DNA of 51,445 nucleotides from a virus (IMGVR_UViG_3300013372_000298:1-51445); one strand, 5' to 3'; shown: positions 1-51,445, counted from the stretch's first letter. Notes: generated by a model from the letters alone, not told the origin. Numbers and translations are program-made.

Positions 1-1691
1 GTTAACAATACAGCGTCATTAACTGCTGGACGTACACTTAATCCACTAACTGTTAATGTGGTACGTGTATTAGATACTAATGTTCCAGTATACAATGTAG
101 GTCCTACGCCTTCTGCCCATAATCCATAATCACCGAAACTGTTGTTTGAGTTAGTGATTGAGCAAGTACCGCCATTTTCACACTTAACACCTGCTGTACA
201 GCAGATAGTGAATATACTTACCAACTGTGCATAACCTTGATTAGTGATGTGTATACCTAATCCACCTTGATTGAATTGAGTGTATGCATCCAATACCATT
301 GATTTCAAACCACTTGCTAAATTGCCATCTACACGCATACCTGCACCAGTAGTTGTGATACTGCTACAGTTTTGAATGTATGGACTAGTTATAATTGGGC
401 CAGCACCAGTACTTGGGAAAGCGACTGCGGCTGCTGGATCTAGATGATCTCTGAATGTCATACCGGTTATATAGCAACGATTACGAACCCAGAAGATATC
501 GCTTGTTGGTGTTGCTGGTCTTACTGTTACCGCACGTAAGTTATCACCTACGATACTAACACCTGAACTCAATGACATAGGATTTATTTCAGTATAATCA
601 CCTGCTTTAACCATGATCACAGTCACGCCAGTTGGATTCAATGCTTGTAATGCATTGGCTGCTGTTACTGCTGATGCGATTGTTAATTTAGCATGTGTCA
701 AATCTGTGCCGCTATTTGCATCATTACCTGACTTGCTTACATATAATACGTTTTGTGCTACGCCTGCACTTCCTGTAGCACCGGTTGCACCTGTAGGACC
801 GGCGATACCAGTAGAACCTGTACTACCTACTGGTCCACCTGAAGTTACAGCGGCATAACCTGCTGTTGCAGTAGTGAACGTCAATGTCAATGTATTTGCA
901 TTTACGAAATCAATTTCGGGGAAATCATATCTGCCTACAAAACTCTTGTCGGTGTTGTCTACTGGTTCTACTACAACATATTGTTGATTTAAATAGTGAT
1001 TAACCGTCCAAACTAGTGCCGGTGATGATTGAGTGTGTATGTATGAAGACCCTAATGGTCCAGTCGAACCAGTCGCTCCTGTAGCACCAGTCAATCCTGT
1101 AGCACCTTGTGGAGTGAAGATGTTCACGTTCCAGTTTGAATAAGAACCTGATCCTGATCCTAATCCACCTGTTACGCTTACTGTGATAGAACCATCTAAT
1201 ATGTTATAAGACTGAACAGTACCTGTCATGTATTGGTTGCTGTAACCAACTGCTGAGAATATAATGTTTTGATTCGGTGTGTAGGGTAGCCCGGTACCTA
1301 CTGTAGCATTGATAGTTGACGGTATCAATAACGGTAGTGTATTAGTGCTAGTAGTTGTGTAAGTAAGTGATGGACCTGTAGCGCCCATGCCACCGTATGA
1401 GACTGCCGCATATCCTGTCTGCGCAGTAGCAAAAGTAAGTGTTAAAGTCGAGTCGTCTAGAAATTCAATCTCAGGATAGTCATAACGTCCTACAAAACTG
1501 ATATTATTACTATCGATAGGTTCTACGTTAACATATCTTTCGCCTAGGTTGTGATTTACAGTCCAGACAGTTGAGGCTGAAGACTGAGTGTGAATGTATG
1601 TACCACCTGTAGGACCAGTGGCACCTTGAACACCGACTATCGCCTGTTCCCAACTGCTCGTTGACTCATTATAATATTTTAATACGCCCAT
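1..1691 (-). CDS. Tail fibre-like protein with collagen-like spacers and beta-helix region (3' end outside window)
   Basis: The gene begins with ATG at 1691 and stays open to the left edge, so only about 563 N-terminal residues are visible. After a short N-terminus (MGVLKYYNE) come Gly-Ala-Thr-Gly-type collagen-like triplets. A domain of about 70 residues ([16 protein letters not shown]...VGRYDYPEIEF...LTLTF) occurs twice, near 1425-1607 and 845-1050, separated by a Gly/Ser-rich stretch. From about 760 leftwards the sequence (LYVSKSGNDANSGTDL, later VIMVKAGDYTEINP) looks like a pectate-lyase-type right-handed beta-helix, common in receptor-binding fibres. It is a likely host-recognition or accessory fibre protein. 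A perfect late octamer lies 9 nt upstream and no Shine-Dalgarno is seen. The next gene upstream shares the 70-residue module. Confidence 0.75.
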   Translation of the reverse strand, partial: MGVLKYYNESTSSWEQAIVGVQGATGPTGGTYIHTQSSASTVWTVNHNLGERYVNVEPIDSNNISFVGRYDYPEIEFLDDSTLTLTFATAQTGYAAVSYGGMGATGPSLTYTTTSTNTLPLLIPSTINATVGTGLPYTPNQNIIFSAVGYSNQYMTGTVQSYNILDGSITVSVTGGLGSGSGSYSNWNVNIFTPQGATGLTGATGATGSTGPLGSSYIHTQSSPALVWTVNHYLNQQYVVVEPVDNTDKSFVGRYDFPEIDFVNANTLTLTFTTATAGYAAVTSGGPVGSTGSTGIAGPTGATGATGSAGVAQNVLYVSKSGNDANSGTDLTHAKLTIASAVTAANALQALNPTGVTVIMVKAGDYTEINPMSLSSGVSIVGDNLRAVTVRPATPTSDIFWVRNRCYITGMTFRDHLDPAAAVAFPSTGAGPIITSPYIQNCSSITTTGAGMRVDGNLASGLKSMVLDAYTQFNQGGLGIHITNQGYAQLVSIFTICCTAGVKCENGGTCSITNSNNSFGDYGLWAEGVGPTLYTGTLVSNTRTTLTVSGLSVRPAVNDAVLL

Positions 1692-1700
1692 AATATGTTA

Positions 1701-1708
1701 TATTTATA
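1701..1708 (-). promoter_or_regulatory. T4-type late promoter octamer
   Basis: The minus strand reads TATAAATA, the exact T4 late-promoter consensus, 9 nt before the ATG at 1691. The predicted transcription start, about 6 nt downstream, would leave only a few nucleotides of leader. Confidence 0.7.
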
Positions 1709-1722
1709 TACCTATAATTTGA

Positions 1723-4323
1723 TCATGCATAACTTGCTCCAACAGTATACCACTGAGTGGAACTTATAGCATAATATTGTAAAGATGAATTTGCTGTGTG
1801 AGTGTATCCTGCATTTGTTGCTAACCCATTAATGGCTGCACCGGCTGCTGGATATACATTCATATCTGTTACTGTTGTATTATTGACTATCAATACCATT
1901 CCTGTGGTTGCTGTAGGCAATCTTACACCTTGTCCCACACTTACTGATGTTACTACATTGATATCTTTTGTCAATGCTGTAGCATCACCTTGCACAGTAC
2001 CTGCCGCGCTAACAGTAGCGTCAACACTTCTTATGTAGTATGACTGAGATACTATGTTACCTGCTAATGTTAATGTATCAGTGTTTTTATTGTATGTGAA
2101 ACCTGAGTCGCCGTTTTGAACTCCGGCGTCATTAAATTGAACTTCTGTATTTGCACCACCTACTGAACCTGCAGGGCCAGTTGCACCGGTCGCACCTGCG
2201 GGGCCAGTCGCACCACTTCCAGTAGCGCCAGTTAGACCAGTAGCACCTATATCACCAGTAGCACCGGTGGCGCCTGTTGCACCACCTGGACTTCCTGCAG
2301 GACCAGTAGCACCTACACTACCACCTGATGATATTGCCGCATATCCAGAAACAGAACTGCTGAAAGTCAATGTCAATGAGTTGTTATCAATGAATGCGAT
2401 TGTTGGATAATCATAACGGCCAACGTAACTCACGTTAGCACTATCTACTGGTTCTACGTTAACATATTTGTCGTCAAGGTTGTGATTGACAGTCCATACT
2501 GTGCTTGCTACGCTTTGTGTATGAAGATAAGTTGAGCCTGCAGGGCCTGTAGCCCCGGTTGCACCACCAGCACCTGTAGCACCAGTAGCACCATTTGCAC
2601 CTGCAGGTCCTGTTGCTCCAGTAGAGCCAGAACCAGTAGCACCTGTTGCTCCTGTTGGGCCACCTGAAGGACCTGTCGCACCTGTAAGACCTGTAGCACC
2701 TACACCATCTATGCCAGGTGTACTTGTATCATACCAAAGTACATCAGTATCTACTGGTGGAGTAGGACTTTCAACAATACCGGCAAGACCTGTAGCGCCT
2801 GTTGATCCAGTAATACCTGTAGCACCTTGTGGTCCTACAGCACCATCTAAGTTGATCTCCCATGCATTAGGTCCACCATATGTGCCTGAACCGCTAGTTG
2901 ACAAAACATTTACTATCAATACACCAGTAACATCATCGTATGATGTAACTGCACCAGTCATAGTTCTGCTGACTGCATTAGCGATAACAACTTCTTGTGC
3001 TGTTGAATAGGCTAGATTAGGATCTACTATTAAAGTTTTTGATCCAGTGCTTATAGTTAATGAAGTAACACTAGTTGTAGCATAGATATCACCTGCATCG
3101 CCTTGAGGACCTGTAGCACCTGTCGCGCCAGTCGCACCGCCGTTAGTCCATGTTAAGTTACCTGTACCATCAGTAGTCAATACTTGATTGTTTGAACCAC
3201 CTAATATTGTTAAGTTAGCGACTGGACCTAAGTTAGCGGATTGAGTGATGAAAAGATTATTACCTTGTAGATTATTTGCCTCTACACCATCTGTAGCATA
3301 CAAGTCATCAGTGATAACACTACCATCAACACCCATACCATTCGATGTGAATGTGACAATATCTTGACCAGTAACTGTAACGATAACGTTGCTATTCGCT
3401 ATAGGTATATGAACGTTTGTTGACCCTTTTGATATGTAACTACCGGCTGATACGTTAAGATTGCTTATATTAGAACCATCACCATAAAGATATGATGCAG
3501 TCAAATTACCGGTAACAGTTAAATTATTAGTTGAGTCGTTAAATGTAAAATTAGAACTGGCTCCGAAATCACCATTGCTATTATATTGTACTTCTGTATT
3601 ATTACCTGCAACTTGTTCAAAATCTACAGGATTACCATTAGCGTAACGATAATCATCAGTCCATACAGCACCGGCTTTGACATTACCGGTAACGTTTGTG
3701 TTTTGTATATTTGCAACATTTGCTACTAAAGTATTAGTCACATTTGCTGTCACGAATGTAACATTTCCTGTAGCATTGATATTATTTGCTATAAGATTAT
3801 TTGAAATGTTAGCATTAGGAACATTGAGTGATATGTTACCTACAATATTAGCGGCAGTTAATGTATTTGTTATATTGGCATTATTTGCTATTACTAAATT
3901 ACCAATAAGATTATTTGATGCGTTGACATTACCATTTGTAATGTAAACATTAGGAGCAACGTTAGCAGTACCGATGTACAGCGAATTACTTATAAAAGTA
4001 TCATCACGCAAATCCACATACAATGTTTGTATAGCATTGTTTACAGTAGTTGAATACCCTAGACTGTTTGGTGCTAAACCTACTTCTAGAGTAGTTGTAG
4101 TTACGTTTAATCTTGAAAAATCTGCTGAGAGTAATACATTACCCGTGGACTGATTAACGGAGATGCCCGCTTGCTTTGTTCTATTGATGGATAGAACACC
4201 CTGAGAATTCTGTAATCTGAAAAGTTCGGAGAAATTATCCTGTGTCTTTTGAAACGCGGCGCGTATCGCGTCTGCGTCTGGATCATCTGGAAAACTACCG
4301 AAGTCAATGTTTCTTTGTGCCAT
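1723..4323 (-). CDS. Structural fibre/baseplate-associated protein with collagen-like repeats
   Basis: An 866-residue protein. The N-terminus ([20 protein letters not shown] then TQDNFSELF) resembles the attachment end of large fibre-like proteins of aquatic T4-like phages. Residues of about 100-260 are Asn/Thr/Ala-rich repeats ([15 protein letters not shown] type), probably beta-structured. The second half has several Gly-Ala-Thr-Gly collagen-like blocks separating globular pieces. One piece ([20 protein letters not shown]...[11 protein letters not shown]) is the same 70-residue module found twice in the next gene downstream. A late octamer lies 23 nt upstream of the ATG. I infer a trimeric fibre or whisker component; the exact position in the virion is unknown. 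Confidence 0.75.
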
Positions 4324-4346
4324 TTAACCACTCACCGTTAATCTAG

Positions 4347-4354
4347 TATTTATC
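4347..4354 (-). promoter_or_regulatory. T4-type late promoter octamer
   Basis: GATAAATA on the minus strand, 23 nt before the ATG at 4323. The leader contains a GGTGAGTGG stretch that could act as a Shine-Dalgarno. Confidence 0.65.
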
Positions 4355-4377
4355 GTTCTGGGATAAAGTAAAACGCC

Positions 4378-4406
4378 AAAAAAATACCCGACGTGTGCCG
4401 GGTATT
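4378..4406 (-). terminator. Rho-independent terminator
   Basis: On the minus strand, stem AATACCCG (4399-4406) pairs with CGGGTATT (4383-4390) around an 8-nt loop and is followed by a run of T. It lies just downstream of the stop at 4434 and ends the operon running from 7.2 kb leftwards. Confidence 0.8.
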
Positions 4407-4433
4407 CTCTATTGCTATTATACAATAGCCTAA

Positions 4434-6620
4434 TTACTGACCAAGACCTGCAAGTCTTCTGAACTCAGCGAAATCTTCATCTCCTGTGCGCTCTTTATCA
4501 CCTGCAAGTACAGGGATAGTTTGCTGACCAGTTGATTTAGGCTTGTTCAAGCCACCTGAGATAACTTGAGTCATGAATTCTATATCACGTTCAAATGTCT
4601 GCTGTGTACCGTCTTTACCCGCATCATTTGCCCACTCATCGACTTTTTCTTTCTTGTCTTTCTTGTCATCGTATTCGATGTCTTTCTTTACTTTTTCACC
4701 GGCTTTTTCTGCTTTGTTGTCATCTTTACCTTTATGATCTTCATCATATTCGATATCTTTAGCGACTTTCTTAGCAGCCTTTTCTGCCTTGTCATCTTTC
4801 TCACTAGTTGACTCTTCAGCAAGCCATGCTAATTTCTTGTATAGATTCAAGAAACTTGTTCTTGATTCGCTCATTGCTTCTTCTTCCTCTTCGGCTGCAT
4901 CTGCTGACGCTACTGCATCAGCCGCTAATGGATTGCTTTCCATACCGTCTTCGTTAGTCGCTCCACCTTTGGCTGACCCACCTGCTGCCAACGCTGAATC
5001 AATTTGTGCCGCGGCTTCTTGACCTTGCTCATAACCTTCTCCGTCATCTTCTGCGACTTGATATTCCATCTGGTCTTCTGATTCTACTTCATCAACCATC
5101 TCTTTACCTTCGCCGCACTTATGACCTGCTTCCATCATGCCACCGCACTCGTTGCAAGTTTGTTCTTTAGCGTGATCATGTCCTTCTTCATCTTTATAGT
5201 CATCACCACCTGACATGACTTTTAACAAGCCCATCATGCCGCCTTTATCGTCATAGCCACTGAACTTAGGTGCACCATAGTCACTCATCGCGGCTGCTGG
5301 CTCTGCTGGACTGTCTAGTTGCTGTTCGCCACCGAGACCACCTAGACCAACTTGCTTAATGAATGCCAACAACTTACCAGCATCATCACCTGTTGCTGAA
5401 ACGCTTACTGAATCATCACCCATGCCATCATCTAAACCTTGTGACATGTTGACGCTTAGACCCTCACTTAACAAGTCATTCAATTGCTTGTCTAGTGATT
5501 CAAATGCAAATGCATCTGTTTCTAGTACATCTTTGTCATGCATAGTCTGACCAAATGCTTTGAATGTATCACCGGGTGTCTTCATGGCTTGTTGCTTCAT
5601 GTAAGCAGTCTTATCCATCTCACCTAGTGAACCTTCTTCGGCGCCATAACTTGCCATATCATCGACAACATCTTGTCCTGATTCGATCTCGCTTACTACA
5701 AGACCACGATTTGGCATCAAGCCATAGCACTCATCGATGCCTTCTTTGAAACCTTCGTGATAACGACGGTGTTCATCACTGCCTTCGTTATAGCGGCAAG
5801 CATAATTTGACTTGCTCAATCCGTGTGATTTGCCTTCGTGATAGGCTGCTTCTAATGTATTCATTGCTTCGTCTACCTTCTTTTTCTTTTCATCTTTTAG
5901 ATGTGATTTTACTTTTTCTTCAGTTTCTTTTTTGTCTTTATTAGACTTATCTATATTTTTTTGAAACTTACCTGCAAAATCTTTTTTCGCTTCTAATGTT
6001 TTTTGACTACGACCGGCGCCCAATCCAGCACCGTAGTCTGGACCTGCATGTGGAATTTCTGCTTCTTCTACTCCGCCCTTCCAGTCCTTCTTAGCACGGA
6101 TGGCGAACATGATCTGACGCATTCTCTTAAAGCCAGGAGTACCTTCTTTGTGTGGGCCACTCTTCTTTAATTTAGTAAGCATTGATTTCAATTCTTCAAC
6201 ACTCTTACCTGCATATTGACCAGTTGGCTCCACCTTAGCATCGCCGGCCCATTTCTCATCAAGAGCGTCTTCTTTCATCTCGTCTCCGGCTAGTGACATC
6301 TCACCTTTACCGATCGCTGATTTGATTGTTGCGGCAAGTGCAGGATTAGTTACTGAGCCAATCACTTCATTACCTTTTTTAATAACTTGTGCTGATTGTT
6401 TTGCAGGTTCAATAGTCAATTGATCTGCTTCGTTAATCATATTTTTGTCGATGGCTTCAAACCAATCTTTCAAAGATTTCTTTTTATCTTTAGCAGCCAA
6501 TGCCGCTTTCTTAGCACGTTCTGCGGCTGCTTTTTTATCGTGTGGCTTGTCAGAAGATTTAGCATCTTTATCATATGCATCTTCTTCATTAACCATTTCT
6601 AGAAATTTTCTAAAATCCAT
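4434..6620 (-). CDS. Large charged late protein, possibly head-internal, with RMF-like and zinc-ribbon-like motifs
   Basis: A 728-residue, very charged, low-complexity protein (Lys/Asp/Glu/Ala). It begins MDFRKFLEMVNEED, a short helix like those that target T4 internal head proteins. It contains many [LI]-x-E triplets (INEA, LSEG, LAEE), the type of site cut by the T4 prohead protease. Near the middle is an RMF-like stretch (AAYHEGKSHGLS...YACRYNEG...RRYHEGFKEGID). Further on is a zinc-ribbon-like CNECGGMMEAGHKCGEG. The C-terminal third has repeated KDIEYD blocks in Lys-rich coil. It starts shortly after the 6633-7244 gene and ends at a strong terminator. Similar proteins occur in aquatic T4-like phages. 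A scaffold/core or injected-protein role is inference. Confidence 0.6.
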   Translation of the reverse strand: MDFRKFLEMVNEEDAYDKDAKSSDKPHDKKAAAERAKKAALAAKDKKKSLKDWFEAIDKNMINEADQLTIEPAKQSAQVIKKGNEVIGSVTNPALAATIKSAIGKGEMSLAGDEMKEDALDEKWAGDAKVEPTGQYAGKSVEELKSMLTKLKKSGPHKEGTPGFKRMRQIMFAIRAKKDWKGGVEEAEIPHAGPDYGAGLGAGRSQKTLEAKKDFAGKFQKNIDKSNKDKKETEEKVKSHLKDEKKKKVDEAMNTLEAAYHEGKSHGLSKSNYACRYNEGSDEHRRYHEGFKEGIDECYGLMPNRGLVVSEIESGQDVVDDMASYGAEEGSLGEMDKTAYMKQQAMKTPGDTFKAFGQTMHDKDVLETDAFAFESLDKQLNDLLSEGLSVNMSQGLDDGMGDDSVSVSATGDDAGKLLAFIKQVGLGGLGGEQQLDSPAEPAAAMSDYGAPKFSGYDDKGGMMGLLKVMSGGDDYKDEEGHDHAKEQTCNECGGMMEAGHKCGEGKEMVDEVESEDQMEYQVAEDDGEGYEQGQEAAAQIDSALAAGGSAKGGATNEDGMESNPLAADAVASADAAEEEEEAMSESRTSFLNLYKKLAWLAEESTSEKDDKAEKAAKKVAKDIEYDEDHKGKDDNKAEKAGEKVKKDIEYDDKKDKKEKVDEWANDAGKDGTQQTFERDIEFMTQVISGGLNKPKSTGQQTIPVLAGDKERTGDEDFAEFRRLAGLGQ

Positions 6621-6632
6621 GATCGGTTCCTC

Positions 6633-7244
6633 TTATACCATTGCGCCTGTTTTTGGCTTTTCTGGACGTTTGATATTTGTCATAGGACTCTTATCACCCA
6701 TGCTCTTGTCATCCAAATAAGGCTTGAATGGATCAAAACTGTCCGGTGTTTCTTTCGCTGAATAAGGAATCATTATCTGTGAATCCTTGCTCTGTTCTTT
6801 GATACTACTTAGATATGAATCAGCATAATCTTTATTTGCCTGATCTGCTCCGCTAATCTTATCAAAATCTTTTGTGTTAGGATTCATTTGATTAGCATAT
6901 TCTTCTTGCTCACGATTGATGCTATCGTCATACTTGCTATCAACCAAACGAACATAATTCAAATTATAGCCTAATAATTGTGCCAACTGTTGTACCATTG
7001 GCTCAGTGCATGGATAACGGAACTTGCACTTTAATAGTGTCACTGGTTCGTTATGTACGCCAGGAAATCCATATGGGTCTTTAGCAATAGGAAGTGTCTT
7101 AGGAGTGATTGGTCCTGCTGGTTCAAACTTCTTTAAATTGAATATGAACAAATCTAAGAAGTTCTTATCCACTTCACCCGCGATCTTAATAGTGACATCA
7201 TATAGATGTACGCTTTCAGCAATGTATTGTTTTAGGCTTTTCAT
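6633..7244 (-). CDS. Conserved T4-like virion-associated protein
   Basis: A 203-residue protein. The start MKSLKQYIAESVHL closely resembles the capsid-targeting leader of T4 internal proteins (MKTYQEFIAE). I-A-E at residues 8-10 matches the prohead protease cleavage pattern. The body (TIKIAGEVDKNFLDLF, KDPYGFPGVHNEPVT, TEPMVQQLAQLLGYNLN) resembles a conserved family in marine T4-like phages, from memory. The C-terminus is Pro/Lys/Asp-rich. A late octamer sits 22 nt upstream. It precedes the large charged protein in the same operon. No enzymatic motif is seen; I regard it as structural or head-internal. Confidence 0.6.
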   Translation of the reverse strand: MKSLKQYIAESVHLYDVTIKIAGEVDKNFLDLFIFNLKKFEPAGPITPKTLPIAKDPYGFPGVHNEPVTLLKCKFRYPCTEPMVQQLAQLLGYNLNYVRLVDSKYDDSINREQEEYANQMNPNTKDFDKISGADQANKDYADSYLSSIKEQSKDSQIMIPYSAKETPDSFDPFKPYLDDKSMGDKSPMTNIKRPEKPKTGAMV

Positions 7245-7266
7245 ATCTTATAATTCCCGTATCTAA

Positions 7267-7274
7267 TATTTATC
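7267..7274 (-). promoter_or_regulatory. T4-type late promoter octamer
   Basis: GATAAATA on the minus strand, overlapping the stop codon of the small terminase gene and 22 nt before the ATG at 7244. Confidence 0.65.
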
Positions 7275-7755
7275 ATTTATCCGTCTTTTTGTCAAGAAGT
7301 GCCTTGAGTATCTCATTACGATCAAGTGCTTTACCCTCACCTAACGGAGTGTTGTCTATCTCTTTGTCTTTGCTAGATTGCTTCTGGTCTAGCGCGGCCT
7401 TCTTTAACTGCAACTCAATCATCTTGAGTTTTTTGCTTACTTTGGCTGTCTTTGCTGTGATAGCATGTCCTAGCATAGTTCCTGCAACACCGAAAATCTC
7501 GCTACTAAAGCGACTATCTACTTGCATTCCTAGATCCATCAAGTCCTTATAACTGTTTTGTGCTAGGTTGGCTAGTTCGTCCATCTCTACGTCAGCGGTT
7601 TCAAGACCCCTGACTTGAGGTAATGCATTTTCGATTTTTTCGAGGTTATTGAGTGCAGATACCGTTACTTCCTGAGTCTCAGGCGGTAACTGAAACTCTT
7701 CGGTACTCTCTTCAGATTGAGAGAGATTGAATAATTCTTCAAGTTTTCTGGTCAT
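7273..7755 (-). CDS. 16: Terminase small subunit, gp16-like
   Basis: A 160-residue protein. Residues of about 85-130 (YKDLMDLGMQVDSRFSSEIF, AGTMLGHAITAKTAK, KKLKMIELQLKKAALDQ) match the central region of gp16 small terminases of T4-like cyanophages and pelagiphages. The remainder is acidic N-terminally and Lys/Asp-rich C-terminally. The T4 counterpart binds DNA ends and modulates the gp17 packaging motor; no gp17 lies in this window. An AATAAATA octamer, overlapping the gp4 stop codon, ends 4 nt before the ATG, with no Shine-Dalgarno. Confidence 0.75.
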   Translation of the reverse strand: MTRKLEELFNLSQSEESTEEFQLPPETQEVTVSALNNLEKIENALPQVRGLETADVEMDELANLAQNSYKDLMDLGMQVDSRFSSEIFGVAGTMLGHAITAKTAKVSKKLKMIELQLKKAALDQKQSSKDKEIDNTPLGEGKALDRNEILKALLDKKTDK

Positions 7756-7759
7756 GCAT

Positions 7760-7767
7760 TATTTATT
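7760..7767 (-). promoter_or_regulatory. Possible late promoter immediately before the start codon
   Basis: AATAAATA on the minus strand with 4 nt to the ATG at 7755. It differs from the consensus at the first base. If used, the transcript would be leaderless. Confidence 0.4.
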
Positions 7768-8200
7768 TGCGTTTGCCCTTGTAGAACAAATCATCTTCAG
7801 TAACTACTCTAAATGTACAACCTATCCTTTTACAATAGGCCATAGCAGCCGCCCATTTTGCATGATTCAATGCTACCGTGACTCTTTCTCTTGCACTAGC
7901 CACTCTGCTCTCAATGAGACTTTGTTTTTTGGGTTTTATCTCTACTATCTCTGCTCGTTGATGACCTAATCTATCTTGGTATAAAACAAAAAAGTCAGGT
8001 ATATAAACAGTCTGTTTACCCGTCAGTGGATTCCTGTAGGGTATTTGTATAGATTCACTAGCCCACTGTAATACGCTATCGTGGTTATCACAAAACATCA
8101 TGAATGTTAATTCCCAACCTGAACGATATTTAGGCACTGTTTTGCCTACGTATTTGTGTTTGTTCTTTACTTGGTATTTACCTTGTGCGTAATTAGCCAT
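7763..8200 (-). CDS. 4: Head completion protein, gp4-like
   Basis: A 145-residue protein close to the usual gp4 length. It has the hallmark segments YRSGWELTFMMFCDNH, VLQWASESIQIPYRNPLTGK and YIPDFFV...EIVEIKPK. The last looks like the catalytic strand pair of a PD-(D/E)XK (TnsA-like) fold, with Asp in PDF and Glu-x-Lys in EIK. In T4, gp4 is needed to finish DNA-filled heads before tail joining. The stop codon is 7 nt from the gp16 start. No octamer lies directly upstream, so it is probably read from the genes above. Confidence 0.85.
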   Translation of the reverse strand: MANYAQGKYQVKNKHKYVGKTVPKYRSGWELTFMMFCDNHDSVLQWASESIQIPYRNPLTGKQTVYIPDFFVLYQDRLGHQRAEIVEIKPKKQSLIESRVASARERVTVALNHAKWAAAMAYCKRIGCTFRVVTEDDLFYKGKRK

Positions 8201-8201
8201 A

Positions 8202-8567
8202 TCATAAAACTACGTTACGTGCCACTGGTTGTACAGGTCTGGGTATAGTTGCTACCCCATAAAGGCTTGTTTTTGATTTAAAACTATTTAGGTAGTATGC
8301 GAGATATTGATTTACTTCTAGTTTATTTTTAGTTGTGCCTTTAATATTTTCTAATAATGTTATTGCGTTTATGCCTGATTCTTGTGATACTCTAAAAAAG
8401 AATGCTGTAAAATTTTGTGCTATTGATTCTGTCTCGCATACACTTTTAAAATAACTTAATACTATATCATATTCATTTGTAGGTACTGTGACAGCGACAT
8501 TGTAAAAATTATCAAAAATCTTTACTGTCCTGTCAATGCTTTCGGTTTGTGTTACTATTAATGCCAT
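8202..8567 (-). CDS. Conserved T4-like virion protein, function unknown
   Basis: A 121-residue protein of a type I recall between the tail-tube genes and gp4 in aquatic T4-like phages. Visible features are an N-terminal DRTVKIFDNFYNVAVTV segment, a helical centre (SYFKSVCETESIAQNFTAFF, ITLLENIKG) and a C-terminus RPVQPVARNVVL. There is no membrane segment or catalytic motif. By position it is probably a small baseplate or neck component. The start is 4 nt downstream of an AATAAATA octamer, with no Shine-Dalgarno. Confidence 0.6.
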   Translation of the reverse strand: MALIVTQTESIDRTVKIFDNFYNVAVTVPTNEYDIVLSYFKSVCETESIAQNFTAFFFRVSQESGINAITLLENIKGTTKNKLEVNQYLAYYLNSFKSKTSLYGVATIPRPVQPVARNVVL

Positions 8568-8570
8568 GTC

Positions 8571-9785
8571 TTATTTATTATTGTAAGTAGTTCTTACTTG
8601 AACTCCTGCATTAGAGACAGGAGTTACAGGGTTCGGAGTAGGAGGATTGCTGATAGTAGGTGCACCGGCAGTGCCTACTGTATAAGGAGTGACTGATTTA
8701 TTAGGAATGTCGAATAATATATTTCTATTTTTACTGATAGGGCTACCGAACTGCCATGCTGCCTGTGCTACCATGTTTTCGAGTTCTGCTTTTGCTGTTT
8801 GTTTCAAGTTGATATTTTTAAACGTATTATATGCTGTGCCTGCTGTACGTAGTGCGCCCAAAATATTACCCTCGCTGAAACTTTTAACTGCGCCACCGGC
8901 TGCATCAACTAATCCACCTTGACCTAATATGCTACCATTGGCTCCTGGCATCATGATAGGACTTGGTTTTCTATCGTATGTTGCTGGATCACCAAAACCT
9001 GTAACTATATCGCCGGGTGCTCTACCGTCAATAGCACCTTCATTGTAAACTACAGTTTCATAATCTACTGTCATTTGATTTTGCATGATTCCTGCACCAT
9101 CAGCATAACTGTATGTGTCATGTGAAAAATTAGTAATGATAGGATTAATTAACGTATATGCAGTGAATGCATGTTGATTGAAACCAAACACTGTAATGTT
9201 CTTGAAGAAAGGAACCTTGTGTCCAAATTTAGGAGTAGCGGTCTCGCCGATATAACCCCAATTATCATTTCCGCTTATGCTATCGTCATAGATATTTGTT
9301 ATATTATAATCTGCGTTAGTAGTTTGTGCAGAACTACTATTATCATTATTAGGTGGTATCGCACCGCGCTTACCTAAAAATACAGTAGGTTTAGTTGCAT
9401 CTGCATAATAATACGTATAATAATTATACCACATTCTATTGATGAGGTTGTCATTATCATCATGAAAAGTTATGTTTACAGGGTCGTATTTTATTTTAGT
9501 CTGTACGATACGTTTACGATTATATTGATTGAGTTGTATTGTGTTAAAACCATACGAGGGAAGTTTTACATCTTTAACTAATAAACCTATATTTTTATCT
9601 ACTGAATCTGGCCATGCTTCGACATTGATGTTAAAGTAGGTATGAAATATGAATTTATATTTAGGAGCGTTTTGATAACTATTAGTCCTAAATGTTTTTG
9701 CGGCGTGCCTATAGTCTCTAAGGTAATCGCTGCCGAAGACTGCTCCGGCAGCGCCTTTAAGTAGGTCTTGAATAAATCCTGACAT
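8571..9785 (-). CDS. Tail-tube-fold virion protein (gp54/gp48-type baseplate-tube protein)
   Basis: A 404-residue protein with an N-terminal Gly/Ala-rich helix (MSGFIQDLLKGAAGAVFG). A gp19-like region follows: KYKFIFHTYFNIN, GLLVKDVKLPSYGFNTIQLN, KRIVQTKIKYDPVNITFHDD, then WYNYYTYYYAD. A second half includes PIITNFSHDTYSYADGAG and MTVDYETVVYNEG. This order resembles T4 gp54 and gp19, which share one tube fold. The C-terminus is Ala/Gly then Pro/Thr-rich. It lies directly after the tail tube gene and has a strong AGGAG Shine-Dalgarno. It is probably the baseplate tube initiator or cap; which of the two is not decidable here. Confidence 0.65.
   Translation of the reverse strand: MSGFIQDLLKGAAGAVFGSDYLRDYRHAAKTFRTNSYQNAPKYKFIFHTYFNINVEAWPDSVDKNIGLLVKDVKLPSYGFNTIQLNQYNRKRIVQTKIKYDPVNITFHDDNDNLINRMWYNYYTYYYADATKPTVFLGKRGAIPPNNDNSSSAQTTNADYNITNIYDDSISGNDNWGYIGETATPKFGHKVPFFKNITVFGFNQHAFTAYTLINPIITNFSHDTYSYADGAGIMQNQMTVDYETVVYNEGAIDGRAPGDIVTGFGDPATYDRKPSPIMMPGANGSILGQGGLVDAAGGAVKSFSEGNILGALRTAGTAYNTFKNINLKQTAKAELENMVAQAAWQFGSPISKNRNILFDIPNKSVTPYTVGTAGAPTISNPPTPNPVTPVSNAGVQVRTTYNNK
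8572..8579 (-). promoter_or_regulatory. Possible late promoter immediately before the start codon
   Basis: AATAAATA on the minus strand, 4 nt before the ATG at 8567 and overlapping the upstream stop codon. It has one mismatch to the T4 late consensus. Confidence 0.4.
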
Positions 9786-9804
9786 AACCAGGAGACCCTA
9801 ACTA

Positions 9805-10443
9805 TTAAGTAGCGGCGCCAAGGCCTGTTACTGAATCGCCAGTCAAGATTCTTCCGATACTTGCACCAACGCCAGAAGCGAGTGGTGATTGTATTGCGTT
9901 GTCATAACGTAATGTCAATGCTATCGTTACAGCCTCGTTAGTACCATAGTTCAATGTATTGTAGTTTACAGTCTGTACAAAGCAACCATATAGTTCCCAT
10001 GTTTCTAAGACTACTGGTGCAGTAGTACCGTTACCACCATCTAATATTTCGATGTTAGTCTGGAACTTATAGTCTTGACCAGTTGCCGCAGATGCTTGCT
10101 CTACGAAATCTAATTGCTTTTGAACTTGTTGTCCAACTGCTCTTGAAACTGTACCTGATGCGTCATCACGAACGTTTACTGTGATAGGCTGCCATGCATA
10201 CTTACCAGCAAGATACAATGTTGAGTTGTAAACTGGAATTGTGATTTCTTGGAACTGTATCTGGGGTCTTGCCACGTCAATAACTTGCTTAGTTAACGCT
10301 AGACCGCCTGCCGCATCGACGCCAAAGTTCAAGAAATTAACTCTGAAGCGATATTGTAGTTTTGGCATCAACAGGCCCTGATTGCCTCCGGCATTATCAG
10401 ATGCGACTGTCATGTTAAACAATGATTGTGAGGCTGTTGCCAT
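9805..10443 (-). CDS. 19: Tail tube protein gp19
   Basis: A 212-residue protein, slightly longer than T4 gp19. Characteristic segments are LMPKLQYRFRVNFLNFG at the N-terminus, TKQVIDVARPQIQFQEITIP, a central WQPITVNVRDD, and near the C-terminus GCFVQTVNYNTLNYGTNEAV followed by TIALTLRYDNA. It polymerises to form the inner tail tube through which DNA is ejected. Strong Shine-Dalgarno AGGAGAA before the ATG and late octamer 23 nt upstream. It lies directly downstream of the sheath gene, the conserved 18-19 order, separated by a hairpin. Confidence 0.9.
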   Translation of the reverse strand: MATASQSLFNMTVASDNAGGNQGLLMPKLQYRFRVNFLNFGVDAAGGLALTKQVIDVARPQIQFQEITIPVYNSTLYLAGKYAWQPITVNVRDDASGTVSRAVGQQVQKQLDFVEQASAATGQDYKFQTNIEILDGGNGTTAPVVLETWELYGCFVQTVNYNTLNYGTNEAVTIALTLRYDNAIQSPLASGVGASIGRILTGDSVTGLGAAT

Positions 10444-10466
10444 TTGTAAATTCTCCTACTTTATAG

Positions 10467-10474
10467 TATTTATC
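10467..10474 (-). promoter_or_regulatory. T4-type late promoter octamer
   Basis: GATAAATA on the minus strand, between the sheath-tube intergenic hairpin and the tail tube gene. The leader carries AGGAGAA. Confidence 0.7.
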
Positions 10475-10480
10475 ATAAGT

Positions 10481-10505
10481 GAGAGAGCCTCTTAGAGACT
10501 CTCTC
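10481..10505. terminator. Intergenic stem-loop between sheath and tube genes
   Basis: GAGAGAG (10481-10487) pairs with CTCTCTC (10499-10505), with an inner CTC-TTA-GAG stem-loop. On the plus strand it is followed by a T run, as in a terminator. On the minus (coding) strand no T run follows, so in sheath mRNA it may act as a 3' stabilising or processing hairpin. Confidence 0.5.
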
Positions 10506-10516
10506 TATCTTTTTTA

Positions 10517-13500
10517 TTATGCTCCTGACAACTCACCTGTGTTCAAGATACGAACTGGGATGTAGATGAATTCAGCAGCCTTGACAGGCTCAACTGCGAC
10601 ATCGACCCACAATTCATTGCGATCTATTCTAGCAGGGGTGTTGTTTGATTCATCGCAGACTACCAAGTAGTCATAGATGCCTCGTTTAGCAACAAGATCA
10701 ACGAACAACGATTCAACAACGCCAGAAATTTGCTGACGAGTCAACTGATCATTTGGTTCGAATACGAACGGTCTTGCGGCTATAGTCAATTGACGACGGA
10801 TATAAGCGACCAAACGTGCTACGTTTGTTCTATCCAATGCGCTTTGACTATTGAATGATGTCTTGTTACCATAGTTCAACAATCCATTGCCAGTGAAGAA
10901 CACTAGTGGGTTGATGAAGTTGATGTAGAGAACATCACGTATACCGATACGTGTCTTGATGACTTGGAACTCACCAGTTGCACGATCCAAGTAACCGATA
11001 TTCAATGCGTTGTCGATGATACCACGACGAGTACCTGCTGCCGCTAACCAAGGATAAGCGACTGTATCGTTACGCAAGAATGTACGCAACATCATGTGTG
11101 ATGCTGGAACTGCTACTTCGTTACCGCTCAAGTCATTTGCAATTCCACTTGGGTAGAACAAGCCTAGATAAGTGTTGCGTGTTACACAACCATCTTCACC
11201 TGTGCTTGTTGCACCTGCGGCATTAGTTGCCCATGCTTGAATTGCTGTTGCATCATCAGGTAATCCCATTGGAGTGTCACCCAAGATGTAACCTGTCTCA
11301 CCGCGATCACTATTCAACACAACCATGTTAGGTTGTAGTTCTGGATAGTTAGGTGTTGCCATCAAGTTGAAATAGTTGTCTTCATCACGTATTGCAGTAT
11401 TAGTGTCTACTACAGAACGCATTGCTGACACAACCATCGCTCTCTGAGCCTTGCGACCCATGTAAGGTGAACCGTCACTCTGCAATCCGCTTGCACTTAC
11501 CCATGTGCTACGTATAGTAGGTAATGTTTCATCGGGGAAACTTGCTGAATTGAAGTAATTATTTCTCCACTGCTTGACATTGTAGCCACTACGACGAGTG
11601 TTGAACAACAACATACCAGTTGGGTATAGAGAAGCACTCGGTGCATCTAAGTCTAAGTTGTTGCTTGTCAACAAACCCTTGATAGTTGGGATAGGATCGT
11701 TTGCTGGGTTGATAGTATTTTGATCAGTTGACCAACGTGCGTCAGCAAATACGATACCTGAACCTGATACTTGATCAGTATTATCAATCAATACCCATCT
11801 GTCTTCACCGTCAACTGCTTGCCAACGTGAGATCAATGGATAGTTCTCAAGATCACTTGTGTCTACCCATAGATCACCATAAGCAAGAGCAGTACCATCA
11901 CTTTGAACAGTTGGTTCGCTTGCACTTACGATAGGACCATTTGGATCTGTAGTGTTTGTACCTGATGGTAGTGGGAAACCGTTGCTGTTATAGTTTACAT
12001 TACGATAACCTTTCCAGCCACTGATTGTTTTAACCATGATGTCTACTTCATCGACTACGCTATAGAACCAGTTAGTTCCAGTAGCAGGAATCTCTGTTGG
12101 AGCACCTTCGTTAGCAGTGTATGCAAACTCTACCCAATTGCTCAACTGCACTTCATAAACGAATGCCGGCGTGTCACCAGGATTTGCTTCTGCAACAGTC
12201 GTGATACCGCCTGAGCCGTTAACTGATGCTACCTTCACAACAAAGTTGTTTGTGCCAGTAACACCACCTAGATTTGCACCGTTGAATGTTAATGTATCAC
12301 CTACTACATAGCCAGTACCTGCTGCCGCTATAGAAGTGATTGTGTATATATGCGATTGCTTGTCTATAACAAATTGAGCACCTGTACCACTTCCTGAAGT
12401 TGAGTTTGCGTTTAATGTAAATTGTGTATCTACAAAATATCCAAACTTAACGCCATCAGTAGAACCTATGATGAAGCCTGCTTCAGTCATTAGACCTTGG
12501 CTTAGACCAGTAGATGGATCGATGTCATCAATACGGATACTACCACCTAATGTGTGAGTTATCTGTATAGAACCATCTGTTCCTACTGTTGCAGTAGTGT
12601 ACGGAGCACCTGCTAACTGAAATGCTTCAACAAACTCTTCAGCAAAAGTATTATCTGCTAATGACATTGCATAAGGACCGCTCCAACCACTGCTGTTTGG
12701 TGTAGTTACATAAATGTTTGCAGTATAAGGACCTGTATCAAAACTTGGGCTAGTATTAGTACCAGTCACGATTGTAGGACCAGTTGCTAAACGCTTCCAC
12801 AAGTAAACAGGAGCCTCGTCATACTGCTCATCAAAATCATACTGAGCATATATCGTGCCTGCAGGGATAGCCTGACCGCCAGTTGAATCAAGAGTATTAG
12901 TTATTGATGCATCGTTTGTTGCTAAAATAGCAGTTCTTGATACCCACGCGCTAGGAGCGGCATCGTATTCTTTAACTGCTAAGTTCATGCCATTGCCTGA
13001 TGCGCCGACCTTCATCCATACTGAACCTGATGGAGCAGGATTTTGCTGTCCAGCACCCCATAATGGTAATTGCGCAGATGTACCAAAATTTAGTGTGGGT
13101 GGATAATAGACTTTCGGTGTGATACCTATATCAGTTAGTACTGTACCAGTACCTGTTTGAATATTGAGTCCAAGACTGTTATTCGCAAATATCTCTAAAC
13201 GACCTGAACTATTAACTGCGGCTTCTACACCATGCCAGCCTAATGCATTAATTGCGGCTGCAACACCTGCTACAGTATTTGATCCAAGTCCAGGAACTGT
13301 GATTGTAACGAACGCAGTCTCTGCCGCTGTTCCGCCTGCTAAAGTGATACCAAATGTGTTACCTGCTGTCAATGTAGGATTGCTATTAGTACCTGTTACT
13401 GCAGGGATGCTATTTTGCCATTCATATGAACCTACAACTACCCATACATTGTCGCTATTCTTATAGAAGAATTGCTGTGCTTGTGCTGAACCAGGAGCCG

Positions 13501-14080
13501 CTGTGATCTGTATAGCATTAACAGCGTAATCTCCTACTGATCCCAAGAAAGGAGCAGGGAAATTAGCGACCATGTTATCGCTATCTGTGATAACGATAGG
13601 AGTCTTTTGTGCAAATAGTTCTGTTGTAGCATTCCATTCGAAAATACCCCAAGCAGTTGTAGTAGTGTCTAACCAGTATGCACCATCTTCTGGTTCACCT
13701 GTTGGACGACCTGTCTGACCTACTAAACTTGCTAGATCGATATCTGCTCTTAGTACATAGCAACGATTTGTAGCACCTAATGCTGAGTATGCAGCCAATA
13801 GACCATACTCATTCAATTCATAACCTTGAATAGGAGTACCGTCTGTTGTGCTATAGAAGAACGGTGTGCCGTAAAGAGAAACAAGATCACGTTGACTAGT
13901 GACTTGAAACAATTTACCCGCATTAGCAGGAGTTGTTGCTACTGCAACACCTGCTCCGTTTGGGTTTGCCTTATCTTGTGCTGTAGCAACAATCACAAGA
14001 GGGGTTGAATTGGTTGGGGCTGGAAGATACTGACTTTGATCTACTATCGTAACTTCTACGCCGGGTGATGTAAGTGCCAT
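10517..14080 (-). CDS. 18: Contractile tail sheath protein gp18 (unusually long)
   Basis: The start is taken at MALTSPGVEVTIVDQSQY (ATG 14080, Shine-Dalgarno AGGAAAC); an in-frame upstream ATG at 14119 lacks these signals. The protein is 1187 residues, against about 659 in T4. The N-terminus and the C-terminal 350 residues (MGRKAQRAMVVSAMRSVVD, DRGETGYILGDTPMGLP, RRGIIDNALNIGYLD, LYINFINPLVFFTGNG, LTIAARPFVFEPND, VAVEPVKAAEFIYIPVRI) are typical sheath sequence. The middle 600 residues are Gly/Thr/Asn-rich and probably form extra domains on the sheath surface. These include repeated TGTNTSP/TGTNSNP motifs and two blocks beginning APSGSVWMKVG and SVVDEVDIMVKTISGW. The sheath contracts to drive the tube through the envelope. 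Confidence 0.9.
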   Translation of the reverse strand: MALTSPGVEVTIVDQSQYLPAPTNSTPLVIVATAQDKANPNGAGVAVATTPANAGKLFQVTSQRDLVSLYGTPFFYSTTDGTPIQGYELNEYGLLAAYSALGATNRCYVLRADIDLASLVGQTGRPTGEPEDGAYWLDTTTTAWGIFEWNATTELFAQKTPIVITDSDNMVANFPAPFLGSVGDYAVNAIQITAAPGSAQAQQFFYKNSDNVWVVVGSYEWQNSIPAVTGTNSNPTLTAGNTFGITLAGGTAAETAFVTITVPGLGSNTVAGVAAAINALGWHGVEAAVNSSGRLEIFANNSLGLNIQTGTGTVLTDIGITPKVYYPPTLNFGTSAQLPLWGAGQQNPAPSGSVWMKVGASGNGMNLAVKEYDAAPSAWVSRTAILATNDASITNTLDSTGGQAIPAGTIYAQYDFDEQYDEAPVYLWKRLATGPTIVTGTNTSPSFDTGPYTANIYVTTPNSSGWSGPYAMSLADNTFAEEFVEAFQLAGAPYTTATVGTDGSIQITHTLGGSIRIDDIDPSTGLSQGLMTEAGFIIGSTDGVKFGYFVDTQFTLNANSTSGSGTGAQFVIDKQSHIYTITSIAAAGTGYVVGDTLTFNGANLGGVTGTNNFVVKVASVNGSGGITTVAEANPGDTPAFVYEVQLSNWVEFAYTANEGAPTEIPATGTNWFYSVVDEVDIMVKTISGWKGYRNVNYNSNGFPLPSGTNTTDPNGPIVSASEPTVQSDGTALAYGDLWVDTSDLENYPLISRWQAVDGEDRWVLIDNTDQVSGSGIVFADARWSTDQNTINPANDPIPTIKGLLTSNNLDLDAPSASLYPTGMLLFNTRRSGYNVKQWRNNYFNSASFPDETLPTIRSTWVSASGLQSDGSPYMGRKAQRAMVVSAMRSVVDTNTAIRDEDNYFNLMATPNYPELQPNMVVLNSDRGETGYILGDTPMGLPDDATAIQAWATNAAGATSTGEDGCVTRNTYLGLFYPSGIANDLSGNEVAVPASHMMLRTFLRNDTVAYPWLAAAGTRRGIIDNALNIGYLDRATGEFQVIKTRIGIRDVLYINFINPLVFFTGNGLLNYGNKTSFNSQSALDRTNVARLVAYIRRQLTIAARPFVFEPNDQLTRQQISGVVESLFVDLVAKRGIYDYLVVCDESNNTPARIDRNELWVDVAVEPVKAAEFIYIPVRILNTGELSGA

Positions 14081-14109
14081 TTTTTTGTTTCCTATAATGT
14101 TATATTTTG

Positions 14110-14123
14110 AGGGTAACAACCCT
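14110..14123 (-). promoter_or_regulatory. Leader stem-loop of the sheath mRNA
   Basis: AGGGT and ACCCT form a 5-bp stem with a TGTT loop on the minus strand, between the late octamer and the sheath Shine-Dalgarno. A role in mRNA stability is inferred. Confidence 0.45.
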
Positions 14124-14137
14124 AATACGCTTAATAT

Positions 14138-14145
14138 TATTTAGT
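14138..14145 (-). promoter_or_regulatory. Late promoter-like octamer of the sheath gene
   Basis: ACTAAATA on the minus strand, 57 nt before the sheath ATG. It is two mismatches from TATAAATA, and the same octamer occurs before two other late genes here (19090, 35947). Confidence 0.5.
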
Positions 14146-14190
14146 ACAGGTATGAAAAAACCAAGGACTAAGAGACCTTCGAAGGTTTTA

Positions 14191-14198
14191 GATAAATA
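14191..14198 (+). promoter_or_regulatory. T4-type late promoter, plus strand
   Basis: GATAAATA on the plus strand with 5 nt to the ATG at 14204. The predicted +1 falls on or next to the start codon. Confidence 0.6.
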
Positions 14199-14203
14199 TC
14201 AAT

Positions 14204-14557
14204 ATGGGATTACTAAGACCTATCTGCAATCAATGCAATAAGAACCCTAGAGCCGTTAATTATATTCGTGACGGTGTGAAACACTACCGCAGTATATGTG
14301 ATGAGTGCGGTAAAAAGAAGAATAAAGTAAAGACAAGACCTAGCAACTGGGTCAAAGCAGGTTATAAAAAGAAGCAAGTGTGTGATATCTGCGGCTTTAA
14401 ATGCATATATCATACTCAGATGACCGTGTTCCACATAGACGGAGACCTCAGAAATACTGCGTTTAGTAATCTGAGGTCTATCTGTTTAAACTGTATCGAG
14501 GTCGTTAAACGACAGAAAGTTACATGGAAGCGTGGCGACTTACAAGTTGACTATTGA
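14204..14557 (+). CDS. Zinc-ribbon and HNH-endonuclease-like protein
   Basis: A 117-residue protein with three Cys pairs: C8-x2-C11, C32-x2-C35 and C60-x2-C63. A degenerate HNH core follows (FHIDGDLRNT at 76-85, NLRSICLNC at 89-97). The usual last His after the Cys pair is replaced by Ile, so catalysis may be weak or lost. Related short proteins occur as single genes in T4-like aquatic phages. It is one of few plus-strand genes, transcribed divergently from the sheath gene, and its 3' end overlaps the convergent dNMP kinase gene by 18 bp. It could be a homing-type nuclease remnant or a packaging-associated HNH protein. Confidence 0.65.
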   Translation: MGLLRPICNQCNKNPRAVNYIRDGVKHYRSICDECGKKKNKVKTRPSNWVKAGYKKKQVCDICGFKCIYHTQMTVFHIDGDLRNTAFSNLRSICLNCIEVVKRQKVTWKRGDLQVDY

Positions 14558-15172
14558 ATCGATCTTTCTGTGTAATTCATCAATAGTTCCATTGTTCTCT
14601 ATATGATGATCGTATTCTAATCCCACGCTACTATATTCGCTAGCATGTACGTTAGATGATTCTAGAATTTTCATTGCTTCGGGATAGCCCTGCGCATAAT
14701 AACCTTTTGAATAAGTCAAGGCAGCATCATGCCAAGGTGGATTATCTCCCCTAGATACTCTGATAGTGATTCCCCCTAGACGCTTGATAGATTTCAATTC
14801 GTTAGGGAATCTGCAATCGCTGATGACGATATCATCCTTCGCTGTTCTCAATTGATTTTCGATACTAGCGATCCATATATCATCATGGAATGCCCTACGG
14901 CCTACTTCAGTACCCCATTGCTGTAGTACCCATCTAGGGGTAAGATGTCTGATATCTAAACGCTCTGCCCACCAAGAATCAACTTGATCTCGCCACTCGC
15001 GACTACTCTTGGTAGTGCCTTCTAGCATTTCACGATCCCAATTAAAGATACTTGCGACCGCATCTTTTAGTGGGCCTGCGTAACTCATACGTTTAAAGCC
15101 CTTGAATGTGATCAAGTAGTCAGCAATTGTATCTTTGCCGCTACCTATAAAACCTGAGACTCCTATAATCAT
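14540..15172 (-). CDS. 1: Deoxynucleoside monophosphate kinase, gp1
   Basis: A 210-residue kinase with the P-loop GFIGSGKDT at residues 7-15. Other conserved segments are FKRMSYAGPLKDAVASIF, EWRDQVDSWWAERL, WVLQQWGTEVGRR and IVISDCRFPNELKSIKRLGG, as in the T4 gp1 family. It phosphorylates dNMPs to dNDPs to supply phage DNA synthesis. A host-type promoter upstream (TTGACA, 17 bp, TACAAT) indicates early expression. The leader of about 25 nt contains AGAGAG before the ATG. It sits alone between late genes. Confidence 0.9.
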   Translation of the reverse strand: MIIGVSGFIGSGKDTIADYLITFKGFKRMSYAGPLKDAVASIFNWDREMLEGTTKSSREWRDQVDSWWAERLDIRHLTPRWVLQQWGTEVGRRAFHDDIWIASIENQLRTAKDDIVISDCRFPNELKSIKRLGGITIRVSRGDNPPWHDAALTYSKGYYAQGYPEAMKILESSNVHASEYSSVGLEYDHHIENNGTIDELHRKIDSIVNL

Positions 15173-15199
15173 GGTAACTCTCTTTCAAATAGAAAGATT

Positions 15200-15228
15200 A
15201 TTGTACATTGAAAAATATAGTTTGTCAA
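15200..15228 (-). promoter_or_regulatory. Early sigma70-type promoter of the dNMP kinase gene
   Basis: Minus strand: -35 TTGACA (15223-15228), 17-bp spacer, -10 TACAAT (15200-15205). The leader has a Shine-Dalgarno-like AGAGAG. Confidence 0.7.
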
Positions 15229-15241
15229 TCAAATATTTTTC

Positions 15242-16378
15242 CTATTTAAAAAAATTAATAACTTTGTCATGTAATGAATCATAAGGTCTAGTCCAGAATA
15301 GTTCACGATTGTGTACCAAAATATCTCTGTCTTTTTTATATAATTCATGTAGTTCATCGATTGAGAGATCAAGTAGTTTTTTGGCTGAATTGGCATATGA
15401 GTCGAAACGCTCATCAATATTAGGTAGCGTGTCGTAACTATAATCTATCCAATCTGGAAGTTTAAATCCATATGATCGTATGTCATCTACTAAGCCCATA
15501 TAACCGAATGGTAATATGAAATGACCCTTGATTAATGGATCCCAAGTTTTCTCTGTTATGGATCTGTACTTTATTGTCTCTTCAAAAAAGTTCTCATTAC
15601 CAGTGATCGTCTCACAGTACATACTAAAATATGTACCTTGATAATAATGATTGGCGATAGGATACCATCCGCCATTGTTCAAGAATTGATCAGCATGAGG
15701 ATTATCTGTTTCTAATATTAACCCTTTTGAGAAGTCACTATAGTGACCATCATCTGGATACATGTCTATCAATTCTTTTAATTTTTTTCTGAACTTAAAT
15801 CTAGGGTGATCAAACGTTTGATATATCCTATTGGGGCACAAATATTTTCGTATCGAATTAGTCTTCTTATCCGTTATCTTTTCTATAGGTCTTAATTCAA
15901 AATTCTTGATATTAGCACCTGTTACATACAATCGTTCTCTAAGGTTGATTCTATTATAATCTGTGAAATATATCTTTTGTCTATTCCACAAAAAATCATA
16001 ACTTATCTCTGTATCTAGGGCAAAGTTAGTATGTACTATAGCAAACTCATTGGGTATTTCTTGTTGTAATATTTTTCTAGCAAATAGAAAATAGTTTCTA
16101 TCAGGAAAGCAATGATCTATGTGAAAAATATGTAATATTAAAAGTTTCTGATGCGGACTTAGATTCAAGTCTTTGATTTGTTGAACTTTGTCATATATTT
16201 GATCTTGACCAAATATATCATGACCATGGATAGCGATTATATCTGCATCTTTTATATTGCTAGTATGTTTAAAATCATTTGACTCTATATCAAACTGCAG
16301 GAAGTTTTTATAATAACATCCTATAACCTTATCAGAACTATGCGGGAATCCTGTACCTGGATTGTAAATTTTCAACAT
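15242..16378 (-). CDS. Glycosyltransferase-like protein
   Basis: A 378-residue soluble protein. The C-terminal third (TKYRSITEKTWDPLI-type segment, GHFILPFGYMGLVDDIRSYG, LPDWIDYSYDTL, ERFDSY) is typical of phage proteins related to fucosyltransferase/exostosin-like GT-B enzymes, where Glu-Lys-Thr in SITEKTW lies in the donor-binding region. The N-terminal half (DADIIAIHGHDIFG, LLILHIFHIDHCFPDRNYF) has alternating strand and helix segments. Acceptor and sugar are unknown; modification of phage DNA, of the virion or of host surface glycans are all possible. It starts 17 bp after the gp13-like gene and has no promoter of its own that I can see. Confidence 0.55.
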   Translation of the reverse strand: MLKIYNPGTGFPHSSDKVIGCYYKNFLQFDIESNDFKHTSNIKDADIIAIHGHDIFGQDQIYDKVQQIKDLNLSPHQKLLILHIFHIDHCFPDRNYFLFARKILQQEIPNEFAIVHTNFALDTEISYDFLWNRQKIYFTDYNRINLRERLYVTGANIKNFELRPIEKITDKKTNSIRKYLCPNRIYQTFDHPRFKFRKKLKELIDMYPDDGHYSDFSKGLILETDNPHADQFLNNGGWYPIANHYYQGTYFSMYCETITGNENFFEETIKYRSITEKTWDPLIKGHFILPFGYMGLVDDIRSYGFKLPDWIDYSYDTLPNIDERFDSYANSAKKLLDLSIDELHELYKKDRDILVHNRELFWTRPYDSLHDKVINFFK

Positions 16379-16394
16379 ACGGTCGTGACTAATA

Positions 16395-17180
16395 TTAACC
16401 TTGTATCCAAGTCAATGGTTGGCTGTAATCTTGATACTTGCGCAGGTCTTCTAATAGTCTTTCTTGATCTGCTTTACCTTCTGCTTTCATAGCAGTACCA
16501 TTCAAACTTGTGCCGCCACCGGGGCCTGCGATAGTACCAAACTTCTCGCGGGCTTCACCGATGATGATCTTGAGTTGTGCTAAGATAAAATCTGCTAGCC
16601 AGATACCTGCGCCCGGATCTTGCAATATCTCAGTCTCAGGTCTAGTCATATCTGCCCAGATCAACACACGCTCACCTGTGCCCTTGAAGTCGCGCACAGT
16701 ACGCAATACTTTAGTGACAGGGTTAAAAGTATAAGTGACATAACCACCAAACATACGTGCCGCTAATTCTACATAACCAGCATAGAAATCATATGTAGCC
16801 ATGCCACCTGTGTAGTTATAGTTCAATAGGTAAGTGTTAAGAATAGCACTACTGAATGGGTCAAAACTTGTGCTTGAAGGGCCTGTCTCAAGACCAACTG
16901 TTCTACGGAAGATAGCACGAACGTTAATAAATTCACTTGGAAGTGTATATGTATCAACGTTCTTGATGATAGTCATCAAGGTGTAACCTTCTTGCGTAGA
17001 ATTCTGCGCACGTTGTCTATACGTCTTAATAGCATAGTCATACGCCGCTTCATAATGTTGCGGATCTAATTCTAGATCAATGATGTCACCACCTAAGCGT
17101 AACCTTAGGTTGTCGAACATCGCATCTTTTAGTTGCTGTAAATTAGCGTTAGTTGGGGTTGATAGTGGATCCGCAGCCAT
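16395..17180 (-). CDS. 13: Neck protein, gp13-like
   Basis: A 261-residue protein. The N-terminal part (LQQLKDAMFDNLRLRLGGDI, IDLELDPQHYEAAYDYAIKT) and the following TYTLPSEFINVRAIFRR resemble gp13 head-to-tail connector proteins of T4-like phages, which share the fold of other head-completion adaptors. The C-terminus (LLEDLRKYQDYSQPLTWIQG) is conserved-looking. It has a late octamer 22 nt upstream and a GGAAT Shine-Dalgarno. The gp14-like and gp15 genes lie 2 kb away on the opposite strand. The assignment rests on pattern only. Confidence 0.55.
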   Translation of the reverse strand: MAADPLSTPTNANLQQLKDAMFDNLRLRLGGDIIDLELDPQHYEAAYDYAIKTYRQRAQNSTQEGYTLMTIIKNVDTYTLPSEFINVRAIFRRTVGLETGPSSTSFDPFSSAILNTYLLNYNYTGGMATYDFYAGYVELAARMFGGYVTYTFNPVTKVLRTVRDFKGTGERVLIWADMTRPETEILQDPGAGIWLADFILAQLKIIIGEAREKFGTIAGPGGGTSLNGTAMKAEGKADQERLLEDLRKYQDYSQPLTWIQG

Positions 17181-17202
17181 GTTATATTCCGATTAATAGT
17201 TG

Positions 17203-17210
17203 TATTTATC
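17203..17210 (-). promoter_or_regulatory. T4-type late promoter octamer
   Basis: GATAAATA on the minus strand, 22 nt before the ATG at 17180. Confidence 0.65.
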
Positions 17211-17215
17211 GGATT

Positions 17216-17665
17216 TTAAAGGTCTCCCTCTTTTCGATTCTCGCTGTAGTAAACGTCAAAGTGTCCGCCCGGGTATCGTGCTTCAAGTTTCTTGACGTTT
17301 TCAGCGACAACATCATTAGGGTCGAGATTCAATGCACGACATGCATTAACCCAATACCACATGATATCACCTAGTTCACGCTTCATGTGAAAGTGCGCTT
17401 CTTCATTGAGGGGCTTGCCCTGAAACACAATCTTCTTTACGATTTCTTGAAACTCACCTGTCTCGCTACCAAGACCGATAGCACCACAAAGCAATAATGG
17501 TACATTGATATCTGGACCATGAACATACTCACCGTTCGGACCATATGCTTCGTAATTGCCATCGATTCTGTCTAACACATTCATAAACGTAGTAAGATCA
17601 TTACTTTGTTTACTAGTAACTGCTTCAACAAATTCCATATACTTGTTTAAATCTACATTATTCAT
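17216..17665 (-). CDS. mazG: MazG-like nucleotide pyrophosphohydrolase
   Basis: A 149-residue all-alpha NTP-PPase. The metal-binding core is recognisable: GLGSETGEFQEIVKKIVFQG (ExxE motif) and later KRELGDIMWYWVNACRALNL (ExxD motif), then ARYPGGHFDVYY. MazG enzymes hydrolyse NTPs or dNTPs, or (p)ppGpp in some proposals. They are common in aquatic phages, where they may adjust host nucleotide pools. The start ATG overlaps the preceding stop (ATGA) with Shine-Dalgarno AAGGAG inside the upstream gene. It is the third gene of the early operon that begins at 18989. Confidence 0.85.
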   Translation of the reverse strand: MNNVDLNKYMEFVEAVTSKQSNDLTTFMNVLDRIDGNYEAYGPNGEYVHGPDINVPLLLCGAIGLGSETGEFQEIVKKIVFQGKPLNEEAHFHMKRELGDIMWYWVNACRALNLDPNDVVAENVKKLEARYPGGHFDVYYSENRKEGDL

Positions 17666-17856
17666 ACTAACTCCTTGAACATTTTTTTTCTACCTTCTTC
17701 ACCTAGGATACTATCAAATATCTCTTTAGTACGTTGCATCATTGCACATGCCAACATTAGTTGATCATTGGCGTTCTCTGTTGACAATATAGCAGTATCT
17801 ATGATTGTCATCATAGTTTCCATTCTTTTACCTAACGGATCAAATGATTCTTCCAT
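17662..17856 (-). CDS. Small conserved early protein
   Basis: A 64-residue helical protein (METMMTIIDTAILSTENAND, LACAMMQRTKEIFDSILGEE) with no motif that I recognise. It is translationally coupled at both ends: its ATG overlaps the preceding stop (TAATG) and its stop overlaps the MazG start (ATGA). Being between an unknown early gene and mazG suggests a small accessory subunit or takeover protein, but no function can be assigned. Confidence 0.6.
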   Translation of the reverse strand: MEESFDPLGKRMETMMTIIDTAILSTENANDQLMLACAMMQRTKEIFDSILGEEGRKKMFKELV

Positions 17857-18989
17857 TAGAATGCCTTTAGGATAATCATGTTTTCATTGAATCGACCGTT
17901 AGGTGTAGTCGATACAGCCTTGATGTCTTTGAAGTACTTACGTGCCGCGGGCTTACTTCCCATGACTTCTTTGATTTGCACTTCGGGCTTACGTAGTGTC
18001 TTAGTCTCAGAATTTTTAGTGCAGAACCCGATAACACTGTTACCTTTGACAGTCAAACTCTTGCCATATTCATCAGCAACTAAGTGAATCAACTTACGCT
18101 TCTTAGTATCATAGACCCAAGCCTCAGCACAACCATGCAACTTTGTAGATGGTACACTGACCAACTCAAGTTTCTCAAGTTTGAATGTCTTGAGATACTT
18201 GAGGCTACGCACAATCTTCTCGACCGGCACTGCTTTCTTAGCACGTGGCTTTCGCCCTGCTTTCTTAATATTGATATATGAGTTAAGATCGGAGATAACC
18301 TTCTCAATCACGCCGATTATGTTGCGAACCTGTACCTTACCTAAATGTGAATATGCTTCGTTCAACTGCTCATCTTTACCTGCTTGCAACTCGGTGTACT
18401 CATCCAGTTTACGTTGCCAAGCACTAGTCAAAATATTGATATGTTGCGGCAACACATTGTATTGTGTCAACACACTGACCGGATTGATGTTGCTTTCTTT
18501 CTTGCAACCACCTAGAATATATTCATCCCACTGCCCTTCAAGTTCACCACCTGCTTCTAGCGCCTTCTCACGCATACGCTCTTGAATGTTCGGCTTGATG
18601 ACTATATTAGTAGTTACCTCTTCTGCTACTACCTCTTCCTTATCTTCCGTCAACAAACGTTCAATTTCTGAGGACAGTTTATTGATCGTATTCTCATCGT
18701 TGTATCCGCGTAACACGCATCGTGCCACGAATCCATAAGTAGTAGTCACATTGCTATCGCTTACACGGCGAAATGCTTTTGCTTCAGTAATCTTGCCTGT
18801 AAAGTCAAGATATTGGGCAATAAATTCTTTAGCATCCTTCTTATCGTAGAAGTGATGATACCATGTTAGTGCTTCACCCAAACTATGTTTGGCTTTTTCT
18901 ACACTAAAATCAGGTTCGGGTCCAAAATACTTAGCGTCTGCATCCCTGGGATTCAAGGGCTTGATTTCATGCGTTTTAGTCTTGACCAT
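17856..18989 (-). CDS. Conserved early protein of unknown function
   Basis: A 377-residue protein starting MVKTKTHEIKPLNPRDADAK; an in-frame extension to 19049 would overlap the promoter, so it is rejected. The N-terminal region (EALTWYHHFYDKKDAKEFIA), a central coiled helix (YTELQAGKDEQLNEAYSHLG, NIIGVIEKVISDLNSYINIK) and a basic linker (KKAGRKPRAKKAVPVEKIVR) precede a beta-rich C-terminus (GCAEAWVYDTKKRKLIHLVA, SVIGFCTKNSETKTLRKPE). The basic stretch suggests nucleic-acid binding. First gene of an early operon with a strong sigma70 promoter. Similar proteins occur in aquatic T4-like phages, but no function is known to me. Confidence 0.6.
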   Translation of the reverse strand: MVKTKTHEIKPLNPRDADAKYFGPEPDFSVEKAKHSLGEALTWYHHFYDKKDAKEFIAQYLDFTGKITEAKAFRRVSDSNVTTTYGFVARCVLRGYNDENTINKLSSEIERLLTEDKEEVVAEEVTTNIVIKPNIQERMREKALEAGGELEGQWDEYILGGCKKESNINPVSVLTQYNVLPQHINILTSAWQRKLDEYTELQAGKDEQLNEAYSHLGKVQVRNIIGVIEKVISDLNSYINIKKAGRKPRAKKAVPVEKIVRSLKYLKTFKLEKLELVSVPSTKLHGCAEAWVYDTKKRKLIHLVADEYGKSLTVKGNSVIGFCTKNSETKTLRKPEVQIKEVMGSKPAARKYFKDIKAVSTTPNGRFNENMIILKAF

Positions 18990-19020
18990 AGTAGTCTCCA
19001 ATGCTATTATCAATTTACTT

Positions 19021-19049
19021 ATTCTATCACCCTGTCTGATAAAAGTCAA
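19021..19049 (-). promoter_or_regulatory. Early sigma70-type promoter of the mazG operon
   Basis: Minus strand: TTGACT (19044-19049), 17-bp spacer, TAGAAT (19021-19026). The leader of about 30 nt has TTGGAG before the ATG at 18989. Confidence 0.75.
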
Positions 19050-19077
19050 GCCCTTTGTAAGTCATTGATTCTAAACG

Positions 19078-19085
19078 ACTAAATA
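19078..19085 (+). promoter_or_regulatory. Late promoter-like octamer, plus strand
   Basis: ACTAAATA on the plus strand with 4 nt to the ATG at 19090 and no Shine-Dalgarno between. It drives the plus-strand neck/tail-completion island. Confidence 0.5.
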
Positions 19086-19089
19086 CTGT

Positions 19090-20811
19090 ATGCCCAAATT
19101 ATCGCTATATCACCCAACGAAAACTAACGATTATAAATTCTTCGACAGGACGATTTCGGAGCAACTTACTGTGGGTGGAACTGACCTTTATATCCACAAA
19201 TATATGGGCCCGTCTGCACAGACACCAAGTGCAGACTACACTCAACCGCAGTATGTCAGTCCTGATCCTACACAGATACAAGACTTATTGTTCTTAGAAA
19301 ACCGCGATAGGGTTTATGATCCAAATATCTATAGATTGCGTGGACATTATAGCGTACAGAATCTAGACTTTGATTTAAGTCAGTTTGGATTATTCTTAAA
19401 CAATGACATCATCTTTATTGCCGTTCATTATAATGACATGATCGATATCATTGGTCGTAAACTAATGGTAGGTGACGTATTAGAATTACCTCACTTACTA
19501 GATTACAACCCATTAAAAGAATCAATACCGGTAGCATTGAAGCGTTTCTATAGCATCACCGATGCTAACTTTGCTAGCGAAGGTTTCAGTCAAACTTGGT
19601 ATCCACACTTATGGCGTATCAAGTGTGAGCCATTAGTAGATAGTGAAGAATTTAGCAATATACTCAAAGAGCCAATCAACAAAGACAATTATCTTGGTGA
19701 TTGGGATCCTACTAAAGTATATCCGCCTGGTTATGTAATAAGTTATGGTGACAAGAACTACATCAGTAAGATAGAAGTTCCTGTAGGAATATATCCCCCA
19801 AATGAAACATATTGGGAATTAGATCCTAATCAGAATCTCAAAGATATCTTATCAACATATAACAAGAATCTTGATGTTAATAATGCGCAACTTGAAGAAG
19901 CAAAACGTATAGTACCTAAAGCAGGTTACAACAACAAAGACCTATATGTCGTTCCAACATATGGAATATATGAAAGCAACAACACATTATCAGGCAAACT
20001 GAATCAGCCGGCGCCACCTATCAATGTTGTGACATATAGTGGTGGAGCACCTAACACAGGTTCTTATGGTACTGTAGTCTACATGCGCAATCCTAAATAT
20101 AAGAATCCTAGCGCAGGTATCAAAGTCAGTAAAGAATTATTGAAGAGCATATGGGATATGACTGCTGACATGGATTTCACTAAGATGGATATCCATGTAC
20201 AAACAAATATGGAAGTCATGGAAAGTGCTCCTGCAGTCCTCAAAGAAGGTAGTGGTTCAAGATCGCTAGAAGGTAATAAAGTATTATCTGTCATGTCACT
20301 TGGTCCAGTTACTGGTCCATATGGTACTGCTGACAATACATATGCTACTGCTGACGCAGATCCAACTCAACCAGGATTTACTGGTACTATCAGTACACAA
20401 ATGGATTGGCGTGCAGACTGCGATCCTGCATATCAGTATATCAGTCGCGCAAGTCCAAGAAGTTTCGGTTATGAAGCAGGTTATCTATCAGGAGATGGTA
20501 CCGCCCCTAACGGTTATCCAAGTGGCGCGGGCATTGCGTTCCCGCAAAATCCTCAAGTAGGTGATTACTTCTTGCGCATCGATTATATGCCGCAGATATT
20601 ATATCGTTGGGACGGAAAATTGTGGATTCGTATATCAACTAATGTACGTACAGACACTGGATTCACAGCGGACGACCAAGCACAGAAGTCTCAATTCATC
20701 AATAATGAAGCAGAGATATATAACAACAATACAGGTAACTTGATACCATCAGCACAACCATTATCAAGTATCTTACAATTAGCACCGGACAACTTACCCC
20801 CATTACCATAA
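19090..20811 (+). CDS. Neck/virion protein, possibly gp14-like
   Basis: A 573-residue protein. N-terminal segments (NDYKFFDRTISEQLTVGGTD, LYIHKYMGP, LDFDLSQFGLFLNNDIIFIA, GRKLMVGDVLELPHL, SQTWYPHLWRIKCEPLVDS) are recognisable as a conserved structural protein of aquatic T4-like phages. The layout of the first 200 residues (IHKYMGP, FGLFLNND, GDVLELP) loosely follows T4 gp14. The rest (TYGIYESNNTLSGK, DMDFTKMDIHVQTNMEVME, QVGDYFLRIDYMPQILYRWD) has no T4 counterpart, making it twice the T4 size. It lies 9 bp before gp15 on the plus strand, as expected of a neck-tail joining module. Confident as virion protein, weaker as gp14. Confidence 0.55.
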   Translation: MPKLSLYHPTKTNDYKFFDRTISEQLTVGGTDLYIHKYMGPSAQTPSADYTQPQYVSPDPTQIQDLLFLENRDRVYDPNIYRLRGHYSVQNLDFDLSQFGLFLNNDIIFIAVHYNDMIDIIGRKLMVGDVLELPHLLDYNPLKESIPVALKRFYSITDANFASEGFSQTWYPHLWRIKCEPLVDSEEFSNILKEPINKDNYLGDWDPTKVYPPGYVISYGDKNYISKIEVPVGIYPPNETYWELDPNQNLKDILSTYNKNLDVNNAQLEEAKRIVPKAGYNNKDLYVVPTYGIYESNNTLSGKLNQPAPPINVVTYSGGAPNTGSYGTVVYMRNPKYKNPSAGIKVSKELLKSIWDMTADMDFTKMDIHVQTNMEVMESAPAVLKEGSGSRSLEGNKVLSVMSLGPVTGPYGTADNTYATADADPTQPGFTGTISTQMDWRADCDPAYQYISRASPRSFGYEAGYLSGDGTAPNGYPSGAGIAFPQNPQVGDYFLRIDYMPQILYRWDGKLWIRISTNVRTDTGFTADDQAQKSQFINNEAEIYNNNTGNLIPSAQPLSSILQLAPDNLPPLP

Positions 20812-20820
20812 GAGTAACAC

Positions 20821-22197
20821 ATGGCACAATTTTTTTACGACAATCAGATACGCAGATTTTTATTACAGTTCGCTAAGATTTTCAGCAACTGGTATGTGAC
20901 TAAAGGCAAAGATCCTAACGGCAACGATATACTTGTACGTGTGCCAGTAATGTATGGAGATCAAAGTAGATTAGTTTCAACTGCAATCGCTAACAATAGT
21001 GCAAGCACACTACCGAGTGCACCTATCATAACCTATTGGATAACCGGATTAGAATACAATCAAAGTTGGATGCAAAATCCTACTTATGTTGAAAAGGTAA
21101 ATGTTAGACAACGTGCTTATAATACAGATACACAAAGTTATGAGCAAGTGCAAGGACAGGCATTTACAGTCGAACGATTGATGCCTGTACCTTATACATT
21201 GCGTATGCAAGTTGACTTCTGGACTACTAATTATAATCAAAAATTACAATTGATTGAACAGTTAGGTACTGTTTTTAATCCTAGCCTTGAAATACAAAGC
21301 ACTGACAACTTTGTTGACTGGACTAGTTTAAGTGTTGTATATCAAGATGGTCTTACATTTAGTTCTCGTAGCATTCCAGTAGGGTCAGGCAACCCTATAG
21401 ATGTATTGAGTTGGAAGTTCTATATGCCTATATGGTTAAGCACTAGTACTAAACTCAAAAAGATGGGTGTTATCAATAAAATTATTGCTAGCATATTTAA
21501 GGGAAACGCATTACAAGACATGCAAGATGATGATTTGTTATTAGGTACTAGACAAAAAATCACACCATATGGATATAAATTATTATTGATAGGCAATAGA
21601 TTACAATTATTACCTCAAGATAGCGCATTCTACCCACCTAATACTGACTTGAATGACCCCACACCTCCTAACACAAATTTATATTGGTCTAGTTTATTAA
21701 ACGTATACGGAGCATATAAACCGGGAATCAGTCAAATATGGTTACAAAATCCATATATGGAAGATGACATAGTAGGCACTATAGTGCTTGATCCAGTAGA
21801 TGATAGATTATTGATATATGACATCGATCCAGATACATTACCACAAAATACATTGAATCCAGTAGATGCTGTGGTTAATCCTCAGTTGCAAGGACCAAAT
21901 GCGGGTCTGCCCGGACCAGTGAATGGGCGCAGATATCTGATCGTAGAAGATATAGGAATGGCGGGAACGACTACGACTGCTTGGGGTGATCTTGTAGCAG
22001 AAGCGAATGATATCATACAATATGACTCTACAACCGGTGATTGGTTTGTTAGTTTCGATGCCGGTGCATCTACTACTGTAGAGTATGTTACCAATCTAAC
22101 TACTAATATCCAATATCGTTATGTAGAGCAAGAAGGTCAATGGATGAAATCGTATGAAGGTTGGTACGATCAGGGCGACTATAGTGTTGTAATCTAA
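20821..22197 (+). CDS. 15: Tail sheath stabiliser and completion protein, gp15-like
   Basis: A 458-residue protein. The N-terminus FFYDNQIRRFLLQFAKIFSN followed by DILVRVPVMYGDQSR matches the T4 gp15 pattern (YFYNSSFRRY...FIRVPITYAS). Later conserved stretches are RLMPVPYTLRMQVDFWTTNY, KLQLIEQLGTVFNPSLEIQ and SWKFYMPIWLS. T4 gp15 caps the tail tube and sheath and forms the joint with the head neck. The protein is longer than T4 gp15 (272 aa) owing to a C-terminal extension of about 180 residues rich in Pro/Asn/Asp. Shine-Dalgarno AAGAG lies just upstream. It is co-oriented with the gp14-like gene. Confidence 0.75.
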   Translation: MAQFFYDNQIRRFLLQFAKIFSNWYVTKGKDPNGNDILVRVPVMYGDQSRLVSTAIANNSASTLPSAPIITYWITGLEYNQSWMQNPTYVEKVNVRQRAYNTDTQSYEQVQGQAFTVERLMPVPYTLRMQVDFWTTNYNQKLQLIEQLGTVFNPSLEIQSTDNFVDWTSLSVVYQDGLTFSSRSIPVGSGNPIDVLSWKFYMPIWLSTSTKLKKMGVINKIIASIFKGNALQDMQDDDLLLGTRQKITPYGYKLLLIGNRLQLLPQDSAFYPPNTDLNDPTPPNTNLYWSSLLNVYGAYKPGISQIWLQNPYMEDDIVGTIVLDPVDDRLLIYDIDPDTLPQNTLNPVDAVVNPQLQGPNAGLPGPVNGRRYLIVEDIGMAGTTTTAWGDLVAEANDIIQYDSTTGDWFVSFDAGASTTVEYVTNLTTNIQYRYVEQEGQWMKSYEGWYDQGDYSVVI

Positions 22198-22215
22198 GCA
22201 ATAGAGTGTTATACT
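22187..22215 (+). promoter_or_regulatory. Early promoter of the NUDIX gene, overlapping the gp15 3' end
   Basis: Plus strand: TTGTAA (22187-22192), 17-bp spacer, TATACT (22210-22215), then exactly 6 nt to the ATG at 22222, predicting a leaderless mRNA. The -35 lies in the last codons of gp15. The -10 lies in the inverted repeat TAGAGT-gttat-ACTCTA (22202-22218). Confidence 0.5.
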
Positions 22216-22221
22216 CTAGAT

Positions 22222-22638
22222 ATGAAAAACACTTCGGCAGGTTTATTCTTTTACAGCAAAAATACGGGTAGATTCTTATATCTATTGCGTAATGATGCCA
22301 ATCATAGTTGGGGCGTCCCGGGCGGTAAGGTAGAAGAAGATGAAACGTTGTTTGAAGGATTAGAACGCGAATGTGTAGAAGAGATTGGATATTTTCCAAA
22401 AGATGCTAAATTGATTCCTATACAGAAATTTGTCAATAAGACTTTCACTTATCACACATTTTTCTGTTCAGTAGATGATGAGTTCATTCCTGTATTGAAT
22501 GATGAGCATATCGGCTATGCTTGGGTAGGTGAGAATCAACATCCTAAACCCATGCATCCCGGATTGTTTAGCACAATCAATATTGATATTGTGAAAGAAA
22601 AATTAAAAAATCTTACTGAAAATAAAAACGGGGCATAA
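22222..22638 (+). CDS. NUDIX hydrolase
   Basis: A 138-residue single-domain NUDIX protein. The box is complete: GKVEEDE at 35-41 and REcvEEiGy at 49-57, matching G-x5-E-x7-REUxEExGU. Upstream SWGVPGG gives the usual entry into the box. Substrates in the family include nucleoside diphosphate-linked compounds, dinucleoside polyphosphates, ADP-ribose and NAD; substrate is not predictable here, although T4 NudE is a precedent in T4-like phages. There is no Shine-Dalgarno. Its stop codon TAA lies in the loop of a bidirectional terminator. Confidence 0.9.
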   Translation: MKNTSAGLFFYSKNTGRFLYLLRNDANHSWGVPGGKVEEDETLFEGLERECVEEIGYFPKDAKLIPIQKFVNKTFTYHTFFCSVDDEFIPVLNDEHIGYAWVGENQHPKPMHPGLFSTINIDIVKEKLKNLTENKNGA

Positions 22639-22649
22639 GCCCCGTTTTT
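22624..22649. terminator. Bidirectional rho-independent terminator
   Basis: An 11-bp perfect inverted repeat, AAAAACGGGGC (22624-22634) with GCCCCGTTTTT (22639-22649), and a 4-nt loop. It ends the plus-strand island and, on the other strand, the 22671-22988 gene. The NUDIX stop codon sits in the loop region. Confidence 0.9.
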
Positions 22650-22670
22650 ACTGAGATGAATCATCTCTCA

Positions 22671-22988
22671 TCACATAGCAAAAAGCATCTTTACTGCTTC
22701 GACACCGGTCGCACCTAAAACTGCGGCCGCTCCCATTAGCATCCATTTTATCTTTTCAATACCAGATATCTTTTCTGCTAACTCGTCATGAGATTTTTTA
22801 TTGCTCTCTTGAAATTCTTTGAGAATAATTTTAGTCTCATCCATGTTCCTGTCTAGGCATTCGTGTAAGTCTTTTACTTCACTTTTGAGATCATCGATTT
22901 TCCCATCCAGATTTCTAAACTGGACTTGAAGTACCGCGATCTCAGTCTCGGCTTGTTCTACACGTTTAACTGCGCTTGCATTAGACAT
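22671..22988 (-). CDS. Coiled-coil protein with C-terminal membrane segment (XhlA/holin-accessory-like)
   Basis: A 105-residue protein. Residues of about 7-75 are a heptad-rich coiled coil (EQAETEIAVLQVQFRNLDGK, KIDDLKSEVKDLHECLDR, KSHDELAEKISGIEK). The last 25 residues (IKWMLMGAAAVLGATGVEAV, ending KMLFAM) form one hydrophobic segment. This layout resembles the XhlA family and other small phage proteins near holins. A lysis or membrane-anchoring role is inferred from architecture only; no endolysin or holin gene is visible nearby. It follows the 22995-23978 virion gene with 6 bp between. Confidence 0.55.
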   Translation of the reverse strand: MSNASAVKRVEQAETEIAVLQVQFRNLDGKIDDLKSEVKDLHECLDRNMDETKIILKEFQESNKKSHDELAEKISGIEKIKWMLMGAAAVLGATGVEAVKMLFAM

Positions 22989-22994
22989 GATTTA

Positions 22995-23978
22995 TTAAGC
23001 CTTATTAATAGTTACGATAGGATAAGGTTGTCCACCGTATGTATTAGCGGCATATGCAGTATTGAATGTCGAGAACGCAGGACTTGAATTGTTGATATTT
23101 GCTGTCTCATTAGGTAGAGCAGTAACACCCGAATTGGCAGTGAACAACTCAGCAGTATGATCGCTCAATGATTGAACAAATACTGTCGATGAGTTTGCGT
23201 ATGTACCTTCGATATTGAAAGTGTTTGGCAACAATGCTGTGTTTGCTACGTTTGCAGTATAGCAAGCGGCAGTCAAACCACTAGTTGAACCAGTGACTAG
23301 ATACTTCTGCTTACCTTTCTGACGAACGATGAAACCTGCTTCTGGATTACCATAGATATATGCACCATCAGTTACGTTTGCTGTAGCATTGGCTGCAAAT
23401 GTTGCGAATACAGCATTTGCATTTGCGATATCATCAATAGTACCAAGAATCACACCTGCGTCTGTGTACACGATTGTACCATCAGTCAATGTGTTTGCAA
23501 AGTCAGTACCGACACCATCTAAGTTTGGACTGTCGTCTGCACAAGTTATTGTGCCTTCACCAGTGATACCGATACATACACCAACTAATACTTGGTTACC
23601 ATATAGTGCTGTGTTACCACCGACTACTGAATATGTGTTTGCTGAACCATCTGGGTTGTTGAAATATGCATCTACTAAACCAACTGTTGCTGACACTGTT
23701 ACAGGGCCCGCACTCGATAAATTAACTGGTGTGTATGTTGGATTTGCTGATAATTCTGTTGCTGATACTGTGAAAGTAGTTGCTGACAATATTTTCAGTA
23801 TCCAGTAAGTTGTACCTGCAACTAAGCCACCGATATTGCTTGCCGGAATGAATGGCATACCTGCAATGATACCTAGATTAGTTAAGCTTGATGATGTAGT
23901 GACTACTTCTGTTGAGGCATTAGTAGCAGTTAAAACTATGACTGCTTGAGCCTTTGCGATTTTTAATGGACGTCCCAT
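22995..23978 (-). CDS. Virion structural protein, beta-rich
   Basis: A 327-residue Ala/Thr/Asn/Val-rich protein starting MGRPLKIAKAQAVIVLTATN. This MGRPLKI start also occurs in surface or decoration proteins of aquatic T4-like phages, from memory. The body (GLVAGTTYWILKILSATTFT, GNQVLVGVCIGITGEGTI, GFIVRQKGKQKYLVTGSTSG) looks like strands of a multi-domain beta protein. Strong CAGGAG Shine-Dalgarno and a long structured leader below a late promoter suggest high expression. Its exact place in the virion is unknown. Confidence 0.65.
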   Translation of the reverse strand: MGRPLKIAKAQAVIVLTATNASTEVVTTSSSLTNLGIIAGMPFIPASNIGGLVAGTTYWILKILSATTFTVSATELSANPTYTPVNLSSAGPVTVSATVGLVDAYFNNPDGSANTYSVVGGNTALYGNQVLVGVCIGITGEGTITCADDSPNLDGVGTDFANTLTDGTIVYTDAGVILGTIDDIANANAVFATFAANATANVTDGAYIYGNPEAGFIVRQKGKQKYLVTGSTSGLTAACYTANVANTALLPNTFNIEGTYANSSTVFVQSLSDHTAELFTANSGVTALPNETANINNSSPAFSTFNTAYAANTYGGQPYPIVTINKA

Positions 23979-23997
23979 TTGTTTTCTCCTGTTGATT

Positions 23998-24050
23998 GCG
24001 AGTTCTAGTCGCTACGCAGTGGGTACTGCATAAACTCTCACCATGAGAGT
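23998..24050 (-). promoter_or_regulatory. Structured mRNA leader with stacked hairpins
   Basis: Between the late octamer and the Shine-Dalgarno lie ACTCTCA/TGAGAGT (24034-24050, 3-nt loop), GCAGT/ACTGC (24016-24029) and a weak GCGA/TCGC (23998-24012). Stabilisation of an abundant virion mRNA is the simplest reading. Confidence 0.5.
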
Positions 24051-24058
24051 GTACAAAC

Positions 24059-24066
24059 TATTTATC
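24059..24066 (-). promoter_or_regulatory. T4-type late promoter octamer
   Basis: GATAAATA on the minus strand, about 80 nt upstream of the ATG at 23978, preceding the structured leader. Confidence 0.65.
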
Positions 24067-24080
24067 TTCATTACGCAATA

Positions 24081-24635
24081 TTAAGATTTGGGCCCGCCAT
24101 TTGCCGGTGTTGCCGCTACACCAGTTGTACCTGAATTAGCATGCGGAGCACCAAGTTCTGTAATAGTAAATGGTGAAGATGTAACGCCTGAAACTTCTTT
24201 AAAAGATACTACGTTACCTTGACCTACGATAATGCTGTTATTAACTGTGTTAGCAGGAATGATCGTGCTATTAGCAGTAGCAACTGTGTATGGTACACCG
24301 TATGGGTTATATCGTGCTGTCGCACTACTAATTGCAACGGCTGAATTAGCAGTCAATGTCAAACTTGTATTGTTAGCAATTGCTTGCACAATTCCTGCAG
24401 TACTTCCTGCCGTATTACCAATCCACGCCCCAACATTAAGTTCTGATAAGAATAATGTACCAGACCCTGTTACTGTCGTAGTATTAGTAGCCGCAGTAAT
24501 TGTACCAGTTAATGCAACGTTGGGAAAACTAGTTGTATATTGAATAGCACTAGTAGTCGCTATTTGTACTTTATCCGTAGCAATGTTTCCCGATGTTGCT
24601 ACTGCTGAACTTGCTGTGTATGCGTATGATGCCAT
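24081..24635 (-). CDS. Virion structural protein, small and beta-rich
   Basis: A 184-residue Thr/Ala/Asn/Ser-rich protein (ALTGTITAATNTTTVTGSGT, LFLSELNVGAWIGNT, VQAIANNTSLTLTANSAVAI) resembling the short beta-sandwich proteins that decorate heads or tails. The TGSGTLF...LNVGAWIG pattern is a repeated motif of many phage structural proteins. Shine-Dalgarno GGATAAC and an octamer 18 nt upstream. No catalytic motif. It lies between a fibre-like gene and another virion gene. Confidence 0.6.
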   Translation of the reverse strand: MASYAYTASSAVATSGNIATDKVQIATTSAIQYTTSFPNVALTGTITAATNTTTVTGSGTLFLSELNVGAWIGNTAGSTAGIVQAIANNTSLTLTANSAVAISSATARYNPYGVPYTVATANSTIIPANTVNNSIIVGQGNVVSFKEVSGVTSSPFTITELGAPHANSGTTGVAATPANGGPKS

Positions 24636-24653
24636 TTTCGTTATCCTATTTTG

Positions 24654-24661
24654 TATTTATT
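24654..24661 (-). promoter_or_regulatory. Late promoter-like octamer
   Basis: AATAAATA on the minus strand, 18 nt before the ATG at 24635. Confidence 0.5.
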
Positions 24662-24662
24662 T

Positions 24663-25946
24663 TTAAATTCTTCCAACCATTACTTCGACAAAACCGTCGC
24701 CGTCGTCAACTTTATTTTCTATCGCTTTACCTATAACTGTACCTATCTTAGGAGTGCCTGTAACAACTTTAGCCAATCCATTTCCTGCACTAACAAGCAT
24801 ATCACCTTTACTTACTTTACCGATAACTTTGACCGGTATGCGGCCTACCAAGGCTAAAATGACGGGGAACTGAGTTCGTAAGTCACCGTTCATCACATAA
24901 GAAGGGTTAGTAGAAACTACCCCTGCTAATTTGTTAGTTTCTATGCCGGCGATTGTAACTTCTTTCTCACCACCGAACTCTAATACAGTGCCGGGTAGAT
25001 ATTCTTTGTCAGCAGAATAATATTCTGCAAGGTCAGCATAAGTCGCTGTCAATCTTGAGCCTGAAGTTAAAGTCCAGTTACCGGTGATAGTGCCTGCTGT
25101 TGTGTTGCCACCAGTAGTGATCGCGGTTGTTACTGTTGTTTGTAAATTAGCGTTACCAACAATTGTTAATTGATTTGTATTATAGTTCCATGTGAAGTTG
25201 CTGTCTCCGGCAAAATCTGTACCTGAATTATACTGTACGCTATATGTTGTTCCTGCTACCAATCCACCATTTGCTGTTACAGTATTGAATATCACAATAC
25301 CTGAGTCTGTAGGATACACTCCATATCCTGAAGTATTTTCACCAGAAACTAATCCTGAATCAGTATATAAATCATATAGTTGTAGATTGCCGGGCACTGT
25401 CTTTAGGAAGAAGACGTTACCATTTAAATTAGTTGCAAAACCACCTGCACCTGTTATACCATTGATCGTGACTTCAACACCTTGTGCGAATGGATATGGT
25501 TGTGATAGAGTAATTCTACCAGGATTAGCGGCACTGATTGTTTCTATATTTTGTGCTACTATTCCTTTTGGAGACCATGATAATCCACCGGATCCATCAG
25601 TAGTTAATACATAACCTATAGCACCGCCTTCAATAGATACGTTTGTGACGTTGCCTAGATTTACAAATCCGCCATTTACCCAATTATTACCATCGTATAC
25701 TAACACTTGACCATTGGCTAGTGTAGATGAATCAATGGATATATTACCATTCACACCTTCTATCTGATCGAACGATATCTCGCTGTATGCAGTAAGAACT
25801 TCGATGTTTTCAATGTTGCCGGTTGTTTTGCCTATGAACAGGCGTCTTTCATCGGTAGCGAAACCAAACTCGGCCTCGTCTAATTGTGGGAGATCAACGA
25901 GATCACCCGCGCGTTGTTGTATTTTTGAAATTTGTATAATAGACAT
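24663..25946 (-). CDS. Tail fibre-like structural protein with Peptidase-G2-like C-terminal domain
   Basis: A 427-residue protein. The N-terminus (ISKIQQRAGDLVDLPQLDEA, EFGFATDERRLFIGK) is a common start of phage fibre or hub-attachment proteins. The middle has Asn/Thr/Gly-rich strands and the recurring GYVLTTDGSGGLSWSPKG and VQYNSGTDFAGDSNFTWNYN modules, also seen in the 1723-4323 protein. The C-terminus (YADLAEYYSADKEYLPGTVL, EFGGEKEVT, VGRIPVKVIGKVSKGDMLVS) matches the trimerising or auto-processing end domain often called Peptidase G2-like. A late octamer and an 8-bp hairpin directly precede the ATG. Confidence 0.7.
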   Translation of the reverse strand: MSIIQISKIQQRAGDLVDLPQLDEAEFGFATDERRLFIGKTTGNIENIEVLTAYSEISFDQIEGVNGNISIDSSTLANGQVLVYDGNNWVNGGFVNLGNVTNVSIEGGAIGYVLTTDGSGGLSWSPKGIVAQNIETISAANPGRITLSQPYPFAQGVEVTINGITGAGGFATNLNGNVFFLKTVPGNLQLYDLYTDSGLVSGENTSGYGVYPTDSGIVIFNTVTANGGLVAGTTYSVQYNSGTDFAGDSNFTWNYNTNQLTIVGNANLQTTVTTAITTGGNTTAGTITGNWTLTSGSRLTATYADLAEYYSADKEYLPGTVLEFGGEKEVTIAGIETNKLAGVVSTNPSYVMNGDLRTQFPVILALVGRIPVKVIGKVSKGDMLVSAGNGLAKVVTGTPKIGTVIGKAIENKVDDGDGFVEVMVGRI

Positions 25947-25974
25947 AGTTGTACATGTACCAAGTAGTACAACT
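25947..25974 (-). promoter_or_regulatory. Leader hairpin abutting the start codon
   Basis: AGTTGTAC (25967-25974 on the minus strand) pairs with GTACAACT (25947-25954). The 3' arm ends at the nucleotide before the ATG at 25946, and no Shine-Dalgarno is visible. It may control translation initiation. Confidence 0.5.
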
Positions 25975-25981
25975 ATTTATG
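25974..25981 (-). promoter_or_regulatory. Late promoter-like octamer
   Basis: CATAAATA on the minus strand, 27 nt before the ATG at 25946, immediately before the leader hairpin. Confidence 0.55.
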
Positions 25982-25989
25982 CTATTATG

Positions 25990-26679
25990 TTACAAGAACT
26001 GCGTATAATATTTGTCTAGTCTAGTATACCATAGATCAGTATACTTGTCAAAATCAGCACCCTCTATTATGAATTCTTGATATTCATTTGCGGCTGAACA
26101 CATGAAAATAACACCTTTGCGTATCTTAGTGCCCCAGACTTCATTGTGTGCTGTTGCATAGGCCGCAGTCTGCACAAAATAGTCTTCGATCCACTCACGC
26201 TTCTTGGGCTTGTTCGTCTGCTTGTGGTCCATTATCGCTTCTTGGCCACCATGCACACCTACTAAGTCTGTGGTCCCTGCATAAACTTCAGGAAAGTATA
26301 AAGATACTTCCGTGCCCCAGAACTCGGTGCAGTTGGATAATCCTTTAGATATGATTGAATGTGCCATCTGATGGCTTTGGATACTGTATGGATTGCTACC
26401 GGGCTCACCTGTGACTCCTGTCTTTACATAGTTCTCAAGCCACTTGTGCATTCGTGTTCCACGACCAGCGGCTTCAGTAGTGATTTGTTGTGCCTTCTCA
26501 GGTCCAACACGCTTGCGCCACTCATGTAACGCTTTCTTGCTCTCTTCAGATTTTGTAGCATCTAAGATAGTTGTCACGCTAGGAACAGCATGACCATCGG
26601 GAGTCATATATTTTCTTGAGCCGTTAATGGTCTCGCGTTTTAACTCTTTATATGGGAATTTATCAGGTGTATAAATCAA
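25990..26679 (-). CDS. PD-(D/E)XK exonuclease (Cas4/RecB-like)
   Basis: A 229-residue nuclease. The N-terminus (VPSVTTILDATKSEESKKAL) is typical of phage RecB-like exonucleases. Candidate catalytic positions are H78 in GRGTRMHKW, E124 in WGTEVSLY, D138 in GTTDLVGV, and D151 with K153 in AIMDHKQ. The segment QTAAYATAHNE is the conserved helix after the core. Relatives (Cas4/Mgme1-type) degrade single-stranded or double-stranded DNA ends and take part in recombination or host DNA breakdown. The start overlaps the iscA stop (ATGA), so the pair is co-translated, but no functional link to Fe-S is visible: the four Cys of Cas4 proteins are absent. Confidence 0.8.
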   Translation of the reverse strand: MIYTPDKFPYKELKRETINGSRKYMTPDGHAVPSVTTILDATKSEESKKALHEWRKRVGPEKAQQITTEAAGRGTRMHKWLENYVKTGVTGEPGSNPYSIQSHQMAHSIISKGLSNCTEFWGTEVSLYFPEVYAGTTDLVGVHGGQEAIMDHKQTNKPKKREWIEDYFVQTAAYATAHNEVWGTKIRKGVIFMCSAANEYQEFIIEGADFDKYTDLWYTRLDKYYTQFL

Positions 26680-26996
26680 ACTCTAAAACTCTCTCCGCAT
26701 CCACAGCGGTCTTTTTCATTAGGGTTGCTGAATTCAAAGCCTTCATTCAACCCTTGTCTTTTATAGTCTATGGTCATTCCTGTTAGATAAACAAATGATT
26801 TTGGATCGATAAACACTTTAAATTCTTCATAATCAATAACATGATCATGTTCAACGTGGTTATCCACAAACTCTAATACGTAAGCAAGTCCAGAACATCC
26901 TGTAGTCTTGACACCAATTTTGATGCCTAGACCTTGACCACGTTTATTGAGATGGTGTTTAATTTTTGTTTTTGCTATCTCAGTCAAAACAATCAT
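26676..26996 (-). CDS. iscA: A-type iron-sulfur cluster carrier (IscA/SufA/ErpA family)
   Basis: A 106-residue protein with the three ligand cysteines of A-type carriers: C34 in TTGCSGLAY, and C98 and C100 in DRCGCGESF at the C-terminus. VFIDPKSFVYLTGMTIDYK is the conserved centre. These proteins bind and deliver Fe-S clusters or iron to apoproteins. Copies occur in many aquatic T4-like phages as auxiliary genes. The promoter ends 6 nt before the ATG and no Shine-Dalgarno is present. The gene is transcribed with the downstream exonuclease. Confidence 0.9.
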   Translation of the reverse strand: MIVLTEIAKTKIKHHLNKRGQGLGIKIGVKTTGCSGLAYVLEFVDNHVEHDHVIDYEEFKVFIDPKSFVYLTGMTIDYKRQGLNEGFEFSNPNEKDRCGCGESFRV

Positions 26997-27002
26997 TTGT
27001 AT

Positions 27003-27030
27003 ATTATACTTGATAAAAAGTTAATTACAA
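27003..27030 (-). promoter_or_regulatory. Early promoter of iscA
   Basis: Minus strand: TTGTAA (27025-27030), 16-bp spacer, TATAAT (27003-27008), then 6 nt to the ATG at 26996. A leaderless transcript is predicted. Confidence 0.55.
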
Positions 27031-27031
27031 G

Positions 27032-27370
27032 TTATTTGGTCATTGCTGACTTAGCCATCTTTGCGACGACTTCTTTACTTTGCTCAGGAGGAGGGGCTTC
27101 GGCTTGTGCTGGTTGTTGTGGCTCTAAGCCTTTGAATACTACTGTGTCACCTTCTATGTTACTCACTACATTTTTTAGTGGTTTATTTTGAATCATAGAA
27201 TATAGATCGTTAGTTGAAAAAGTAAGATCAAACTTCCTAAAATAGGTCAATAGTTTATCTACTGTCCAGTTGTCTGTAATCTGCTGGTTTTCCAATGCGG
27301 TTTTAAGTTGATCGGTAGCGGCGATCAACTTAACTAACTTCGGATCATTGACGAATTCATAGAGGTACAT
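27032..27370 (-). CDS. Late protein of unknown function
   Basis: A 112-residue protein. The N-terminal 80 residues are mixed helix and strand (KLVKLIAATDQLKTALENQQ, WTVDKLLTYFRKFDLTFSTN, DLYSMIQNKPLKNVVSNIEG). The C-terminus is a Pro/Ala/Gln/Glu tail. The MYLYEFVND start has an L-Y-E triplet. It is translationally coupled to the preceding gene (stop TAA and ATG one base apart) and so belongs to the late operon from 28076. No homologue recognised; perhaps a head-internal or core protein. Confidence 0.55.
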   Translation of the reverse strand: MYLYEFVNDPKLVKLIAATDQLKTALENQQITDNWTVDKLLTYFRKFDLTFSTNDLYSMIQNKPLKNVVSNIEGDTVVFKGLEPQQPAQAEAPPPEQSKEVVAKMAKSAMTK

Positions 27371-27371
27371 T

Positions 27372-28076
27372 TTACCTCAACTCGCGACCAACTCCGCCTG
27401 CTGGTTCTGTTTCTGGTTCTTCTTCTGGTGCAATCTCTGCATCCATTTCAGCACCGGCAACTTCTTCACCACCGGGGGTAGATGTAGCCGCAACGTCAGT
27501 AACAGCCATTTCTTCACCGCCTGTCGGAGGTGCACCTAATGCTTCAGGGCTACCAACACCAGTCAATGCATTCATAGCATTTTGCATTTCAGATTTGCTC
27601 TGACTCAATGTTTGATTCAATGTAGTTAACGCGGTGCTTGCTGCCTGATTGAATGCACCTGATTCAGTAACGCCGATCTCTGATTGAATGCTGTCTGTCA
27701 ATGCAGGTAGTTCTTTAACTAACATATCATTGACTTCTTCAATCATTTTCTGAAGGCTGTCGAGCATATCTTGTGCTGCCAAGATAACCTGTGATTTTTC
27801 TACCTGCTCGTTTTCAACAACGATTCTAGCAGATTTAGTATTTTTATAATGCTCTGTCAATGCTTGAGCCATGAATACTAATTTCATGTATGAAGGATGC
27901 GTGTGGTTCTTATAGAAATCAGGACTTGATTTTGCTTCCTTGATCAGTCCAACTACCTTCTCTAGCATAGTTTTAGCCTGTGCGCGATTCAGTCTTGATG
28001 TGTCAAAACTGAAATCAAAGTTGGCCTTAAGAGCCTGTGACGCTGTGTGTGTTTTGTCTAGTTCGTTGAGTCTCAT
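27372..28076 (-). CDS. Helical late protein with acidic tail, possible prohead-core/internal protein
   Basis: A 234-residue protein. Residues 1-170 are long helices (AKTMLEKVVGLIKEAKSSPD, AAQDMLDSLQKMIEEVNDML, TTLNQTLSQSKSEMQNAMNA), and the C-terminal 60 residues are Glu/Pro/Gly/Ala-rich. The N-terminus MRLNELDK has L-N-E, a T4 prohead-protease-like site, and resembles the Alt leader MELITE. Late octamer 24 nt upstream and GGGAATT Shine-Dalgarno. A scaffolding or packaged role is inference. Confidence 0.55.
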   Translation of the reverse strand: MRLNELDKTHTASQALKANFDFSFDTSRLNRAQAKTMLEKVVGLIKEAKSSPDFYKNHTHPSYMKLVFMAQALTEHYKNTKSARIVVENEQVEKSQVILAAQDMLDSLQKMIEEVNDMLVKELPALTDSIQSEIGVTESGAFNQAASTALTTLNQTLSQSKSEMQNAMNALTGVGSPEALGAPPTGGEEMAVTDVAATSTPGGEEVAGAEMDAEIAPEEEPETEPAGGVGRELR

Positions 28077-28100
28077 GGTTAATTCCCATATTAATAGATA

Positions 28101-28108
28101 TATTTATC
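28101..28108 (-). promoter_or_regulatory. T4-type late promoter octamer
   Basis: GATAAATA on the minus strand, 24 nt before the ATG at 28076. Confidence 0.65.
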
Positions 28109-28113
28109 AGTAA

Positions 28114-28575
28114 TCAATACTTTTCGTCTTGATATTCCTGATACTTTTTAGTCTGCAAATGCATAGAAAGTGAGGTGTAGCCCTCAATCTCTTTTAACGC
28201 ATTTTTTCTCCTGAGTTTTTCTTCTTCTAGTTTTGCTAGATAAATGAACTTATCAGGAATTTCCCTTTTATTCATCAATTTTTTATGCTGTGCTATAGCG
28301 ACATCTAATGCCCCTATAATCTGGTCTAATTCTCTTAGTCTTTTTGTCTCTTTACATTTCTTATTCTTCTCAAATACGCAATGAGTCACTGCATATTTAA
28401 GACTAGAAAACTCATATTCAGGGGCATACGGATCATTGATAGTTACTATCTTAAATATTCCGTCCTCTTTAGGAACAATGATATATGTTCCAAACAGGTT
28501 ATAACTCCCGTCATACTCCTTGACGATAAAGATATCCTTTATCTTTTTGGCTAGATAAGACTTATTCATATTCAT
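28114..28575 (-). CDS. Conserved T4-like late protein, unknown function
   Basis: A 153-residue protein. The first 75 residues are beta-rich (IFIVKEYDGSYNLFGTYIIV, PKEDGIFKIVTIND, SSLKYAVTHCVF). The rest is a basic helical region (KETKRLRELDQIIGALDVAI, KLEEEKLRRKNALKEIEGY). Two ATGs (28575, 28569) sit inside the 3' end of the upstream gene; I use the first. It is coupled to 28562-29014. I recall similar pairs in aquatic T4-like phages but no function. Confidence 0.55.
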   Translation of the reverse strand: MNMNKSYLAKKIKDIFIVKEYDGSYNLFGTYIIVPKEDGIFKIVTINDPYAPEYEFSSLKYAVTHCVFEKNKKCKETKRLRELDQIIGALDVAIAQHKKLMNKREIPDKFIYLAKLEEEKLRRKNALKEIEGYTSLSMHLQTKKYQEYQDEKY

Positions 28576-29014
28576 ATTTAACAAAATAAATGTTCCTTTT
28601 TTCCAAAGTTATATCTAACCTATCTCCTGTATTGTGCCATTGACTATCACATTGAATCATAGGTACTTCTGAACAGTCTTTATATAAAGACCCTAGATCA
28701 CTGACCCCATCTTCAAATACACTTTGATGTTGCACCTCAAACACGAATTTCCATACAGGAACAATTTTCTTATCTGTAAGCATAGTACCGAAATAATGCT
28801 CCTTACTAAAGTCTATTTCTAACCGTATAGGATCTTCAATGATATCGGGCTGTGCGCGTAATGATATGACTTGCAATATAGTATCGAAATTGCATTGTGT
28901 GTTACGTTTTCTATACCATGCATTTGTATCTGTTATATCATCACCCGGTCTAGCACGATTCAATACTCCTGTCTTTGTGATATCGAATAGTGTGTAGCAG
29001 GTAATCCTGTGCAT
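28562..29014 (-). CDS. Conserved T4-like late protein, unknown function
   Basis: A 150-residue protein starting MHRITCYTLFDITKTGVLNR, with WYRKRNTQCNFDTILQVISL and a Trp/Tyr-rich end (CDSQWHNTGDRLDITLEKRN). There is no membrane segment. It looks like a virion or assembly component found in T4-like aquatic phages. The start is 5 nt after a CTTAAATA octamer, with no Shine-Dalgarno. The terminator of the neighbouring virion gene lies just upstream. Confidence 0.6.
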   Translation of the reverse strand: MHRITCYTLFDITKTGVLNRARPGDDITDTNAWYRKRNTQCNFDTILQVISLRAQPDIIEDPIRLEIDFSKEHYFGTMLTDKKIVPVWKFVFEVQHQSVFEDGVSDLGSLYKDCSEVPMIQCDSQWHNTGDRLDITLEKRNIYFVKYEYE

Positions 29015-29019
29015 GTCTT

Positions 29020-29027
29020 TATTTAAG
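29020..29027 (-). promoter_or_regulatory. Weak late promoter-like octamer next to a start codon
   Basis: CTTAAATA on the minus strand with 5 nt to the ATG at 29014. Two mismatches to TATAAATA, so tentative, but its spacing matches other leaderless candidates. Confidence 0.3.
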
Positions 29028-29029
29028 GC

Positions 29030-29060
29030 AAAAAAAAGACCCGAGAATAAATCTCGGGCC
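29030..29060 (-). terminator. Rho-independent terminator
   Basis: Minus strand: CCCGAGA (29052-29058) pairs with TCTCGGG (29040-29046), followed by eight T within 29030-29037. It terminates the 29087-29467 gene. Confidence 0.85.
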
Positions 29061-29086
29061 CTTTATGCTTCAACTTAAACTAATGA

Positions 29087-29467
29087 TTAGTTAGTGAAAG
29101 TTGCTGAGGCTGATACAGTTACAGCATTTGCCCAAGCGGGACCTGTAGCTGATTCTAATGCAGTTACTAGGGTAGCAGTTGTCCATGCACCTGTTGGGTA
29201 TACAGCGAATGCTAATGTGTCGTTAGATGCGTCTGTGTATTCATAGATGTAGATAGTTGCTAACTGCTGAATTGTTTGAACTGCTGAGTTAACTTGAGTA
29301 GTTGTCAAAGCACCGTTTGCAGTTGCAGTGAAGAAGTCCAACTTTGGACCTTGTGGCTGAACTGTTAATGCTGAAGAAACTGCGTTAACGCCTGTGTTTG
29401 TGTAATCTGGCTGATCTAACCATAATACTGGTTTTAGGTCGCCATTAACTCTTGTAAATTGTGCCAT
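29087..29467 (-). CDS. Small, probably abundant virion structural protein
   Basis: A 126-residue protein starting MAQFTRVNGDLKPVLWLDQ; an in-frame extension to 29509 is rejected because ATG 29467 has the Shine-Dalgarno AGGAGA and the extension runs through the leader hairpin. The body (LTVQPQGPKLDFFTATANGA, VQTIQQLATIYIYEYTD, LAFAVYPTGAWTTATLVTAL) resembles small head or tail proteins of marine T4-like phages. It has its own late promoter, 5' hairpin, strong Shine-Dalgarno and terminator: a single-gene unit built for high expression, as expected for a decoration-type protein. Confidence 0.65.
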   Translation of the reverse strand: MAQFTRVNGDLKPVLWLDQPDYTNTGVNAVSSALTVQPQGPKLDFFTATANGALTTTQVNSAVQTIQQLATIYIYEYTDASNDTLAFAVYPTGAWTTATLVTALESATGPAWANAVTVSASATFTN

Positions 29468-29487
29468 TTTAAAATCTCCTAATGTTG

Positions 29488-29504
29488 TGAGACCTACTGT
29501 CTCA
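29488..29504 (-). promoter_or_regulatory. Leader stem-loop
   Basis: TGAGAC/GTCTCA 6-bp stem with a 5-nt loop, between the late octamer and the Shine-Dalgarno of the 29467 gene. Confidence 0.5.
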
Positions 29505-29510
29505 TACAAT

Positions 29511-29518
29511 TATTTATG
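29511..29518 (-). promoter_or_regulatory. Late promoter-like octamer
   Basis: CATAAATA on the minus strand, 43 nt before the ATG at 29467. Confidence 0.55.
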
Positions 29519-29544
29519 CCTGGCACAAAAAAATGCTGGTTTGG

Positions 29545-30717
29545 CTAGCGTTGGCCAGCCAAATTTTGGCGGCTAAAGCCCATTCTATCTACAAATTTCA
29601 AGCCATTTGACACAAAACCTTCTTGACTTTGCTGGCCACTCTGTAGATAGCCCTTGACTGGACTTTGCTCTGCTTGCTTTGCTAGTTGTTCGACTACTTG
29701 ATTCTTGAGGTTATATACAGCGACCCATATATTGAACAGACCTTCTATGCCTGCTTTGTTGGCATTGATATGATCTGATAACTTCTGTTTCATGCTAGGA
29801 GTCATTGGGCGGCTCTCAAAGTAGTCCATGAAGTCGTTTGCTAGATTGCTTAGATCACCTGATACTATCTTTTTATTGATATACGTTGTGAACAATTGAT
29901 TAAATGTGTTACGTGCTTGCGGAGCCTGCATCAATTTCTTTACTGCATTCCCATATTGCTTTACAGCAGACTTAGCATTATTGACTAGCCCTTGATCTAG
30001 TTTCACTGAAGGGACTATAGGCATAGCACTAGGAATTATAGCGACATCGCTATTGTTCTTTAACTGACCTATGCTACCGTTCAACGGAGTTGATTCGTCA
30101 GTAGTAGCGGCATCAGCAGGAATAAATTGATGCACCGCGATACCAGCAGTCTTGCCTGTGATGAGTTTACCTATCTCGCTATCAGCATCTACTGTATATG
30201 CTATACCGTTAGGATTCGCTTTAAATTTATACAAACCGTTTTGTTCTTTAAGCGGTTGCCCGAATAACATGTCGCCCCAGTAGTAGCCCTGAGTTCCTTC
30301 ACTTGCCTTCTGTAGACCGGCCCAAATGTTTGTAATGATATTATTAAGTTCACCACGGTCAACCCCCCTCGCTCTATCGTACTCTATGAATTGTTCTGGG
30401 CTGTATACTTTTCTTCCTGACAGGTCCTTCTTATTGAACATATGCTTATCCATGATGCTGAATTTTCTATCAGGACCATGGCCAAATATTAATGCAGGAT
30501 ATCCGTCCCACTTAATAGTGATTGTTTTAGGATTCTTAGCAGTAGCAAGTATCGAACTGATAGCCTGATTTGCACCTGCAACATCTGACAATATTACTAG
30601 GTCTTCAGGGTGATCTAAGTGGCCTTTGCCCTCACGCAATAGTCTAGCATCTTCGTCAAATTGACGAAATCTTTCTTTCATATGTTGAAAGAATTCCTGT
30701 TCGTTCTTAAACTTCAT
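29545..30717 (-). CDS. Late protein with KxDG ligase/nucleotidyltransferase-like motif
   Basis: A 390-residue protein, start taken at MKFKNEQEFFQHMKERF one base after the upstream stop; the longer form to 30762 overlaps that gene. Residues of about 70-90 (ITIKWDGYPALIFG) carry the KxDG signature of the covalent nucleotidyltransferase superfamily (DNA/RNA ligases, capping enzymes). Later GYYWGDMLFGQ resembles motif III, and LYKFKANPNGIAYTV may cover motif IIIa/IV. Phage families with this motif are widespread in T4-like viruses, but their activity is not established. It is read with a Pro-rich protein from a late promoter, unusual for a replication ligase. Could also be a structural pseudoenzyme. 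Confidence 0.55.
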   Translation of the reverse strand: MKFKNEQEFFQHMKERFRQFDEDARLLREGKGHLDHPEDLVILSDVAGANQAISSILATAKNPKTITIKWDGYPALIFGHGPDRKFSIMDKHMFNKKDLSGRKVYSPEQFIEYDRARGVDRGELNNIITNIWAGLQKASEGTQGYYWGDMLFGQPLKEQNGLYKFKANPNGIAYTVDADSEIGKLITGKTAGIAVHQFIPADAATTDESTPLNGSIGQLKNNSDVAIIPSAMPIVPSVKLDQGLVNNAKSAVKQYGNAVKKLMQAPQARNTFNQLFTTYINKKIVSGDLSNLANDFMDYFESRPMTPSMKQKLSDHINANKAGIEGLFNIWVAVYNLKNQVVEQLAKQAEQSPVKGYLQSGQQSQEGFVSNGLKFVDRMGFSRQNLAGQR

Positions 30718-30718
30718 T

Positions 30719-32071
30719 TTATTTGTCTTGTTTTCTACCTTGATCTGAAACAGCCCATGCAATATTTGCTATATCAGTCAAATCTTTATTAAGAGTTCCT
30801 GCCTTATAACTTTGCGGCATGCGCTTTAATATATCATCTACTTGTTGTTGTGAAGATCCAAAACTTATTCCTCTCAAGAAACCTTTCATGAAATTATCAC
30901 GCAACCATGAACCAATGCTGGGCTTACCTGTTCCTGCTGCCGGGGCGCCGGCTGCGGCTGGTTGAGCACCTGCGGCTGGTGCGGCTGCTGGTTGACCTGG
31001 GCGCTTAAACACTCCCTTGATCTTATCCATGATACCTTCATCAGTTTTCAAGAATCTATCTCTATCTTCTCTTTCTTTTCTCTTCTTGGCAAGCAGACCT
31101 TGGATACGGTTAACTGCTAATTCAGGATCATATCCTGCTTTCTTTAATGCATTTCTAAACTTCTCAGAAGAATGCATTTTGTGATATATCTCTGTGAGTC
31201 TATCTTCACCTATACTCTCTTGTATAGTCTTCTGCTTATTGCCTTTAGCATACTGACCCATGAACTGCTGATGTAAGTTCTTAACATCATAACCTGCATT
31301 ATTTGCTTTAAGAATTTTATCACCTACTCTTATTAGATAATCTTTGTTAAGACTTACTTTACCTAAATCGGCGGCGATCTCTTTTGCCATCTTGCTTTCA
31401 GGAGGAAGAGGTTTAGTTCCGGCTGGCTGTAATTTTCTCATCGCGCTAACGATCTTATCTACATTAACGTCAATTTCCGGCTTGGCTGCTCCCTGCTTTT
31501 GTCCTGTAGGTACTGCTTGATTACCGGGTGCTTTACCTCCGGGCTGAACAGCAGTTACTGGCGGGGCGGCGCCGGGTTGGGTACCTGGGGCAGTACCGGG
31601 GGCAGTACCGGGGGCAGTACCGGGGGCAGTACCTGGGGCAGTACCTGGGGCAGTACCTGGGGCAGTACCTGGGGCAGTACCTGGGGCAGTACCTGGGGCA
31701 GTACCTGCGGCAGTACCTGCGGCAGTACCGGGGGCTTGTGTTGCTGTTCCTCCTGCTTGAGGTGCGCTAGGTGTTGTTCCTGCGCTCGGCGTAGTGGGTT
31801 GTGCTGTTGCATTACCGGCTCCTAAATCACTTGAGTTGACATCTACTAAATCTTGTTGAATAGCAGTGTTCAATGCGTTAGCACCTCTAGAAACAAACTT
31901 CTTAATAAAGATGTCCTGTGCTAACTGGTCTTCTGGGCTTAAACCAGACTTCTTGGCTCTTGCCATAGCACTACCCACGCCTTGTGTGTTAGTTGGCTGT
32001 GCTATCGCGCTGGCTGCTTGTCCTGCTTTTCCTAACATGTTTTGAAACATGTTTAATTCATTGATCTTCAT
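30719..32071 (-). CDS. Late Ala/Pro/Gly-rich protein with APGT tandem repeats
   Basis: A 450-residue protein. The N-terminus MKINELNMFQNMLGKAGQAA has I-N-E, a prohead-protease-like site and a leader resembling T4 Alt. Residues of about 110-165 are a run of APGT/AAGT tetrapeptides encoded by a 12-bp tandem repeat. The central helical part (VDKIVSAMRKLQPAGTKPLP, EIYHKMHSSEKFRNALKKAG) and a C-terminal helical domain (GSWLRDNFMKGFLRGISFG, VDDILKRMPQSYKAGTLNKD) flank another Ala/Pro linker. It looks like an extended internal head or scaffolding-type protein. No enzyme motif. It overlaps the 32306 gene by 14 bp. Confidence 0.6.
   Translation of the reverse strand: MKINELNMFQNMLGKAGQAASAIAQPTNTQGVGSAMARAKKSGLSPEDQLAQDIFIKKFVSRGANALNTAIQQDLVDVNSSDLGAGNATAQPTTPSAGTTPSAPQAGGTATQAPGTAAGTAAGTAPGTAPGTAPGTAPGTAPGTAPGTAPGTAPGTAPGTAPGTQPGAAPPVTAVQPGGKAPGNQAVPTGQKQGAAKPEIDVNVDKIVSAMRKLQPAGTKPLPPESKMAKEIAADLGKVSLNKDYLIRVGDKILKANNAGYDVKNLHQQFMGQYAKGNKQKTIQESIGEDRLTEIYHKMHSSEKFRNALKKAGYDPELAVNRIQGLLAKKRKEREDRDRFLKTDEGIMDKIKGVFKRPGQPAAAPAAGAQPAAAGAPAAGTGKPSIGSWLRDNFMKGFLRGISFGSSQQQVDDILKRMPQSYKAGTLNKDLTDIANIAWAVSDQGRKQDK
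31581..31736. repeat. 12-bp tandem repeat, 13 units
   Basis: The plus-strand unit is GTACC(T/G)GGGGCA, with two units reading GTACCTGCGGCA and the last ending GGGGGCT. On the minus strand it encodes APGT or AAGT. Near-identity of the central units suggests recent slippage expansion. It is coding, not a CRISPR array or iteron. Confidence 0.9.
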
Positions 32072-32306
32072 CTTTCTTCCTCAGTGATTTAGCGAATCGA
32101 TGCGCATCCTTACCCTTGATAGCACTTAATAGTTTCTTTTCAAGGATTTCCGCTTTTTCTGGAGAATATTGTCGGTTCATCAATTCAATCAGATTGATGG
32201 CGCTAGTGATGACATTATGAGCCCTGCTCTCAATTACATGGTTCATGTCGCGGTTATTACCGATAATTTCCAGTTCTTCTAAAAGGCTACGTGTACGCTT
32301 TTGCAT
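32058..32306 (-). CDS. Small conserved late protein
   Basis: An 82-residue helical, basic protein (MQKRTRSLLEELEIIGNNRD, MNHVIESRAHNVITSAINLI, QYSPEKAEILEKKLLSAIKG). The pattern IESRAxNxIxSAINLI is one I recall in small proteins of several T4-like phages. No function is known to me. First gene of a late operon, with late octamer and Shine-Dalgarno AAGGAAT; its 3' end overlaps the next gene. Confidence 0.6.
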   Translation of the reverse strand: MQKRTRSLLEELEIIGNNRDMNHVIESRAHNVITSAINLIELMNRQYSPEKAEILEKKLLSAIKGKDAHRFAKSLRKKDEDQ

Positions 32307-32322
32307 ATATTATTCCTTAAAG

Positions 32323-32330
32323 TATTTATC
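32323..32330 (-). promoter_or_regulatory. T4-type late promoter octamer
   Basis: GATAAATA on the minus strand, 16 nt before the ATG at 32306, with AAGGAAT between. Confidence 0.65.
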
Positions 32331-32344
32331 TGGAAACGGATGTT

Positions 32345-33766
32345 TTATTTCTTAAGTGAAGCCAATAAACTCTTGAGTTTTGCGCTCTGTACGTCGGGTA
32401 CGACCTTGCTAGACTCAGGGGTTATCTCCCCTGTTATAGGGTCAGTTTTTTCAATAACTGTGCTTGCTCCCACTTCGCTTGTAGCCTTGATTTTAGCCAG
32501 TAACTGAGTTCCTGAGGGTTGTGCCTTGTATGACTCATCGGTACCATCGTCTGTGATACGCAATGTTTCTACATCGAATTTAAGTTCAATCTTCTGACCT
32601 ACGCCTGAACTGCTACGTGTCTTCATCAATTGAATCTGATAAAGTCCACGCTCACGCATACTACGGCTAGTAAAGATACCAAACACATTGTCCGCAGTAT
32701 TAATCTTCGAAATACCACCTGAGATATGACTGTGATCAAATTCAATCTCTTCAACTGCGCTACGATTCAACTGACTTGCTGTGACAAATAGTACATTCAG
32801 TTCCTTTGCTAGATTACGCAATTCTTCTGACACATACTTGTCTTTAACAAACAAGTCACTAGGGCTGACTTTTGCGCTGACAGGCATGATCAAATCAAGA
32901 TAGTCAATACACAAGAAATCCACACGAACACCTGTTTGAATCTGCAATTCTTTAACATATGCTCTAATATCGTTAACATTACTTTGTGCCGGCATATACT
33001 TGATTCGTAGATGACCTGCTTTCTTTGCAACCATCTTGACCTTCATCTCAACATTATCAATGTCTTTGAAAATCTCACGGCTGCTTGTGTCAGTCATCAT
33101 ACTATCGATACGCATTGAACATAGACCTTCACTCAATTCAAGTGTGATATACACACCACTGAGACCTGCTTGTGCCCAATTCACTGCCAAGTTCTGCATG
33201 ATCAAACTCTTACCTGAACCTGAACCACCTGCAAAGATTTGTAGTTCACCGCGATTGAAGCCACCATATAACTTTTGATCAAGAATTGGCCAGCCTGTGC
33301 TGTTCTGACCGTTATTACTTTTCAATGCCATCAATCTCGCTCTAGGATCAGCAAAGTAATCAGTACCCATATCTTTCTGTAGAGAAATCTGAACTGCATC
33401 TTTGATCAGTTTCTCTACAGGTTCATACTCACCCTTCTCTAGCAAATCTGCCGATTTAAGGATAGCCCTCTCAAGTGCTTGTCGTTTCGTGAACGATTCG
33501 AATTCTTCTAGGAACCAGTCATAATGACCTTCATCTAATTCATCTAGCCTATCAACAGATACGTCAGTCGTTGCCTTGATCTGTATAGGTTCAGGCATGA
33601 CGTTATATTTTTTAGTATGTTCTATGATGAATTCAGCGACTGGTCTCAATCTACGATCAAAGTGTTCTGCATTCATGATGTTCATGACACGGGTATATAA
33701 CTCTGCGTTCGTTACCATCATTCTTAAAAACAATGTCTGTACATCAATGTTGAAGTCGTTTATCAA
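32345..33766 (-). CDS. 41: Replicative DNA helicase gp41 (DnaB-like)
   Basis: A 473-residue DnaB-family helicase. An N-terminal helical domain is followed by the RecA-like core. Walker A GGSGSGKS lies at about 180-187. The Walker B strand is VDFLCIDYLDLIM, near 285. The segments VTASQLNR, and VFGIFTSRSMRERGLYQIQL then LMKTRSSSGVG, correspond to the H3/arginine-finger end of the motor. It unwinds DNA 5'-3' at the phage replication fork and associates with primase gp61. The start codon overlaps the primase 3' end by 23 bp, so the two are coupled. The C-terminal 60 residues are a flexible Thr/Ser/Pro tail. Confidence 0.92.
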   Translation of the reverse strand: MINDFNIDVQTLFLRMMVTNAELYTRVMNIMNAEHFDRRLRPVAEFIIEHTKKYNVMPEPIQIKATTDVSVDRLDELDEGHYDWFLEEFESFTKRQALERAILKSADLLEKGEYEPVEKLIKDAVQISLQKDMGTDYFADPRARLMALKSNNGQNSTGWPILDQKLYGGFNRGELQIFAGGSGSGKSLIMQNLAVNWAQAGLSGVYITLELSEGLCSMRIDSMMTDTSSREIFKDIDNVEMKVKMVAKKAGHLRIKYMPAQSNVNDIRAYVKELQIQTGVRVDFLCIDYLDLIMPVSAKVSPSDLFVKDKYVSEELRNLAKELNVLFVTASQLNRSAVEEIEFDHSHISGGISKINTADNVFGIFTSRSMRERGLYQIQLMKTRSSSGVGQKIELKFDVETLRITDDGTDESYKAQPSGTQLLAKIKATSEVGASTVIEKTDPITGEITPESSKVVPDVQSAKLKSLLASLKK

Positions 33767-34724
33767 GTTGTTTCCTCTTAATCTCTAATTTTATTTTGCT
33801 ATTAGTCGCTGATTGCAAGATACTTAGCAATGTAGCGAGTTTGCCATATTTTATTACTGCGTCATTTACGTCTTTGATTCCAGTTTCCCAACTAGGAATA
33901 CTTACATAAAAACCCAGTTCTAATGCACGATTGATAACGTCCATACCACTTTTGTCCTGATCTGGTACAACAATTATCTTTTTATTCAGTTGTTTTAATA
34001 ATTCTGCTTGTTCTTCACTGATGCCGTTAGTAGTCAACGCACAGCCATCTATGCTCAATGCATCGAATATACCTTCAGTCACGACACATGCTTGCCATTC
34101 TGGTTTCTGTAAATCGTAACCAAACAAATATCCAGGTTGTTGCTCACTAATGAATTTAGGTTTACGATCATCTAAGTATCTGCTAGTGTGTCCTACTACC
34201 TTGTTTTCAAATGTGAAAGGTATGATGATGCGATTCGCTTGACGACCTTCTTCATCAGGAGTACACATGTAGGGGAACCTACTGATATCTACTTTACGTT
34301 TAGTTAGATACTCTATGAAGACTTCGTGTTTAGGATTGTTTGTGTCTATCAATTCAGCATCAGGCAAATTCATCTCTTTGAATTTTACCTTTTTCTTTTC
34401 TTTTTTTACCTTTACAAAATCTAACAAATCTTTGTGTTGTAAACTCTCAAAACTATATTTGTTGATATCGTCAATGTCCATACCACACCAAGCCAACAAT
34501 TGCTTTGTATTCTTAGTGAGTGGTTTGCCTAGCGTGAACCCAGATTTAAATCCGCAGTTAAAACAATGATAACTCCAGTTGTCGGCATCGCTGAATTTGA
34601 TACCACCGCGTCCGCGACGGTCAACGCTATGCCCGCGATAGTGGCAGCACACAGCGTTGAAACTGTGCCAGCCGCTTTGCGTTAGTTTTTTCTTACCAGG
34701 AATGACTTGAAGTATATCAAACAC
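33744..34724 (-). CDS. 61: DNA primase gp61
   Basis: A 326-residue primase. The N-terminal zinc-binding region has CCHYRGH near 26-32 and HCFNCGFKSG with C54 and C57. The TOPRIM domain is clear: CVVTEGIFDALSIDG (Glu) and IIVVPDQDKSGMDV (DxD). It synthesises RNA primers for lagging-strand synthesis with gp41. The predicted start is GTG at 34722-34724; the TATAAT 6 nt before it implies a leaderless message, and no ATG in frame lies nearby. It is upstream of and overlapping gp41, so primase and helicase form one operon. Confidence 0.9.
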   Translation of the reverse strand: MFDILQVIPGKKKLTQSGWHSFNAVCCHYRGHSVDRRGRGGIKFSDADNWSYHCFNCGFKSGFTLGKPLTKNTKQLLAWCGMDIDDINKYSFESLQHKDLLDFVKVKKEKKKVKFKEMNLPDAELIDTNNPKHEVFIEYLTKRKVDISRFPYMCTPDEEGRQANRIIIPFTFENKVVGHTSRYLDDRKPKFISEQQPGYLFGYDLQKPEWQACVVTEGIFDALSIDGCALTTNGISEEQAELLKQLNKKIIVVPDQDKSGMDVINRALELGFYVSIPSWETGIKDVNDAVIKYGKLATLLSILQSATNSKIKLEIKRKQLDKRLQH

Positions 34725-34730
34725 ATTATA

Positions 34731-34759
34731 ATTATATCACCTTGCTACGCAAAAACAAA
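34731..34759 (-). promoter_or_regulatory. Possible early promoter of the primase-helicase operon
   Basis: Minus strand: weak -35 TTTGTT (34754-34759), 17-bp spacer, TATAAT (34731-34736), 6 nt to the GTG start. A second TATAAT (34725-34730) abuts the start. Confidence 0.4.
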
Positions 34760-34775
34760 GTGTATCGGCAACTTA

Positions 34776-35147
34776 TTATTCCAAATCTTCTATGGCTGTT
34801 ATCATATCCAAAGTAATGTCGCCCATATACATGCATTGATCCGTTTCTAACAAACTTTCTTGCCAATCTTCAATATTAGTATGATCTATGTCACCTATCA
34901 ATTTAGTATGGTCTAATTTACTTACATCTACTGTGACTAAAACCACATCATCATTGCCGGTTCTATTTTGATCGGATTCGGCATATTCAATTGCTAATTC
35001 AGGATTATCTGTAAGAAAAACAGAATGTTGTCTTGAACTTTTTAGACCCTGTTTTTTTATTATTTCAGATGGTGTTGATGTACCGTGCCACAAATGTTTG
35101 TGTTTACTGGCTTCTTCTACTAATAATATGTAATCACGCAGACTCAT
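34776..35147 (-). CDS. Small ADP-ribosyltransferase-like late protein (mini-Alt candidate)
   Basis: A 123-residue protein. After a leader helix MSLRDYILLVEEASK come pieces typical of the PARP/ART fold: LWHGTS (19-24), VFLTDNPELAIEYAES (43-58), VVLVTVDVSKLDHTKLIGD (68-86) and CMYMGDITLDMI at the end. His of HGTS and Tyr of IEYA with a C-terminal Glu/Gln (ETDQCMY) would give an H-Y-E/Q-type triad. The start overlaps the stop of the upstream late virion gene (TAATG). L-V-E at residues 8-10 fits a prohead-protease cut. T4 Alt is a head-packaged ART injected with DNA; a similar role is inferred. A KptA/Tpt1-like phosphotransferase is the main alternative. Confidence 0.55.
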   Translation of the reverse strand: MSLRDYILLVEEASKHKHLWHGTSTPSEIIKKQGLKSSRQHSVFLTDNPELAIEYAESDQNRTGNDDVVLVTVDVSKLDHTKLIGDIDHTNIEDWQESLLETDQCMYMGDITLDMITAIEDLE

Positions 35148-35947
35148 TATCTTGCCAAAATGTTTGATACTATTCCGGTATTACTTGTGAATACCATTCT
35201 TATGAATGGGTGAAATCCATGTATCGTGTACCCTACAGTCTCAGTAGTTTCTAAGTATTCATCTGAACTTATAGGATACCAATCTGTAAGTTGGCTATTG
35301 AATGTACCTTCTATAGCAACTTCACCATTGAACTCATGTAAATGGGCCTGCAATGTCAACACTGGATTGTCATTAGTATTGATGACTGAACTATAATATG
35401 TATTAGCATTTGACAATACGTTGTTTATGCTGTTGTTACTATCTAAGTTAGGGAAAGGTTGTCCTGTCGGGATAGTAACCATTTCGCTAGGAACGAAACT
35501 AGGAAGTACGCTGTCTACTACATTGATCTGACCACGTGCGCCTGCCGCAGGGTCAACGAATACAGGATATCCAAACTGTCCTACAGGAATCTCTAAACTA
35601 TAGTGACACATCTGCGCAGGTATGTCTTCGATTTCGGCTGCATTGAGTTGCAGATATGCGATACCTGTCAATGGAAGTTCCAATGTCAATGCTTTCCTTA
35701 TTAATACTTCTGTACCATCATAATTTATGATGCGACAAGTTATCACTTTTCCTGTGATATCCACTGGTTTCTGCTCTTGGTTCAAGAACTGAAACTGTAA
35801 TTTGTTATCTACACCTTTATGTAGATTCATGGTTTTTGCGTATACTGGCATAAAGGCCCTCGGACTGTTTCCTGATAGTAGGACGACAATCTGGCGCTGG
35901 GTGAAAATGAATGCTGGTGTTGAATATCTAACTGTATTAATCGTCAC
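35147..35947 (-). CDS. BppU-like virion/baseplate protein
   Basis: A 266-residue protein. I choose GTG 35947 because AGGAG lies 9 nt before it and a late octamer precedes that; a longer in-frame extension to 36037 would run through the promoter. Residues of about 40-110 (NKLQFQFLNQEQKPVDITGK, VITCRIINYDGTEVLI, GIAYLQLNAAEIEDIPAQMC) resemble the N-terminal immunoglobulin-like domain of BppU baseplate proteins. SLEIPVGQFGYPVFVDPAAG follows. The C-terminal half (VAIEGTFNSQLTDWYPISSD, GYTIHGFHPFIRMVFTSNTG) looks like a second beta domain. Cotranscribed with the ART-like gene. Confidence 0.6.
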   Translation of the reverse strand: MTINTVRYSTPAFIFTQRQIVVLLSGNSPRAFMPVYAKTMNLHKGVDNKLQFQFLNQEQKPVDITGKVITCRIINYDGTEVLIRKALTLELPLTGIAYLQLNAAEIEDIPAQMCHYSLEIPVGQFGYPVFVDPAAGARGQINVVDSVLPSFVPSEMVTIPTGQPFPNLDSNNSINNVLSNANTYYSSVINTNDNPVLTLQAHLHEFNGEVAIEGTFNSQLTDWYPISSDEYLETTETVGYTIHGFHPFIRMVFTSNTGIVSNILAR

Positions 35948-35966
35948 AGATTGTCGCTCCTGTATG

Positions 35967-35974
35967 TATTTAGT
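35967..35974 (-). promoter_or_regulatory. Late promoter-like octamer
   Basis: ACTAAATA on the minus strand; predicted +1 near 35961, then AGGAG and GTG 35947. It decides the start of the BppU-like gene. Confidence 0.55.
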
Positions 35975-36009
35975 CGCATAAAAATAAAATATTTTATTGG
36001 CAACCCAAT

Positions 36010-36017
36010 TATAAATA
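36010..36017 (+). promoter_or_regulatory. T4-type late promoter, plus strand
   Basis: Exact TATAAATA with 7 nt to the ATG at 36025 and no Shine-Dalgarno; near-leaderless. Confidence 0.6.
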
Positions 36018-36024
36018 ATCTTCA

Positions 36025-36408
36025 ATGACGATTTCAAAAGATTTTTTTAAGAAGTTAACCGACAATCACCCCTTTATAACGGTCGTTTCCTTTGCCAGCC
36101 AAGATTATGTGGGAATAATGCAGAACCGAGATGATCAATGTACTAGCATATATGATTATGGTTCTATAGTAGATGTAAAGGTAAAAGAGTTGTTTCTAGA
36201 GTTAGGCGAGGTCTGGTGGTGGGAAAGTAACCGCCAGATACCTATCAATATTTTCCTCAAGGAAGAATGGAATCCATTCAAGCCCTATCTGAGGACATTT
36301 AACAATAAGAATTTAACCGTGTTACACGGCCCTATAGTGAGCCTAAACGAACTTAACAAGCGCAAGACAAAGCGCCGTAGTATAACGTTAGTTAAGCGGC
36401 TTCCTTGA
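36025..36408 (+). CDS. Conserved T4-like late protein, unknown function
   Basis: A 127-residue protein (FFKKLTDNHPFITVVSFASQ, YVGIMQNRDDQCTSIYDYGS, ELGEVWWWESNRQIPINIFL, WNPFKPYLRTFN) with a basic end KRKTKRRSITLVKRLP. I recall a very similar protein as a conserved single gene in T4-like cyanophages, without known function. The Trp-rich WWWESNR motif and basic tail could bind nucleic acid. Plus strand, divergent from the BppU-like gene; its 3' end overlaps the convergent deformylase gene by 21 bp. Confidence 0.6.
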   Translation: MTISKDFFKKLTDNHPFITVVSFASQDYVGIMQNRDDQCTSIYDYGSIVDVKVKELFLELGEVWWWESNRQIPINIFLKEEWNPFKPYLRTFNNKNLTVLHGPIVSLNELNKRKTKRRSITLVKRLP

Positions 36409-36885
36409 TCGCTTCTTTCTGCGATTTTTAGCCATTTCTAGGCTGAGTTTTCCTACCCTAGTGTCAAAACAAACCCCATTCAAATGATCAGACTCATGCT
36501 GATAGACTCTAGATATTAGTCCTGAAAACTCAGTCTCTATAATTCCACCCAACGCATTCTGATATTTTACTTTGATAGTGTCTGCTCTTCTGACACGCAA
36601 CCATAATTCAGGAAAACTTAAACAACCTTCTTGATCCATGATGTTGCCATCTGCTTCTATGATCTCAGGATTGATACAAGCATATAATTTGTCTTTATTG
36701 CCCATGATAAAGATGCGTTTACTCAAGCCTACTTGTGGACCTGCTAGACCGATACCGTTGCTCTCTATCATGATCCTAGCCATGTCTTTGATGATATCGC
36801 TAGGATCACCGTCAATCTCAAAGTCCCATGGTTCTGCGGTCAATCTTAATATAGGATCATTTTCTTTAACTAATTGTAAGTTCAT
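36388..36885 (-). CDS. def: Peptide deformylase
   Basis: A 165-residue enzyme with all three PDF motifs: GIGLAGPQ (44-51; the usual GLAAPQ has Gly for the second Ala), EGCLSFP (86-92) and HESDHLNG (130-137; HExxH in the form HESDH). The Cys of EGCLS and the two His bind the metal. It removes the formyl group from nascent proteins. Deformylases are common auxiliary genes of aquatic T4-like phages. The C-terminus is basic (KNRRKKRSRKPLN). It overlaps the upstream DnaE-like gene by 20 bp. Confidence 0.92.
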   Translation of the reverse strand: MNLQLVKENDPILRLTAEPWDFEIDGDPSDIIKDMARIMIESNGIGLAGPQVGLSKRIFIMGNKDKLYACINPEIIEADGNIMDQEGCLSFPELWLRVRRADTIKVKYQNALGGIIETEFSGLISRVYQHESDHLNGVCFDTRVGKLSLEMAKNRRKKRSRKPLN

Positions 36886-37474
36886 TGGATAACAAATTCA
36901 TGTGTACTACGACCAGATGCGCATACGCCACCGCATGCGACTTCTTGAAACTATATGTGCCTTCTTCTTTGTCCCATATAGTCTTATTCACTTCTGACCA
37001 AGATAGTCCTATCAGATGTTTTTTACCCGGTCGTATGACGGCTAAGAACATTGCTAGTCTCGGTATACTATTTACTGGCTCAGGCATCTTACGCAAACTA
37101 TTATAATGGTTACCCAAGTGTATCAACTTTTCTACAAATGAAGGATCGTTTAATTTATTCCAGTCTGGTTCAGCCATCAACTCTACAAGATGTTTTTCAT
37201 CACGCACATTCTTATAAACGTGTACATTGAGCATGTCGATTTTCATATAGCCACGTTCTTCTGCGTCTACATAATCGATAGATGCCATATCATTGACAGG
37301 GTCGTAAGGTATATCTGTTACATAAACGCCTGTCGCATGTTTACGTATAGTAGATTGATGATTAGCATAGTTGGAAACTTTAGCATTGCGCATTGCGGCA
37401 GAGGTATGACTAATCTTTTGCAAAATCAATTCACGATCTGCAAAGTCAATATCAATATCACTCTTAAATTTCAT
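36866..37474 (-). CDS. Miniature DnaE-like (family C polymerase core) protein
   Basis: A 202-residue protein resembling pieces of bacterial Pol III alpha in the right order: DIDIDFADR at 6-14 (DnaE DIDIDF, two catalytic Asp), KHATGVYVTDIP at 45-56 (DnaE HAAGVVI), GYMKIDMLNVHVYKNV at 75-90 (DnaE LLKFDFLGLRTL, third Asp as D80), and YSFKKSHAVAYAHL at 174-187 (DnaE FNKSHAAAYAL). DnaE uses about 350 residues between the first and last of these and has PHP, tau-binding and OB domains that are absent here. It may be a minimal polymerase, nuclease-like accessory or remnant. First in order before def, coupled to the small LRW gene. Confidence 0.6.
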   Translation of the reverse strand: MKFKSDIDIDFADRELILQKISHTSAAMRNAKVSNYANHQSTIRKHATGVYVTDIPYDPVNDMASIDYVDAEERGYMKIDMLNVHVYKNVRDEKHLVELMAEPDWNKLNDPSFVEKLIHLGNHYNSLRKMPEPVNSIPRLAMFLAVIRPGKKHLIGLSWSEVNKTIWDKEEGTYSFKKSHAVAYAHLVVVHMNLLSNELTIS

Positions 37475-37477
37475 AAA

Positions 37478-37693
37478 TTATTGCCATCTTAATTCAAACC
37501 AAATTGCATCTTTAGGATCACGGAATCTATATTCTGCTACGTGATCGTAGTTATAAGAAACATCGCTAACATCCTGAACAGTATGACTTATAAAAGTACC
37601 GCAGTTTTGTTTTGCCCAATCGGCGGCTTCATCAAAATGCTTTTCAGCCTCTGCATAAGGTATATTTGAATCATTCAAATAAACTAATTTCAT
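37478..37693 (-). CDS. Small LRW-tail family protein
   Basis: A 71-residue protein ending RFRDPKDAIWFELRWQ, a tail pattern (F-x-D-x-x-D-A-x-x-F-x-L-R-W) shared with the genes at 39438 and 39649. The N-terminus MKLVYLNDSNIPYAEAEKHF then AADWAKQNCGTF suggests a beta-alpha-beta fold. Start overlaps the exonuclease stop (ATGA). No function recognised. Confidence 0.6.
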   Translation of the reverse strand: MKLVYLNDSNIPYAEAEKHFDEAADWAKQNCGTFISHTVQDVSDVSYNYDHVAEYRFRDPKDAIWFELRWQ

Positions 37694-38238
37694 TTAGTCA
37701 GTCCCAACTTACGATATGCTTCTTGCACTTTGATAGCCTGACGTTCAGCATCTTCTACTGCTTTGTGTGTAGTCTTGTATCCGCCATCTTTCAATTTAAC
37801 ATTGGCTAGTTCATACAGTGTTCTTGTATCACGCACAGTATAGAATGGCCAAGGGATAGGATTAGGTCTATCACTCAATACTTGACGGAACGCTGTCTCT
37901 GCTACAACAACGTCAAATGCCGCACCGTTGCTCCACACTGCTCTGCGATTCCAACTAAACTTATATAATTCTTCCATGCACTCACGAAAACTAATACGTC
38001 CTATATCTCCCATAGCCTCTTCTTGCGCTTCAGGACTCTGCTCACTCCACCAACGAATCGTATCGTCATTGATAACACGATTGTGAATCTCTGTCTGCTC
38101 TTCGATAGTAGGACGCAACTCAAGTTTCTGTACTACACCATCGCCATATGGATCGAATCTAACGCAACCGATAGTGAGGATGACACAATAAGGACTTGTG
38201 TCTAGTGTCTCCATATCGATCATGATATCATTTGCCAT
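37690..38238 (-). CDS. dexA: DEDD 3'-5' exonuclease, DexA/Rv2179c-like
   Basis: A 182-residue protein. Exo I is IMIDMETLDTSPYCVILTIG (D8, E10). DDTIRWWSEQSPEAQ matches T4 DexA (STIEWWKNQSPEAR). Exo II region is WSNGAAFDVVV (Asp), and Exo III is THKAVEDAERQA (His...Asp). T4 DexA is a 3'-5' DNA exonuclease, while the Rv2179c relatives trim RNA, so the substrate could be either. Shine-Dalgarno GGAAAG. It is one of several small genes tightly packed here. Confidence 0.8.
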   Translation of the reverse strand: MANDIMIDMETLDTSPYCVILTIGCVRFDPYGDGVVQKLELRPTIEEQTEIHNRVINDDTIRWWSEQSPEAQEEAMGDIGRISFRECMEELYKFSWNRRAVWSNGAAFDVVVAETAFRQVLSDRPNPIPWPFYTVRDTRTLYELANVKLKDGGYKTTHKAVEDAERQAIKVQEAYRKLGLTK

Positions 38239-38239
38239 A

Positions 38240-38482
38240 TTATTCTTTCCAAATCCTATACATTGTTATCAATCTACTAGACCATATCTCTATGGTATAA
38301 CCTCTAGTAGTACCATAAAAGTCCCATCCATCACCCCTGCTACCAAAGTTTCTACGACACCATTTGATCACTTCTGCGCAATTATCTTTAACCTCAAATT
38401 TAACTCTATCATGGTCACGTGGATTCTCATACACCACCACATCTGCATAGTCAATAACAGGAACAAAACTACTTTTAATCAT
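38240..38482 (-). CDS. Small protein, possible divergent LRW-family member
   Basis: An 80-residue protein (DYADVVVYENPRDHDRVKFE, CAEVIKWCRRNFGSRGDGWD, TIEIWSSRLITMYRIWKE). Its helix with W-C-x-x-x-F/Y and the Trp-containing tail parallel the LRW proteins, but the tail is degenerate (YRIWKE). Function unknown. ATG overlaps the upstream gene's end. Confidence 0.5.
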   Translation of the reverse strand: MIKSSFVPVIDYADVVVYENPRDHDRVKFEVKDNCAEVIKWCRRNFGSRGDGWDFYGTTRGYTIEIWSSRLITMYRIWKE

Positions 38483-38744
38483 ATCTCAGCCTAAAAATAA
38501 GATACTTCTCTTTATCTGACACAGTATAATTGTCTGTGATTCCTGTGTCATTTAGTATCAGTTTAAATCCATACTTCTCTTCTATCCAAACAATGAATTC
38601 ATCTGCATCAAAATTACGCCCATCTTCAGTAAATTCTTTGCGTAGTTTTTTCAATGTCTCATAGTAGTCCCAACGTGCTTGACGCTTTTCAAATTCAGGA
38701 TCATCGTCATCATAATCCTGAAAACTTTTAGGGACGTTTACCAT
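38475..38744 (-). CDS. Small protein with LRY tail, possible LRW-family member
   Basis: An 89-residue acidic protein (SFQDYDDDDPEFEKRQARWD, YYETLKKLRKEFTEDGR, DEFIVWIEEKYGFKLILND) ending VSDKEKYLIFRLRYD. The end fits D-x-x-x-x-x-x-F-x-L-R-W/Y. It overlaps the 2OG oxygenase gene by 17 bp. Function unknown. Confidence 0.5.
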   Translation of the reverse strand: MVNVPKSFQDYDDDDPEFEKRQARWDYYETLKKLRKEFTEDGRNFDADEFIVWIEEKYGFKLILNDTGITDNYTVSDKEKYLIFRLRYD

Positions 38745-39441
38745 TGCTTGTCCAAACGTTATCTATATCTGATACTTCATCTATTATACTACTATCTAAG
38801 TAATTGAACAATAGAGCCGGGCGTTCAATTTGCCCGTTATTTGGCATACTGCTATGTAACACGCGACAATTGTACATCAATAAACTACCGCGGGGCATAT
38901 TATGTTGTTTGACATTCTGCATAAACCAGCGATCATAGTTACCACTATAACACTTGTGTATATCGAAATCGCGCTTTTGACTAAACGGGACCAATCCAGT
39001 ACTGCCGTTGTTTTCATTCAAGTCAGATAATGACACTATACATTGCACACCCAACAGTCGCTTGTCATAGTTCCATTTATCGAAACGATGGGGTGTGTCA
39101 ACGTGAGGATTAACCCATGTGCTACCACTGTTGATGAATACACAATCGCTAGCATAATGTTTTAGATTAGGCAGATTGTGTTCTATGATAGGGTCGATAT
39201 ACTTCTGTATCTTCTTTACTTCGGGAAAGTCAGTTACAGATTGACTCCACCACACACTAATATCTTCTAGGTTCTTGATATCATCACGTTCAGCATAGAC
39301 TTTCTTACTGCTACTAGCACGTACAGGATACAAATCTTTCAATCTATTATTGAAATCTGTGATACACAATTCTGGGATGAAACTCTCCCATATCATGTAT
39401 CCTTCTTTTGATTCTAATGTTGGTTTTATATCACGCATCAT
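38728..39441 (-). CDS. 2-oxoglutarate/Fe(II) dioxygenase (PhyH-like)
   Basis: A 237-residue protein, start taken at ATG 39441, which overlaps the upstream TGA (ATGA) with AAGGTGGGG before it; a GTG at 39447 is possible. The double-stranded beta-helix motifs are present: H113-x-D115 in NPHVDTPHRF, a central LLGVQCIVSLSDLNENNGST, and the distal H196 in NCRVLHSSMPN with R207 (IERPALLF) for 2-oxoglutarate. Such enzymes are frequent in T4-like cyanophages; substrates are unknown (protein, nucleic acid or small molecule). Lies between LRW small genes. Confidence 0.8.
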   Translation of the reverse strand: MMRDIKPTLESKEGYMIWESFIPELCITDFNNRLKDLYPVRASSSKKVYAERDDIKNLEDISVWWSQSVTDFPEVKKIQKYIDPIIEHNLPNLKHYASDCVFINSGSTWVNPHVDTPHRFDKWNYDKRLLGVQCIVSLSDLNENNGSTGLVPFSQKRDFDIHKCYSGNYDRWFMQNVKQHNMPRGSLLMYNCRVLHSSMPNNGQIERPALLFNYLDSSIIDEVSDIDNVWTSNGKRP

Positions 39442-39647
39442 CCCCACCTTAAGGAAAAATAACTAGCATGGCTTTCATTGTAAAAAGTAAACACAGCCTG
39501 TTTTGGAATCTCTCCGGTCATATTATCCCAATGACTTTGATGGAACGCAAAATCAAAATCTACATTCTGTACCCAGCCTATCTTTTTTAATTCATGTACT
39601 ATTTCTATAGTCTTCATAGAGTCGATATAAAGAGTCACTTGATTCAA
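39438..39647 (-). CDS. Small LRW-tail family protein
   Basis: A 69-residue protein if started at TTG 39647, which has GGGGA just upstream inside the previous gene's end; GTG 39638 or ATG 39617 are alternatives. It ends TFYNESHASYFSLRWG, aligning with the tails at 37478 and 39649. An N-terminal strand (VTLYIDS) precedes a helix (TIEIVHELKKIGW). Function unknown. Confidence 0.55.
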   Translation of the reverse strand: MNQVTLYIDSMKTIEIVHELKKIGWVQNVDFDFAFHQSHWDNMTGEIPKQAVFTFYNESHASYFSLRWG

Positions 39648-39648
39648 T

Positions 39649-39849
39649 CTATCCCCATCTTAATTCAAAGTGAACAGCATCTTTATTATCATAGAAATAA
39701 AAATCCATGTAATCCGTATCGGGATGCCATTCGAATTTACCACCCGGTAAACCATACTGATCTATACACCACGCACAAATTTCATTCCACATCTCGGTGT
39801 TGTTACGTCCGTCGCGCCATTCAAGCCTGACTTTAGTACCCTGCGACAT
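39649..39849 (-). CDS. Small LRW-tail family protein
   Basis: A 66-residue protein with a strand (KVRLEWRD), a helix (TEMWNEICAWCIDQYG) and the end YFYDNKDAVHFELRWG. The layout strand-helix-strand-tail is the same as in its neighbours. The ATG lies 17 bp inside the upstream zinc-finger gene. Function unknown. Confidence 0.6.
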   Translation of the reverse strand: MSQGTKVRLEWRDGRNNTEMWNEICAWCIDQYGLPGGKFEWHPDTDYMDFYFYDNKDAVHFELRWG

Positions 39850-40537
39850 TCAACAACTCCTTGACTTCATTTATGATATTTTGAGAACGCTTGAATTTGA
39901 TAGCCCACTGTTCTGGGTTGATATAGTCAAAGATCATTTTTTCTTGTGTAGAATCTAGGCTACCTAGAAATTCTAACCCGCTAGTACTATGATATAGCAT
40001 CCATGGACTTATCTTTCCTTTCGTAATCTCAAAGCATATTTTGTTACGATTACCGTATCTCAACACATCTTTATTCTGAATCTTATCAGTTTCGGCTAAT
40101 ACTATGCATGTCTCAATGCTACGTGCGATTGCATCTAATGGATCTTCTGACTTTAAAAAATCAATGATAAACTTAGTATAGTTAGTGTCACGATTCCAAC
40201 TGTCTATGCTAATCTGTTCTTTCAATAGCCAGTCTACATATCTGCTAGGATTCAATACTTGTGCTTCCACACAATAGTTACCAAACTTAACAAAGGCAGT
40301 GTAATATGCGCTTTTCGCAAATTCCATGTAGTCTTTCTTTGCTTTCCTGCTGTGCTTACTGTAGAACTGCATGAACGCATTATGCCCTATACGATTACCA
40401 TGCTTGTCACGATCTTGCCACCTACGCTTCGTCTCACATAGGTGTTTGAGCATTGTGTTCTCTCTGATAAAAGAGCGACCACAAAATTCACAACTATGTT
40501 CAGTTGCCGTGTTCTTTTTCGTATTTTTGGATGTCAT
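39833..40537 (-). CDS. Conserved zinc-finger protein of T4-like phages
   Basis: A 234-residue protein from ATG 40537; an in-frame ATG at 40573 lies further inside gp62. Near the N-terminus, CEFCGRSFIRENTMLKHLCE is a C2H2-type zinc finger followed by KRRWQDRDKHGN. The rest is helical (YYTAFVKFGNYCVEAQVLNP, RYVDWLLKEQISIDSWNRD, WMLYHSTSGLEFLGSLDSTQ). I recall it as a conserved neighbour of replication genes in T4-like cyanophages; a DNA-binding regulatory role is inferred from the finger. It overlaps gp62 by 38 bp, so expression is coupled. Confidence 0.6.
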   Translation of the reverse strand: MTSKNTKKNTATEHSCEFCGRSFIRENTMLKHLCETKRRWQDRDKHGNRIGHNAFMQFYSKHSRKAKKDYMEFAKSAYYTAFVKFGNYCVEAQVLNPSRYVDWLLKEQISIDSWNRDTNYTKFIIDFLKSEDPLDAIARSIETCIVLAETDKIQNKDVLRYGNRNKICFEITKGKISPWMLYHSTSGLEFLGSLDSTQEKMIFDYINPEQWAIKFKRSQNIINEVKELLNVAGY

Positions 40538-41087
40538 CTTCTGTGACGAAATTACTAAGTGCTTCAATGTCATCGAAATTCATCTCTGGAAATTTTTGTG
40601 CAAGGTATACTTTCTTTTTATGTTCTGCTACGTAAAGTTTCGATATCTCATCGACTAATTCTTTATCAGCCTTAGGATATATCTTGCTATAGTATTCACG
40701 TATGTCGGTTAGTTTGGCATTGTCTTTGAGTTTACTAACACGTTCGCTTATCTGAGGTATCCATTGACGGAATTGTTTGCCTAACTTAGGGCTTGCTGAA
40801 CACAACATCAACCATTGTAATTTAGGATGCTTACCGACGATCTCGTTGAACATATATTTGTTAGCGAATTCATTATTGGCTAACACATAGTACTGCTGTG
40901 CTTCAGTCTTGCCCTTGATATATGTGATCCACTTGATCAACATAAAGGGATTAAACTTCTGTTTCTGCTCATCCGTTAAACGATCATAGTATCCATAGTC
41001 TTTGTTGTCAATAGCCGATAAGGCTTCAAACAGATCGAAATCCTGTTTCTCAAACTTCTCGTCTGCTGATACCTTTGCTTTAGCCAT
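40500..41087 (-). CDS. 62: Clamp loader small subunit gp62
   Basis: A 195-residue protein matching gp62 of T4-like cyanophages in pattern: DLFEALSAIDNKDYGYYDRL, FNPFMLIKWITYIKG, QQYYVLANNEFANKY, PKLQWLMLCSASPKLGKQF, ALSNFVTEDDIQKYEKEHGN. With gp44 it forms the ATPase that loads the sliding clamp gp45; neither gp44 nor gp45 lies in this window, so the T4 45-44-62 order is broken here. Start coupled to the preceding gene (TAATG). Confidence 0.8.
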   Translation of the reverse strand: MAKAKVSADEKFEKQDFDLFEALSAIDNKDYGYYDRLTDEQKQKFNPFMLIKWITYIKGKTEAQQYYVLANNEFANKYMFNEIVGKHPKLQWLMLCSASPKLGKQFRQWIPQISERVSKLKDNAKLTDIREYYSKIYPKADKELVDEISKLYVAEHKKKVYLAQKFPEMNFDDIEALSNFVTEDDIQKYEKEHGN

Positions 41088-41377
41088 TATGCCTTCAGTC
41101 GTTCAAATGTGATGATCTTACCGATCTCTTCACCCAAGTCTTTGTCATCGGTGATGATATGCAGGCTATGATCATTACTATCACGCTTTCTATCATACTG
41201 TCTAGTTTCTACTATATGCCCGCCATTTGCACGATAAACGGTAAAATTCATGCCGTTACTATCAATAGACCTACCGGTACTAACTAACTTTTGAGGTACA
41301 TCGCATTCTACTAATTCACGACTATTGTCCCAGGCTCGTTTACATTGTTTAGCAAACCATTTTCTAAAAAATTTCAT
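41087..41377 (-). CDS. Small conserved early protein
   Basis: A 96-residue protein with an amphipathic basic start (MKFFRKWFAKQCKRAWDNSR) and a beta-rich remainder (MNFTVYRANGGHIVETRQYD, LHIITDDKDLGEEIGKIITF). The MKFFRKWF start occurs in a family of small T4-like phage proteins, function unknown to me. Shine-Dalgarno AAAGGAAG. Second gene of the operon that also carries gp62. Confidence 0.6.
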   Translation of the reverse strand: MKFFRKWFAKQCKRAWDNSRELVECDVPQKLVSTGRSIDSNGMNFTVYRANGGHIVETRQYDRKRDSNDHSLHIITDDKDLGEEIGKIITFERLKA

Positions 41378-41387
41378 TATCTTCCTT

Positions 41388-41888
41388 TCAAAATACTTGA
41401 TTGTAATCTACGATCTCGCAATTCCTGCTGATCTCTTTCACGAAATACACACAACGGGGTTCAGGACCATCATCGATAGGTACGCACAAGAACTGTCCGT
41501 TACGCAATCTAGGTGCATACCAAGTGACATCATGATATATGTCTACGATTTCGATAGGCATGAAACTAGGACTAAACGAACTCAATGGGTTAAATTCAAA
41601 TGCGTTGAACCCGCGATCATTAAGACTGCTTAATGGCAATGTCTCTAAGTCACCATGTTCTTTTTCACCAATCAATATCTGCCAATCTAATGGCATCTTG
41701 ATAGTCTTGTCGCCTATCTTCAATACCAATGCCGCGCTGTTGAAACTCTCAACAAAAATCAGTGGTATATAGAAATAGTCAACGTTTTGTGGATTGCTGT
41801 TATCAAGTATCGCAAATCGTAGATCATCGATCTCATCTGGTAATGTTTCCAGATTGTAATATTTGTTATCTAATGTTAAAATTCTCAT
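41388..41888 (-). CDS. Conserved early protein of T4-like aquatic phages
   Basis: A 166-residue protein (MRILTLDNKYYNLETLPDEI, IKMPLDWQILIGEKEHGDLE, LPLSSLNDRGFNAFEFNPLS, MPIEIVDIYHDVTWYAPRLR, CVYFVKEISRNCEIVDYNQV). The DWQILIGEKExGDLE and FNPLSSF strings are ones I recall from cyanophage genomes, with no known role. It is the first gene of an early operon running through gp62 to the 2OG oxygenase region. The -10 lies 6 nt before the ATG, so the mRNA is predicted leaderless. Confidence 0.65.
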   Translation of the reverse strand: MRILTLDNKYYNLETLPDEIDDLRFAILDNSNPQNVDYFYIPLIFVESFNSAALVLKIGDKTIKMPLDWQILIGEKEHGDLETLPLSSLNDRGFNAFEFNPLSSFSPSFMPIEIVDIYHDVTWYAPRLRNGQFLCVPIDDGPEPRCVYFVKEISRNCEIVDYNQVF

Positions 41889-41894
41889 GTTGCT

Positions 41895-41923
41895 ATTTTA
41901 CAACACTCCTGTTCAATAGTCAA
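41895..41923 (-). promoter_or_regulatory. Early sigma70-type promoter, leaderless type
   Basis: Minus strand: TTGACT (41918-41923), 17-bp spacer, TAAAAT (41895-41900), then 6 nt to the ATG at 41888. Confidence 0.7.
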
Positions 41924-43367
41924 GTTTTTCTAGAGTAAATGGATACTTTGCTTCCTTGTAATATGCTTTGCGTTGCGTCAAGTGACGTTTAGCAAATTTA
42001 CAATCGCTTGTGATATCCCAAATCTCTACGTGGTCTTTATCTTCTGCTTTACGAATTCCCCTACCTATCGATTGAATAACTCTAACAAAAGATTTACCTG
42101 GCTCTAATAATACCAAATTAAATATGCGAGGTATGTTGATGCCTACAGCCGCTACCCCATAAGTAGCAACAATAACTTTATTGGCGCTTACTTTAATTTC
42201 ATCATATTCTTCTTTGCGCTCGGTTAGTTTAGTCTCGCCTGATATGAACACGCTATCTGGTATACGTGATATCAATTCGCGTCCTGCATTGACGCGATCA
42301 ACCAACACTAAAGTGTTTCCGCTATCTTTGATCTTATCAATCAATTGACTGATCTTGTCTAATCTTTTTTCATCTTCTAATAGATGTTTCAATTCACTTT
42401 GGTAGTTTGAGAATTCAACACCGTCTTTCAATTGAACAATGTTCACATGGCATTGTGCCAACACACCCTTCTCTTGTAATTCAGCCGCGCTGAGTTTACC
42501 GATGACAGGACCTAGGCTAACAAGCAAACTCACTTGCTCATACACAGCCTTAGGTATAGTTCCAGTGAGTCCCCAACGAATAGGAATATGACTGAAAGGT
42601 CCAGTCAATAGTGATTTCAATGCATCAGCCTTGGCCATATGCACTTCGTCTACCATGACGCAAACAACATCTTCGATAAACTCTTTGATGTTGATCTCTG
42701 CTTCACCTGCTCTTGTAGTCTTTAACAGATTGTTAAGACTTTGCCAAGTACAGATAGTATGTGTCTTGTTATACTCTTTGCGATCACCAAAGTATACACC
42801 AACATCTAATCCAAGATTGATATAGTCTGCTTCAGTCTGTACAACAAGGCTTTTGTTTGGTACGATGACAATACTACGCCCATATTGCTCTACTGATTTA
42901 CTTAGAGCCGCGGTCATGATCGTTTTACCTGCACCTGTCGCTACTTCTTGAATACACTGCGGGTTCTTTAAAAAGTTATTGACGATATCTACCTGATAAT
43001 CGCGCAACATGATAGGCTTGCCCTCTTCAACGTGACCTTTGGGCCATACCTTATCGGAAAACGAATCCATGGACACTTGAGTAAATTCGAAAGTAGTTTG
43101 ATATTCACGCATATCAACCAATTCGATATCATAATCATACTCTTGTAATATGGGAACGATATCAGGTATCAGATTGATATATGTGCTACCCGCTAGGCTA
43201 CAATAACTAACCTTACCATTCCATCTACCGAGGCGTACCGCAGGCAGATATCTTGCACCGGGCACTTCATGTTCGAATTTTCGCATCAATGCTTTTCGGC
43301 AGTCTAACTCAAGACCTTCGATCTTGCAGTTGACTTCATCTTTGATTATGATTTTTGCTTCTCTCAT
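41913..43367 (-). CDS. uvsW: DNA helicase UvsW
   Basis: A 484-residue SF2 helicase. Motif Q/I region is MLRDYQVDIVNNFL then EVATGAGKT (Walker A, 142-149). Motif II is DEVH at 240-243, motif III is GLTGTI, and motif VI is VIQSIGRGIRKAED. The N-terminal 110 residues form the UvsW accessory domain (EVPGARYLPAVRLGRWNGKV). T4 UvsW unwinds R-loops and branch-migrates recombination intermediates, switching origin-dependent to recombination-dependent replication. Start overlaps the upstream gene end by 4 bp (ATGA). In T4 it is a late gene, but here no late octamer is seen near. Confidence 0.92.
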   Translation of the reverse strand: MREAKIIIKDEVNCKIEGLELDCRKALMRKFEHEVPGARYLPAVRLGRWNGKVSYCSLAGSTYINLIPDIVPILQEYDYDIELVDMREYQTTFEFTQVSMDSFSDKVWPKGHVEEGKPIMLRDYQVDIVNNFLKNPQCIQEVATGAGKTIMTAALSKSVEQYGRSIVIVPNKSLVVQTEADYINLGLDVGVYFGDRKEYNKTHTICTWQSLNNLLKTTRAGEAEINIKEFIEDVVCVMVDEVHMAKADALKSLLTGPFSHIPIRWGLTGTIPKAVYEQVSLLVSLGPVIGKLSAAELQEKGVLAQCHVNIVQLKDGVEFSNYQSELKHLLEDEKRLDKISQLIDKIKDSGNTLVLVDRVNAGRELISRIPDSVFISGETKLTERKEEYDEIKVSANKVIVATYGVAAVGINIPRIFNLVLLEPGKSFVRVIQSIGRGIRKAEDKDHVEIWDITSDCKFAKRHLTQRKAYYKEAKYPFTLEKLDY

Positions 43368-44365
43368 CGTACCTCTATAGGCCTGCTATTTGTTAAATGT
43401 ATAATCTTGTTCATTCTTTTAGGATGATAAGTTGCTGTGCTAGCCATGGTGGTAGTTTTTAATAGTACCGCATTAGCATAGTCAGTTGATCCCAGTGTAC
43501 TACATGTCAGTCCATGTTTCAATAATGCTACTTTGATAGAGTTACTGACTTCTTTATTATATATGACTTCTTTGGACGTAAAGACATGCTCTATACCTAG
43601 TAATTTTAACCATTCAGCAACCTGATCAAAATAATCCAAATCTACTACTGCATCGTATGCGCTTGCAAATGTCAGTAATGAATTATCTTGTACGATATCG
43701 TTAGATATGGCTATACCATGTGTTGACAATTCTAATAGTGTTTTTGGATCATTATTGAGAGTGATATGTTTGATAGCCTCGTATAGATAATTATTGATAG
43801 CCGTTATAAAATACATATCATTTATTTTGCGTAAAGTAGGAGTCCAACTTAGTGATTCATATTCTTTAACGGTATCTAATAGCCTACTAGTCTCATCACA
43901 ATAAGTGACATTATCGAAATGTTTGTTAACCAACATGATGGCAGATTTCAATGCATATGTATTGTAAGGTGATATATATACCTTTTTATCTTTATGCCAT
44001 AAGAAACTATTGTCATTTAGATTTCTGAATGATTGAATGAACTTAGTATCGAAAGGGGTGCGAATATGAATGTCACCTTCAGTTACCTGAATATATGCAG
44101 TTAAGTATTCTTGGGCACTCGTCACCACTTCTACTTCCCACTTGACACCAATAAGGTCCTCTACTTTATGTCCCAATTTCTTTAGTTGTCGTTGATACTT
44201 TGTCAGTAACTTTTCAAACAATTTATTTTGATTAGTGGTTACACGATTATTTGTTTTAATGATGTATTGTAGATTGTTGAAGAAACCATAATCTTTTTTG
44301 CTCAAGTGAACATACCCTTGAAGCATATAGTGTAATAAATGTTCTCGCTTGGATAATAGTATCAT
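43364..44365 (-). CDS. Unknown early protein encoded upstream of uvsW
   Basis: A 333-residue protein, start taken at MILLSKREHLLHYMLQGYVH (44365), since the 18-codon extension would span the promoter. The N-terminus (FFNNLQYIIKTNNRVTTNQN, LFEKLLTKYQRQLKKLG) is helical. The part IQSFRNLNDNSFLWHKDKKV with ISPYNTYALKSAIM resembles the HARP-like substrate-binding repeats of SMARCAL1-type helicases. The coupling to uvsW (ATGA) suggests a helicase partner or DNA-structure-recognition protein. No catalytic motif is seen. Confidence 0.55.
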   Translation of the reverse strand: MILLSKREHLLHYMLQGYVHLSKKDYGFFNNLQYIIKTNNRVTTNQNKLFEKLLTKYQRQLKKLGHKVEDLIGVKWEVEVVTSAQEYLTAYIQVTEGDIHIRTPFDTKFIQSFRNLNDNSFLWHKDKKVYISPYNTYALKSAIMLVNKHFDNVTYCDETSRLLDTVKEYESLSWTPTLRKINDMYFITAINNYLYEAIKHITLNNDPKTLLELSTHGIAISNDIVQDNSLLTFASAYDAVVDLDYFDQVAEWLKLLGIEHVFTSKEVIYNKEVSNSIKVALLKHGLTCSTLGSTDYANAVLLKTTTMASTATYHPKRMNKIIHLTNSRPIEVR

Positions 44366-44371
44366 CACAAT

Positions 44372-44400
44372 ATTATATAAGACTGTAGTAAATATTTCAA
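44372..44400 (-). promoter_or_regulatory. Early sigma70-type promoter, leaderless type
   Basis: Minus strand: TTGAAA (44395-44400), 17-bp spacer, TATAAT (44372-44377), then 6 nt to the ATG at 44365; no Shine-Dalgarno. Confidence 0.7.
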
Positions 44401-44402
44401 AC

Positions 44403-44431
44403 AAAAAGGAGAGGCCCATTTCTGGGCCTCT
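44403..44431 (-). terminator. Rho-independent terminator
   Basis: Minus strand: AGAGGCCCA (44423-44431) pairs with TGGGCCTCT (44410-44418), loop GAAA, followed by CCTTTTT. It ends the AAA+ ATPase gene; the promoter of the next gene follows at once. Confidence 0.9.
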
Positions 44432-44459
44432 TCAATCCGCGGGTTACGGAGATGAGTCG

Positions 44460-45491
44460 TTATGCCCGCTTCATGACCGTGTTCTCAGCCAACATCTTCC
44501 AGTTGGGACTGATCTTGACCAGATCAGCGATCTTGAGTGCCATACGCATACTCAACTCACGCAGTCGGGCCTTGTTGTCAAACATGAATTGCAACACTTG
44601 ATCACCTTCATCATTCTCGAAAAAGTAATCGCGAAACAATCCACCATCAGTATCCTGATGCACTTGTCTAATGCGCAACATCTTGTCACGCTCGGTGTCG
44701 ATAGTCAAGTCAAGAAAGTGACAACGTGACTGCAACGCTTCCAAGTGATCCTGCAACTTCTTGCTCTTCAAGTGATCGAACTTGATGTTAGTGATGAAGA
44801 TACAAGAACCGTTGAAGTCGAAACTGTCAGGGATACCTTCACGGCGCAACATGCTAGAATCACTGTTCCAGTAAATTCTGCGGCGCTTGCCACTATCAAG
44901 TGCGGCCTTGAGAATGTTCAGTGCGAGATCATCCATCAACACACTATCACAGTCATCGAACACCAACACGTGGTTCTTGTCACTATGCTTGAACAATGTA
45001 GCATAGAGACCCAATGCTGTCATAGCACCTTTGACAATCTCAAACTTGAGAGGACGACCTGCAATCTTGTCAAACATAGCCGCTTTCTCTAACTGCTGTT
45101 CAACACCAAACGATTTACCAACGCCCGGGGGACCTGATACGATCATTGCGCGAATACCACCCTTAGTAGTAGCCGCTGACATTTCATCAAGAATCGCAAA
45201 ACGTGTGCGAATACGTGCGATTGCTTCCTCGTCAGTTTCTACAGGGGTCACAGCAACTTGCTTAGTGCTGGGCACTTTCGCAACAGCACCACCTACAAAC
45301 TCAATATCATTCATTGAATCTACCTTTACCTTGACTGTATCGATGCCGCTAAACTCAGGGAACTGGCCCTCGTTACGCACCGTGACATAGTTACCTTTCT
45401 TACCTGACTGAAAGCCCTTGACCAGAGTAAACATCTGATCAACAACTTGAGTGTTACGATAAGACCCATTTAAAATACGAACTGTTGACAT
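44460..45491 (-). CDS. AAA+ ATPase of phage type
   Basis: A 343-residue protein; ATG 45491 is chosen because GGAG lies 6 nt before it (a TTG at 45503 is also in frame). The first 70 residues are a beta-rich domain (NYVTVRNEGQFPEFSGID). The AAA+ core follows with Walker A GPPGVGKS (120-127), Walker B HVLVFDDCDSVL (174-185), a sensor-like SCIFITNIKFDHL and an Arg-containing LEALQSRCHFLDL. Homologues are widespread in T4-like aquatic phages; the function is unknown, possibly remodelling of replication or host complexes. It has its own strong early promoter and a terminator. Its codon choice is more G+C-rich than its neighbours (many CTTGAG, GCACTC-type codons). Confidence 0.8.
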   Translation of the reverse strand: MSTVRILNGSYRNTQVVDQMFTLVKGFQSGKKGNYVTVRNEGQFPEFSGIDTVKVKVDSMNDIEFVGGAVAKVPSTKQVAVTPVETDEEAIARIRTRFAILDEMSAATTKGGIRAMIVSGPPGVGKSFGVEQQLEKAAMFDKIAGRPLKFEIVKGAMTALGLYATLFKHSDKNHVLVFDDCDSVLMDDLALNILKAALDSGKRRRIYWNSDSSMLRREGIPDSFDFNGSCIFITNIKFDHLKSKKLQDHLEALQSRCHFLDLTIDTERDKMLRIRQVHQDTDGGLFRDYFFENDEGDQVLQFMFDNKARLRELSMRMALKIADLVKISPNWKMLAENTVMKRA

Positions 45492-45525
45492 ACTCATCTC
45501 CAATTAATCAACTTACGATATAACT

Positions 45526-45554
45526 ATTATAGTACCTTGCAGGACCAATGTCAA
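45526..45554 (-). promoter_or_regulatory. Early sigma70-type promoter of the AAA+ ATPase gene
   Basis: Minus strand: consensus TTGACA (45549-45554), 17-bp spacer, consensus TATAAT (45526-45531). The -35 overlaps the stop codon of the small gene upstream. Leader with GGAG. Confidence 0.85.
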
Positions 45555-45724
45555 GCCTTAGCAAACATCTTAGCACCTTCGGCCATAACGACACGATATG
45601 CTTTCATTGTTTCTTGCGTCTGGGCTAATGGGCTAGTCTGAATAAACTGCATCATTTCCAAGAAGCCCAAACCCAAAAATTCTGCATCTTTTTGGATCAC
45701 TTTGATTGCTGTTTCGATTTTCAT
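45551..45724 (-). CDS. Small early protein, 57 residues
   Basis: A short gene found by its signals: strong early promoter, Shine-Dalgarno GGGAAGAG, ATG 45724 and stop TGA at 45551. The product is helical (MKIETAIKVIQKDAEFLGLG, FLEMMQFIQTSPLAQTQETM, KAYRVVMAEGAKMFAKA), slightly basic at both ends, with no recognised homologue. Its position as sole gene behind a duplicated strong early promoter suggests a host-takeover or regulatory peptide, which is inference. Confidence 0.6.
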   Translation of the reverse strand: MKIETAIKVIQKDAEFLGLGFLEMMQFIQTSPLAQTQETMKAYRVVMAEGAKMFAKA

Positions 45725-45732
45725 TTCTCTTC

Positions 45733-45793
45733 CCTTTTCTCAACTCTATGTATTAATTATAGTCCCTTGGGTGCCCAAAGTCAAGCCTTTTTC
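45733..45793 (-). promoter_or_regulatory. Early promoter cassette, copy 1
   Basis: TTGACT (45779-45784), 17-bp spacer, TATAAT (45756-45761) within a 61-bp segment that is 53/61 identical to 48589-48649. Copy 1 has a 12-bp dyad (TTGGGCACCCAA, 45767-45778) exactly in the spacer, which could be an operator. Confidence 0.8.
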
Positions 45794-45844
45794 GCCACTT
45801 TTTTCCACTATTTTTCGGATATTTTGTTGTTTAAAAACAACAAC

Positions 45845-46318
45845 TTACACAGGTTCCAAGTATCTGGTCTGGTCCGCACAAATATCAACGATATTGAACA
45901 TAGGGTTTCCTGTAAAAGGACCATATGGCATATGATCCTTCTTTACACGATACACAGGCCAACCGCCCTTTCTAATACGATTCTCAAACCAATTTTTCAA
46001 ATCAGTATATGTTACACCGCTATTAGGATCAACCCATTCCCAGGTCCAACGTCCTACATTTATACTTGTGTGCGCTTGTAATGCCTTGCGGCTATCTTCT
46101 AAATCTTCCATGATATCTGTTGGGCCATAGTAAAGATCACTGAATCGTTGTGGACAGCCTGTGTGACCTATGTAAGCCTTAATACGTTTTTCTTCATGGG
46201 TGGTTCGTCCCCACCCATCAAGATGTACAAAAATATCTGAATCGAAACATAACGGCACCTTATGGACAGTTTTTATTAGGTATAACCCAGTTGTAAAATT
46301 ATCCAATAATGTAATCAT
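45845..46318 (-). CDS. Accessory protein, possibly GIY-YIG-related
   Basis: A 157-residue protein. TTGLYLIKTV at the N-terminus and KAYIGHTGCPQRFSDLYYGP at about 47-66 resemble the GIY and YIG strands with the following Arg of GIY-YIG nucleases, but the spacing is longer than usual (a 35-residue insertion with FVHLDGWGRTTHEEKRI) and the distal Glu is not obvious. The C-terminal part (VGRWTWEWVDPNSGVTYTDL, VYRVKKDHMPYGPFTGNPMF) looks DNA-binding or structural. It starts immediately at the stop of the ParB-like gene, so the two are cotranscribed. Function uncertain. Confidence 0.45.
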   Translation of the reverse strand: MITLLDNFTTGLYLIKTVHKVPLCFDSDIFVHLDGWGRTTHEEKRIKAYIGHTGCPQRFSDLYYGPTDIMEDLEDSRKALQAHTSINVGRWTWEWVDPNSGVTYTDLKNWFENRIRKGGWPVYRVKKDHMPYGPFTGNPMFNIVDICADQTRYLEPV

Positions 46319-47559
46319 TATTTGTATCGTTCCAAAATATGAACTTCTAAGAAGTCATAGATATCTGGTTTTGCTAAAATACCAGTATCAGAAATTTCAA
46401 GTACGTCATGAGTACCACCATTGCGAACATAAGCACGACACACTACACCGGCAGCACAACTAAAAGGCGGGTCAGGTACATCTGCTAATGATCCGTGCTT
46501 ACTCTTATAATGTGCATCCCATGCTTTACCGGTTTGAGTTGATAGATTTTTCATTGTAAAGAATCCCTTGCGCAAGGTTCCCATGATTTCATCCATAAAC
46601 TCACGAAAGTCTGGATCATTACGGTTCTTATAAATTTTAGTTTCAATAAATTCCTTATAGAAGGATTCAAAGAAACCGTATTCAGTATTATGTACCGGCT
46701 CTTCAGGAAAATACAAATCATGTTCAGCACTAATATGATCCAAGACATACTTTGTGCGGGTCTTAATAGCATTGATATGTGTATTTGCACCTGCAAGGCC
46801 TTCGTTTTCCTTATCACCTTTTTTAATCAAGGTTCCGTTATTTTGCTCTAACGCAGAAACTTTTAGATGATTTTCCCATGCATCAGCATCATCCTTTTCA
46901 GTTTTACCGTCAATACGAATCTTGAAAAGATCATTGCGAATCATAGTATAATCGTCAACATTACGGCGGCCCTTGCCATTTACAAATGTAAACAAATCTC
47001 GGGCAAAACTACGATCACTTGTCTCTACATACCAGACAGGAACTAAAATATCTTCACCTGTCATATCAGCCCAAATCTTAGCATCAGCAAGACATTCTTG
47101 ACCTGTAGTATTATGCTGTCCATCACACGCATGATATTTTTCAACACCCGGATCCTTAACAGCAAACACAGGACTAATACGCCATGGATGAAAGTCCTCA
47201 AGAATTTCAAACAAGTGATCAGTAATAATGTCACGTTGAATATCTAAATCAATTACAACCTGACTAATAGGTACCCACTTAAATTTTGGCCTATCTGTTA
47301 ATTTGAACTTGCCTTCAAATTTCTTTTGAAGTTTACGCATAAGTGGTGCATAGCGTGGATCCTTTTTTATTTGTTCAACACGGTCCTTGAATGTAATTTC
47401 GTTATGCGCACCGACCTTACGTTTCATTTCATTCTTTGGATAAAGAATGTTAGAATCTTTAGGCTGATGTTTCCACATGAAAGGAAAAGCCTTCTTAGTT
47501 AATTTTTTAGATATGCGCCTAGCATTTCGATTAGTCATATTACCCTTTAACTTAGCCAT
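46318..47559 (-). CDS. ParB/Srx-fold nuclease-like protein
   Basis: A 413-residue protein, start at ATG 47559 with AAGGAG 7-8 nt upstream. A basic N-terminus (RNARRISKKLTKKAFPF) precedes a ParB/sulfiredoxin-like domain at about 97-160: VPISQVVIDLDIQRDIITDH, WRISPVFAVKD and HACDGQHNTTGQECL (the DGQHN resembles DGxHR). Next come FTFVNGKGRRNVDDYTMIRN and a long helical C-terminus (ESFYKEFIETKIYKN, GVVCRAYVRNGGTHDVLEIS). ParB-like proteins of phages include nucleases and DNA-modification-linked proteins such as DndB-like ones. Candidate defence, anti-defence or host-DNA functions. Coupled to both neighbours. Confidence 0.6.
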   Translation of the reverse strand: MAKLKGNMTNRNARRISKKLTKKAFPFMWKHQPKDSNILYPKNEMKRKVGAHNEITFKDRVEQIKKDPRYAPLMRKLQKKFEGKFKLTDRPKFKWVPISQVVIDLDIQRDIITDHLFEILEDFHPWRISPVFAVKDPGVEKYHACDGQHNTTGQECLADAKIWADMTGEDILVPVWYVETSDRSFARDLFTFVNGKGRRNVDDYTMIRNDLFKIRIDGKTEKDDADAWENHLKVSALEQNNGTLIKKGDKENEGLAGANTHINAIKTRTKYVLDHISAEHDLYFPEEPVHNTEYGFFESFYKEFIETKIYKNRNDPDFREFMDEIMGTLRKGFFTMKNLSTQTGKAWDAHYKSKHGSLADVPDPPFSCAAGVVCRAYVRNGGTHDVLEISDTGILAKPDIYDFLEVHILERYK

Positions 47560-47881
47560 GATCATTCTCCTTGAAAATTTCTTCTAACTCATCATCATTA
47601 TAAAAGAAACCTTGACCTCTATCATACTTGTTTTGAGGCAGTTTGTCAAATGTTTCGTTATCGTAATATTTTTCAATCACCATACGCCATCGATCTTCAG
47701 GAAGATCAACCAACTCAAATCCGTTGACTCTCCCGTAACCATCGTAGATACCTGTGATGCGATCACCGTTTTTAAATAAGACGACAACATCGCTAGCAAA
47801 TTCCCAATTGCTACCTCGCACCGCAACTTCTGCCATGACCGGCTTTTCAGATTTAGCACATTGCCAACTAAAGAATCCCAT
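47552..47881 (-). CDS. Small accessory protein (GFFSW family)
   Basis: A 109-residue protein starting MGFFSWQCAKSEKPVMAEVA, a start I recall in a family of short proteins of phages and some bacteria with CAKSxKPI/V. A beta-rich centre (DVVVLFKNGDRITGIYDGYG, RVNGFELVDLPED) and an acidic end follow. No function known. Cotranscribed from the promoter at 48612-48640. Confidence 0.55.
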   Translation of the reverse strand: MGFFSWQCAKSEKPVMAEVAVRGSNWEFASDVVVLFKNGDRITGIYDGYGRVNGFELVDLPEDRWRMVIEKYYDNETFDKLPQNKYDRGQGFFYNDDELEEIFKENDHG

Positions 47882-47882
47882 G

Positions 47883-48086
47883 TTACATCCTCACCTTATC
47901 GAAAATTTGATTTTGCAACCTAGAGACCTCATCGCTTGGAACATAAAAATCCGTAGTTGGATCCCAGTACTCACCTGCCTTAGCATCGTAATATAATACA
48001 CGACCGCTAGGATAATGAAAAGGACCTTCTAGCCCTTTTCTAGGTTGGAACTTACGTTCCATTTCGTTCAGTATACGATAACCCAT
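47883..48086 (-). CDS. Small accessory protein, unknown
   Basis: A 67-residue protein from ATG 48086, chosen by AAGGAGTGGT just upstream; a longer ORF to 48125 overlaps the previous gene. GYRILNEMERKFQPRKGL then YPSGRVLYYDAKAGEYWDPT is a short beta-hairpin-like sequence rich in Tyr/Trp. No homologue recognised. Confidence 0.55.
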   Translation of the reverse strand: MGYRILNEMERKFQPRKGLEGPFHYPSGRVLYYDAKAGEYWDPTTDFYVPSDEVSRLQNQIFDKVRM

Positions 48087-48087
48087 G

Positions 48088-48306
48088 TTACCACTCCTTA
48101 AATTCGCCTGAGGCGACTTGTTCAATAAAGCCAGTGTTGTACTCTAAGATTTCAGTATCGGTCATATCATCTTCAGTGACCAACTCGCTGGAACCTGTAT
48201 CGCCCTTGTAATAGTGGGGCTTGAAAGGTCGCTGATAGTAGGCATCAGCACTACCACGATCATAAGGTCCGCCATGACGCTTGTTGATGTTAGTACCAAA
48301 GTTCAT
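48088..48306 (-). CDS. Small conserved protein (HGGPYDRGSADAYY family)
   Basis: A 72-residue protein with KRHGGPYDRGSADAYYQRPF, then PHYYKGDTGSSELVTEDDMT and TEILEYNTGFIE. Short proteins with this motif occur in many phages and bacteria (from memory), without known function. Its stop is one base before the next start codon. Confidence 0.6.
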   Translation of the reverse strand: MNFGTNINKRHGGPYDRGSADAYYQRPFKPHYYKGDTGSSELVTEDDMTDTEILEYNTGFIEQVASGEFKEW

Positions 48307-48308
48307 GA

Positions 48309-48581
48309 TTACATGCTCCAGTAAGATTCGCTAGAAGGAGAGCAATAGTAGGGCGTATCATAACGCTCCTGAAACTCCTTACCACTCATCATGTTCTTGC
48401 GGGTGATGAAAGTCTCAAACACTTCAACGATGAAGCCCAACTTACGCTTGCTGTCAGCAACGGTATTAATATAGTCCTTAGTACTCGGTGCAAAATCTTG
48501 CTTCACCACGAGACGCTTACCTTCTTTGGTACGCTTGTCAGTCTTGTAGATTTCGAGGGTGTATTCAACTAGTGCAGACAT
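48309..48581 (-). CDS. Small early protein, unknown
   Basis: A 90-residue protein starting MSALVEYTLEIYKTDKRTKE, with Shine-Dalgarno AAAGGAACT; an in-frame TTG upstream is less likely. Beta-strand pattern then a helix (DYINTVADSKRKLGFIVEVF). It is the first gene after promoter cassette copy 2. Function unknown. Confidence 0.55.
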   Translation of the reverse strand: MSALVEYTLEIYKTDKRTKEGKRLVVKQDFAPSTKDYINTVADSKRKLGFIVEVFETFITRKNMMSGKEFQERYDTPYYCSPSSESYWSM

Positions 48582-48588
48582 TTCAGTT

Positions 48589-48649
48589 CCTTTTCTCAAC
48601 TCTATGTACTAATTATATGCCCAATGGCACCCAAAGTCAAGCCTTTTTC
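48589..48649 (-). promoter_or_regulatory. Early promoter cassette, copy 2
   Basis: TTGACT (48635-48640), 17-bp spacer, TATAAT (48612-48617), within a 61-bp direct repeat of 45733-45793. It drives the 48581-45845 accessory operon. The spacer dyad of copy 1 is not conserved; instead TTGGG occurs twice. Confidence 0.8.
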
Positions 48650-48721
48650 TGTTGTATTTTAGCAACAAAAAAGCCTTTATAAATCAATGACTTACGTTAC
48701 CTGTCGGTTTAATGATTTTGG
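48650..48721. other. Short gap upstream of promoter cassette copy 2
   Basis: About 70 bp between the cassette and the 48722 gene. On the minus strand it follows that gene's stop codon. I see no clear terminator or further signal in it. Confidence 0.4.
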
Positions 48722-49003
48722 TCAATGTCTGTAGTTATAGTATTCTAGTTTGTATATGGAATCTCGCAACGTTCTGATACTGTCGCACATATTCCATGAA
48801 TAACTATCTACTTTTATCTTGATGAAATTATCATTGTATATCTGCACGGCCACATCATTGCCTGAATAGTTGAATGTCACACAGATATATGGCAAAAGAC
48901 CTTCATGTCTGGAGGTCTGAATATTGCCAAAAATTTTATTTTGTTTTGTGTATAGGAAAGCCAATAATAATGATGTTGTTTTCTCGCTCACGCGAACACC
49001 CAT
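48722..49003 (-). CDS. Unknown small protein
   Basis: A 93-residue protein (VSEKTTSLLLAFLYTKQNKI, LLPYICVTFNYSGNDVAVQI, FIKIKVDSYSWNMCDSIRTL) with mixed strands and helix. It overlaps the preceding gene by 16 bp and is followed by the early promoter cassette. No homologue recognised. Confidence 0.5.
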   Translation of the reverse strand: MGVRVSEKTTSLLLAFLYTKQNKIFGNIQTSRHEGLLPYICVTFNYSGNDVAVQIYNDNFIKIKVDSYSWNMCDSIRTLRDSIYKLEYYNYRH

Positions 49004-49734
49004 TTATCAGCACATACGAAAAATTCGTTTAGGTCTTTACGTCTCCTAACATATTTGCTAGTGATGCGCAAAGAACCTTTATTGATCTTTTCGTCTAGTA
49101 GACTCAATAACGGATTGCTAATAGGAAAGTCTAACATAACTTTATTTAGTTTATCTGTGAACCAATATTCTACGCTATGAGTGTGTTTACGGTGGTTTTC
49201 AATCTTTTTGACAAAAGTAAGATTACGGATGTTCAATTGATTCATGTCATCTTGCTTATTGTTCTTAAAATAACTAGATTGAAAGATGTCATCGAACTCC
49301 TTGTCATAGTCAAAGAAATAAGGAAGTTTGTAGACAAGACCAACGTGACTATCTAATACCTTAGTTGGATCGCTATACAAGAACTTGTTCAAATCGTTCC
49401 TGAACTTAGTCAACTTATAATCGCGGAGTGTGAGCATGATCAACTTGTTCTTGTAATATTCACGAATGTTTGCCGCTTTCTGAACATCAAGGTCGGTGAC
49501 TAAATCCTTTAGTTCAGGATTATCTAGGCTTCTGCTATAACGCTGTATGACGGGTGTCCGCGTCGCCGACTCATTTTGGGCTAGTCTTTGTATGCAACAA
49601 CTGATAACCAATACATCTTCTGGAAATTCCTTGATGGAATCTTTCTTTTCTCCGTTCCATGATGTCAATATCTCATCCAATGTAGGTCCGAGTTTGCGTC
49701 TCTGAATCTGTGTAATAACATTGCTAGTAGTCAT
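48988..49734 (-). CDS. Unknown protein downstream of uvsY
   Basis: A 248-residue basic, helical protein from ATG 49734, which overlaps the uvsY stop (ATGA). Visible pieces: VITQIQRRKLGPTLDEILTS, FPEDVLVISCCIQRLAQNE, NIREYYKNKLIMLTLRDYKL, FVKKIENHRKHTHSVEYWFT and KGSLRITSKYVRRRKDLNEF. T4 would have uvsY.-2 and similar small genes here, but no match is recognised. Lys/Arg richness and coupling to uvsY suggest DNA-related function. Confidence 0.55.
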   Translation of the reverse strand: MTTSNVITQIQRRKLGPTLDEILTSWNGEKKDSIKEFPEDVLVISCCIQRLAQNESATRTPVIQRYSRSLDNPELKDLVTDLDVQKAANIREYYKNKLIMLTLRDYKLTKFRNDLNKFLYSDPTKVLDSHVGLVYKLPYFFDYDKEFDDIFQSSYFKNNKQDDMNQLNIRNLTFVKKIENHRKHTHSVEYWFTDKLNKVMLDFPISNPLLSLLDEKINKGSLRITSKYVRRRKDLNEFFVCADKWVFA

Positions 49735-50192
49735 CAACTCACCGTTATATCTTCCATGCCGGCTGTTCGTAGCCGAACGATGTGGCCCAATTGCCACTGC
49801 TTGCTATCAAGACCTTTCAAGATACCAAGCCATTTATTTCTCAGTAATGCAACTTCGTTGATCAATACTTCGAAATCAATTACTTCATCTTCACCATCAG
49901 TATACTTCTCTGCATCACGACTTGTCAAGGCTCTATTGTACCCTTCTAAGTACTTTTGGAAATATTTCCTGCGTAGTTTGCGTAATTGGATATTGAGATA
50001 GTTTAATACTGCTTCTATCTCTTGTAGTTGGTTAAATCGTTGTTCGGTGATTCCGGGTAAATTAGAAATGTTCTTTTCAACTTTTCCATTTACCCGGCAA
50101 TCATACCTTGCTTGCTCTAGTTCTGATTCATAGTGTGTTATGAAATCTGGAATCTGACTTAGATCACTAGTGATTCTGGTGTACCAATTCAT
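49734..50192 (-). CDS. uvsY: Recombination mediator protein UvsY
   Basis: A 152-residue protein matching UvsY of T4-like cyanophages: WYTRITSDLSQIPDFITHYE, LPGITEQRFNQLQEIEAVLN, YLNIQLRKLRRKYFQKYLEG, ALTSRDAEKYTDGEDEVIDF, LLRNKWLGILKGLDSKQWQL. UvsY helps load UvsX recombinase onto gp32-coated ssDNA. It follows uvsX after one small acidic gene, as is usual in aquatic T4-like phages. Confidence 0.85.
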   Translation of the reverse strand: MNWYTRITSDLSQIPDFITHYESELEQARYDCRVNGKVEKNISNLPGITEQRFNQLQEIEAVLNYLNIQLRKLRRKYFQKYLEGYNRALTSRDAEKYTDGEDEVIDFEVLINEVALLRNKWLGILKGLDSKQWQLGHIVRLRTAGMEDITVS

Positions 50193-50195
50193 CTA

Positions 50196-50447
50196 TCACC
50201 ATTCATCGTCTTCGGTATCTTCATCCTCTTCGTACTCTTCATATTCTTCTTCGTCATACTGAGAACTATATTCACGCAACGCTTCTATTACCGCAGGTTC
50301 TCTACGGAATGCTTCTTTGATCTCTGCTGAATCGTAATCGTTTTCTACTAAGACATTAATCAAAGACTCGGCTGCATCTGAAAGATTGTTTTCATCAATC
50401 TCTATTTTTAAAGCGCGCCATAACTCGGCTATTACAGTAATACTCAT
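50196..50447 (-). CDS. Small acidic protein between uvsX and uvsY
   Basis: An 83-residue protein: a helical part (TVIAELWRALKIEIDENNLS, DAAESLINVLVENDYDSAEI, KEAFRREPAVIEALREYSSQ), then a C-terminal tail of Glu/Asp/Tyr (acidic run ending DEW). A similar acidic gene occupies this position in other aquatic T4-like phages. The tail may mimic DNA or contact a recombination protein; inference. Confidence 0.6.
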   Translation of the reverse strand: MSITVIAELWRALKIEIDENNLSDAAESLINVLVENDYDSAEIKEAFRREPAVIEALREYSSQYDEEEYEEYEEDEDTEDDEW

Positions 50448-50451
50448 CCTG

Positions 50452-51445
50452 TTATTCCTCCGTTTCAGAATTTGTATTACTTATCGTTGTTTGTTTGTTT
50501 TCATATTCTAACATTACTTTGTCTAGGCAACCATTTTCATTTGATTCCCAACCCTTGCGGAAGAATTTAATAATCTCGCCGTCATTAGTTGTATAACTCA
50601 GTCGATTGCCTTCTTTAGTAAGCAAGTTAGCCTTCTCAAACAAATCAAGCAAACCGCTATATGGGTTCATGCCCGTCTCATATGGAATCTTGACTTGAAC
50701 GCTTTCAAAAGGTTTAGCGTAACGTGTCTTCATGACCTTACAGGCACTACGAATACCACGCACTTCGCTAATCTTATTGCCATCTTCATCTTCTTTAAGT
50801 TTCAATTTCTTCATAGCAACTACGATTGAACTTGCATAGATGAAGCCTTGTCCACCACTGATCTTATCATCAGGGTCAAACATATCTTGGCTAGCATAAG
50901 TGTGATTAGTCGCAACTAATCCTACATTATGACTACCAAACATGTTTACACAGTTACGAACAAGACTAGTTAATGCCTTAGGCTTGCGACCCATGTCACC
51001 CTTCATATCGCCTGCTTCAAACTGATTGACATCAGTTGGAGTCAGCAACATGCCAAGACTGTCAATGATGAACAATACTTTCGGCTTATCGTCTTGCGGA
51101 AGAGTCTTGTAACTCTTCATAAACTCGCTGATAGTTTTAGCAACATCATCAATCATTGCCATGTTAAGTTTAAGCAACTTGCTTTCATCGGTATCGACAC
51201 CAAGTGCCTTCAACCAATCTTCATCTAGTGCATTCTCAGTATCGACCAATACAACAAAGATACCTTGTTGTTGTGCATGACGAACTAAGTTGCCTGAACA
51301 AATGTATGATTTGCCTGAGCCTGATTCGCCGGCAAATACAGTTACCTTACCTAGTGGGACTCCTTTGTTAAAGTCTCCGCTAATAAGATAATTGAGAGCG
51401 TGGTTACCGGTACTGACCCAATCAGTAGGATCATTGAAACCAATA
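50452..51445 (-). CDS. uvsX: Recombinase UvsX (5' end outside window)
   Basis: About 330 residues of the RecA-like core to the C-terminus; the frame is open to the right edge. Visible: WVSTGNHALNYLISG, Walker A GESGSGKS, VVLVDTENALDEDWLKALG, PKVLFIIDSLGMLLTPTDVN (Walker B), VGLVATNHTYASQDMFDPDD, KISGGQGFIYASSIVVAMKK (L2 region). UvsX forms the presynaptic filament for strand exchange and recombination-dependent replication. An apparent start inside the gene (51249) is internal, since the P-loop lies upstream of it. Confidence 0.95.
   Translation of the reverse strand, partial: IGFNDPTDWVSTGNHALNYLISGDFNKGVPLGKVTVFAGESGSGKSYICSGNLVRHAQQQGIFVVLVDTENALDEDWLKALGVDTDESKLLKLNMAMIDDVAKTISEFMKSYKTLPQDDKPKVLFIIDSLGMLLTPTDVNQFEAGDMKGDMGRKPKALTSLVRNCVNMFGSHNVGLVATNHTYASQDMFDPDDKISGGQGFIYASSIVVAMKKLKLKEDEDGNKISEVRGIRSACKVMKTRYAKPFESVQVKIPYETGMNPYSGLLDLFEKANLLTKEGNRLSYTTNDGEIIKFFRKGWESNENGCLDKVMLEYENKQTTISNTNSETEE

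Follow-up and report, generated by a model that had tools for sequence, protein, structure and literature searches.

The window analysed here is an entire IMG/VR record of 51,445 bases, which is probably a genome fragment. Genes for gp41-like and gp61-like proteins and a tail sheath of the T4-type set were read from its ORFs alone, and UvsX-like and UvsW-like genes were found to adjoin the region described below, together with the gene of an AAA ATPase-like protein of a kind common to T4-like phages. The nearest isolate relatives of the AAA and UvsW proteins are large phages at less than 60% identity; tblastn with UvsW gave matches in 3,139 phage records, the best being to large phages at 54%, while a nucleotide search of the 44.5-50 kb part against 50,697 phage genomes gave no match. 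Between two promoter sequences, P2 and P1, lie the six genes that had originally been predicted there, all on the minus strand, with products of 90, 72, 67, 109 (d109), approximately 413 (ParB-like, e) and 157 (GIY-YIG-like, f) amino acids (Table 1).

Table 1. Genes and elements of the block and its flanks, with positions in the window.
Feature	Position	Strand	Remarks
152-aa gene (g152)	49734..50192	-	Conserved left-hand anchor adjoining uvsX
Stem-loop element upstream of P2, GTAAGTCATTGATTTATAAAGGCTTTTTTGTTG...CAACAG	48645..48695	-	Fold -13.9 kcal/mol, z -2.1
P2 promoter unit, TTGACT-17-TATAAT, leader TACATAGAGTTGAGAAAAGG, leads 90-aa gene	48589..48649	-	Conserved in L004, L006-L009, L086
90-aa gene	48309..48581	-	First gene behind P2
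72-aa gene, cluster c3	48088..48306	-	Missing from L009
67-aa gene, cluster c1, phrog_13298	47883..48086	-	
d109, 109-aa gene	47552..47881	-	Overlaps start of e; left edge of exchanged pair
e, DGQHR/ParB-Srx-fold protein, 413 aa, CDGQH motif	46318..47559	-	
f, GIY-YIG (MUG113/T5orf172-type) nuclease-like, 157 aa	45845..46318	-	Stop codon within P1 stem-loop element
Stem-loop element upstream of P1, GTAAGTTGTTGTTTTTAAACAACAAAATA	45820..45848	-	Right edge of e/f exchange
P1 promoter unit, TTGACT-17-TATAAT, leads h57	45733..45793	-	Sequence repeat
h57, 57-aa gene, cluster c6	45551..45724	-	Its stop is the TGA within the -35 box of P0
P0, third promoter copy, TTGACA-17-TATAAT, leads AAA gene	45526..45559	-	
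AAA ATPase-like protein, phrog_1250	44460..45491	-	Conserved right-hand anchor

P1 and P2 form a direct repeat in which 53 of 61 nucleotides are identical, with a start-to-start distance of 2856. The original prediction was confirmed in this respect, as was the promoter motif that it had read in both copies: approximately 1e-13 such pairs are expected in the window by chance (1e-10 to 2e-7 when its AT-rich composition is allowed for), and the runner-up match to the 61-nt repeat anywhere in the window is 37/61. The likeness exceeds the hexamers, taking in part of the spacer, A-rich sequence ahead of the -35 box and the leader, ribosome-binding site included. Two copies had been said to bracket the block and both are real, but a third, P0, situated 230 bp from P1, had been missed, as had a weak fourth on the minus strand (TTGACT-17-TAGAAT, approximately 19049-19021) that precedes a gene starting near 18989. 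All four copies point in the same direction, each ahead of a gene, and P2, P1 and P0 stand in tandem rather than facing the block, P2 leading its six genes, P1 leading h57 and P0 leading the AAA gene. These three are also the only occurrences of TTGACW-N16-18-TATAAT found in the 51 kb, where 0.16 are expected. Promoter activity is predicted from sequence throughout; P2 is thereby predicted to drive the block, and P1 to drive h57 and, together with P0, the AAA gene.

A stem-loop was identified upstream of both P2 and P1. The composite element of stem-loop and promoter seen at P2 recurs elsewhere. The stem-loop at P1 was found to be no more stable than shuffled sequences (z 0.1), with z scores of -2.1 at P2 and of -4.6 and -4.5 for those of the relatives L003 and L016, respectively. 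A search of the window for classic intrinsic terminators at P1 and P2 gave none.

Related contigs were taken in via the AAA protein (80 out of 429 matched), all compared loci being metagenome assemblies, examined at the level of assembled contigs. From the uvsX side (g83, g152 and usually g93) to AAA-uvsW, gene content was found to be wholly different between relatives, with flanks that are 60-100% identical. Across approximately 80 loci this hypervariable stretch carries up to eight promoters per region (one-mismatch -10 boxes included), the window having three strong copies. Each sublineage possesses a promoter flavour of its own, repeated before several genes (TTGACTTTGGG... in the window group, TTGACAATAAAT... 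in L055-L075 and TTGACCAATAAT... in L076-L082). In long relatives the promoter class also occurs outside the region, and in some it is densest here; on the 78-kb contig of L071, six of the seven promoters of the class are clustered in 3.2 kb. Upstream of the AAA gene and its own promoter, 10 different neighbour families were found, and h57, c52 and c7 are unrelated genes in the slot before it, all of which have as stop codon the TGA within the -35 box of P0. The arrangement promoter-h57-promoter-AAA is also present in distant relatives (L076, L078-L080), indicating that this part is old and stable and not freely mobile.

Comparison of relatives revealed module edges that lie at promoters. L070 has the order c34-P-c18-c23-P-c25 (P being a promoter), while L065 has c34-P-c25, with 527 bp absent. 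The single promoter of L065 (L065:2891) is a hybrid of the upstream side of the first L070 promoter (L070:5670) and the downstream side of the second (L070:6197), and the 300-bp flanks of the junction are 98% and 91% identical. A like event, with 2,744 bp absent, separates L073 and L075 (two assemblies) from L067 and L070 (two assemblies). Furthermore, a unit of 251 bp consisting of a promoter and c62 is present in L071 and L072 and not in L065, L067 and L070, with L065 keeping one promoter that has the outer sides of L071 at this site. Absence of a block with a single promoter left, which the original prediction had proposed to look for in related genomes, was thus seen in three sets of relatives, but never for P2-P1 itself.

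Nearly identical phages were also found to part at a promoter. L086 and L004 share 99.84% identity over 5,128 bp and then diverge at P1, in the place of which L086 carries another promoter and a 103-aa gene. This unit, with its stem-loop and promoter, is 95% identical to one situated in another context in L163, their homology setting in at the stem-loop. The terminator-like hairpin of the unit in L163 is immediately followed by a second composite element. The match of L003 to the window, at 98.5%, begins 33 bp upstream of the P1 -35 box; the genes before this point differ. Relative to length expectation, homology breakpoints were found at 2.7x in promoter zones, 1.6x at other gene boundaries and 0.27x in gene interiors, although the promoter enrichment is partly built in because alignments run into the shared promoter, and the events are not fully independent, the count favouring shared elements. 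The enrichment is consistent with shuffling at promoter edges, but is no proof of it.

Six close relatives cover P2 and the first genes of the block (L004, L006, L007, L008, L009 and L086), and in all of them P2 and the greater part of the block are retained. In L004, L006-L008 and L086, the AAA protein is 99-100% identical to that of the window where covered, and the block is approximately 99% shared up to the overlap of d109 and e, after which a very divergent e/f pair follows. L004 and L006-L008 then rejoin the window at the stem-loop before P1, whereas L086 does not. The left edge of this swap, at the d109/e gene overlap, has no promoter. Both P1 and the beginning of h57 are mosaic, L004 resembling L011 and L005-L008 resembling L009 and L016. 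The parts exchanged in the window lineage are the inner e/f pair and the unit behind P1. Conservation of the whole block in place, which would have spoken against mobility, was not observed among all close relatives; a clean P2-P1 deletion was sought among them and none was found. The P2-P1 block is a composite and not a single cassette. The general idea of exchange or deletion by means of the repeats is supported by the hybrid single promoters of the relatives and by modules that part at P1 itself, but the specific cassette is not, since no relative has the clean deletion.

The genes e and f overlap or abut, with f being the next gene after e in 58 of 71 e loci. Among 35 homologs of e, DGQHR (TIGR03187) was matched by eight (best 7.8e-5) and DUF6551 by six. 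The 11 best fold matches of its predicted model (pLDDT 72.8) are ParB or Noc (E 0.02-0.14), and this predicted ParB/Srx fold, together with the DGQH motif, places e in the DGQHR/ParB-Srx superfamily. The f protein of the window gave no GIY-YIG family match by itself, the assignment coming via its homologs, which matched MUG113 (19/35), T5orf172 (16/35) and GIY-YIG (7/35) below E 0.1 (best 2.9e-6). The catalytic residues Y13, G37, R45 and E74 are invariant in the 35 homologs, and the top fold match of the predicted model (pLDDT 90.5) is the GIY-YIG nuclease Slx1, although weak (E 0.18); f is placed in the GIY-YIG superfamily by this fold and these residues. Where distant e homologs are without f, the next gene is HNH-like by motif in six cases, of which a profile confirmed two of the three tested (best 3.7e-9). 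Protein searches with the window e and the f of L012 against 50,697 isolate phage genomes gave no match, and the e alignment, run against GTDB genomes, gave 135 pattern matches, none of them to a relative. For both proteins, a profile search of PDB sequences gave no meaningful match and PADLOC nothing useful (best E 0.015).

Divergence of e is correlated with that of f (Mantel rho 0.62, attained in none of 999 permutations). The AAA protein is 100% identical in the window, L003 and L004, yet e is only 19% identical between the window and L004, and f 20-37% (37% for the window and L004). The window and L097 have AAA proteins of 58% identity, but share 70% in e and 75% in f. These identities show that e/f variants swap horizontally. 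Of 61 contigs from another phage group, 32 carry the pair approximately 60 bp ahead of an exonuclease gene, a promoter-like sequence being present just before this gene in most contigs, occupied and empty. L262 has the pair at this site and L266 does not, with exonuclease genes that are 94.5% identical; some contigs scored as unoccupied carry e/f 2-4 kb further upstream instead.

The explanation that we hold to be highly probable is that promoter-led early units are shuffled at recurrent promoter elements in a hyperplastic region of a T4-like phage, with e/f as a DNA-cutting pair. The stretch from the uvsX side (g152/g249/g93) to AAA-uvsW would be this hyperplastic early-gene region, built of short units that are each headed by a lineage-specific strong host-type promoter, often with a stem-loop just upstream, and P2, P1 and P0 would be three such elements. 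As copies of the elements are both repeated in single genomes and common to different ones, units could be exchanged by homologous recombination at or beside them, and would be gained, lost or replaced with the incoming gene still expressed. The promoter elements would most likely have two roles, providing short homologies that recur and expression signals that can be carried along. The crossovers are presumably made by the phage's own recombination, and each event may have run in the direction of gain or of loss. According to PMC4177764, in which hyperplastic regions (HPRs) are mentioned, recombination in T4 needs no more than 50 bp of homology, and by analogy the window phage may use homology as short as this.

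The likeness of the promoters could instead be that of one early regulon, with its sigma-70 consensus, spacer and ribosome-binding leader, turnover taking place by illegitimate recombination at gene ends with the promoters as bystanders. Such a process would account for the promoter class also being found elsewhere in long relatives, for the enrichment of breakpoints at promoterless gene boundaries (1.6x) and for the e/f swap having a left edge without a promoter. It is nevertheless unlikely, as it leaves unaccounted for the sequence-exact halves of the hybrid promoters, the parting of 99.8% identical phages at P1 and an identity of P1 and P2 that reaches the spacer, the upstream A-rich stretch and the leader. 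The exact model originally put forward, namely that P2-P1 is one cassette deleted or exchanged whole between the 61-bp repeats, draws on their 53/61 identity, their direct orientation and the equivalent events in relatives; with six close relatives in which P2 and the bulk of the block are kept and changes lie only inside the block or behind P1, this model is judged quite improbable. As every locus is a metagenome contig and the junctions lie at repeats, false junctions could also have been produced by short-read assemblers fusing different phages at a repeated promoter. This has very little probability, given that the alternative e/f allele was found in L004-L008 and L086 from six metagenomes, that arrangements recur in independent samples (L073 and L075; L067 and L070; L071 and L072) and that exact shared stretches are short (less than approximately 30 bp). 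A transposon or integron was rejected, the units having no terminal inverted repeats and no recognisable transposase or integrase.

For the e/f pair itself, a free-standing homing cassette was considered, in which the GIY-YIG nuclease cuts rival alleles and repair copies the block with its flanks, movement being driven by the nuclease and not by promoter repeats. The invariant catalytic residues of f (Y, G, R and E in 35 homologs), the fixed site upstream of the conserved exonuclease gene (32/61 contigs; L262 with and L266 without the pair) and the change of nuclease type to HNH in distant relatives all point this way. In the window lineage, however, alleles replace one another rather than filling empty sites, and units without a recognised nuclease (c18-c23, c62 and the 103-aa unit) move likewise, so that homing appears doubtful. 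Within the shuffling of promoter-led units, e/f most plausibly represents a two-gene module for cutting DNA, in which a ParB-fold partner is combined with an exchangeable nuclease, selected for new variants; its function would be directed at the DNA of the host or of rival phages. More tentatively, and with somewhat less than an even chance, the pair may represent an undescribed phage-borne system that joins a DGQHR/ParB-fold protein to an interchangeable GIY-YIG or HNH nuclease, sits in promoter-bounded slots in several phage groups and occurs as mutually exclusive, strongly divergent variants. Were this the case, otherwise identical phages would carry different weapons or homing drives.

These results extend promoter-mediated shuffling to an uncultivated, probably T4-like lineage, on evidence that is unusually direct (hybrid promoters, and divergence at a promoter between 99.8% identical phages). 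They also describe a hypervariable two-gene module, putatively a nuclease module, that is absent from the isolate collections searched and whose variants turn over faster than their surroundings; such fast turnover is frequently a sign of conflict with hosts or competing phages. Within the finding as a whole, e/f is what is newest.

The Seg family comprises free-standing GIY-YIG homing endonucleases of T4. Like these, f is a small GIY-YIG protein between phage genes with a patchy occurrence, but it is paired with e, and the window lineage displays allele replacement and not simple presence or absence. GmrSD are described in PMC4619093 as type IV restriction enzymes with a DUF262 DGQQR ParB/Srx domain and a DUF1524 HNH domain. 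The two-part logic is alike, a ParB/Srx-fold protein with a DGQ[QH] motif standing beside a nuclease that is HNH in part of the e family, whereas e has DGQH and not DGQQR, its partner is GIY-YIG, and the two are overlapping phage genes. Membership of e/f in GmrSD was rejected on the defining domains, with no Pfam DUF262 match found in 35 e homologs and a partner that is GIY-YIG, or generic HNH in distant relatives; by analogy, GmrSD may be the nearest functional counterpart of the pair.

In the hyperplastic regions of T4, conserved replication and recombination genes flank fast-changing small early genes. The region of the window is likewise flanked by conserved replication and recombination genes, but in this lineage it sits between uvsX/g152 and AAA-uvsW. 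PeSL (promoter-early stem-loop) elements are reportedly mobile regulatory cassettes of T4-type phages, the accounts being said to be those of Arbiol in 2010 (doi 10.1093/gbe/evq006) and Comeau in 2014 (doi 10.1093/gbe/evu129). As expected of PeSL-type cassettes, the locus has a strong host-type promoter sequence (predicted) that is intergenic and oriented as the genes, variable regions hold several copies of the element per genome, and modules were found to have been gained, lost or exchanged in relatives with their borders at the promoter element. In PMC4503421, PeSL elements are described as recurrent homologies and portable expression signals, and in PMC3950731 a PeSL-like mechanism is suggested for a haloarchaeal virus; the likeness to these summaries lies in host-type early promoters that stand amid small early genes, here with stem-loops of uneven predicted stability, in multiple copies where variability is greatest and in module edges at these points. 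The locus is best regarded as a further example of the known PeSL-type shuffling in T4-like phages. It differs in element sequence and lineage (no isolate reaching at least 60% in AAA or UvsW), in the weak stem-loop at P1 with no classic terminator at P1 or P2, and in offering direct cases of hybrid promoters, here in uncultivated phages.

A second promoter-bounded hypervariable slot was identified upstream of the exonuclease gene (phrog_107) in another phage group, at loci L243-L320 of metagenome contigs. Across these loci, the slot was found to hold variants of the e/f pair (e encoding a DGQHR/ParB-Srx-fold protein and overlapping f, a GIY-YIG nuclease-like gene), to hold different genes or to be empty, with a conserved sigma70-like promoter and the exonuclease gene standing downstream. 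On a 267-kb phage contig (L097:1720-4696), rIIA and rIIB were found to be followed directly by e/f and then by the AAA gene. Furthermore, after distant e homologs (DGQHR/DUF6551) in L145, L146 and L152, the GIY-YIG gene is replaced by an HNH-like nuclease gene, with a Pfam HNH match in two of three tested (best 3.7e-9).

Coordinates of the second slot and of HNH nuclease genes
Feature	Position
Second slot, upstream of exonuclease gene	about 5001 in most of L243-L320
HNH nuclease gene region after e homolog	L145:6086-6541
HNH nuclease gene region after e homolog	L146:6113-6580
HNH nuclease gene region after e homolog	L152:6099-6551

Genes of the variable slot between the uvsX side and AAA-uvsW may come from elsewhere in these phages' genomes, as the window protein at 15242-16378 resembles, by eye, the product of the gene at L016:6462-7274, which occupies this slot in L016 and its near-identical relatives.

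In the window, the promoter unit occurs a fourth time in a weak form (TTGACT-17-TAGAAT) on the minus strand at 19021-19049, ahead of the gene starting near 18989. Regulatory elements were also found to contain stop codons of upstream genes: the TGA of the -35 box of P0, the promoter leading the AAA gene, terminates the 57-aa gene h57 (45551-45554), and the TAA within GTAAGT of the stem-loop upstream of promoter P1 terminates f (45843-45848). Among relatives, the -35 box holds the stop of the upstream gene in 19 of 69 distinct promoters.
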